From: Hadesarchaea archaeon
GTDB taxonomy: Archaea; Hadarchaeota; Hadarchaeia; Hadarchaeales; WYZ-LMO6
Assembly (NCBI GenBank): GCA_029259185.1
Contig: JAPDJF010000024.1
Coordinates: 1 to 41,151 of the forward strand
Length of the DNA: 41,151 bases
Reading direction: 5' to 3'
This document shows, piece after piece, positions 1 through 41,151 of the stretch (its first letter is position 1; each line of letters begins with the position of its first letter). Below the pieces are notes generated by a model. The model saw only the letters and a program-made list of their open reading frames with translations, did not search any database and had not been told where the DNA came from. Position numbers and translations under genes: made by a program.

Positions 1-10
1 GGAGATCAGG

Positions 11-703
11 GTGAGGAAATTCAAGTTTGGAGACGAAGAAACGAGTGGGGAGGGAACGGACTTCACCTTGACGCTTCAAGCCGATAACATCATGGCCAAA
101 CTAACGGTGAGTGGGGGGTGGGTGGAGGTGGGATACAGGATAGAGCTGTGGGACATCTGGCCTCGATGGGATACTGAAACCTCACCCGGTGTTGACAATT
201 CTTTTGAGGTTGTGGTGGTCAGGCGCTCGGCTGTCATGAGATACGGGAAGAGTGTGGCCGAATCCGCGAGAATAGGGGTGGGGAGATCTGGACTCGTGAC
301 CGACAACTTGTGGTTCGAGATACCGATAGGGGGGCTCGACGCTTTTGATTGGTTCCTCCTAGTAAGAACTGGATCGGGTGAAGAGAGGAGAGAGTCTGCT
401 GAAATCTTTGTGAACCGGGAAGTGCGAGATGTCTATGACTACAAATTCGTATCGAGACCCGATGAACTCGAAGCCATATTCCCGGAGAAGCATGGGGGGA
501 TAGAGAACGATTTGCCAGATCCGCCGAGGACCGGTGAGATTCACGAGGGATCCAATTATCTGAAGATCAAAGTCACATCCGGGAATGCACAGGCTTGGAT
601 CAAGGTATACGTCGTCGCTCTCCCCAAGTGCTCTGATTGGAGATTAACCAGCGGGGTCTCTTATGTGTTCCCGGTCACCATGGAGATAAAGCTCTGGAGG
701 TGA
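11..703 (+). CDS. hypothetical protein, pilus-locus associated
   Basis: 230 aa ORF, GTG start preceded by GGAG; directly followed by pilin-like ORFs. No family recognised. Confidence 0.6.
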   Translation: MRKFKFGDEETSGEGTDFTLTLQADNIMAKLTVSGGWVEVGYRIELWDIWPRWDTETSPGVDNSFEVVVVRRSAVMRYGKSVAESARIGVGRSGLVTDNLWFEIPIGGLDAFDWFLLVRTGSGEERRESAEIFVNREVRDVYDYKFVSRPDELEAIFPEKHGGIENDLPDPPRTGEIHEGSNYLKIKVTSGNAQAWIKVYVVALPKCSDWRLTSGVSYVFPVTMEIKLWR

Positions 704-713
704 TTCCCTGAGC

Positions 714-1181
714 TTGAGAACGGATCGAAAGGGATTCGTCTTCACCCTCGATGCCACTTTTGCCGTGCTCGTGGTGCTTGTGCTCATCACCGGAATCATC
801 CGAGCCCAAGGGCCTTTCTACGGACACGACTACCTGCGCCTGCAAAGGTATGCCAGCGATGCACTCGAGGTGATGCGGCTGACGGGGGCTATCGACAACA
901 TTTTAGATTTGCTCGAGAACGATGAAGCGGAAGCCGCCAAGATCCTAGCGATGGGAGAACTCCGAGAAGTCATGCCGTCTGAGGTGAAGTTCAGGCTCTC
1001 CATCGGGGACAACCTTCTGACCGTTTACCCGGATCACACGGATCCGGAGCGGTGGGCGACCGAATTCGAGAATGTGGCGCAGAGGGCGGTGGCAGTCAGG
1101 GTATCGATCTATTGGGAGAACCAAGAGAGATGGGAGTTCATGCCGATAACACTTTACGTCTGGCGGGAGGGAGTCGGCTGA
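714..1181 (+). CDS. pilin/pseudopilin-like protein, N-terminal TM
   Basis: N-terminus RTDRKGFVFTLDATFAVLVVLVLITGI: short charged leader plus hydrophobic helix; pilus locus context. Confidence 0.6.
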   Translation: MRTDRKGFVFTLDATFAVLVVLVLITGIIRAQGPFYGHDYLRLQRYASDALEVMRLTGAIDNILDLLENDEAEAAKILAMGELREVMPSEVKFRLSIGDNLLTVYPDHTDPERWATEFENVAQRAVAVRVSIYWENQERWEFMPITLYVWREGVG

Positions 1182-1186
1182 AGTCG

Positions 1187-1552
1187 GTGGGGAGAACAGA
1201 AAGCGGATTCGTCCTAAGTGGGATCGCGTTGCTCCTGACACTGCCCGCGATGCTCATGGTGGCTTCTCTTCTCGTGATAACCGAAATCGGAAGTGAAACG
1301 ACATCTCTCCAGACATTGGTCGATAAGGTTACCTCCGCGGGTCACGACATCGAACGGATAATAAGCCGTATGGAAAACCAAGATATTCAGATCACCCCCA
1401 AAACGCTCGCCGAACTGGCCGATAACTATCGTGCTACCACGGGGCTCTTGGTAGAGATCGTCCTAAGCGATGAGAACCTCATATCGATCAGCATCGAGGA
1501 TCCCGGGGGAGTCGCGAGGTACTCATCCGTGATGCGGATCGGTGGAGAATAG
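1187..1552 (+). CDS. pilin/pseudopilin-like protein, N-terminal TM
   Basis: Reading frame 1052..1552; likely GTG start at 1187 giving VGRTESGFVLSGIALLLTLPAMLMVASLLV. Overlap of the upstream ORF stop argues against the 1052 start. Confidence 0.55.
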   Translation: MGRTESGFVLSGIALLLTLPAMLMVASLLVITEIGSETTSLQTLVDKVTSAGHDIERIISRMENQDIQITPKTLAELADNYRATTGLLVEIVLSDENLISISIEDPGGVARYSSVMRIGGE

Positions 1553-2312
1553 CGATAATATGTCAAACCGGAGCTCGAAGATCGTGGATGCGTTTCGCAG
1601 GGTAGGAGAGGGGGTAATGCGAATCGGGGAAGTCTTGCAGGATTTGAGACAGAGAGGCAAGCGTGGGAGAAAGCCCCCCAGAAGGCCAGAGATCCCGAAG
1701 CCGCTCCAAGCTTTTTTCAGGAGGCATCGCGCGGGCTGGCCCGAGTACGTCATCCTGAAGATTCAATTGGTAATCCTGATCCTCTTCGGGGGCACGGTAA
1801 TTCACCTTGTGCTATTCCCCGGGAGAGGGGCGATGTTCGTTCCGATCCTTCTCATCCTGAGCGCGTACGCGATCTACTTGACCTCCAAAGAACTAAAACC
1901 AGCGTTCGGACGGGATTACCCAGCATACCGGAGCTTTACCTCGATCTGCGTGGGGATCGCCTGGATCTTCATACTTGCCTTCAAATACTTACCCCCCATC
2001 GCGCCTGAATCGATCCACCTGATCGTGATCCGCTCACTCGGTGTGCTGGGTTTGGTGCTCTCGCTCTTCCTCGTGTTCAGAATGAAATACGGCCGAAACT
2101 ACACCTATGGCTGGGTGGAAAAATCTAGTGGCAAAAGTGCGATTGTCAGAGTCGGATACGACATCCGTAGCAACGTGAGATCGGGTACGTACCTTGTCGA
2201 GAATTTGGCCGGGGCGAAGGCGGGCGACCGGGTGAAGCTCATCGTGGAAAGACCGATGTTCGGACTGAGGGGATCCAAGGTCAGAGCTATCTCGGAGAAG
2301 CTCAAACGCTGA
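1542..2312 (+). CDS. multi-TM membrane protein, DUF2101-like, with C-terminal beta-rich domain
   Basis: 256 aa, several hydrophobic segments, N-terminal motif RVGEGVMRIGE. Family assignment is from memory and tentative. Confidence 0.6.
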   Translation: MENSDNMSNRSSKIVDAFRRVGEGVMRIGEVLQDLRQRGKRGRKPPRRPEIPKPLQAFFRRHRAGWPEYVILKIQLVILILFGGTVIHLVLFPGRGAMFVPILLILSAYAIYLTSKELKPAFGRDYPAYRSFTSICVGIAWIFILAFKYLPPIAPESIHLIVIRSLGVLGLVLSLFLVFRMKYGRNYTYGWVEKSSGKSAIVRVGYDIRSNVRSGTYLVENLAGAKAGDRVKLIVERPMFGLRGSKVRAISEKLKR

Positions 2313-2320
2313 TAACGAGT

Positions 2321-2554
2321 TTAAGGTGCGACCAAGAGGTTTATAACCTCCTCCCGCAGGTTCTCTATTTCACCCGTGACGCTCGAACCTAATGTCTTAG
2401 AAGTGAGGGCTATCGTCGCCATCACCCCCGCCACCAACGACAGGACAGCTCCGAGCATCAACATGTACTCCACCGCCCCCTGCGATCTCGTCTCCCGGCC
2501 CAGGCTACTCCTCTTGAGACACCTAAAAGGATTCAAACTTCTCCCAATGATCAT
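2321..2554 (-). CDS. class III signal peptide pilin-like protein
   Basis: Motif RSQGAVEYMLMLGAVLSLVAGVMATIAL (QxxxEYxxxL class III signal). Confidence 0.7.
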   Translation of the reverse strand: MIIGRSLNPFRCLKRSSLGRETRSQGAVEYMLMLGAVLSLVAGVMATIALTSKTLGSSVTGEIENLREEVINLLVAP

Positions 2555-2649
2555 TCGGAGGAGGATTTATATCTTTGTTCGAGGAGCGAACGCCGGCTCA
2601 CTTGAACATCAAAAATAAAAAAGATAGGCTTCTAAGCTCCCAGCGACCC

Positions 2650-3060
2650 CTAGGCCTTCTTCACTATTCTGAACTCGTAGACGTGTCCGGAGGGTTCGTG
2701 TTTTATCTTTATCGTGTCATCCTCACCTAGGTTACCCGCATCGACTTGTGCTTTCGCAGCCTCCAGCGTTATTTCCTCTCCGGGTGCTATATCGGATGGC
2801 CCATCCGTCCACTCCACCACCCGGGTTCCGCCCGCATATGCAGCGTACTGCCAGTCCTCCGCCTTTATGGTTCCAGATGGTGACTGCACCTTGAGCACTA
2901 TATTATTGTCCGCTTGGAGTTCGGCCGTAGCTGTAAGAGTGGGCGCACCTCCCGTCCGGGATATGTAGTAAACCGCACCAGCAACCACGATGAGCACCGC
3001 TGCGAGTATCAAGAGATATTCTACCGCTCCTTGTCCCTTCCGTTTATCCATCTTCATCAA
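2650..3060 (-). CDS. class III signal peptide pilin
   Basis: MDKRKGQGAVEYLLILAAVLIVVAGAVYYI followed by a beta-rich secreted domain. Confidence 0.8.
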   Translation of the reverse strand: MMKMDKRKGQGAVEYLLILAAVLIVVAGAVYYISRTGGAPTLTATAELQADNNIVLKVQSPSGTIKAEDWQYAAYAGGTRVVEWTDGPSDIAPGEEITLEAAKAQVDAGNLGEDDTIKIKHEPSGHVYEFRIVKKA

Positions 3061-3075
3061 AAAACGTGAGAGAAG

Positions 3076-3092
3076 GAGTATATAAAAGATAC
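3076..3092 (-). promoter_or_regulatory. probable TATA box of the 2650-3060 pilin gene
   Basis: Minus strand reads CTTTTATATACTCC about 20-27 bp upstream of the ATG at 3060, consistent with a leaderless or short-leader archaeal promoter. Confidence 0.45.
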
Positions 3093-3136
3093 CGACGGAT
3101 TCGCTCGTTGATTTAAAACGGATAAAAGCCCAAAAG

Positions 3137-3859
3137 TTGTTAATGGCCTATCCGGTCTCGTTCGCTTCTGGCAAGGGGGGAACTGGCAAAACGACCGTAG
3201 TAGCCAACTTGGGAGCCGGTATCGCCAAGCTGGGGAAAGATGTCATAGTTCTGGATGCCGATGTCACGATGGCCGACCTAGGCTTGGTATTCAATCTGGA
3301 TGAGAGATTCTCCCTCCATGAGGTTCTGGCCGGAAAGCGCAAGCCAAGCGATGCCATCTACGATGTGGGGGACGGTCTGAAAGTCCTTCAGGGTGCGCTA
3401 TCTCTAAAGGAAATCCAGAAGATCAGACTCGATCGCTTGAAATGGGTGGTGAGGGAGCTGACGAGAAAAACCGAGTACCTGCTGGTGGACTGTCCCTCCG
3501 GATTCGAGCGTGACTTCGTGACGGCTCTGGGTTCGACCACCCATCTCGTACTGGTGGTGAATCCCGACTTCCCGTCCCTCCTGGAAGCCATGAAAGTCAA
3601 ACGGGTTGCGGAACGCCTCCACATTCGTCCCGTGGGAGTGGTGGTCAACCGCACGCTGGGGAAGGGAATCGATATCCCACCGAACGAAATCGAGTCCATC
3701 CTAGAACTCCCAATCATGGGTTCCATACCCGAGGATATTGAGGTAAAACGTGCGTTAGCGATGGGAACTCTTGTGATCCTCCATCGTCCTAAATCTCCAG
3801 CCGCCAAAGCCTTCGAGAGGCTAGCTAGGTCTTTCGTCAAAAAATTCAAGGCCCTCTAG
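3137..3859 (+). CDS. MinD/ParA-like ATPase
   Basis: Deviant Walker A SGKGGTGKTT, switch I DADVTMADLG, DCPSGFERD. Confidence 0.9.
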   Translation: MLMAYPVSFASGKGGTGKTTVVANLGAGIAKLGKDVIVLDADVTMADLGLVFNLDERFSLHEVLAGKRKPSDAIYDVGDGLKVLQGALSLKEIQKIRLDRLKWVVRELTRKTEYLLVDCPSGFERDFVTALGSTTHLVLVVNPDFPSLLEAMKVKRVAERLHIRPVGVVVNRTLGKGIDIPPNEIESILELPIMGSIPEDIEVKRALAMGTLVILHRPKSPAAKAFERLARSFVKKFKAL

Positions 3860-3872
3860 CCTCCCTCCGAGC

Positions 3873-4295
3873 GTGCAACTTTATAAATTTCCCGTACGAG
3901 ATCTTCTCAGAAGGTTTATGCCGAAGAGATCCAAGCGTGTCTCGAATATTCAACGCCAGCTGGAGATAACCCAAAGGGAACTCCGTCACCTCTCAGACTT
4001 CGAATGGAGTTACACGAAACGTTTGTGGAGATTCAGCTTCGCCTCTTGGATTTTCGGAATATCCTGTTTCTTCTTCACCGTTGTCCTATATGACCCATCC
4101 CTGATATCCGAGGTTCCGCTAGCATATCCGATCCTGATACTCGCTATCGCCGCGCCGCTCGTGATAGTCTTGCTCCTCATAGGAAGACTGGATCGAAAGG
4201 TAAGGAACTTGGAGCGAAATAGGAGGATACTGTTAGCCCGGTATGAAAAAGCACTCATCGACCACGCGAGTGAACTCATGGAGGAGGAGCACTAA
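3873..4295 (+). CDS. small membrane protein, two TM segments
   Basis: 140 aa; basic N-terminus, two hydrophobic helices, charged C-terminus. Confidence 0.6.
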   Translation: MQLYKFPVRDLLRRFMPKRSKRVSNIQRQLEITQRELRHLSDFEWSYTKRLWRFSFASWIFGISCFFFTVVLYDPSLISEVPLAYPILILAIAAPLVIVLLLIGRLDRKVRNLERNRRILLARYEKALIDHASELMEEEH

Positions 4296-4999
4296 CCGGA
4301 TTTCACCAGTTTTTCGGCTAGCTTCATTATCGCCTTTGAGGCTGAGGACTTCGGATAAGCTTCAAGCACCGGTTCGCCCTTCCTCCAGGCTTTTCTCACA
4401 TTGATGTCCTCGGGTATCTCTCCAAGCAACGGGAGATTCAACAGACGTTTCACCTCGGCACTGGGGAACTCGAATTCCTCCCCCAGCACCCTGTTCACGA
4501 TTATCCCAGTAGGTGTGAAGCCCAAGAACTCCGCCATCACCCTGGTCCTCATCATGTTCGAAATCGAAGTGGTTTCTGGGAGGGTAACCAACACCACCTC
4601 TTCACCGGCTCGGAGTGCTGCCACCGTTTCCTTCCTGAGCCCACCGGGAGCGTCTATGATGAGAAAATCTACTCTGGCATCCAAGGTACTCAGTACGTGG
4701 GGGAGCTTGAAGGGATTCACTTTTTTCGCATGCTCAAGAACGACGCTGGCGGGTGCAATCCGGAGCCCATGGGGCCCCGAGTAAATCGCATCGCTCAGGG
4801 GGATCTCACCCGCGAGCACATCGTTTAGGGTATAGGGTACTTTTTCGAGCTTGAAGAGGGGGCCCAAGTTGGGGGTCGTTAAACTGGCATCGACTAACAC
4901 CGTGGATTTCCCCATCTTGGCGAGCGCGATACCCACGTTCGCCACCAAGGTAGTACGCCCCACCCCCCCCTTGCCCGAAGCCAAAACGATTCGACGCAT
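4292..4999 (-). CDS. MinD-like protein, probable ATPase-impaired paralogue
   Basis: SGKGGVGRTTLVANVG and VLVDASLTTPNLGPLF; MinD fold clear, active-site residues altered. Confidence 0.88.
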   Translation of the reverse strand: MRRIVLASGKGGVGRTTLVANVGIALAKMGKSTVLVDASLTTPNLGPLFKLEKVPYTLNDVLAGEIPLSDAIYSGPHGLRIAPASVVLEHAKKVNPFKLPHVLSTLDARVDFLIIDAPGGLRKETVAALRAGEEVVLVTLPETTSISNMMRTRVMAEFLGFTPTGIIVNRVLGEEFEFPSAEVKRLLNLPLLGEIPEDINVRKAWRKGEPVLEAYPKSSASKAIMKLAEKLVKSG

Positions 5000-5040
5000 T
5001 TAATAGTTTTGTATTCACGTGTATTTTTACCCGCCGTGCT

Positions 5041-5212
5041 TTGCACAAAAATATCGCAAAACCTAAAAATGGGTTCCAGCGAGGATCAGGCGCATCTTAC
5101 ACCCGATGCCCCACCACCGACTGTCGAGGTGCATCGAGTACAAAGGCTCTCTTGGAGGGGATCCCGAGCCTCCAAGCACAAAAATTGGTCTCAGGGGCTA
5201 ATTTTTGTGCAA
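5041..5212 (+). ncRNA. candidate structured RNA/repeat, copy A
   Basis: Shares 5' block GCACAAAAATATcGCAAAA and ~55-nt 3' block with copy B at 22763-22899; perfect 12-nt inverted ends TTGCACAAAAAT/ATTTTTGTGCAA; internal hairpins. Confidence 0.6.
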
Positions 5213-5253
5213 AGCCTCCCCGCCGATAGAATTTAAATCTCCCCTTCTAGAGT

Positions 5254-6357
5254 ATGAGGATGGCCAGAAAACAAAAATCTGTGGACGTACGTGCCTTACT
5301 CGGGGCAGCCGTTGTTTTCGCTCTAATAGGGATTGCGATCTTCAGCGCGTATTTCTTCCTCGTTCTCCGACCCGCCGCAGAAGAACTTCAGAGGGCGAAG
5401 GAATCCGCACTGAATGAAATCAAGGCCACCTTAGGAGAGATAAACACCGACCAGGCCCAAGCAGCGGCCTCCGATTACACGTCACGAATCATGGCGGCGG
5501 GATCCAAGAGCGAGGTGTCCTCCATAATGGTCGAAGTCACGAAAACAACCCAACTTGAGCGGGAACGCGAAAGGCTCTTAAATAAAATCCAGATGGCCAC
5601 CACGGGAACGTATCACTCAACCGCAGACGTGCCTCTACTGGCTTCGCTGGCCGAGAACCTCAACGCCGAAATAAACTCCAAAAGCACTCTGAGCGAGCTA
5701 AAGCGAATGGATGGGGTGATAGACAACGAAGCCACCTCCGTCTGGCGGACTTACTTCATGAACCTGCTCTCGAGAATAGAGAACGACACTGTGATAATGA
5801 AACATAATTCACCCACCAGCTGGATTTATCTCCCGAAAGACAATGCACTTGAGACCGTACTGGCTTCTGACTGGCAAACCCTACGTGAATTGCACTTCGA
5901 AGGTACAGAGGAACTGAAAGTGCCGATCATCGACACGCTTCAAAGGTCCCCTCTTGTCCTCCCCGGGTCTACAGTGAATGTGTACGTGTACGATCTCTCA
6001 ACGAATGATATGAGCATGCTCGTTGGGAACGCAGAAGTATCAGAGATCTTCTGTTCCGACGAAGAACTGAGAACCATTAATTGGGCCCAAACTATCGACC
6101 AGACCAGTTACACCTATAGCACGGACATCTGGGAGACGATCAAAGCCGCCGCCGCTGGCTCCTCTCAAGCTGCCAGCGTGTACCTTCAGGATTACATCAC
6201 GAATGTGCTGAAGAGGCTCCAGCAGAGCGGAGTGGGGAACTGCGAGATATCCATGATATACGTGATCAAGGTTCCGAGGGAAGCCGGTGAACTCATCCTT
6301 CAATACGAGTTCTATCAAGCTTCGAGCAAAGACATCGTCCTAGCTTCTGTGGTCTAA
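5254..6357 (+). CDS. N-terminally anchored coiled-coil protein of pilus locus
   Basis: 367 aa; N-terminal TM (ALLGAAVVFALIGIAIFSAYFFLVL) then helical extracytoplasmic region; precedes the ATPase gene. Confidence 0.6.
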   Translation: MRMARKQKSVDVRALLGAAVVFALIGIAIFSAYFFLVLRPAAEELQRAKESALNEIKATLGEINTDQAQAAASDYTSRIMAAGSKSEVSSIMVEVTKTTQLERERERLLNKIQMATTGTYHSTADVPLLASLAENLNAEINSKSTLSELKRMDGVIDNEATSVWRTYFMNLLSRIENDTVIMKHNSPTSWIYLPKDNALETVLASDWQTLRELHFEGTEELKVPIIDTLQRSPLVLPGSTVNVYVYDLSTNDMSMLVGNAEVSEIFCSDEELRTINWAQTIDQTSYTYSTDIWETIKAAAAGSSQAASVYLQDYITNVLKRLQQSGVGNCEISMIYVIKVPREAGELILQYEFYQASSKDIVLASVV

Positions 6358-6395
6358 TCTCTCCCATCTTTTATTTCTAGGATTCCAAATTTAAT

Positions 6396-8711
6396 ATGGG
6401 AAGAGCCGTGGGGAAGAAAAAGAGGGAAGTTACCGGTGAGAGAAAGGATGTGAAGAGGATCCTGAAAGTCAAAGCTGAACTCTCTGGAAATGCTGAAGGA
6501 TTCCTCTCCGAAATACTGGGAGACGTCCCACCCGAGGTATCCACACGTGGTAAGGGAGTCGAACCCAGCGAAGAGGTATCCAAGGAAGGTGGAGAAGCTA
6601 CTGTATCAGCGGTGACCGCTCAGGTTCTGTTCGCGCCCAGTCCAGAGGGTGAGGTAGAAGTTGAAAGGGTGCTCGACCAGTACAGCATGACTCAGATCGT
6701 GAAAATCCGTGGAGGAGCGTTGCCATTATACAGGGTCAAAATGCCCGAGCTGACGGACGAAGAGAAGGAAATCCTCACCAAATGCAAGAAGAGGGCCGTC
6801 GAGGAGATCAAGATAGACCCCCAGAGTATTCCAGACCCCGCCGAAAGACGAAGGATATTCATGCAGGAGCTCGTGAAAATAGTGGAGCGGGAGACGAGGG
6901 GGATGCGTCTTCCCCAAGGTCGCATAAAAGAACTCTCCGACGCGGCCTTTCATGACATGATAGGCTACGGTCCGCTTGACTCCCTGATAGCAGACGACAA
7001 GCTTGAAGATATCTTGGTGATAGGGGTGAACAAACCCGTGTACGTCTACCACAGCAAATATGGCATGTGCGTTACCAACATCTCTTTCAAGAATGAAGAT
7101 ACAATCAGGTACTTCATCGATAAAATGGCTAGATTGGTGGGTCGGAGGATCGACCATCAAATGCCCCTGCTCGATGCTAGGTTACCCGACGGGAGTAGGA
7201 TAAACGCTACCATATCCCCCGTATCGCTCGATGGTCCCACCTTATCGATAAGGAAATTCAGAAAAGACCCTCTGACGATAATAGACCTCCTGAACCTGAA
7301 CACCCTATCAACCGATATCGCGGCTTTCCTTTGGCTGATAGTGCATGGCTTGGACGTCAAGCCCGCCAACATTCTGTTTTCGGGTGGTACGGGAAGTGGG
7401 AAAACCACGATGCTGAATTCCGCGACCACCTTCGTACCCGCGTACGAGCGCATAATATCCATCGAGGACACTGCGGAGCTCCAGCTTCCTCACCAACACT
7501 GGATAAGACTCGAAACACGCCCACCGAACATCGAAGGGAAGGGAGAGATAACAATGGACGACTTGGTAAAGAACGCTCTCCGCATGCGACCGGATCGGAT
7601 AGTGGTGGGTGAGGTTCGCGGATCGGAGGCCAGGACCATGTTCACGGCGATGAACACCGGACACGACGGGGCGGTGGGGGGCGAGACTTCGGTCCTGCTG
7701 GCAGGGGGGGAATGGGAGCCGATGGGGGATCTCTGCGAAAAGTTCTTTGACGGGTGTGCGGAAACTTACCCCAACGGTATGGAATACGTAAGGGTCCCGC
7801 CCAAGTATCTGTTCAACGTGATCTCTTTCGACGAAAAGTTGAATCCTCATGCCAATCCCGTACAGAGGGTGTGGCGGAGGAAGATCGGCCCCGGAGAAAG
7901 ACTCCTCAAGATACGCGTGCGCTCGGGCAAAGAGATCACCCTAACCGAGGATCACCCTGTGTTCATCCTAGCGGGGAACGATGTACGCAGGAAAGAAGCC
8001 GGGAGGGTAACACCGGGAGATCGAATAATGACTACCGCCCCCACCCTCCCGGTTCCGGGCGTGCGGGAGATCGATGCTCGGAAGTTCGAATCAACGAGCC
8101 CCCGCCTTCTCGCTAGCCCCGGTGTGGGTTGGGAGGAAGTAACGGGAATAGAGAGGGAAGAGAGCTCTGGATACGTGTACGATCTAACGGTGGAGAGAAA
8201 CCATAATTACGTGGCAAACGGTTTCGTGGTCTCCAATTGCATGGGAACCCTGCATGCCAATAGTGCCGTCGAGACCATCGCCCGACTGACGGAGGCTCCT
8301 ATGAGTGTGCCCCCGATAATGATCCCCGCCCTCGATGTGATCGTGATGTTGCAGAGAATATACCACAGGCAGAAGGGACACATCCGGAGGATAACAGAGA
8401 TCGCCGAGGTGACGGGCTTAGAAGGTGGGAAACCTCAGCTCAGCAGGATATTCAAATGGAATCCGAGAACGGATACGGTAGAACCCACGGGAGTCCCGAT
8501 AAAGCTCAAACATTCTCTCTCCGAGCTCAGTGGGAGAAGCGGGACGGAGATAGAAATAGAACTGAAAAGACGTGCAGCCGTGCTCGAGTGGATGAAGCGG
8601 AAAGGTGTGAGAAATGTTTTCGATGTGGGCGCTGTGATCCAAGAGTACTACCAGAATCCGGACAAGGTTCTAAAACGTGTCAAAGAGGAAGTTCGATTGA
8701 AAACCAGGTGA
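6396..8711 (+). CDS. klbA: type II/IV secretion / type IV pilus assembly ATPase (KlbA/TadA/GspE family) with intein
   Basis: Walker [39 protein letters not shown], His box NTGHDG...CMGTLHANS interrupted by an intein. Confidence 0.92.
7671..8237 (+). other. intein (189 aa mini-intein, Ala1)
   Basis: In-frame insertion between GHDG and [19 protein letters not shown]-terminal block, LTEDHPVF (TxxH block), [23 protein letters not shown]-terminal blocks; no homing endonuclease. Confidence 0.93.
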
Positions 8712-8720
8712 GGAGAAAGA

Positions 8721-9827
8721 ATGGGTAAAAAGAAAGGGAGGGGGCTCACCTACTTCTTCGCCCGAGTTGGTGAAGGTGTGATAAGAACTGGAGAGGCCAC
8801 GAGCCAGCTCAGTAAAGCCGTGAAGAAGATCCAACCGAAGGAGAAAAGCGACGAGATCACCCGGAGGTTGAGGGAGCTCAAGGAGCTAGAGATGCTACGC
8901 AGGGAAGAATTAAGGGAAGGACTGAGGCTGAGGGAGGAAAAGAGGATGAGGGGAAAGATAGAGGCCCTCAGGCGGGAGGAGCTTAAGAGACCCCTCTCCG
9001 AACGCCTCTCGGAGACCCTCTACGTACCGTTCAGACGGCCCGCCGAAAAACTGATGAGACTCTTCAAAGGGATAGATGAGGATCTTTACAGGGCAAATAT
9101 ACCACTTCCCCCCGACCGCTATGTAGCGGTGGTAACCGGAGCGAGTGTGATGGTTGGGGCCACCTCAATCCTCATCGGCATGCTCTTGTTCCCCCCCATC
9201 CTAGCTTTGGCGATTGGCTTCGGGGGCTCGGTGTTCGCCCTCCTGTTGGGAAGAAGCTATCCCAGCAGGCGCGTGAAGGCCAGGTCGATCGAAACCAACA
9301 AAGAAATTCCATACGTGCTCCGACACATGGCTACCCACCTGTCCTCAGGTATAGGTCTCCCAGAGAGCATGACCTCCATAAGTAAAGCAGACTATGGAGT
9401 GCTTTCGGAAGAGTTCGGGAGGGTGATCAGGGACATGCGGAGTGGGATGAGCATGGACGAGGCGCTAGCGGCATTATCCAAAAGGATGGACTCCGAACCC
9501 CTGCGTCGCTTCGTCCGACAGGTCCAGCGAACGCTACGCACCGGAGGGGACCTCGCGGACATCCTGAATTCCCTAGCCGAAGAAACTTCCTTCGAAATGC
9601 GTATGAAGCTGAGAGACTACACCCAATCACTCAACATGCTCACCATGATGTACATGTTCGCCTCCTCAGTCGTTCCCGCTCTCCTCATAATAATGACCGC
9701 CGTGTCGAGCGGAATGGGTGGTGCCACCCTCACCACTGGAACGGGGGCCGTTCTCTTGCTCCTTATGGTTCCGCTCCTTTTGGTGATTTTCCTCATCACT
9801 GTCAAAAGGTTCGAGCCGAGGGTATAG
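8721..9827 (+). CDS. TadC/T2SSF-like pilus assembly membrane protein
   Basis: T2SSF-like segments (IPYVLRHMATHLSSGIGLPESM...LRRFVRQVQRTLRTGGDLADIL) and C-terminal TMs. Confidence 0.85.
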   Translation: MGKKKGRGLTYFFARVGEGVIRTGEATSQLSKAVKKIQPKEKSDEITRRLRELKELEMLRREELREGLRLREEKRMRGKIEALRREELKRPLSERLSETLYVPFRRPAEKLMRLFKGIDEDLYRANIPLPPDRYVAVVTGASVMVGATSILIGMLLFPPILALAIGFGGSVFALLLGRSYPSRRVKARSIETNKEIPYVLRHMATHLSSGIGLPESMTSISKADYGVLSEEFGRVIRDMRSGMSMDEALAALSKRMDSEPLRRFVRQVQRTLRTGGDLADILNSLAEETSFEMRMKLRDYTQSLNMLTMMYMFASSVVPALLIIMTAVSSGMGGATLTTGTGAVLLLLMVPLLLVIFLITVKRFEPRV

Positions 9828-9829
9828 GG

Positions 9830-10735
9830 ATGGGACTGGCAGCCCAAGCTTCAGCTTTGGCAAAGCGCTTACTCCCGGATAAGATCCTGGAGAGAATGGA
9901 TCGAAAACTGCTGTCTGCGGGAATCGCGCTCAGCGCCGAGGAATATGCGGGATTATGCCTGCTCCTCTCCATCCTAGGAGGCGCTATCCTAGGGATCCTA
10001 GGAATTCTATTGATCAAAACGATACCCACTCCGGTACTCATCACCGGAGGGGCCGCGGGTGTTTTCTTTGGGTCCACCTTTGGGATTCCCTCCTACCTAG
10101 CCCAACGAAGGGCTGCGGAACTCGAGAGGAATTTACCTGACGCCCTCCGTCAGATGTCGAGCACGCTCAGGGCCGGGATGAGCATAGATGTGGCCATGGA
10201 GGAAGTGGCGAAAGCGGACTATGGAGCTCTCTCAAAAGAATTCGAACGCGGGCTGGCGGAGGTCAGGAGGGGAAGACCGCTAATCGATGCCCTGTGGGCC
10301 ATCTCGATCCGCTCGAATTCACCCCTCTGCGAGCGGGCTTTTAGCTTGGTCATCGAAGGCATAGAACGGGGGGTAGCCCTCGCAGATGCACTCAACGCTG
10401 TAGCCACCGATATACGGGAGATACACGCGATCCAGAGGGAGAGGAGGGCCACCACGATGCAGCAGGTGTTATTCCTCCTTGCTGTCTCGCTCTTCGCCGC
10501 ACCTTTCATCATAGGACTTACCGTCTCCATAGCATCTGGGGGTGAAGGAGCAGCCATCATGCTTCCAGAAGGAATGGATACCATCGCCTTAGCTTACTCC
10601 GTGATCCAAGCGTTTATATGCGCCCTAGCTGTGGGGATAATCAGGTACGGAAAAGTATCGAAAGGGTTCACATTCATTTTGCCGTTCACGGCGACCGCAG
10701 CCATCGTTTTTCACTTGCCGGCTTTTCTAGTGTGA
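9830..10735 (+). CDS. TadC/T2SSF-like pilus assembly membrane protein
   Basis: ALRQMSSTLRAGMSIDVAMEEVAKADYGALSKEFERGL plus TMs; paralogue of the preceding gene. Confidence 0.85.
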   Translation: MGLAAQASALAKRLLPDKILERMDRKLLSAGIALSAEEYAGLCLLLSILGGAILGILGILLIKTIPTPVLITGGAAGVFFGSTFGIPSYLAQRRAAELERNLPDALRQMSSTLRAGMSIDVAMEEVAKADYGALSKEFERGLAEVRRGRPLIDALWAISIRSNSPLCERAFSLVIEGIERGVALADALNAVATDIREIHAIQRERRATTMQQVLFLLAVSLFAAPFIIGLTVSIASGGEGAAIMLPEGMDTIALAYSVIQAFICALAVGIIRYGKVSKGFTFILPFTATAAIVFHLPAFLV

Positions 10736-10736
10736 A

Positions 10737-10920
10737 CTACCGCACCGCTAAAGCGGTGGCTTCATGCTTCGACGACGAGGCTCGATCCCCCTTGGAAGGG
10801 GGGTTACGGGGGTCTTGGTCTCCAGGCGTTCGTTCGGGCCGTTAGCTATTGCGGAATCGGCCCTCGGCACGCATTCACCCCACGGCTAAAGCGCTCGGGG
10901 TTTCTCGCTCGATTCCGCTC
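10737..10920. repeat. structured palindrome-rich intergenic element (IS200/IS605 end-like remnant or ncRNA)
   Basis: Hairpins CACCGC-TAAA-GCGGTG (10743-10758), CCCCCT-TGGA-AGGGGG (~10786-10802), GGGCCG/CGGCCC (10836-10841/10858-10863), GCGGAATCG/CGATTCCGC (10851-10859/10910-10918) enclosing CCCC..GC-TAAA-GC..GGGG. Confidence 0.45.
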
Positions 10921-11028
10921 TAAATTTTCGCGTATCTAACGAACTAACGAACTTCAATTTTTTTAAATAGAGAACTCCGATTCTTTATGATTATTCAATA
11001 CTTCTGAGGGCTCTGGAGGATGATTTGA

Positions 11029-11583
11029 ATGGATCCTAAGGGAGCTGAGCGGGATCTGCCCGAGGTGTGTCGGTTTTGCGGGTGTTGGGGAAAAGTAAGC
11101 AAGCTAGTGAACCACCTCCGAGAACTTCTGTCAGAGAAGGAGAAAGCGGGAGAGGAGTGCCTCTCAAAACTTCGGTGGTTAAAAGCTGAATTCGAGAACT
11201 ATCAAAAAAGGAGTGCGAAGGAGAAGGAGGAATTGATCGAGCTCGCAAATCAAGAACTGATACTGAAGCTCCTCGATGTCTTAGACAACTTCGAGAGGGC
11301 TCTAGAGAGTGCCAAAAAAGGGGGGGATAGAGGTTCGGTGATCCAAGGGATAGAAATGATCCACCAACAACTCCTTAAAACCTTGGAAGAGGAAGGATTA
11401 TCCCCTATAGAGGCCCTCGGAAAGCCTTTCGATCCGTTTAAACACGAAGCTGTTGAAAAGGTAGAATCTCAAGAGCATGAGGATGGAACGATAGTCGGGG
11501 AAATCCAGCGGGGGTACCAGTTCAAGTCCAGAGTTTTAAGACCGTCCAAGGTAAAAGTGGTTAAAAACCCTTCCCCCAAATAA
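11029..11583 (+). CDS. grpE: nucleotide exchange factor GrpE
   Basis: ENYQKRSAKEKEELIELANQELILKLLDVLDNFERAL...PFDPFKHEAV; immediately upstream of dnaK; RBS CTGGAGGATG. Confidence 0.9.
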   Translation: MDPKGAERDLPEVCRFCGCWGKVSKLVNHLRELLSEKEKAGEECLSKLRWLKAEFENYQKRSAKEKEELIELANQELILKLLDVLDNFERALESAKKGGDRGSVIQGIEMIHQQLLKTLEEEGLSPIEALGKPFDPFKHEAVEKVESQEHEDGTIVGEIQRGYQFKSRVLRPSKVKVVKNPSPK

Positions 11584-11605
11584 TAATTTTATTGGGGTGT
11601 AGAGG

Positions 11606-13450
11606 ATGGCGGAGAAAATCATCGGAATCGACTTGGGCACCTCCAACTCGGCGGCGGCCGTCTTACAGGGGGGGAGACCGGTACTCATCCCGAGCGCCGA
11701 GGGTCTTACCCCTTACGGCAAGATGTTTCCATCATATGTGGCCTTTACCGAGGACGGGCAACGGCTCGTGGGTGAGCCTGCAAGGAGACAGGCAACCGTT
11801 AACCCTGAGAGAACCATAACCGGATTCAAACGGAAGATGGGTACGGATTTCAAGTACAGGATCGGAGATAGGGAGTACACTCCTCAAGAACTCTCCGCTT
11901 ATCTGCTCCAGAAGATAAAACAGGATGCCGAGGCGTTTCTGGGCCAAGAAGTGAAAAAAGCCGTGATCACGTGCCCCGCTTACTTCAATGACAATCAGCG
12001 CCAGGCCACCAAAGACGCGGGTACCATCGCCGGACTCGAAGTGGTTCGGATCATAAATGAGCCTACCGCTGCCTCTTTGGCATACGGAATAGACAAATTG
12101 GAAAAGGAACAGAAAATCATGGTCTTCGACTTCGGTGGAGGAACCTTAGATGTCACGGTGCTAGAGTTCGGAAACGGGGTCTTTGAAGTGAAGAGTACGA
12201 GCGGTGACACCCAGCTTGGGGGGACCGATATGGACAACGCCATCATCGACTACATCTGCGAGGAGTTCAAGAAGAATAACGGGATCGATCTAAAGGCCGA
12301 TCAAACGGCGATGGTGAGGATTCGAGAAGCTGCGGAGAAGGCCAAGATAGAACTCTCGACCACCTACACCGCAGAAATAAATCTGCCATTCATTGCCTCC
12401 GATTCTAGAGGACCCAAGCACCTACAAATGCAGCTGACGAGAGCCAAGCTCGAGGAACTCGTGCGACCGATCGTTGAGAGATGCAGGCCGTGTATGGAAC
12501 AAGCCATCAAGGATGCCAAGCTCACTCCTGAAGAGATAGACAGGATAATTCTGGTGGGCGGCCCGACTAGGATGCCTATCGTGCAGCGCTTCGTTGAAGA
12601 GGTGATGGGCAAAAAAGTGGAGAGGGGGGTCGACCCCATGGAATGTGTAGCGTTCGGTGCTGCCATCCAAGCGGGGGTGATAGCTGGAGAATTGAAAGAC
12701 ATATTGCTACTCGATGTTACCCCCCTCACGCTTGGAATTGAAACGCTCGGGGGGATATTCACCCCTCTCATCCCCAGAAACACCACCATCCCCACCAAGA
12801 AGAGCCAAATATTCACCACAGCATCCGACTTCCAAACCGCCGTTACCATCCATGTCCTCCAAGGTGAAAGACCCATGGCCGCTGACAACGTTTCCCTGGG
12901 GCGCTTCGACCTGATCGGGATTCCACCCGCTCCAAGAGGGGTTCCCCAGATCGAAGTCACGTTCGATATCGATGCCAATGGTATCCTACAAGTATCCGCG
13001 AAAGACTTAGCGACGGGGAAAGAACAAGCGATGAAGATCACGGCTCCCATGAAGCTCTCCAAAGAGGAAATAGAGCGAATGATAAAGGAAGCAGAGAAGT
13101 TCGCAGAGCAGGACAAGAAACGGAGGGAGGAAGCAGAGTTACGCAACCAAGCTGATTCCCTGGTCTACACGGCAGAACGAACTCTGAAAGAGTTGGGTGA
13201 CAAACTCAGCAAGGGGGAGAAAGAGGAGGTTGAGCGGATAGCCAACGAACTGAAAGAAGCGTTGGCGGGAAAAGACATCCAGTCGATCAAGGAGAAAATG
13301 GAAAGTTTGAAAAGGGTCTTGGGAGAGGCTAGTGCGAGGGTCTACCAGAAGGTGGGGGGAACGGAGAAGGGTGGAGAAAAGCCGGGGAAGGGAAACGAGA
13401 AAGTAGTGGATGCTGATTACAAAGTCATGGACGAGGGAAAGCAAAATTAA
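11606..13450 (+). CDS. dnaK: molecular chaperone DnaK
   Basis: [61 protein letters not shown]. Confidence 0.98.
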
Positions 13451-13480
13451 GACCCTGCATCGAACTTATCCGGGTAATCC

Positions 13481-14569
13481 ATGAAAAAAGATTATTACGA
13501 AATCCTAGGTGTAAGCAGGAACGCCACCAAGGAGGAGATAAAGAAGGCATACAGGGAACTGGCATTAAAATATCATCCGGATCGAAACAAGTCACCTGAT
13601 GCCGAGGAGAAATTCAAAGAGATCTCAGAAGCTTACGCGGTTCTATCGGACGATGAGAAAAGGGCCCAATACGATCGATGGGGGCACGCTGACTTCACTG
13701 GGCGCTACACCAGATCAGACATATTCAGAGATTTCGACTTCGATATTTTCAGGGACTTCGGCTTCAGCGACTTGGGCCGCATCTTCGAGATGTTTTTCGG
13801 CCGGGAGGAGGTGGGAAAGCGTGCTTGGACATACGTCCACCCCCGGGGGGCAGATATTCAACAAGATCTGGAGATCGAACTCAAGGAAGCCGCTTTTGGA
13901 TCCAAGAGAGAAATCGAGGTAGAAAGGAGCGAGGTGTGCATTGCGTGCAACGGAAGTGGGGGAAAGCCTGGAGGCGGCATCAAGACATGTCCGACATGCA
14001 GGGGCTCAGGGTGGAGAGAGTATACCAAACATCTGGCCTTTGGGTTCACCAGTGTGCGGATGATGTGCGACAGGTGCAGGGGGAGGGGGGAGATAATAGA
14101 GATCCCCTGTCCCGAGTGTAGGGGAAGGGGGAGAGTCCTGAGAACACGAAAGCTCGTCGTGAATATTCCCCAAGGGGTTGAGGAGGGATCCGTGCTCAGG
14201 ATTGCTGGAGAAGGGGAGCCGGGAGATGGAGGACCTCCTGGGGATCTTTACCTCAACATCCACATCAGGAAACATCCCATCTTCGAGCGCAGGGGAAATG
14301 ACATCTTTTGCGAAGTTCAGGTAAGCCTCCCCCAAGCGGCGCTGGGGGCCAAAATTCTAGTGCCTACCCTAAAAGGTAAGACCAAACTCAAGATACCTCC
14401 AGGAACCCAGAGCGGAAACGTCTTCCGTTTGAGAGGGCTGGGGATCCCCAAGCTAGGTGGTGGAAAACCGGGAGACCAGTACGTGAGAGTCCAAGTCAAG
14501 GTTCCCACCTCCCTGACGGAAGAGCAAAAACGCTTCCTTCGAGAATACGAACGTATCTTCGGGCACTGA
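13481..14569 (+). CDS. dnaJ: molecular chaperone DnaJ
   Basis: J domain with HPD ([19 protein letters not shown]) and four CxxCxGxG motifs. Confidence 0.97.
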
Positions 14570-14621
14570 CGATCTCTGGGCTCGGCTAAGGTTATTTGTG
14601 GAATCTACTCAAGTGATAGTG

Positions 14622-15911
14622 ATGACCATCCTGAAAGTCAGGTCCTCCAAGCTTAGAGGGGGGATCGAAGCTCCACCATCCAAAAGTTACACTCACCGTG
14701 CAACGGCCATTGCACTCCTAGCAAATGGAGAGAGTGAAATCGATAAACCTTTAACGAGCTTGGACACCAGAGCCACGCTCGATGCATCTAGAATCCTAGG
14801 AGCACGGATCTCCGTTTTCGAAAAAACTTGGAAGATCTCAGGAACTGGCGGTGAGCTGAAACCGAAGGCTAAGACGATAGATGTGCGCAACTCCGGTACT
14901 ACCCTCCGATTCATGAGTGCCATCGCTTCTCTTTCACCCACGCCGATTCGGCTCACAGGTGACCAGTCCCTGCTCAGGCGGCCTATGGGCCCCCTGATCG
15001 ACGCCTTGAGAGAACTTGGCGCTCAAGCGGAGTGTGAAGGCAAGATGGGCCGTCCTCCCGTAGTGGTGGGGGGAGGGATCCAAGGGGGGGAGGTGGAAAT
15101 AACAGGGGGGACGAGTTCTCAATTCATCTCCGCTCTGTTGATAGCTTGTCCACGTGCGAGGGATGATGTGAAAATAACCATCGTGGACGAACTCCGCTCG
15201 AAGCCCTATGTGGAGATGACCCTTCACTTACTCAGTGAGGCTGGAATCAAAATAAGGAAAAATAGAAAACTTACAGAGTTCAGGATCCCTTCAGAGCAGG
15301 AATTCAAACCCCTCAGCCTCACCATCCCTGGTGATTTTTCATCAGCCTCGTTCATACTCGGAGCTGCAGCCGTAACGGGATCGGAGGTGAGCGTGGGCAA
15401 TCTCGACTCCCACTATCCCCAAGGGGACATGCTAATAATTCCCATTCTCAGGGAGTTCGGAGTCGATGTTGAGTTCTCCGGAAGAACCGTGATGGTCTTG
15501 GGTTCGGAGGAATTAGAGGGAACGGAGATCGACTGTGGCGATGTCCCTGATCTCGTGCCAATACTCGCGGTGCTCGGGACGGTGGCGGAAGGCAGGACAA
15601 CCCTGGCGAACATTCCTCATCTTCGCTTCAAGGAGACCGACCGCATTCACGCCTTAGCTTCCGAACTGCGGAAAATGGGTGCTGAAGTGCGGGAACTGGA
15701 AGACGAGTTGAGGATAAGAGGAACCAGAAAGCTGAAGGGAACGTATGTAAACTCCTATGGAGACCATCGAATGGCCATGGCTTTAACCGTTGCTGGACTC
15801 GTCGCAGAGGGTACCACCGTCGTTGGAGGGGCGGAATCCATACCAGTATCTTATCCGCAATTCGTCGAGGACATGCTAACGCTCGGTGCCAGGATCGAGG
15901 TGAAGCCTTGA
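14622..15911 (+). CDS. aroA: 3-phosphoshikimate 1-carboxyvinyltransferase
   Basis: PPSKSYTHRA, RNSGTTLRFM, GDFSSASFIL, KETDRIHALASELRKMGA, YGDHRMAMAL; ATG 14622 preferred over 14598. Confidence 0.95.
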   Translation: MTILKVRSSKLRGGIEAPPSKSYTHRATAIALLANGESEIDKPLTSLDTRATLDASRILGARISVFEKTWKISGTGGELKPKAKTIDVRNSGTTLRFMSAIASLSPTPIRLTGDQSLLRRPMGPLIDALRELGAQAECEGKMGRPPVVVGGGIQGGEVEITGGTSSQFISALLIACPRARDDVKITIVDELRSKPYVEMTLHLLSEAGIKIRKNRKLTEFRIPSEQEFKPLSLTIPGDFSSASFILGAAAVTGSEVSVGNLDSHYPQGDMLIIPILREFGVDVEFSGRTVMVLGSEELEGTEIDCGDVPDLVPILAVLGTVAEGRTTLANIPHLRFKETDRIHALASELRKMGAEVRELEDELRIRGTRKLKGTYVNSYGDHRMAMALTVAGLVAEGTTVVGGAESIPVSYPQFVEDMLTLGARIEVKP

Positions 15912-15980
15912 ATCATTTCATGGAAGGGGGATATCTTTTAGTCAGGCACTCCCACGTTGTTAGGAATCGAGGGTGAGAGG

Positions 15981-17078
15981 TTGGGAAGCATTTTCGGAAA
16001 AATGTTTCGAGTGACAACATTCGGCGAATCCCATAACCTGGGAGTCGGGGTAGTCGTCGAGGGGACTCCCGCTGGCATCCCCCTGAGCGTGAGAGACATC
16101 CAAAAAGAGCTTGAGCGGAGGAGACCGGGGAGGACGGTGATCAGCAGTCCGAGAAAAGAGTTGGATCGTGTAGAAATCCTCTCCGGAGTCTTCGAGGGAA
16201 AAACGATAGGAACACCGATCGCGATGCTGATCCGCAACGTCGATGTGAACTCAAGACCTTACGAGGCGATAAAAGATAGACCCCGTCCAGGCCATGCCGA
16301 TTTGACATATTTCTTGAAGTACGGCCATGTGGATTGGCGTGGAGGGGGAAGGGCGTCGGGGAGGGAAACGGTAGCACGAGTCGCAGCCGGAGCCGTGGCG
16401 AAGAAATTCCTCTCCGAGCACGGAATCGAGGTCTTGGGCCACACCGTCGAGGCCGCCGGGATAAAAGTCGAGAAGGAAGTCGGGTTTGAGGAGATAAAGA
16501 AATACTCAGACAAAAATTCGATGAGATGTGCCGATCCAGAGGTGGCGAGGAGGATGGAGAGGGCCGTACTAGCTGTGGCGAAAGAGGGAGACAGTACGGG
16601 CGGAATCGTGGAGGTGAGGGCCATTGGGGTCCCCCCAGGACTCGGAGATCCGATTTTCGACAAACTCGATGCTGAGATCGCTCACGCGATGATGTCCATA
16701 GGTGCGATAAAAGCTGTCGAGATAGGGGCCGGCACCAAGTTCGCGCGTATGAGAGGATCCGAGGCCAACGATCCCATCACCATCGAGGGGGGGAAGATCA
16801 CGATCTCCACCAATAACTCCGGAGGGATCCTAGGTGGCATAAGTGTGGGAGCCCCAATAATCGTGCGTCTGACCGTCAAACCCACACCCTCGATCTCATT
16901 GCCCCAACACACCGTGAATATCCGAAAAATGAAAGAGACCATGATCGAGCTGAAAGGGAGGTTTGACCCAAACATATGCCCACGCGTGGTGCCTGTAGCC
17001 GAAGCCATGTTGGCTATCGTTCTGGCCGATCACATGCTCCGTTCGGGCAAAGCAAAACCTGATCGGGTGGGTGGATGA
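15981..17078 (+). CDS. aroC: chorismate synthase
   Basis: RVTTFGESHN, RPGHADLTYFLKYG, RGGGRASGRETVARVAAGA, NNSGGILGGIS. TTG 15981 or ATG 16002 more likely than 15957. Confidence 0.95.
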   Translation: MGSIFGKMFRVTTFGESHNLGVGVVVEGTPAGIPLSVRDIQKELERRRPGRTVISSPRKELDRVEILSGVFEGKTIGTPIAMLIRNVDVNSRPYEAIKDRPRPGHADLTYFLKYGHVDWRGGGRASGRETVARVAAGAVAKKFLSEHGIEVLGHTVEAAGIKVEKEVGFEEIKKYSDKNSMRCADPEVARRMERAVLAVAKEGDSTGGIVEVRAIGVPPGLGDPIFDKLDAEIAHAMMSIGAIKAVEIGAGTKFARMRGSEANDPITIEGGKITISTNNSGGILGGISVGAPIIVRLTVKPTPSISLPQHTVNIRKMKETMIELKGRFDPNICPRVVPVAEAMLAIVLADHMLRSGKAKPDRVGG

Positions 17079-17946
17079 ATTGGAGGGAAGGTCATCTGCC
17101 TGTGCATCAGCGACAGTTGTAAATGCCATCGCCACAGGGGAGGGGGGAGCATTCGGGATAGAACTTAGAGTCCTAGCAAAAGTTAGGCTCGATGAGCACT
17201 CGAAAAAGATCAGGGGAAAGATCAGGGGTGCCCCCCAGGAGGATACCACCCTCATGGAAGTATGCGTGCGAAAAGTACTCGAGTTTCTGGGACTCGAAAG
17301 GGAGTACGGGGCGATCGTCGAAACAGACACAGGCATTCCGATCGCGGTGGGGCTATCGAGTAGTAGTGCTGCAAGCAATGCCGTAGTACTCGCCACTTTC
17401 GCCGCCCTCGATGAGAAACCAAAACCGGAGACGGTGATCGACCTCGCAATAGACGCGTCCTTCGAAGCGGGGGTTACGGTAACTGGGGCACTGGACGATG
17501 CAGCCGCTTCTTATTTAGGTTGCGGGGTGATAACGAACAATCGGGAGCGAAGGATTTTAAAAAAATTCACGATCGATCCCGAGTTGGAGGTGCTGATCCA
17601 TATCCCGCCCGAGAGGACGTATACCTGCTCGGTTACACCTCGGAGAGTCAAATCGATAGCCAAATTCGTAAGAGCGGCCCACCGGCAAGCACTGTTGGGC
17701 AATGTTTTTGGTGCGATGACTCTCAACGGTCTCTTATACTCCTCTGTCCTCGGCCAGGATCCGACCACAGCGCTAGACGCCATATCGAGTGGAGCGATCG
17801 CGGCAGGTTTGACCGGCACGGGGCCGGCGACCATAGCCATCTCAAAACCCGAAAAAAGCCAACGCATAAAGAGAGTTTGGAAAAGTAGAGGTGGAAGGAT
17901 CTTGGTTACCAAACCATCCACCGCTGGAGCGAGGGTGGAAAGCTGA
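17071..17946 (+). CDS. aroK: archaeal-type shikimate kinase (GHMP family)
   Basis: TGIPIAVGLSSSSAASNAVVLA GHMP motif; located in aro cluster. Confidence 0.9.
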   Translation: MDELEGRSSACASATVVNAIATGEGGAFGIELRVLAKVRLDEHSKKIRGKIRGAPQEDTTLMEVCVRKVLEFLGLEREYGAIVETDTGIPIAVGLSSSSAASNAVVLATFAALDEKPKPETVIDLAIDASFEAGVTVTGALDDAAASYLGCGVITNNRERRILKKFTIDPELEVLIHIPPERTYTCSVTPRRVKSIAKFVRAAHRQALLGNVFGAMTLNGLLYSSVLGQDPTTALDAISSGAIAAGLTGTGPATIAISKPEKSQRIKRVWKSRGGRILVTKPSTAGARVES

Positions 17947-18731
17947 GAGAAGCAGCACTCGAGAAGCTTCGCAAAGAGATAGATAACATCGATGAGAAGC
18001 TCATCGCGCTGCTGGCGAAGCGAGTTGGGTTCGCTGAGGAGATAGCCAAGCTGAAGAAGAGAGCGGGAAAACCCATCAGAGATGAAAGGAGAGAAGAGGC
18101 CATCATATCTAGGATCAGAGAACTTGCTAAAACGTCCAAACTGGATCCCGAGATCGCGGAGACCGTGATGAGAGTGATCATAGCCCGGATGACCTCCAAG
18201 CAAGTGGAAAAGCTTGAAAAAGCTGAATGGTGGGGTCGGATCCAAGAAGCTTTCAGAGAGTACCCGGCCCAACTTCAAGTAATAAGAACTATCTTCAAGT
18301 ACGGGCTCCGGGTGGGGGAAAACGGGAAGATCATGTGTGGAAACATAAAAGTCCCCTCAATTCAAGTCGCAAAGGAAGCTGGAGTGGACAGGCGCACGGT
18401 CGAGACTACCGCCCGAAGCATACTGAGCGATGAGAGACTCAAGGCGATATTTTCTAACCTTGAGCCGGTGCCGTATCTGAAGAACGTCGCCCAATATCTC
18501 GGCCTTGGGGTGATAGAGATAACGGCCAAGGATGCCACGAAACCGGGGATCATCCACGAAGTATCAGGAGTCCTATCCAAATTCAAAATAAGTGTTCGTC
18601 AAGCCGTAACCGATGATCCTTACCTCGTCGCTCTCCCCAAGTTAACCATAGTGACGGACAGACCTGTGAAGGGAAGAGTCATCGAAGCTCTCCGGAACCT
18701 TCACAGCGTCCAAAGCGTGGTCGTGTACTAA
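17943..18731 (+). CDS. chorismate mutase (AroQ) fused to HTH/ACT-like regulatory domain
   Basis: Open frame continues upstream of 18165: LREAALEKLRKEIDNIDEKLIALLAKRVGFAEEIAKLKKRAGKPIRDERREEAIISRIRELAKTSKLDPEIAETVMRVIIARMTSKQ (AroQ), then ...VPSIQVAKEAGVDRRTVETTARSIL (HTH) and LGVIEITAKDATKPGIIHEVSGVLSKFKIS (ACT). No ATG/GTG/TTG between the in-frame TAG at 17886 and GTG 18162; CTG 17943 overlaps aroK stop. Confidence 0.8.
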   Translation: MREAALEKLRKEIDNIDEKLIALLAKRVGFAEEIAKLKKRAGKPIRDERREEAIISRIRELAKTSKLDPEIAETVMRVIIARMTSKQVEKLEKAEWWGRIQEAFREYPAQLQVIRTIFKYGLRVGENGKIMCGNIKVPSIQVAKEAGVDRRTVETTARSILSDERLKAIFSNLEPVPYLKNVAQYLGLGVIEITAKDATKPGIIHEVSGVLSKFKISVRQAVTDDPYLVALPKLTIVTDRPVKGRVIEALRNLHSVQSVVVY

Positions 18732-18895
18732 CCGGTTTCCTGATCCCCCGTTTCCGCTGAGGGGTGAGACTCCTCGCACGGAGTGGATGCGTTAACCTTT
18801 TTCACTTTTTTCATGCATAGAGCACGATACTCTTTCCAGCCATCTAAGTTCTTCAACTCCAGATACTTTTTCAAAATTTTTTCTCCGGTGGCCAT
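18728..18895 (-). CDS. possible small basic protein (55 aa)
   Basis: Minus-strand frame MATGEKILKKYLELKNLDGWKEYRALCMKKVKKVNASTPCEESHPSAETGDQETG*; occupies an otherwise empty intergenic interval, convergent with the preceding gene. Confidence 0.35.
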   Translation of the reverse strand: MATGEKILKKYLELKNLDGWKEYRALCMKKVKKVNASTPCEESHPSAETGDQETG

Positions 18896-18997
18896 CTGCT
18901 ACTTCTCTAAGGGAGGGACTAAATCCGTTTCGGAAAGTGCTTCAGAAAGTTCTCCGCAACCCAACATGGAAGTTAAATTTTTGAAAATCCATCGGAT

Positions 18998-20530
18998 ATG
19001 ATGCCTAAATACCTCACGGTTAAACCAATCGAAATGGAATCCGAACATAGCTTGGTCCTCTTGCATGAAGAGGATGCTGAGGAGCTGGGGGTGTATATTG
19101 GAGACAGGCTGAAGCTCTCCACATCTTCTTCCTCCCTGATAGCCATCGTTAACCTGACCACAAAGATGGTACAACCCGGTGAGATAGGTACTCCGGTAGA
19201 GGTCTCAAGAGAAATGGGATTGAATGTTGGGGAAATAGTGATGGTCTCGCCGGTTCCCCAACCGACATCCGTCAGGGCCATCAGGAAGAAAATGGAAGGA
19301 AAGCATCTGAGCCACCAAGAGATAGGCGAAATCGTTACAGATATCGTGCGGAACAACTTAACCTCCACCGAACTCTCGGCATTCGTGGTCTCGGAGTATA
19401 CTCAAGGCATGTCCATGGATGAGATCGTATCACTGACTACCCACATGGTCGAAACGGGAGAAAAACTTCACTTAGAGGTGGGACCAGTAGTTGATGTTCA
19501 CAGCATAGGAGGAGTACCGGGAAACAAGTATGCGCTGATCACGGTTCCGATCGCCGTGGCAGGGGGGGCTGTGGTGCCGAAGACCAGCAGTCGAGCGATA
19601 ACGAGTGCCGCAGGGACTGCGGATATCATGGAAGTGTTGGCTGACGTAAGCTTTGATCTGGGTGAGATCAAGGAAATCACCGAGAGGGTCGGGGGACTCA
19701 TCGCATGGGGGGGTGCAGTCAAACTTGCCCCGGCAGACGACATCCTGATAAGGGTTGAACGTATGCTCCGTATAGATCCGAGATGTCAGATGCTCGCGAG
19801 TGTCATGGCAAAAAAACTCGCAGTCGGGGCGGAACACGTTCTCATAGACATCCCCACCGGCCCAGGAGCGAAAGTCGAAAACAGGTCGGAAGCTCGTTCC
19901 TTGGCCCAGAGCTTCATGGAACTGGGGAGAAGACTCCGCGTTGAGGTCGAGGCAGTAATAACCTATGGGGGGCAACCGCTGGGACGGACGATAGGACCCG
20001 CCCTAGAGGCGAGGGAAGCTCTGGAAACTCTGCTCGGCAGGGGGCCCAACAGCTTGGTTGAAAAATCAGTTGGCCTAGCCGGGCTCATGCTCGAGATGGT
20101 GGGCATAGTCCCGACCGGGAGGGGGAAGGAAGTAGCTTTTGAAATCCTCCGATCGGGCAAGGGATATGAGAAGATGCGCCAGATGATAGAAGCGCAGGGT
20201 GGGGATCCGAACGTGAAACCAGAGGAGATACCCGTGGGTGAAAAGAAGGAAGTCATTCCAGCAAACGAAGAAGGATACGTGACGCACATTTACAATGACA
20301 GGATAACTGCGATCGCGTGCACGGCCGGTGCCCCTAGGGACAGAGGAGCTGGAGTGAAGCTCTTCGTGAAACGTGGGCATAAAGTTAATAGGGGAAAAAC
20401 TTTGTTTGAAATTTATGCTGAACACGAAAACAAACTCGAAGAGGCTATAAAGATGACGAGGAAAAATTTCCCAATGAGGATAGAGGGAATGCTACTAGAA
20501 AAAGTCTCCGAACGTCCACGAGAATGGTGA
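18998..20530 (+). CDS. deoA: AMP phosphorylase / thymidine phosphorylase family
   Basis: VVDVHSIGGVPGNKYALITVPIAVAGGAVVPKTSSRAITSAAGTADIMEVLA; archaeal N-terminal domain. Confidence 0.93.
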   Translation: MMPKYLTVKPIEMESEHSLVLLHEEDAEELGVYIGDRLKLSTSSSSLIAIVNLTTKMVQPGEIGTPVEVSREMGLNVGEIVMVSPVPQPTSVRAIRKKMEGKHLSHQEIGEIVTDIVRNNLTSTELSAFVVSEYTQGMSMDEIVSLTTHMVETGEKLHLEVGPVVDVHSIGGVPGNKYALITVPIAVAGGAVVPKTSSRAITSAAGTADIMEVLADVSFDLGEIKEITERVGGLIAWGGAVKLAPADDILIRVERMLRIDPRCQMLASVMAKKLAVGAEHVLIDIPTGPGAKVENRSEARSLAQSFMELGRRLRVEVEAVITYGGQPLGRTIGPALEAREALETLLGRGPNSLVEKSVGLAGLMLEMVGIVPTGRGKEVAFEILRSGKGYEKMRQMIEAQGGDPNVKPEEIPVGEKKEVIPANEEGYVTHIYNDRITAIACTAGAPRDRGAGVKLFVKRGHKVNRGKTLFEIYAEHENKLEEAIKMTRKNFPMRIEGMLLEKVSERPREW

Positions 20531-20536
20531 AAAAGG

Positions 20537-20998
20537 TTGTGGAGAATCCCTAAAAAATTCGCACTGGTGTCTGCGAGCGCAGAGGGTCCATTTGAACTCG
20601 TGGCCCTCGACAATGCGTTGAGAAAGGCTGGAGTGGGTGAACTGAATTTGATCCCCGTTTCGAGTATCTTGCCCAAGGGATGCGTTCTCTCCGATCTCCC
20701 TTCCCTCCAACCTGGAACGCTCACACCGGTTGTGATGGCCAAGATATGTAGTTCGACCCCAGGGCAAAAGATAGCCGCTGCCCTAGGAGTAGCCATAAGC
20801 GAAGATTCTCACGGGATGATCTCGGAATATCATGACATAGGAGTCACAGAAAAAACCGCCGGGAAAACTGCTGAGGCTATGGTGAGATACATGATGGAGG
20901 AAAGAGACCTGAAACCAACCAAAGTGATATCGGTATCAGCAGGTCACACCGTGAGACACCATGGGGCAGCGGTGGCCATCGCGGTGTTTTTACCCTGA
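20537..20998 (+). CDS. pdaD: pyruvoyl-dependent arginine decarboxylase
   Basis: LNLIPVSSILPKGC serine cleavage region, PG..TPVVMAKICSSTPGQKIAAALGVA. Confidence 0.9.
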   Translation: MWRIPKKFALVSASAEGPFELVALDNALRKAGVGELNLIPVSSILPKGCVLSDLPSLQPGTLTPVVMAKICSSTPGQKIAAALGVAISEDSHGMISEYHDIGVTEKTAGKTAEAMVRYMMEERDLKPTKVISVSAGHTVRHHGAAVAIAVFLP

Positions 20999-21039
20999 GA
21001 GCTTGGAATCGGTACCCCAAATTCCCTTTTAGAAGAGAC

Positions 21040-22680
21040 TCACTCGCTTTCGCCCGTCTCTCCCTCTTCCCCTCCACCCGGGGTCTTCGGGGATGGGAAG
21101 GATTTCTTGGCAGCCGCTATGACATCGTCGATACGTAAGATCATTATGGCAGCCTCGGTCGCCGATTTCACGGCTTGAGTTTTAACCCTAAGGGGCTCAT
21201 AGACTCCTATCTTCCGCATGTCGTCGATCTTCCCTTCAAATACGTTAATCCCATAATACTTCCCGTCCGGTTTTTCGTGCTTCGCCCTCAACTCCACGAG
21301 GACATCCACGCTGTCCATCCCTGCATTTTCCGCTAAGGTCTTGGGTATGACTTCCACCGCATCCGCAAAAGCTTTTATCGCTAGGGCTTCTCTCCCACCC
21401 ACGGTATCCGCATAGTCCCTTATCCTCTTAGCCAACGCCATTTCTGGAGCCCCTCCACCGCAGAGGTACTTGTTATCCTCAATTGCCGCCGCGACCACAC
21501 CCAAAGCATCATTTAATCCCCTTTCGATCTCATCCGTCACATGCTCCGATCCCCCACGGACTAATACCCCAACAGCTTTCGGGTTCTCACACTCTTGGAC
21601 GAATATGAACTTCTTGTCTCCGATCTTTCTCTCTTCCACCATGCCAGCCTTGCCGAGTTCGCTTGAGCTGAGATCGTCTAGATTCGTAACGACCTTTCCC
21701 CCGGTCGCACGGGCGAGCTTCTCCATGTCCGATTTCTTCACCCTCCTAGCCGCTAAGATTCCGGCTTTCGCGAGGTAGTGCTGGGCTATGTCGTCTATTC
21801 CTTTTTGACAGAAGACTACATTGGCTCCACTCGAGACCACCTTTTCAACCATTCCTTTGAGCATCCTCTCCTCCTCATCCAGAAACGCCCGCAACTGCTC
21901 AGGTCTCGTTACCCTTATCTCAGCATCCGTCTCCGTCTTTTTGACCTCCAAGGGTGTGTCCAGCAAGGCTATCTTAGCGTTCTTTATTCGCTCGGGCATC
22001 CCCGGGTGAACCCTTTCCTTATCCAAGACGAGCCCACTTACGATCTCTGAATCCGCCACGCTTCCTCCAGCTTTTTTCTCGATGCCTATGTAGTCCAAGT
22101 CAACCCTATACCCGCCATCGAATTTGTCCACCACTTTCCTCACCGCCTCAACGGCTAGATTCGCAAGTTTTTCACGCGCGCCTTCCGACTTCTTTCCAGT
22201 CATTGAGGTTATGGCTATCTTCTGCAATTTCTCGGTATCTTCAATCGTCACCTCATCGGCTATTTCTTCCAAGATCTCCCTAGCCCTATCGGACGCTGCC
22301 CTATAGCCTGAAACGATGATCATGGGGTGAATCCCCTGGTCTAAAAGCTTCTCTGCTTGATGCAGGAGCGCACCAGCTATAACGACTGCCGTGGTTGTCC
22401 CGTCTTTAACCTCTTCATCCATCGTCTTCGCAACTTCTACCATCATCTTAGCCGCGGGGTGCTCGATATCCATCTCCTTGAGGATGGTGACCCCGTCGTT
22501 CGTGATGGTCACATCACCCAAGCTATCGACCAGCATCTTGTCCATCCCTCTGGGACCAAGCGTCGTTCTAACGGCCTCGGCTATTATCCTAGCCGCGCTT
22601 ATGTTCATACGTTTGGCATCTTTTCCTGCGAGCCTCGTCGCGCCTTCTGGCAATATCAAGATGGGTTTAGCTGTAGCCAT
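21040..22680 (-). CDS. thermosome subunit (group II chaperonin)
   Basis: [57 protein letters not shown]. Confidence 0.98.
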
Positions 22681-22762
22681 TCACGATCCCCAAAACCTAG
22701 TTCATAATCTGTGATGTGACATCTACCTTTTATGTTTTTCGGTGTCGGTGTCGGGGCGCCTC

Positions 22763-22899
22763 GCACAAAAATATGGCAAAAGCAAATGGATCCGAAAGGT
22801 CGTGGTTAGTTGGCCTCCAAGACGAGGATGGCTTTCGCCCCTTGAAGGGATCCCGAGCCCCCAAGCACGGAAATTGGCCTCAAGGCTATTTTTGTGCAA
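22763..22899 (+). ncRNA. candidate structured RNA/repeat, copy B
   Basis: GCACAAAAATATgGCAAAA at 22763-22781; 3' block GGGATCCCGAGCCCCCAAGCACGGAAATTGGCCTCAAGGCTATTTTTGTGCAA; terminal inverted GCACAAAAATA/TATTTTTGTGC. Confidence 0.6.
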
Positions 22900-22912
22900 G
22901 CTCAAGAGATGA

Positions 22913-24037
22913 GTGATGAGAAAAATTTCTAGGTGTAGGGTATGCGGGAGGGAAGGATCCGAGATCTCCAGCTCTCTCGGTGTTTGTGTGAATTGCATTC
23001 GCCATCGTTTCGAGGAGGCGGTACCTTACATAGAAGCGGCGCATGCGAGAGCGAGGCGACCACTCGGTCTTCCTCCTACCGTCCCTTCCAACCCGAAGGA
23101 TCCCCGGTGCGATGGATGCGGAAATTCGTGCCGGATACCGGAGGGAGGTCGGGGATACTGCGGGTTGGTGGAAAACGTGAACGGTGAACTCATCCGCGGG
23201 TACGGAACCTCTGAGCGAGGTTTGGTCACGTGTTATCTCGATCCCCTGCCAACCAACTGCGTACCTGCGGATTTTTGTGCTGGTTCGAGCGGTGCAGGGT
23301 ACCCGAAGTGGTGCAGGTCGCCCGCGGGGGATCTGGGTTACTTTAACTTGGCAGTATTCATCGGGAGCTGCACGTACGACTGTCTCTTTTGCCAGAACTT
23401 CACGTTCAAATCCATGCTCTCTGAAGGCGGCCCGACGATGAGGGCCTCCGAACTCGCTGAAAAGGTCGATGAGAGGGTCGGGTGTGTGTGTTATTTCGGG
23501 GGAGACCCCTCCAGTCAGATACCATTCGTGGTGAGCTCGGCTACCATAATGCGGAGAGCAGCTGAGGAGGAGAGGAGACTCCTTAGGGTGTGCTTGGAAA
23601 CGAACCTCAACATGAACCCTTCTCAGCTGGATGGGATCGCTGGGCTTTGTATGGAGAGTGGTGGGGGGATAAAGGTGGATCTGAAGTGTTGGTCAGATAA
23701 AATCCTGTACGCACTCTCAGGTGTGCGGACGAGGATCCCATACAAGAACTTCGAGAGACTCTCCAAAATGCATCGTGAGAGACCAGAGGTCCCCTTCCTC
23801 CGCGCCAGCACCCTGCTCGTGCCCGGGTACGTGGACGAGGATGAGATAAGATCCATAGCTTCATTCATAGCGGATCTAGATCCCACCATCCCGTACTCCC
23901 TACTCGCCTTCCACCCAACCCACTTGATGAGCGATATGCCCTACACGAAGAGGGAAGACGCTGAGAGATTTCTGCACATATGCTTACGTGAGGGTTTGGA
24001 GAGGGTGAGGGTGGGAAACCCTTGGTTGTTGAGGTAG
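22913..24037 (+). CDS. radical SAM protein (PflA-like, COG1313-type) with N-terminal Cys motifs
   Basis: CTYDCLFCQN (CX3CX2C), plus CRVCG..CVNC and CDGCGNSC..GYCG motifs. Confidence 0.88.
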   Translation: MMRKISRCRVCGREGSEISSSLGVCVNCIRHRFEEAVPYIEAAHARARRPLGLPPTVPSNPKDPRCDGCGNSCRIPEGGRGYCGLVENVNGELIRGYGTSERGLVTCYLDPLPTNCVPADFCAGSSGAGYPKWCRSPAGDLGYFNLAVFIGSCTYDCLFCQNFTFKSMLSEGGPTMRASELAEKVDERVGCVCYFGGDPSSQIPFVVSSATIMRRAAEEERRLLRVCLETNLNMNPSQLDGIAGLCMESGGGIKVDLKCWSDKILYALSGVRTRIPYKNFERLSKMHRERPEVPFLRASTLLVPGYVDEDEIRSIASFIADLDPTIPYSLLAFHPTHLMSDMPYTKREDAERFLHICLREGLERVRVGNPWLLR

Positions 24038-24077
24038 GGATTTATCATCACACCCCTCATTTGTTGGGGGGATCGAT

Positions 24078-25235
24078 TTGAGGGTACACATCGCAGAATG
24101 CGTGCTGGGTGTTTTCGCTTTCAGCGGGGGAAAGATGGTGGGGTTCAGATCCTTCCCCCCCAATCCGAAAGAGATCGCAGAGCGGATACTGTCTGTGCTC
24201 GGAGGGGTCCCGACCGAGGAGCACCTCCAGCTGGTTAGGGATATGCTGGTGTGTGGGCATAAAAAGTTCACGGTGGAGTCAGAGGGATTGGCCAAGGGCC
24301 TCAGGGAGAGATTGGGTGATGGGGAGTTCATCCCAGAGTTTCCGAACGAAGCCGGGAAGGTGCTGAGGAAGGATCCGGGCAGAGTGGTGGGGTGGGTCGG
24401 GGTAAAAGACATCGATCCGCTGGTGCGGGAGGTGTGTATGTACCTGAGCAGGAAAGGGGTCGAAGAAAAGGCCGAAGAGAAAGACAGGCTCGTGATCAAC
24501 GCGGTGAAAACCTTGGATGAGATCGATAAGGCATGTAACATGATCTGTAGTATTCTCCGGGAGTGGTACTCGCTCCACTTTCCCGAGCTCGACGAGCAGA
24601 TCCGAGATCACGAGCTTTACTTGGAGCTCCTCGTTTCGCTCGGCCAGAGGGAGAATTTCGAAGAGGAGAAACTGAGCGGGTTTGGGGTTCCCGAAGGGGT
24701 GAGGAAAAAAATTGCTCGCGCGGGGCGAGGTTCGGGGGGGACCCCGTTGGCTGAGGCCGACATGGAAGTGATAAAGGAGTGTGGAGAGGCGGTGCTGGGA
24801 CTCTTCAGGACGCGCAAGCGATTGGCAGAGTATGTGGATCGAACCATGGCTCGAGTGGCACCCAACCTGCGTGCTGTGGTCGGAGGTCTGCTTGGGGCCA
24901 GACTCATAGCGCTCGCCGGAGGATTGGACAGGCTCGCCAGAGCACCCACCAGCACCATCCAGCTTTTAGGTGCTGAGAAAGCACTCTTCAGGGCATTGAA
25001 GACGAAGGGGAAGCCTCCGAAGCATGGAGTGATATACCGATTCCCCCAGCTCCGCGCGGCTCCGAGGAAGGTCAGAGGAAAAATAGCTAGGGCGCTCGCT
25101 GGGAAGGTTAGCATAGCAGCTAGGGTCGATGCGATGGGTGGGGAGTACGTTGGTGAAAAACTCGGGGCGGATCTCCGAAGGCGCATCGGGGAGATCATGT
25201 CGAAGTATGAGAGATCCAAAGAGGCACTGAGGTGA
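24078..25235 (+). CDS. Nop5/Nop56-Nop58 family protein of box C/D sRNP
   Basis: WYSLHFPELDEQIRDHELY, MARVAPNLRAVVGGLLGARLIALAGGLDRLARAPTSTIQLLGAEKALFRALKTKGKPPKHGVIY. Confidence 0.96.
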   Translation: MRVHIAECVLGVFAFSGGKMVGFRSFPPNPKEIAERILSVLGGVPTEEHLQLVRDMLVCGHKKFTVESEGLAKGLRERLGDGEFIPEFPNEAGKVLRKDPGRVVGWVGVKDIDPLVREVCMYLSRKGVEEKAEEKDRLVINAVKTLDEIDKACNMICSILREWYSLHFPELDEQIRDHELYLELLVSLGQRENFEEEKLSGFGVPEGVRKKIARAGRGSGGTPLAEADMEVIKECGEAVLGLFRTRKRLAEYVDRTMARVAPNLRAVVGGLLGARLIALAGGLDRLARAPTSTIQLLGAEKALFRALKTKGKPPKHGVIYRFPQLRAAPRKVRGKIARALAGKVSIAARVDAMGGEYVGEKLGADLRRRIGEIMSKYERSKEALR

Positions 25236-25245
25236 GGTATATAGT

Positions 25246-25611
25246 CATAGATGCACATGCGAGAGGAAAAACTCTACCCACCGGGGCAAGCGATATGAGG
25301 TGGTTGCGACTTTCGAGAACCGACGGGGGTTGAAAAAAGTGTTCGAGATGCTTAGGGCTGGCGAAGCCGATACCGTGATCGTTGCGTGGAAAGATTGCCT
25401 CACCCGCTTTGGCTTTGAGCATTTGAAAAATCACGCTGAGGATCTCGGCGTTCGAATAGAAGGGGTAAATGAACGAGAAGAACGAACTCCCCACGAGGAG
25501 TTAGTCGGAGATCTCCTCTCCGTTGTCGCCAGCTTCTCTGGCAGGCTCTACGGTATGGGTTCAAACAAAGCGAGAATGGTGGTGGAGAGTGTCAAGCGTG
25601 CAGTCCGTTAG
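25246..25611 (+). pseudogene. tnpA: IS607-type serine recombinase TnpA, 5'-truncated
   Basis: GKRYEVVATFENRRGLKKVFEMLRAGEADTVIVAWKDCLTRFGFEHLKNHAEDLGVRIEGV...EELVGDLLSVVASFSGRLYG matches the C-terminal half of IS607 TnpA; MerR-like HTH and catalytic Ser (ARVSS) segment absent; in-frame stop just upstream. Confidence 0.85.
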
Positions 25612-26956
25612 TTCGGCCCGATTTGTTACCCCGCCCTTGACCCGGCGAAAACAAGAGGTGCTAAAACAATTGCTCGACCGGTTCGCGGCCTCGGTGAACT
25701 TCTGCATTTGGAAGTGTCTTGAGCACAAGGTCACCTCTCGCGCCTCGCTGCACCGCGTTGCCTACGAGGAGTGGAAGTCGCGCTTCGATCTCGCTACTCA
25801 CTGGTTCCACTCGGCCGGGCAGGTCGCCACACAGATGCTCCGCTCATGGCGGAAGCTCTGCCGCAAAGGACGAGCTGATCCAAGCAGGCCACCTCGTTAC
25901 GAAGCTCGAACTATGCGCTTGGAGCTTTGGGGTGAGAGTAGCGTCTCTGACATCTGCCGTTTCCATGGGCACGCGGTTCAGATCCGCACGCGCAAGGACG
26001 AGCACCTCTGGCTTCCGCTGATCGTAACCGAGCACCACGAGTTTCGCTACCTCAAGGACTGGCGCGAGGGGAAGACGAGAGTTGGTGAGATCACCATCTC
26101 GACATTTAAAGACAGGGCGGACATCTTCGTGTCCTTCAAGCGCGAGGTAGAACCAAAGCTTGTGGGAGGCATCTGCGGAGTCGGCATCAACGAGCGGAGC
26201 GTCGATTTGACCGTCCTGAAGCCGAGCGAGCGGCCAAAACACACCAGCCTCGACGTTTCAAAGCTCCCAGCGATAAGGCACGCCTCCCAGCTCAAGCGGA
26301 AGTCGATTCAGCAAAAGCTCGATGCGCTGCCGCAGCGCCCCGTGCAGAAGCGGAGGCTTTGGGCGAAGTACTGGCGCAGGGAGCGAAATCGAACGAACCA
26401 GATCATGCACGTCGTCAGCAAGCGGATCTCCGAGATCGCCGAGCGCGAGCGCACCGCGTTTGCATTCGAAGGCATCGAGAAGATTCGAGAATCTATGCGC
26501 TCGAAGCGAAAGTCGAGGAACGGCAAAACCCTGCACAAGGACATGCGCAGGCGGCTCAACCAGTGGCCTTTCAGGAAGCTCCAGTTCTTCGTCGAGTACA
26601 AGGTGGCGCGACAAGGGTTGCCGACGGTAGAAGTAAGCAACTATCACAAGTCGAAGGACTGCCCGGTGTGTGGCCGTTACAATAGGCCGAATGGGCACGC
26701 CCACAGGTGTCAAACCTGTGGGTTCGAAGCCAGCCGCCACCTCGTGACGAGCTGGAATCTTCCCTGCTCCGACAGGGAAGAGAACCCAGCTAAGGATGGG
26801 GCGAGGCACGTCCCCGCCGACTGCTGGCAGATGCAACGGGTAGCGGAGGGGCTTGTAGCTCCTGAGAAGCTATCCGTGGAGCCAGAAAAAAATCCCGTGT
26901 CAGACTGGTGTAGTTTGATACGGGATTTTAGGACGGTCGTTAGTGCGAGGTTTTAG
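25598..26956 (+). CDS. tnpB: TnpB (IS607/IS605 OrfB family), catalytic residues apparently lost
   Basis: Zn finger CPVCGRYNRPNGHAHRCQTCGFEASRHLVTSWNL, AFEGIEKIRE, RRLNQWPFRKLQFFVEYKV. GTG at 25598 overlaps tnpA stop and is more plausible than 25523. Confidence 0.9.
   Translation: MQSVSSARFVTPPLTRRKQEVLKQLLDRFAASVNFCIWKCLEHKVTSRASLHRVAYEEWKSRFDLATHWFHSAGQVATQMLRSWRKLCRKGRADPSRPPRYEARTMRLELWGESSVSDICRFHGHAVQIRTRKDEHLWLPLIVTEHHEFRYLKDWREGKTRVGEITISTFKDRADIFVSFKREVEPKLVGGICGVGINERSVDLTVLKPSERPKHTSLDVSKLPAIRHASQLKRKSIQQKLDALPQRPVQKRRLWAKYWRRERNRTNQIMHVVSKRISEIAERERTAFAFEGIEKIRESMRSKRKSRNGKTLHKDMRRRLNQWPFRKLQFFVEYKVARQGLPTVEVSNYHKSKDCPVCGRYNRPNGHAHRCQTCGFEASRHLVTSWNLPCSDREENPAKDGARHVPADCWQMQRVAEGLVAPEKLSVEPEKNPVSDWCSLIRDFRTVVSARF
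26889..26929 (+). other. 18-bp RNA hairpin at 3' end of tnpB
   Basis: AAAATCCCGTGTCAGACT-GGTGT-AGTTTGATACGGGATTTT; 16 Watson-Crick pairs plus two G-U pairs in + strand RNA. Confidence 0.85.
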
Positions 26957-27635
26957 AACGGTCAGATCCCACGCTAAATTTCCCGGGGTTTACTGGATTG
27001 AGTCAAAGGAGGGGAGGAAGCTGGCGACGGCCAACTTGATCCCGGGACGAAGCGTGTACGGGGAGGAGAGGGTGGAGTGGGAGGGGACGGAATACAGGAG
27101 TTGGGATCCCTACAGGAGCAAGCTCGCCGCTGCGATCATCAAGGGGATGAAGAGTATGCCCATCAGAGAGGGGTCGAGAGTACTTTACTTGGGGGCGGCA
27201 ACTGGAACAACGGTCAGTCATGTGTCGGATATCGTGGGAAAGATGGGAATGATATACTGCGTCGAGATCTCCCCGAGACCGATGAGAGATCTCCTCTCCC
27301 TTTGCGCTCTCAGGGAAAATCTCTCGCCGATATTGGCCGATGCTAGGAACCCTCAGAGTTATGGCATGTTGGTAACGGGAGTGGATGTTATATACCAAGA
27401 CGTGGCTCAACCCGATCAAACGGAGATCTTGCTGAGGAACGCTAGGGTTTTCCTGTCCTCCGGCGGATGGGCCGTGTTCATGCTCAAGGCCCGGAGCATA
27501 GATGTCACTAAGGATCCCCAGGAGATCTTTAGAGGAGAGGTGGAGGCTCTGAGAGAGGAAATGGAGCCGGTGGAGGTGAGGGTGCTGGATCCATACGAGA
27601 AAGATCATGCGATGCTTCTGTTGAGGAAGAAGTGA
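26943..27635 (+). CDS. flpA: fibrillarin-like rRNA/tRNA 2'-O-methyltransferase
   Basis: KFPGVYWIESKEGRKLATANLIPGRSVYGEE, VLYLGAATGTTVSHVSDIVG, VDVIYQDVAQPDQ. Confidence 0.96.
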   Translation: MRGFRTVRSHAKFPGVYWIESKEGRKLATANLIPGRSVYGEERVEWEGTEYRSWDPYRSKLAAAIIKGMKSMPIREGSRVLYLGAATGTTVSHVSDIVGKMGMIYCVEISPRPMRDLLSLCALRENLSPILADARNPQSYGMLVTGVDVIYQDVAQPDQTEILLRNARVFLSSGGWAVFMLKARSIDVTKDPQEIFRGEVEALREEMEPVEVRVLDPYEKDHAMLLLRKK

Positions 27636-27753
27636 TTCGTGGGTTTTCATGGTGTCCCCCCAACGGCCCATCGGTTGATCCAATGGAAAAATCCGCCCGT
27701 GCGCCGGGGGCCCGCTTTTTGGGTGAGTGTTATAAACCTCTTTTTCGAACTCT

Positions 27754-28899
27754 TTGGTGGACGGGTCGAAGATCCTCCTGCTCTCATGCGTGATAGTCTT
27801 CGTTGATGCGGCGGGATATGGAATCGTGGTTCCGACAGTTCCCCTCCATGCCTCAGAACTTGGAATAAGTCCATTCCAGTTGGGTTTGGTGTTCGCGGCA
27901 TACCCGATAACCCATCTCGTGGTTTCCGTGCCGTTGGGAGTTCTGTGCGACCGACATGGGAGAAAGTTGACCGTGCTCCTGGGGATGCTGGCTCTCGCGA
28001 CTTCGAGTCTCTCTTTTGCACTGGCAGGTGATTTCATCCAGCTCTTCATGAGCAGGGCCGTCCAAGGAACGGCGGCGGCCGCGACATGGGTTGCGGCCCT
28101 AGCCCTCTTGGCCGATGTCACACCTCCGATGAAGCGCGGGGAGAGGATGGGGTGGGTCACCGCGGCGATGGGGGTGGGAGCAATAGCCGGCCCACCACTC
28201 GGCGGGGGGCTCGCTGACATGTTCGGATACTCGTTCCCTTTCTACGTGTGGTCGACGTTGGCACTTTCGCTAGCTTTGACGATATTTTGGGGGATTGAGG
28301 AGCCTCCGCACGTGGGGGGTGCACGATTCTCCCTCCGTGAAATGTGCTCCGCCTTGAGGAACAGAAACGTGGTGATGTGTTGTTTGGTGGCAGGACTCGT
28401 CTGGCTGGGATTCGGTTTCTTTGAGCCCCTTATGCCGGGCTACGTGGCCTCTCGGTTCGATGTCGGTGGGGGAACGGTGGGTGGAATGTTCGGCGTGGCG
28501 GCTCTCTTCATGGCCTTCTCCCGGCCGGTATTCGGAATAGTAAGCGATAGGGTGGGAAGAAAAAAGGTCATAGTGGGGGGCATGTTTTTCTACGCAATTT
28601 CCGTGCAGTCCATCCTCTTCGCGGACTCGATCACGACGATGACTTTAGCGTTCGCCCTCATCGGGCTAGCACTTGGAATCCCCCTTTCTGCGGCCTTGCC
28701 CCTCATAACCGAATCTCTCCCCTTGGCTGGTACTGCGTCGGCCCTCTTCCTCACCGCGTACTCGGTGGGCCATGTGGTGGGCCCGATAATGGGTGGATCC
28801 CTTGTGGGATACGTTGGGATGGCGGCGCTAATTTACTTCTACGCATTCATGATGTTGGGCGGAGGAATGGCTTCCTCGATCCTCATAAAGGAAAACTAA
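27754..28899 (+). CDS. MFS transporter
   Basis: 12-TM pattern; PLGVLCDRHGRKLTVLLG and FGIVSDRVGRKKVIVGG loops. Confidence 0.92.
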   Translation: MVDGSKILLLSCVIVFVDAAGYGIVVPTVPLHASELGISPFQLGLVFAAYPITHLVVSVPLGVLCDRHGRKLTVLLGMLALATSSLSFALAGDFIQLFMSRAVQGTAAAATWVAALALLADVTPPMKRGERMGWVTAAMGVGAIAGPPLGGGLADMFGYSFPFYVWSTLALSLALTIFWGIEEPPHVGGARFSLREMCSALRNRNVVMCCLVAGLVWLGFGFFEPLMPGYVASRFDVGGGTVGGMFGVAALFMAFSRPVFGIVSDRVGRKKVIVGGMFFYAISVQSILFADSITTMTLAFALIGLALGIPLSAALPLITESLPLAGTASALFLTAYSVGHVVGPIMGGSLVGYVGMAALIYFYAFMMLGGGMASSILIKEN

Positions 28900-28958
28900 A
28901 CCGAGCTTGGCCCACATCTCGGGTGATGATCCCCGCTAGCTCGATGGGAAAACAAGGG

Positions 28959-29855
28959 TCACTCGGTGGTGACCTCGCACCCCTCCTCCGTCACGATGAT
29001 GGTATTCTCGGCTTGGGCGACTTTTTTCCCAGATCGCTCGGCCAGCACGTGGTAGGGCCAGAGCGCCCCGACCTCTACGAGTTCCTTAAGGGTAAGCTTC
29101 AACCTCAGCTTAGACATGCGTTTGGCCAGCCACCTCTCCGCGAAGGGTAGACCGTTATACGTTCGTTTGATGTCCCTAAGCAATTCCCTCGTCATCCGAA
29201 GTCTCACTGGGCGGTCATGTAGATATCGGTAAATCAGGATCTCCCTCTTGTCCTCCACGTATCCCGCCCCACTCGTCACGAAGGGCTCGAGGGCTATGAC
29301 GTCTCCTACTTGGAGTTTCTGTCCGGTCTCTCCTCGGATGTTGGGTATGCTCAAGCCGGCGTGGAGCGTCCATCGGGCGAGGCTGTGCCCTGTGAGGTTC
29401 CGGATGGGTTTCAGGCCGGCTGCGGTAGCCGTTTCCTCGACGGCCCTTCCTATCTCCCCTATGTCCACCCCAGGTTTGACCACCTCGGTCGCCGCTTGGA
29501 GGGCTTTTTCCACCGTTTGCACTAGAAGCTCTCCCTCTTGGTCGGTAGCAACGCTGAACGCGGTATCCGCGATGTATCCATCGAGATGCGCCCCTATGTC
29601 GACCTTGACGAGATCTCCTTCTTGGATCACGGTATCTGCGTCCGCTGGGGGGGTGTAATGGGCTGCGATATCGTTTACGGAAACGTTACAGGGGAAAGCG
29701 GGCTTCACCCCCCTCTCCCTAATAAGAGATTCGGCGGTTTCAGCTATCCTCAGGATGGACTCTCCCGGCTTAACCATGGGGCGGATGGTTTCCCTGATCT
29801 CAGCGAGGATCTTCCCGACCTTTCTGTAGGCTTCAATCTCGGATTCCTGAGCCAT
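28959..29855 (-). CDS. map: methionine aminopeptidase (type II)
   Basis: PAFPCNVSVNDIAAHYTP, VKVDIGAHLDGYIADTAFSV, NLTGHSLARWTLHAGLSIPN. Confidence 0.95.
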   Translation of the reverse strand: MAQESEIEAYRKVGKILAEIRETIRPMVKPGESILRIAETAESLIRERGVKPAFPCNVSVNDIAAHYTPPADADTVIQEGDLVKVDIGAHLDGYIADTAFSVATDQEGELLVQTVEKALQAATEVVKPGVDIGEIGRAVEETATAAGLKPIRNLTGHSLARWTLHAGLSIPNIRGETGQKLQVGDVIALEPFVTSGAGYVEDKREILIYRYLHDRPVRLRMTRELLRDIKRTYNGLPFAERWLAKRMSKLRLKLTLKELVEVGALWPYHVLAERSGKKVAQAENTIIVTEEGCEVTTE

Positions 29856-29905
29856 AACTCACCGGGAGTCGTTCATTCCTCATCGATAAAAGTTTTCTCC
29901 CGATC

Positions 29906-30418
29906 CTAATATCCGAGGGGGTGGAACGGTTCTCTCTTCTTCACCCGGACAAAGACCGTCACCAAGATGCCCGTTACCAAGAGGATCAGACCGAGTGCGG
30001 TGAGGAAAGGGCTCAGGCTCCTGGGGATCTCGTGGCCTGGAGATATGAGGGTGAGGGTTTCGGCGTGGATGTCCAAGTCGCCTCCGTGGTCGGGACAAGC
30101 CCGGTGGAAAACTCCGGTCACCTCTATGGTATCCCCGATGTGGGTGTAGTCTCCGACCACTGAGATCTTCTCCGCATCCTCGGCCGTGCACCACACACCT
30201 ATGGCGTACCCGTTCTCGAGTATGTTCACCCAAGCGTGATCACCTTTCACGAGTACCCCTATGACCTCCCCCCGCACCGTTACGATCTTTCCATCGAACG
30301 CATCAGAGTTCTCGAGAAGCCCCATGATGGATGTAGCCTTCACACAGGGGGCTAGGAACATGGTGATGATGAGTGAAATCAAGAGGATTTCTCTTCCCGC
30401 CATTCTTTTCCCCTCCAT
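29906..30418 (-). CDS. membrane-anchored OB-fold protein
   Basis: Signal segment, KIVTVRGEVIGVLVKGDHAWVNILENGYAIGVWC..YTHIGDTIEVTGVFHRACPDHGGDLDIHAETL OB-like, C-terminal TM. Confidence 0.65.
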   Translation of the reverse strand: MEGKRMAGREILLISLIITMFLAPCVKATSIMGLLENSDAFDGKIVTVRGEVIGVLVKGDHAWVNILENGYAIGVWCTAEDAEKISVVGDYTHIGDTIEVTGVFHRACPDHGGDLDIHAETLTLISPGHEIPRSLSPFLTALGLILLVTGILVTVFVRVKKREPFHPLGY

Positions 30419-31911
30419 ATTCCCAACGCCAACGCGGCTAGCAACACGAGCACCGTGATTACCTCAAGCCTTCCCATCCACATGAGGAGCATGTACGTTA
30501 TCTTGAGCCCGGTCGGCATGGAAGGTGAGGTGATGCCGGAGCTTAGCCCCACGTTACAAAGGGCCGAGGAAGTCTCGAACATCGATGCTTCCGTATCGTA
30601 TCCGTATCCCATCGTGATAAGGGTTCCGAGGGTGAAGAGGAGAAGGTATCCCGTAGCTATCATGGCGGCCCCTTTGATCACGGTATCGGTCAGAGGGGAA
30701 TCCTCTACGTGGTGGAATCTCCCCCTCACCACCGCCGATCTGGGTAGGAGAGCCCTCTTCACCTCCAAGAAGAAAGCTTTTATCAGGATGCCGACTCTGA
30801 GGGCCTTCACCCCCCCGGAAGTAGAGTTGGCGCACCCCCCCACGAGCATCGCGATCGAGATGATGATGATGGGTAGGGCAGGCCACATCAGCGCCAGCTG
30901 TGGTGAGGGTACCGTGGCGAATCCGGTGGTGGTGTGGGCTGAAACTAGCTGGAACACCCCCTTGCGGAAAACGGCTTCGGTGGAGGAATAGACGTTGGAC
31001 GAAAGGAGGCAGAACGAGATGAGGGTGCTCGCGAGCAGCAGGGTGAAGAAGAAAGTCCTCGTCTCTATGTTGTCGAGTATCTCCCTCCGCTTTCCTCGCA
31101 GGACCACGTAGTGGAGATTGAAGTTCAGAGCACCTATGATGGCCAGAACCATTCCCACGAGTTCGTACCACAGTCCGTGATAATAGAGCAGGTTTTGGGA
31201 GCGGGTGCTGAACCCTCCGGTGGCGTAGCCCGTCATCGAGTGGCAGAAACCGTCGAAGATGGAAGAGCGGAGGTCCAAGCCTTCGTGCAGTCCCGCGATC
31301 GCGAACATGATGGCCCCTATAAGGAGGAATGTTATCGCTATCCCGAATATCGTTCTGGAGGTCCGAACCACACTCGGCCTTATTCCTTCTTCCCTCGCTT
31401 CTCCCCTGAACGCGAGCACGCTGCTTATTTCGGTCCGGCCTAGGATCGTGAGCGAGACCACTATGATCCCTATACCATCTCCCACGAACTGCAGGAGATG
31501 GCGGTGGAAGTTCACGCTGTGGGCCATGTGATCTATATCCACGGCCACCGTGAGCCCCGTCCCCGTGAAGCCACTGAGGGACTCGAAATTAGCATCCAAG
31601 TATGAGCTAGTAGCATTCGCGAGCCAGAGGGGCGTGCTCGCGAGTACTGAGGCTAGCACCCAAGTCAGTGCGACGAGACATATGGCGTGTTTAAGCTCCA
31701 TGGGCTTCTTGGTGCATGTATAGAATATGAGCACGTTCCCGAGGATGAGCGTGACGCCCGAGGTGATGAGGAAGTATGGGATGGTGTCTATCTCCCCGTA
31801 GATCAGGGCCACCACCACGGGGATCGAGAAGAGAATGGCGAGGAAGTTGAATATCTTCCCCAAGTTGTATCCGATTATTTCAAAATCTTCCCGTCCGAGC
31901 TTGGGTATCAA
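30379..31911 (-). CDS. trkH: Trk/Ktr potassium uptake protein TrkH
   Basis: Multi-TM; SLSGFTGTGLTV, FDGFCHSMTGYATGGFSTR, SAHTTTGFATVP, GGCANSTSGGVKALRVGIL. Confidence 0.93.
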   Translation of the reverse strand: MIPKLGREDFEIIGYNLGKIFNFLAILFSIPVVVALIYGEIDTIPYFLITSGVTLILGNVLIFYTCTKKPMELKHAICLVALTWVLASVLASTPLWLANATSSYLDANFESLSGFTGTGLTVAVDIDHMAHSVNFHRHLLQFVGDGIGIIVVSLTILGRTEISSVLAFRGEAREEGIRPSVVRTSRTIFGIAITFLLIGAIMFAIAGLHEGLDLRSSIFDGFCHSMTGYATGGFSTRSQNLLYYHGLWYELVGMVLAIIGALNFNLHYVVLRGKRREILDNIETRTFFFTLLLASTLISFCLLSSNVYSSTEAVFRKGVFQLVSAHTTTGFATVPSPQLALMWPALPIIIISIAMLVGGCANSTSGGVKALRVGILIKAFFLEVKRALLPRSAVVRGRFHHVEDSPLTDTVIKGAAMIATGYLLLFTLGTLITMGYGYDTEASMFETSSALCNVGLSSGITSPSMPTGLKITYMLLMWMGRLEVITVLVLLAALALGIWRGKEWREEKSS

Positions 31912-31920
31912 GGCCGCACC

Positions 31921-32073
31921 TTAGATGGGGGATTTAGCTAGGGCTAGCAGGAAGCAGATCGTGATCGCGAGTAAAAGGAGGACGGAGGCGAGAATGAATT
32001 CGGTTAAGATCCCTGCTATGAAATTCAAGTTCTTCTTGAGGATCTCCCGAATGCTCGTCTTCCTGAAGGCCAT
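31921..32073 (-). CDS. small single-TM protein (50 aa) in trk operon
   Basis: Minus-strand MAFRKTSIREILKKNLNFIAGILTEFILASVLLLLAITICFLLALAKSPI*, sits tightly between trkA and trkH; below the ORF track length cut-off. Confidence 0.6.
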   Translation of the reverse strand: MAFRKTSIREILKKNLNFIAGILTEFILASVLLLLAITICFLLALAKSPI

Positions 32074-32075
32074 CC

Positions 32076-32747
32076 TTACCTACCCGTGATCTGTTCAACG
32101 ACTTTTCCTATCGCGTCCTCCCTCCCCATTATCGCTATGACGTCTCCCGCTTCTAGGGTGGTATCCCCTCTTGGAACGACGAGTTCTCCCGCCCTGTAGA
32201 TCATCCCTATCACACACCCCTTCGGGATCGAGAGGTCGGCGAGCTTCTTGTGTACGACTCTGGATCCCTTGGGCACTTGAACCTCGGCCGCTCTAACGAG
32301 CGTGTTCGAGAGGAAGATCGAAGTGGTTCCGGGTAGGGTTATCGCATTCTCGAAGACCATGGAGGCAACGTGGGAGGGGCTAACGATGAGATCTATATTA
32401 AACCCCTGCACCATCTGGGCCCTTTCCAAGTCTTCGACCCGGGCCAGAACGAGTGGAACCTGGTACACGTTTTTGGCCAGCTGGGAAGCGACTATGTTCT
32501 CGTTGTCGTTACCCGTTGCGGCGACGAAGACGTCCGCTTCTTTGATCCTAGCCTCCTCGAGCATTTTCTTGTCGGTGGCATCTCCGCAGATGATGAGCGC
32601 GTTGAGCTCCTCGGCGAGCTTCTCACACACCTCAGAACTCTTCTCGATCAGCGTTACATCTTTTCCATGCTGGGTGAGCATCTTCGCGAGGTGGGATCCG
32701 ACCTTCCCACCGCCGGCTATGATTATGTATCTCGGTTTTTTGGTCAT
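32076..32747 (-). CDS. trkA: TrkA potassium channel regulatory subunit (RCK_N + RCK_C)
   Basis: YIIIAGGGKVGSHLAKMLTQHGKDVTLIEKSSEVCEKL NAD-binding, C-terminal TrkA_C. Confidence 0.95.
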   Translation of the reverse strand: MTKKPRYIIIAGGGKVGSHLAKMLTQHGKDVTLIEKSSEVCEKLAEELNALIICGDATDKKMLEEARIKEADVFVAATGNDNENIVASQLAKNVYQVPLVLARVEDLERAQMVQGFNIDLIVSPSHVASMVFENAITLPGTTSIFLSNTLVRAAEVQVPKGSRVVHKKLADLSIPKGCVIGMIYRAGELVVPRGDTTLEAGDVIAIMGREDAIGKVVEQITGR

Positions 32748-32794
32748 CTTCCTAAATCTCTTCTTTTGGAGACCCCCTTTAAAAATTAGTCGGG

Positions 32795-33265
32795 GTGTCC
32801 ACCAAAACCCTGACGGAAAGATATTTGAGGCCCATTATAAAAAAGGAGTCGATGGGCGAGATAGACGAGGAACTCTCAAAAATACGTGAGAAGAAGCTGA
32901 AGGAGTTGGAGCGCAGGCTCATGGGTGGGAAATCTAAGAGTTCACCAGCGGAGCCAGTTGAGGTGACGGAGAGGACATTCGATCAAGTGATCAGAAACAA
33001 CCCCCTGGTCGTGGTGGACTTCTGGGCCCAGTGGTGTCCGCCTTGCAGGATGATCTCCCCCATCGTTGAGGAGCTGGCTAGGAAGTATGCGGGGAAGGTG
33101 GTCTTCGGGAAGTTGAACGTAGACGAGAATCCATCGGTGGCGGCGAGGTATGGGATAATGAGCATCCCTACCATTCTCTACTTCAAGAACGGGGAGCTAA
33201 GGGACGAAATCGTAGGGGCGGTGCCCGCGGAGTTCATCGAGGAGAAGATAAAGAAGTTGCTTTAG
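32795..33265 (+). CDS. thioredoxin with N-terminal helical extension
   Basis: VVDFWAQWCPPCRMISPIVEELA, SIPTILYFKNGE. Alternative start ATG near 32852. Confidence 0.9.
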   Translation: MSTKTLTERYLRPIIKKESMGEIDEELSKIREKKLKELERRLMGGKSKSSPAEPVEVTERTFDQVIRNNPLVVVDFWAQWCPPCRMISPIVEELARKYAGKVVFGKLNVDENPSVAARYGIMSIPTILYFKNGELRDEIVGAVPAEFIEEKIKKLL

Positions 33266-33271
33266 GTTTTG

Positions 33272-34405
33272 CTAGAGGTGGAGCTCAACCACGTCCCCGT
33301 CGCGAAGCACGTAGTCTCGGGGTACGCGCTGGCCGGGGAATTGAGCGGATCCCCATACCCTGGCGGATCTCAGTTTTAGTTCAAAATCCCTGTGGATGGC
33401 TCTCGCGACGTGGAGGATCGTGGAGCCCTTCCGGAGGACCAAGGGTCGCTCAGACGGCTTTTCGTTCGGTCTCTTCGTGTACACCCGGATGAGTTCTAGG
33501 TTCTCAAAAATCTTCCTCTTGAGTTCCTCGATCGGTCCTATCGCACGGATGACTGGAAATGGACCTAACCTCTCCGGTTCACCCTCCGCTGAGTCGCATT
33601 TGGTGAGGATCACGAACGAGTGGCGATACACGAGCGACCCGTCGAGCACCTCTTCAAGATCCTCAATCGAAATCCTTCCCTCCACGGTGACGAGAGCGTT
33701 GTGTATCCTACGCTCACGTAGGACGCGCTTGATCTCCTCTTCTCCCCCCTCGATCAAGTTGGCACCTATCACATCGATTCCTCCTTCCTGTCTCTTCTGC
33801 ACGGATACCTTGGGAGGATCCCGGTTGAGCCTCACCCCCATAGCCTCGAGTTCCTCAACTAGGGTTCGCAGTTGGGGCTGCGGGTCGCTGGAGGCATCGA
33901 TGACGAGGGCGATCGCATCCGCGTTTCTCGCAACACTTAGGGGTTGGGTTCCGAGTCCCTTTCCCAGGCTCGATCCCTCGACCACGGCAGGAATTTCGAT
34001 GAGTTGAATCTGTACATCTTCGTATTCCATCATCCCTGGAACCGGCACACGGGTGGTGAAAGGGTAACTCGCCACTTCGGGTCGTGCGCTCGTGAGCATC
34101 CTGAGCAAGGTGGACTTACCCGAGTTCGGCAACCCGACGATTGCCACTTGCGCACATCCCTCCTTCTTTATAGCGAAGCCAGTCCCCCTTCCTCCTCTGG
34201 GTCTCGATCTCTCCCTTTCCTCGAGCTCCTTTCTCAGCTTCGCAAGCCTCCGCTTGAGTACCTTGAGGAGCTTCTCCGTTCCTTTGTGTTTGGGGGCTAT
34301 TCGAATCATTTCCTGCGTGGCCTCAATCCTCTCCTTGATCGTTTTTGCCTGTAGGTATCTCTGCTCGGCCTTAAAATACTCAGGAGGGAGGTTGGCCGGC
34401 ATCAA
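33272..34405 (-). CDS. OBG/DRG-type GTPase with C-terminal TGS domain
   Basis: VAIVGLPNSGKSTLLRMLTSARPEVASYPFTT; C-terminal LRKGSTILHVARAIHRDFELKLRSARVWGSAQFPGQRVPRDYVLRDGDVVELH. Confidence 0.92.
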   Translation of the reverse strand: MMPANLPPEYFKAEQRYLQAKTIKERIEATQEMIRIAPKHKGTEKLLKVLKRRLAKLRKELEERERSRPRGGRGTGFAIKKEGCAQVAIVGLPNSGKSTLLRMLTSARPEVASYPFTTRVPVPGMMEYEDVQIQLIEIPAVVEGSSLGKGLGTQPLSVARNADAIALVIDASSDPQPQLRTLVEELEAMGVRLNRDPPKVSVQKRQEGGIDVIGANLIEGGEEEIKRVLRERRIHNALVTVEGRISIEDLEEVLDGSLVYRHSFVILTKCDSAEGEPERLGPFPVIRAIGPIEELKRKIFENLELIRVYTKRPNEKPSERPLVLRKGSTILHVARAIHRDFELKLRSARVWGSAQFPGQRVPRDYVLRDGDVVELHL

Positions 34406-34430
34406 TCAAGATTCGGTGGGATGGTTAAAA

Positions 34431-35285
34431 TCATTCCCACGCAGCCCACTTCTCAAAAACTTTCTCCTGGGTTTCGAGGGCCCTAGATGGATTGAAATCT
34501 CTCCGCCTCCGCTCACTTTTGGTCGGGATGAATATGTCACTTTCTGGATTCTTGAATGGACATGCGGGGTAGTGGGGATGGGGTTCCCCCTTTCTCACTC
34601 CCGTCACCCCTGCCTCAGGACAGACCCCTGACATGAATCCCCTACACCCGACCAGCCCACGGAGGAGAGGTAGGTGTTTGAGGAGTTCGAAGTAGAGCTG
34701 GGCAGCGAGACACCTGAATTCGGGTGAGGTCCTGACGCAGAGCCGGAGGCCGAGGAGGTTGAGGAGGGAACGCAGGTTTATGGTCACGTGGTAAGTTCCA
34801 ACGGCCGAGCAGAACGGGAGGACGTACCTAGCGGATTCTCTCGGTATCCCACCGTCGAGCATCCTCTTGTACGACTCTATCCCCTGCATAACACTCTTCC
34901 AAAATTCTCTCTTCGGGGAAGAATCATCGTCGAGCCTGAGCAGATCCCAAGGCAGTATCACTTCGTAGGTTGGTTCCTCTTTGTCTATTCCCTCATCTAC
35001 CCTGACGTATCTCGTGGAGAAACCCGTGTGGCTTGCAATTCGATGCTCTAGGAATTCGGGAGCGATACCCTTCGACATTTTGATGTCGAACTTGATGATC
35101 ACGTGTTCTAGGGCGGATCCGTAATCGTTCCGAACGATCATCTTGAACACTTCTTCCCCCTTGAGCTGGGGTGGCACCCCTGATAGTCGTGCGGAGTAGA
35201 CCACTTCCTCCCATGCTTTCTCCCCGCCGAGCACTTGGAAGTTCCATATGGTGGGTTTAATAGTTTTTATCCTCTCCTCGCTCAT
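34431..35285 (-). CDS. thyX: FAD-dependent thymidylate synthase ThyX
   Basis: EHRIASHTGFSTRYVRV, GIPRESARYVLPFCSAVGTYHVTINLRSLLNLLGLRLC; ATG at 35285 (MSEERIKTIKP) preferred over 35444. Confidence 0.88.
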   Translation of the reverse strand: MSEERIKTIKPTIWNFQVLGGEKAWEEVVYSARLSGVPPQLKGEEVFKMIVRNDYGSALEHVIIKFDIKMSKGIAPEFLEHRIASHTGFSTRYVRVDEGIDKEEPTYEVILPWDLLRLDDDSSPKREFWKSVMQGIESYKRMLDGGIPRESARYVLPFCSAVGTYHVTINLRSLLNLLGLRLCVRTSPEFRCLAAQLYFELLKHLPLLRGLVGCRGFMSGVCPEAGVTGVRKGEPHPHYPACPFKNPESDIFIPTKSERRRRDFNPSRALETQEKVFEKWAAWE

Positions 35286-35402
35286 CCAACGAATTCTACG
35301 GAAAATCTTATTAATCCTTGGGTAGGGGGTTCTACCCACGATGTGTACATCGAGATTGGGAGTAAAATATTTTTGGCCTCTAAATAACAGATTAGCGGTG
35401 AG

Positions 35403-35924
35403 ATGAAGGAGAGTCCGTACGAAAAGACGAAAGAGAAAGTGCACAACTTCCTGAGTGAGAAGTGGTCTGCGGCATTTGAGATGTGGTTGGAGTGCATAAT
35501 AGATCTCTCGAACATCTTGAGAGACTCGATTCCACCGGATCCGAAGACGGGAATTCCCGATGCTTTGGTCTACGAAGCAGGAGTCAGGTCTGGGAAAAGG
35601 ATATGCGGCTGGCTGTTCGATTACTTCTCACTCGGGAAGCTCGGAATCAAGGAGAGAACGTACTACACGGATGCGTTCTTCTCGATGAGTGGGATGGGTA
35701 CCATAGAGTTCTTGAAGGAGGAGGGTGGACGCGTGCTCAGGTTCAGAGGGGGGACGTACATAGCAAAGCACATGGGGAGAACGGGCAGGAAAACGTGTCA
35801 TTTCGTGGCAGGCTTCATCGCTGGAGCGACCAGTCGGATGGTTGGGAAGGAGTTCGTGGCGGAGGAGGTAAGGTGTTTCTCCGAAGGGAACGAGAACTGT
35901 GATTTCCTAGTAAAACCTCAGTAG
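35403..35924 (+). CDS. V4R (4-vinyl reductase) domain protein
   Basis: C-terminal VAGFIAGATSRMVGKEFVAEEVRCFSEGNENCDFLVKP. Confidence 0.8.
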   Translation: MKESPYEKTKEKVHNFLSEKWSAAFEMWLECIIDLSNILRDSIPPDPKTGIPDALVYEAGVRSGKRICGWLFDYFSLGKLGIKERTYYTDAFFSMSGMGTIEFLKEEGGRVLRFRGGTYIAKHMGRTGRKTCHFVAGFIAGATSRMVGKEFVAEEVRCFSEGNENCDFLVKPQ

Positions 35925-35981
35925 CGGTCTGGGCACGAAAATCGTCTCAAATTTTTTCCTTTTTAAACTGGCTACGGTTGA

Positions 35982-36069
35982 TGCGGCCGGCGGGATTCGA
36001 ACCCGCGCCACAGGCTCTCCTCCCGCTGGCTGGAGGGCCTGAGTCCTAACCAGGCTAGACTACGGCCGC
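35982..36069 (-). tRNA. tRNA-Gly(UCC), intron-containing
   Basis: Minus strand GCGGCCG TA GTCT AGCCTGGTTA GGAC T CAGGC CCTCCA [14-nt intron GCCAGCGGGAGGAG] A GCCTG TGGC GCGGG TTCGAAT CCCGC CGGCCGC A; BHB motif at exon/intron junctions; no encoded CCA. Anticodon by register is UCC with C33. Confidence 0.85.
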
Positions 36070-36165
36070 ACCAATAAATCACAAGGGGTTTAGCCGATTT
36101 AATTGCTTTCGGCGAGAAGGGCTTGTACCAAGAAAGATAAATAGGAATCGGTAAAACATGAGACG

Positions 36166-36378
36166 ATGTTGCCTGAGGGATACGCCGAGTACAGGAAAAG
36201 AGAATTTTGTCGGAGCGTCAAGTGTCCCATTCAGCTAGAGTTGGACAGCAAGGAACCGGGTTCGGAGGAGTATGAGGATGTGAGGCGAACGTGCAGGACG
36301 GGGTGTAGACACACCGCTTGGGAGTTTCACCACTGGCTCATGGAGAAAGGTTATTTAATCGTCAAGCCCGAGAGGTGA
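36166..36378 (+). CDS. small Cys-containing protein (70 aa)
   Basis: FCRSVKCP...RRTCRTGCRHTAWEFHHWLMEKGY, paired Cys motifs. Confidence 0.65.
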   Translation: MLPEGYAEYRKREFCRSVKCPIQLELDSKEPGSEEYEDVRRTCRTGCRHTAWEFHHWLMEKGYLIVKPER

Positions 36379-36386
36379 AAGGAAGC

Positions 36387-37184
36387 ATGGATTGGGGAAT
36401 GAAGAATCGGCTCGCCCAACTCATTCAGAGGGATGGTAGGGCACTTTTCCTACCCATAGACCACGGATACTTCCAAGGCCCCACCCGCAGGCTAGAGAGA
36501 CCTGGAGAAACGATCAAGCCACTGCTTCCCTACGCGGATGCCATCATGCTCACCCGTGGGATCCTTCGATCCTGCGTGGATCCAGAGAACACCAAACCCA
36601 TTATCCTAAGGGTGTCCGGTGGAACCAGCGTAGTGGGGGAGGACCTTTCCCATGAGGGTATCGCTACTTCGGTCAAAGAGGCCATTCGTCTCAACGCGAG
36701 CGCGGTTTCCCTTTCGATCTTCGTGGGTAGCAAGTATGAGCACGATACGCTCTTGAACCTCGCTAGGCTCGTGGATGAGTGTGAGGACTACGGCATCCCT
36801 GTGATGGCGGTCACGGCAGTAGGCAAAGAGCTTGAGAAGCGAGAGGCCCGTTACTTGGCCCTCGCCTGCAGAATAGCAGCGGAACTCGGAGCGAGGGTGG
36901 TGAAAACCTATTACTGCAAGGAGGGTTTTGAGAAGGTGGTCGAGGGGTGTCCCGTTCCCATCGTCATGGCTGGAGGGCCGAAAGTGGACTCAGAGATGGA
37001 AGTCTTCGAGTTCGTTCATGATGGCATTCAAAAGGGTGCGATAGGTGTGAACTTGGGAAGGAACATCTGGCAACACGACCATCCGGTGGCAATGATCAAA
37101 GCCCTTCGGGCGATCATCCACGAGAACGCAACACCAAAGGAAGCCCATGAGCTGTTCATCGAGGCGAGGGGAAGCAGGAAGTAG
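36387..37184 (+). CDS. DeoC/FbaB/LsrF-family aldolase or thiolase
   Basis: MDWGMKNRLAQLIQRDGRALFLPIDHGYFQGP...ARVVKTYYCKEGFEKVVEGCPVPIVMAGGPK; ATG 36387. Confidence 0.88.
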   Translation: MDWGMKNRLAQLIQRDGRALFLPIDHGYFQGPTRRLERPGETIKPLLPYADAIMLTRGILRSCVDPENTKPIILRVSGGTSVVGEDLSHEGIATSVKEAIRLNASAVSLSIFVGSKYEHDTLLNLARLVDECEDYGIPVMAVTAVGKELEKREARYLALACRIAAELGARVVKTYYCKEGFEKVVEGCPVPIVMAGGPKVDSEMEVFEFVHDGIQKGAIGVNLGRNIWQHDHPVAMIKALRAIIHENATPKEAHELFIEARGSRK

Positions 37185-37248
37185 AAACTCTAAGCGTGTG
37201 GGGATTGAACTTCAAAATCCTAAATAGGCTGGCGACCGAGCCATAGAT

Positions 37249-39555
37249 ATGCTGATGAGGCTTCCCCATCCGGGCTGGTCTGTGGTCGAGGAGGGGGTGG
37301 ATGCGGGGAGGGTGAGGTTCTGGGAAGCGGCGTTCACCTTGGGAAACGGCTACCTCGGTTCCAGGGGAGTGCTTGAGGAAGGTCACCCACGCATGTACGC
37401 GGGCACGTATCTCGCAGGGGTCTACGATAGGGGTGAGGGGGAGTCGTTCGAGATAGTCAATTTTCCAAATCCGATTCCCTTGCAGGTGTACGTTGGGGGC
37501 CAGAAGTTGGATCTCGAGCGAATGGAGGTACTCGAGCATCGCAGGGTGCTCGATCTCAGGAGGGGACTGCTCCTCCGACGTACCTTGTTCAGGGACGGAG
37601 AGGGGTTCAGGTACGAGTACGAATCCTTGAGGTTTTTCAGCATGGCCGAGCCTAGGGTCGGGGTGATTAGGGCATCTCTATCGTCCCTCGACATAGATGC
37701 AGAGGTGGTCGTTAGGTCGGTGATAGACGGAACGACCAAGAACGAGATGAGGGCGACTGGAAGGCCTATCAAACACTACTCGGTGGTAGAGAGCGGGGAG
37801 GGCGAAATGGAGTTTCTCGGCGTGAAGACGAATGACCTAAAGATATCGGTGGGATTCGGCTCGAAGTTAAGCGTTCGCTCGGGCGGGAAACATGTTGAGG
37901 GGTCTCTCACACGCTCGTACTCAGGGAAGGATGGAACGGTTCGAGAGGTTTCGTTCATGGCTCGAAGAGGGAGGAAATACTTGATGGAGAAACTGATTGG
38001 GATTTTGAGATCCTCAAACCAGAGCATGGCAGAACTCAGAAGGGCATGTGAGGATTTTCTCCGTGAGAAGAGTGAACATGGGTTGGGCTCATTGCTCCGG
38101 AACCACACGAGGGCGTGGAGCAGACTCTGGCGGGTTGCGGATGTCGAAATAGAGGGGGACGAGGAAATCCAGCGGGCACTCAGGTTCAACATTTATCACC
38201 TCCTGATAGCCGCGCCTCGCCCGGGGATGGATGCCAGTATCCCGGCGAAGGCGCTCTCGGGGGAGTGGTACCAGGGGCATGTGTTCTGGGACACCGAGAT
38301 CTTCGCCCTCCCGTTCTTCATCTACGTAAGACCAGAGGTAGCGAGGGAGTTGCTCCTTTACAGGTACCGAAGACTTGAGAAGGCACGTCAGGGTGCTAGG
38401 AGACAGGGTTACTCAGGGGCTCTCTGGCCGTGGGAATCGGCTCTCACCGGGGAGGACGAAACTCCGGACCAATGGGTGAACTTCGATGGCACCGTTATTC
38501 CCGTGTACAACAAAGAGAGGGAACACCACATAGCGGGAGACGTGATCTACGGGCTGGCCAATTATTGCGAGACCACGGGGGACGAAGCCTTCATGCTGGA
38601 CTACGGAGCTGAAATGGTGTTCGAGACAGCGAGATTCTGGGCCTCGCGCGTGACCTACGATGGAGGGAAGAAGAAGTACGTAATCAGAAAGGTGGTGGGT
38701 CCAAACGAGTTCCAAGAATGTGTAGATAATAACTCCTACACAAACGCCCTAGCAAGGTGGGCCCTGCGCTACGCCTCGGCGCTCTACCGCGATCTTCGGA
38801 ATAGGTATCCACGGAAGCTGGGGAAGGTGATGAGGAGAATAGGGCTCGAGGAGCACGAGGTCGAGCGTTGGGAGGAGATAGCTGAGAACATCCTCATCCT
38901 CGAACATCCCGGTGGGTTGATAGAGGAGTTCGAAGGGTACTTCCAGCGGAGGGATGTGGTGGTCGAGCGGGATGATCGGGGCATGCCAAGCTGGCCTCCG
39001 GGGGTCAAGATGTCAGAGGTTGCAAACACCCAACTCGTGAAACAGGCCGATGTACTCCTTCTCCTCTCCATCTTTCCTGACGAATTCCCCCCCGACGTGA
39101 AGAGGGTGAACTTCGAGTACTACGAGAGGAGGACCACGCATAAGTCCTCCCTCAGCCTCCCCAGCCATGCGGTCGTCGCACTGGAGGTGGGAGAGGTAGA
39201 CATGGCTTACAAGTATTTCAAAACGGTCGCGAACACGGATCTACAGGACATCCACGGCAATACCGAGCTGGGGGTGCATGTCGCGGCTCTCGGTGGGTCT
39301 TGGCAAGTTCTAGTCCACGGCTTTGCTGGTTTGAGGCCTAAGGGGGGAACGCTCAGGGTAAATCCAATCCTTCCCGCCCATTGGGGGAAGGTGAGACTCA
39401 GGGTCTGGTTCAGGCGGAGCTTGTTGGAGTTCGTTATCGCGAGAGATGGAATCGAGGTTTCCTCACTCGGGGGAGCACGTGAGGCAAACTTGGAAATATG
39501 GGGTAAGAGATACGTAGTGAGAGTCGGAGGCAAGATCCATGTCACTAGGGGATGA
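37249..39555 (+). CDS. glycoside hydrolase family 65 phosphorylase (maltose/trehalose/kojibiose type)
   Basis: GNGYLGSRG, GHVFWDTEIFALPFF, VVGPNEFQECVDNNSYTNALARWAL, KQADVLLL. Confidence 0.92.
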   Translation: MLMRLPHPGWSVVEEGVDAGRVRFWEAAFTLGNGYLGSRGVLEEGHPRMYAGTYLAGVYDRGEGESFEIVNFPNPIPLQVYVGGQKLDLERMEVLEHRRVLDLRRGLLLRRTLFRDGEGFRYEYESLRFFSMAEPRVGVIRASLSSLDIDAEVVVRSVIDGTTKNEMRATGRPIKHYSVVESGEGEMEFLGVKTNDLKISVGFGSKLSVRSGGKHVEGSLTRSYSGKDGTVREVSFMARRGRKYLMEKLIGILRSSNQSMAELRRACEDFLREKSEHGLGSLLRNHTRAWSRLWRVADVEIEGDEEIQRALRFNIYHLLIAAPRPGMDASIPAKALSGEWYQGHVFWDTEIFALPFFIYVRPEVARELLLYRYRRLEKARQGARRQGYSGALWPWESALTGEDETPDQWVNFDGTVIPVYNKEREHHIAGDVIYGLANYCETTGDEAFMLDYGAEMVFETARFWASRVTYDGGKKKYVIRKVVGPNEFQECVDNNSYTNALARWALRYASALYRDLRNRYPRKLGKVMRRIGLEEHEVERWEEIAENILILEHPGGLIEEFEGYFQRRDVVVERDDRGMPSWPPGVKMSEVANTQLVKQADVLLLLSIFPDEFPPDVKRVNFEYYERRTTHKSSLSLPSHAVVALEVGEVDMAYKYFKTVANTDLQDIHGNTELGVHVAALGGSWQVLVHGFAGLRPKGGTLRVNPILPAHWGKVRLRVWFRRSLLEFVIARDGIEVSSLGGAREANLEIWGKRYVVRVGGKIHVTRG

Positions 39556-40312
39556 ATTCTCCCGCGTAGGTTTCATATGGGACATCGACGGGGTGGTCGT
39601 TGATAGCCCCCACGAGGAGGCTTGGCGGGTGGTCGCCACGAGGGAACCCTGGAGCGTGGATGAGCTCAGTTCGGAGTTCTATTTCACCCACGTCGCGTCA
39701 AGGCCGAGGTATGAGGGTGGGGACAACATCCTGCGTCTGAAGGGCGTTTACGATCGACTCGGGGTCAAGGGGGATATGGAGCGGAGAGCGATCCTCGAGA
39801 GGTTTTGCACCGAGAAGAACGAACTCATACGGGAACTCATAAGGAAGGGAGAGTTCAAGCTCTTCGCGGATGCGGTCATCCAGCTCCTGAGGGCCAAGAG
39901 GGCCGGAATCTTGCAAGCAGCAGCCTCGGCCTCGAAGAACGTGAGGGACATGCTCGTTCGAACCTCGAGGGATAGGATCCTACGCGAGGTGGGCGACGAT
40001 TCAGGCGTGCTTCGAGAAGATGACACCTTGTATTCGGTCTTCGATGTCGATGTGTGTGGAATGGATCTGGGGGGGAAGGTGGAGATCCAAAGATTCGCGG
40101 CGGAACGACTGAACGAGCTCGCGGGTGGGAGGTTGCGAAAATTTGTAGTATTCGAGGACGCACCCTCGGGTGTAAGGGCGGCTAAGTCGCTGGGGTATCG
40201 TGCCGTCGGAGTTCTCCGGATAGGAAAAGAAGAGGAACTACGCGGTGCTGGAGCGGACTTGGTGGTCACCGACCTGAGGGAGGTAGGCGTCGAAGAGTTG
40301 GTGCGCCTGTGA
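39539..40312 (+). CDS. HAD-superfamily, beta-phosphoglucomutase-like
   Basis: FIWDIDGVVVDSPHEEAWR, VFEDAPSGVRAAKSLGYRAVGV; overlaps GH65 gene. Confidence 0.85.
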   Translation: MSLGDEFSRVGFIWDIDGVVVDSPHEEAWRVVATREPWSVDELSSEFYFTHVASRPRYEGGDNILRLKGVYDRLGVKGDMERRAILERFCTEKNELIRELIRKGEFKLFADAVIQLLRAKRAGILQAAASASKNVRDMLVRTSRDRILREVGDDSGVLREDDTLYSVFDVDVCGMDLGGKVEIQRFAAERLNELAGGRLRKFVVFEDAPSGVRAAKSLGYRAVGVLRIGKEEELRGAGADLVVTDLREVGVEELVRL

Positions 40313-40320
40313 GGGGCCCC

Positions 40321-41151
40321 ATGCGCGTGGCTGTGTACTACAGCAATCGAGATGTGAGGCTTGAGGAATTACCCGCACCGGTGGTTGGTCCAGGAGAAAT
40401 CCTGATGAAAGTGATGGCGTGCGGCATATGTGGGAGTGATGTGCTTGAGTGGTACAGGGTAAAGCAGGCCCCTAGGGTGCTCGGCCATGAGGCCACGGGT
40501 GTGGTGGTGAAGTTGGGTGAAGGGGTGAAGGGGGTTGAGGTGGGGGATAGGGTTTTCGTTTCCCACCACGTCCCTTGTGGTGAGTGTCGCTATTGCAGGA
40601 GAGGTCATGAGACCGCGTGTGAGACTTTGCGCACCACGAACTACGAGCCAGGCGGTTTCGCGGAGTACGTGCGTGTCCCAAAGATAAACGTGGAGCGAGG
40701 GATTTACCGACTCCCAGCGCACATGTCATTCGAAGAAGGCACCTTCATCGAGCCCCTGGGCTGTGCGGTGCGAGGACAGAGGTTGGCAGGGGTGGAAAGG
40801 GACGACACGGTTCTGGTGCTTGGTAGCGGGGTTTCTGGGCTATTGCATGTGCAACTATCCAGGATCCAGGGGGCCAAGCGGATCATAGCCACGGACTTGA
40901 ATGAATACCGTCTGAAGATGGCTAAGAGATTCGGGGCTGATGAGGTGGTGAACGCTGAGGAGGACGTTCCGAGCAGGGTACGGGAGTTGAACAGGGGCAG
41001 AGGGGCAGATCGTGTGATAATTTGCACGGGAGCTCCTTCCGCCGGTGAGCAAGCACTCCACTGTGTGGATCGGGGGGGGACAATTCTTTTCTTCGCAGTT
41101 CCTGGCCCAGACGTAAGCCTGCCTTTCCGTGTAGCGGACTTCTGGCGGGAT
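40321..41151 (+). CDS. zinc-dependent alcohol dehydrogenase (MDR family), partial at window end
   Basis: MRVAVYYSNRDVRLEELPAPVVGPGEILMKVMACGICGSDVLEWY...VLGHEATGVVVKLGEGV..VPCGECRYCRRGHETACE; open to window edge. Confidence 0.9.
   Translation, partial: MRVAVYYSNRDVRLEELPAPVVGPGEILMKVMACGICGSDVLEWYRVKQAPRVLGHEATGVVVKLGEGVKGVEVGDRVFVSHHVPCGECRYCRRGHETACETLRTTNYEPGGFAEYVRVPKINVERGIYRLPAHMSFEEGTFIEPLGCAVRGQRLAGVERDDTVLVLGSGVSGLLHVQLSRIQGAKRIIATDLNEYRLKMAKRFGADEVVNAEEDVPSRVRELNRGRGADRVIICTGAPSAGEQALHCVDRGGTILFFAVPGPDVSLPFRVADFWRD

What the first reader, a model, noticed from the sequence alone, without database searches (positions are those of the whole stretch)
22763..22899. Second copy (B) of the same element 17.7 kb away, with base-pair-preserving changes
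Copy B has GCACAAAAATATGGCAAAA (18/19 identical to A) and GGGATCCCGAGCCCCCAAGCACGGAAATTGGCCTCAAGGCTATTTTTGTGCAA (close match to the A 3' block). Where A has AA pairing with UU in the local stem, B has GG, giving G-U pairs (GCACGGAAAU/AUUUUUGUGC). The apical stem changes G-U-C/G-G-C in A to G-C-C/G-G-C in B. Changes that preserve RNA pairing favour an RNA function over a DNA-only repeat. The middle section differs between copies, suggesting conserved ends and a variable core. Both copies face the same way and sit in divergent intergenic regions just upstream of a + strand gene (here the radical SAM gene at 22913). I know no named family with this consensus.
Basis: partly seen in the sequence, partly recalled or inferred. 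Interest (0 to 1): 0.8.

Follow-up and report, generated by a model that had tools for sequence, protein, structure and literature searches.

The report
Promoter-seeking mini-transposons from a TnpB element
The two repeats are stripped-down copies of a mobile DNA element that carries the gene for an RNA-guided DNA-cutting enzyme (TnpB, an ancestor-type relative of Cas12) and that lands at a fixed spot just upstream of the on-switches of genes in this archaeon, which is an unusual combination.

Summary
Copies A (5037-5216) and B (22758-22901) are two of about 19 copies in this 1.27-Mb archaeal genome. Three are full length (1.12-1.15 kb). One of these, L008, has an intact gene for TnpB, an RNA-guided nuclease. 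A and B are different internal deletions of that element (MITE-like), which explains the conserved ends and variable core. The conserved 3' block is the element's right end. In TnpB elements this makes the guide-RNA scaffold, so an RNA reading is plausible, but the paired changes are one-sided and covariation is weak. Two things were not expected. (1) The element has terminal inverted repeats and a flush 9-bp target-site duplication (7 copies 9/9, copy A 8/9; 0 of 2000 permutations), unlike IS200/IS605 or IS607. (2) It inserts in fixed orientation exactly upstream of host BRE/TATA boxes: a matrix made from the target sites finds promoters of unrelated genes at -36/-34. No transposase with matching ends was found. 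The nearest precedents are Fanzors in eukaryotic cut-and-paste transposons and bacterial Mutator-like ISs that land upstream of sigma-A promoters. I found no report of both in an archaeon. The TTTN next to the duplication may also be the TnpB TAM (untested).

The parts
22758..22901 (+). Copy B: 144-bp non-autonomous (MITE-like) derivative of the tnpB transposon; same deletion type as L017 (87.5% identical) and L013
22758..22782 (+). Left end of B: inverted repeat GCCTCGCACAAAAATA plus relic of the tnpB promoter
   Evidence: sequence
22783..22846 (+). Core of B: first codons of tnpB fused to its last codons (internal deletion)
22847..22901 (+). Right end of B: conserved RE block, predicted omega-RNA (reRNA) scaffold
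22865..22897 (+). Terminal hairpin GCACGGAAATTGGCC/GGCTATTTTTGTGC of the right end; its 3' arm is the right inverted repeat
22881..22894 (+). Best + strand promoter-motif hit in the B region (CAAGGCTATTTTTG, 6.5), 35 nt before ATG 22916: the right end may now serve as TATA box of the radical SAM gene
22727..22740 (-). BRE/TATA of the thermosome gene (GAAAAACATAAAAG, score 9.1) faced by the left end of B; TTTTTC plus a 6-bp tandem duplication (GTGTCG) lie between
5037..5216 (+). Copy A: MITE-like derivative, 178 bp between the outermost flanking C/T
5028..5036 (+). Left 9-bp target-site duplication of A (TACCCGCCG), preceded by TTTT
5217..5225 (+). Right 9-bp target-site duplication of A (TCCCCGCCG, 8/9)
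5079..5147 (+). Remnant of tnpB inside A (74% identical over TnpB residues 277-299 of the query)
5158..5215 (+). Right end of A (RE block, predicted omega-RNA scaffold; hairpin 5176-5210)
4292..4999 (-). Host gene (MinD/ParA-like) whose promoter lies next to the left end of A
21040..22680 (-). Host gene (thermosome, Cpn60_TCP1) whose promoter lies next to the left end of B
22913..24037 (+). Radical SAM protein gene right behind the right end of B (ATG option 22916)

Best explanation
Copies A and B are non-autonomous deletion derivatives of a tnpB-carrying DNA transposon with terminal inverted repeats (CGCTTTGCACAAAAATA / TAATTTTTGTGCAAAGCC). SHOWN: full-length copies exist, one with an intact TnpB ORF; A and B keep both ends and lost most of tnpB; the family makes a flush 9-bp target-site duplication; in most copies (all 8 with a clean duplication) the left end faces a BRE/TATA-like motif at a fixed distance; MITE subfamilies have moved as such. 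INFERRED: a DDE-type transposase acting in trans cuts at the inverted repeats and inserts the element at 9-bp staggered cuts, docked on the TBP-TFB promoter complex. This makes insertion oriented and spares the promoter. Transcription from the element's own left-end promoter makes TnpB and a right-end guide RNA whose guide is the duplicated target plus flank. TnpB would then cut the emptied site, where TTTN next to the duplication is the likely TAM, so that repair from a filled copy restores the element. A and B probably have no TnpB role of their own, though they keep scaffold-like right ends; B's right end may have become the promoter of the radical SAM gene.
For: About 19 genomic copies. 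TnpB identity: NCBIfam guided_TnpB E 8e-50, above cut-off; Pfam Cas12f1-like_TNB; PDB hits to TnpB/Cas12f. Full-length L008 and 90-91% copies L016 and L018. The cores of A and B are tnpB fragments. TSD: 96 of 144 identities at the flush offset against 41.5 expected, 0 of 2000 permutations, no signal at other offsets. Target motif: 12-nt information 12.5 bits against a null maximum of 8.8, TTT at the fixed place in 7 of 8 clean sites, nothing on the right side. The target matrix finds promoters of 60 unrelated genes at -36/-34 (15 best hits in -40..-31 against about 3 in shuffles). The nearest left-side gene is on the minus strand, starting 28-90 nt from the left end, in 12 of 16 copies. MITE subfamily L002/3/4/6 is 96-99% identical at four loci, L004 with a perfect TSD. 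A second tnpB family with other inverted repeats shows TTTY + 8 nt + GTTCT at four sites.
Against: No transposase with matching ends was found: all exact matches to the terminal repeat tip are ends of this family; the one DDE_Tnp_1 gene is not flanked by the repeat; IS256 and MULE families are absent. Two Y1 TnpA remnants exist in the genome. Five to eight copies, B included, show no TSD. L002, L003 and L017 share an 18-nt left flank with unrelated right flanks, which simple transposition does not explain. RNA expression, TAM and guide use are not tested; covariation is weak. No empty site in a relative was seen.
Confidence: 0.8

Rival explanations
1. A and B are PATE-like remnants of an ordinary IS200/IS605 (IS1341-type) element mobilised by a Y1 transposase (peel and paste), and the inverted repeats and direct repeats are incidental.
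For: TnpB relatives at 32-42% identity sit in ordinary IS605 elements with Y1 TnpA; Y1 remnants are present in the genome; the right end ends in a strong hairpin.
Against: A flush 9-bp duplication at one offset only, 0 of 2000 permutations, and 11-13 of 14 inverted-repeat matches at the very tips in 5 of 6 clean copies scanned. IS200/IS605 make no duplication. The comparison IS605 elements L171-L175 gave no TIR+TSD signal clearly above shuffles; L176 (unannotated) gave TIR 14/14 with 7/9 flanks at an unrelated repeat.
Confidence: 0.1
2. The element is a regulatory or small-RNA gene family, kept for an RNA function in promoters.
For: Strong predicted folds; a conserved right-end block in all copies; position between divergent genes in A and B.
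Against: The cores are broken tnpB, the ends are transposon ends, there is no Rfam match, and covariation is one-sided. Copies show transposition hallmarks, not conservation at orthologous loci: the element DNA is absent from 60 other genomes apart from two short hits at 76% identity, both within the tnpB coding part of the query.
Confidence: 0.07
3. The TTTN motif is only the TnpB TAM (selection for retention), and the TATA box beside it is a by-product of insertion in AT-rich intergenic DNA, not promoter targeting.
For: TTT is the strongest part of the motif; TTTN is a common Cas12-type motif (general knowledge); it lies on the side expected of a TAM.
Against: Positions -12..-5 are informative on their own (0 of 20000 resamples from the same flanks), and the matrix locates promoters of other genes at the right distance.
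Confidence: 0.12

Closest known systems
IS1341-type TnpB-only elements (IS200/IS605 family) and PATEs
   Same: Single tnpB gene, right-end block with hairpins directly behind tnpB, short derivatives by internal deletion (Haloquadratum PATEs, PMC3119063)
   Different: Those lack inverted repeats and target duplications (Bao and Jurka, PMC3627910); here both are present
Fanzor-carrying cut-and-paste transposons of eukaryotes (PMC3627910, PMC10711439)
   Same: A TnpB-type nuclease inside a transposon with inverted repeats and target duplication; catalytic glutamate at the 'alternative' place (E-x6-C of the zinc finger: GEAYTSRTC)
   Different: Archaeal host, DLG not DPG in RuvC-I, protein relatives are IS605 TnpBs, no transposase encoded
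Prokaryotic Mutator-like elements TnGBS/ISLre2/ISKra4 (PMC3942029)
   Same: Insertion at a fixed distance and in one orientation upstream of promoters, inverted repeats, short target duplication
   Different: Their targets are sigma-A promoters in bacteria; here BRE/TATA in an archaeon; no such transposase found
Ty3 retrotransposon (integrase-TFIIIB), mechanism only, cited through PMC3942029
   Same: Integration guided by a transcription initiation complex
   Different: Unrelated element class; docking here is inference

Membership tests
TnpB (RNA-guided nuclease) element | TnpB protein above the curated cut-off in full-length copies | tested here: met
   L008: NF040570 170 bits against cut-off 100; PF07282; PDB TnpB hits
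TnpB (RNA-guided nuclease) element | RuvC D-E-D residues | tested here: met
   D in AVDLG and D in NADLNG; canonical E replaced (IGDLKG), alternative E six residues before the first zinc-finger C (GEAYTSRTC); alignment, rule from PMC10711439; by sequence only
TnpB (RNA-guided nuclease) element | Right-end RNA (omega-RNA/reRNA) with a guide from the flank | not testable with these tools
   Position and fold fit; no RNA data
IS200/IS605 (incl. IS1341) | No target-site duplication, no terminal inverted repeats | tested here: not met
   9-bp flush duplication, 0 of 2000 permutations; inverted repeats
IS607 | Serine recombinase transposition without inverted repeats or duplication | tested here: not met
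   Same duplication and inverted repeats
MITE | Short, no transposase, inverted repeats, target duplication, several near-identical copies | tested here: met
   A: TIR + 8/9 TSD; subfamily L002/3/4/6 96-99% identical. B lacks a recognisable TSD
Mutator-like (p-MULT) promoter-targeting elements | Mutator-like DDE transposase | tested here: not met
   PF00872 and PF10551 absent from the assembly, 94.9% complete; ISLre2/ISKra4 models not searched
Mutator-like (p-MULT) promoter-targeting elements | Oriented insertion at fixed distance upstream of promoters | tested here: met
   (for BRE/TATA promoters, not sigma-A)

The most novel reading that the evidence does not exclude
An archaeal TnpB has been captured by a DDE-type transposon that integrates by docking on the TBP-TFB promoter complex. 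The BRE complement (TTTN) at the insertion site doubles as the TnpB TAM and the 9-bp target duplication as the guide's seed, so promoter targeting and RNA-guided homing share one address. It would be the prokaryotic counterpart of Fanzor transposons.
Probability: 0.35. Interest if true: 0.85.

Novelty: new variant of a known kind. Interest (0 to 1): 0.62.

Why it matters
Prokaryotic TnpB nucleases are described from transposons that neither duplicate their target nor carry inverted repeats. A TnpB inside a target-duplicating transposon shows that the nuclease can pair with an unrelated transposition chemistry in prokaryotes too, as Fanzors do in eukaryotes. It also gives a clean prediction: the TAM lies beside the duplication and the guide begins with it. 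Promoter-targeted, oriented insertion was described for bacterial sigma-A promoters; an archaeal BRE/TATA version would suggest independent evolution of docking on the initiation machinery, and would explain why such elements sit in promoter regions and may donate promoters, as copy B seems to do.

Tried and rejected
Rfam at gathering and relaxed thresholds: nothing credible in the element. Relatives by DNA in 60 other genomes: no copy of the element, only two short hits at 76% identity within the tnpB coding part. By protein in GTDB contigs only a 36% hit; viral contigs none. Closest TnpBs (45% in G022; 32-42% in haloarchaeal plasmids) are in ordinary IS605 elements or have no such ends, so empty sites could not be read. 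Y1 transposase as the mover: remnants only, and the duplication argues against it. DDE candidates PF01609, PF00872, PF10551: one unrelated remnant or none. The idea that the host TATA drives tnpB was dropped: the BRE lies on the element side, so that promoter points away from tnpB, and the left end carries its own BRE/TATA (GGAAAACTTAAAAT) before the tnpB ATG. An earlier reading of the duplication as 11 bp was replaced by 9 bp, because the outermost base on each side is mostly element-specific. R-scape was not available; pair counting gave weak support.

Full report
Observation. The 3' block has 19 real matches in the window's own 1.27-Mb archaeal genome, and the 22-nt core has 16 matches against 0 for the reversed control. 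Rfam gives nothing credible in the element.

What it is. Upstream of the block several copies carry the end of a TnpB gene. L008 (C1:38408-39560, minus strand) is the full element: 1153 bp between the GC ends, with one ORF of 369 codons, a guided_TnpB by NCBIfam well above cut-off, Pfam Cas12f1-like_TNB, and hits to TnpB and Cas12f structures. L016 and L018 are full-length but broken. The other copies with matched ends are deletions of this element. Copy A keeps a piece coding TnpB residues around 277-299 of the query; copy B fuses the first tnpB codons to the last ones and shares that junction with L017 (87.5% identical). L002, L003, L004 and L006 are a 300-bp subfamily, 96-99% identical, with an inverted tnpB piece. 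Non-autonomous copies have therefore moved in trans. This explains 'conserved ends, variable core'.

How it moves. The tips are inverted repeats: left (C/T)GCTTTGCACAAAAATA, right TAATTTTTGTGCAAAGC(C). Among 16 copies with both ends, the 9 nt outside the left tip equal the 9 nt outside the right tip in seven copies and 8/9 in copy A. The summed identity is 96/144 at the flush offset against 41.5 for permuted pairs (0 of 2000), and other offsets show nothing. IS200/IS605, IS1341 and IS607 make no such duplication (PMC3627910; PMC6188088 abstract), so I do not file it there although TnpB itself is of IS605 kind (relatives). The staggered 9-bp duplication implies a DDE-type transposase (inference from known transposition chemistry). 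I did not find it, and about 5% of the genome is missing.

Where it goes. Directly left of the duplication the clean sites read WATAWRTNTTTY (12.5 bits; null mean 4.3, maximum 8.8 in 20,000 resamples), and the right side shows no motif. In 12 of 16 copies the gene on that side is on the minus strand and starts 28-90 nt away (simple ORF calls). Read on that strand the motif is RAAANAYWTATW, that is BRE plus TATA. As an independent test, a matrix built from 12 sites (their 14 nt next to the duplication) was run over 120 nt around the starts of 60 other genes. Its mean score in the upstream region peaks at -36/-34, and 15 best hits fall at -40..-31 against about 3 in shuffled sequence. The element thus inserts flush with the BRE, left end towards the promoter. 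Bacterial Mutator-like elements do the like at sigma-A promoters, where end asymmetry sets the orientation (PMC3942029). A second tnpB family in this genome has other inverted repeats (GGTTCTGGTAAATATTCG) and TTTY + 8 nt before the tip at four sites, with partial duplications at two.

RNA side. In ISDra2 the RNA bound by TnpB covers the end of tnpB and the right end and runs about 16 nt into the flank (PMC8612924). By position the conserved block is that scaffold. L008 and A fold with z -3.6 and -4.4, B with -1.7. Covariation is poor: 91.6% of cells pair, but only one pair changes on both sides. Many copies have GCGC for GTGC, an A-C mismatch in the terminal hairpin. So RNA function rests on homology to TnpB elements, not on covariation.

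Working model. The left end carries a BRE/TATA (GGAAAACTTAAAAT) about 33 nt before the tnpB ATG (sequence). The guide would start at the duplicated target; an emptied site would read TTTN + 9 bp + flank, fit for TnpB cutting and repair from a filled copy, as proposed for ISDra2 (PMC8612924). In the filled site the left side matches the guide for 9-10 nt only and the right side lacks the TAM, so the element would be spared. This is inference. TTTN may be the TAM, the BRE, or both.

Copies A and B. A lies between the promoters of a MinD/ParA-like gene and a DUF515 gene and still has its duplication. B lies between the thermosome promoter (score 9.1) and the radical SAM gene. It has no recognisable duplication and a 6-bp tandem repeat left of the tip. 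The best + strand promoter hit there is in its own right end, 35 nt before the ATG at 22916, so B may have become that gene's promoter.

Open points. The mover is unknown. L002, L003 and L017 share up to 18 nt of left flank but not their right flanks. C33 (L144) joins a family-1 left end to a family-2 right end. No empty site was available. Literature searches of open-access papers found no prokaryotic TnpB element with inverted repeats and duplication and no BRE/TATA-targeting transposon; most subscription papers are not in that library.

Noticed in passing
L141 (C13:17191-17907), L142 (C24:15859-16155), L143 (C9:10984), L139 (C1:117306): A second tnpB family in the same genome with different inverted repeats (GGTTCTGGTAAATATTCG) and TTTY + 8 nt before the tip at four sites.
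   Followed up: partly
L002, L003, L017 left flanks: Three copies at different loci share up to 18 nt of left flank (CTTTTCGAACCTTTACGC) but have unrelated right flanks; the right flank of L019 resembles it (GAACCTTAG). Not explained.
   Followed up: partly
L144 (C33:1790-2243): Chimera with the left end of family 1 and the right end of family 2.
   Followed up: no
window 25523-26956 (+): Another TnpB-like ORF (477 aa), 26% identical to the element's TnpB over 25997-26743; its ends were not examined.
   Followed up: no
window 6396-8711 (+): Type II/IV secretion ATPase gene with an intein splicing domain match.
   Followed up: no
window 35982-36069 (-): tRNA gene of 88 bases, longer than the 71-position model, possibly with an intron.
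   Followed up: no
L015 and C32:2863 (L090): A copy of this family lies next to a sequence ATGCTGGCC..CCTCAGAC that recurs beside another left-end-like tip; perhaps a further mobile element.
   Followed up: no
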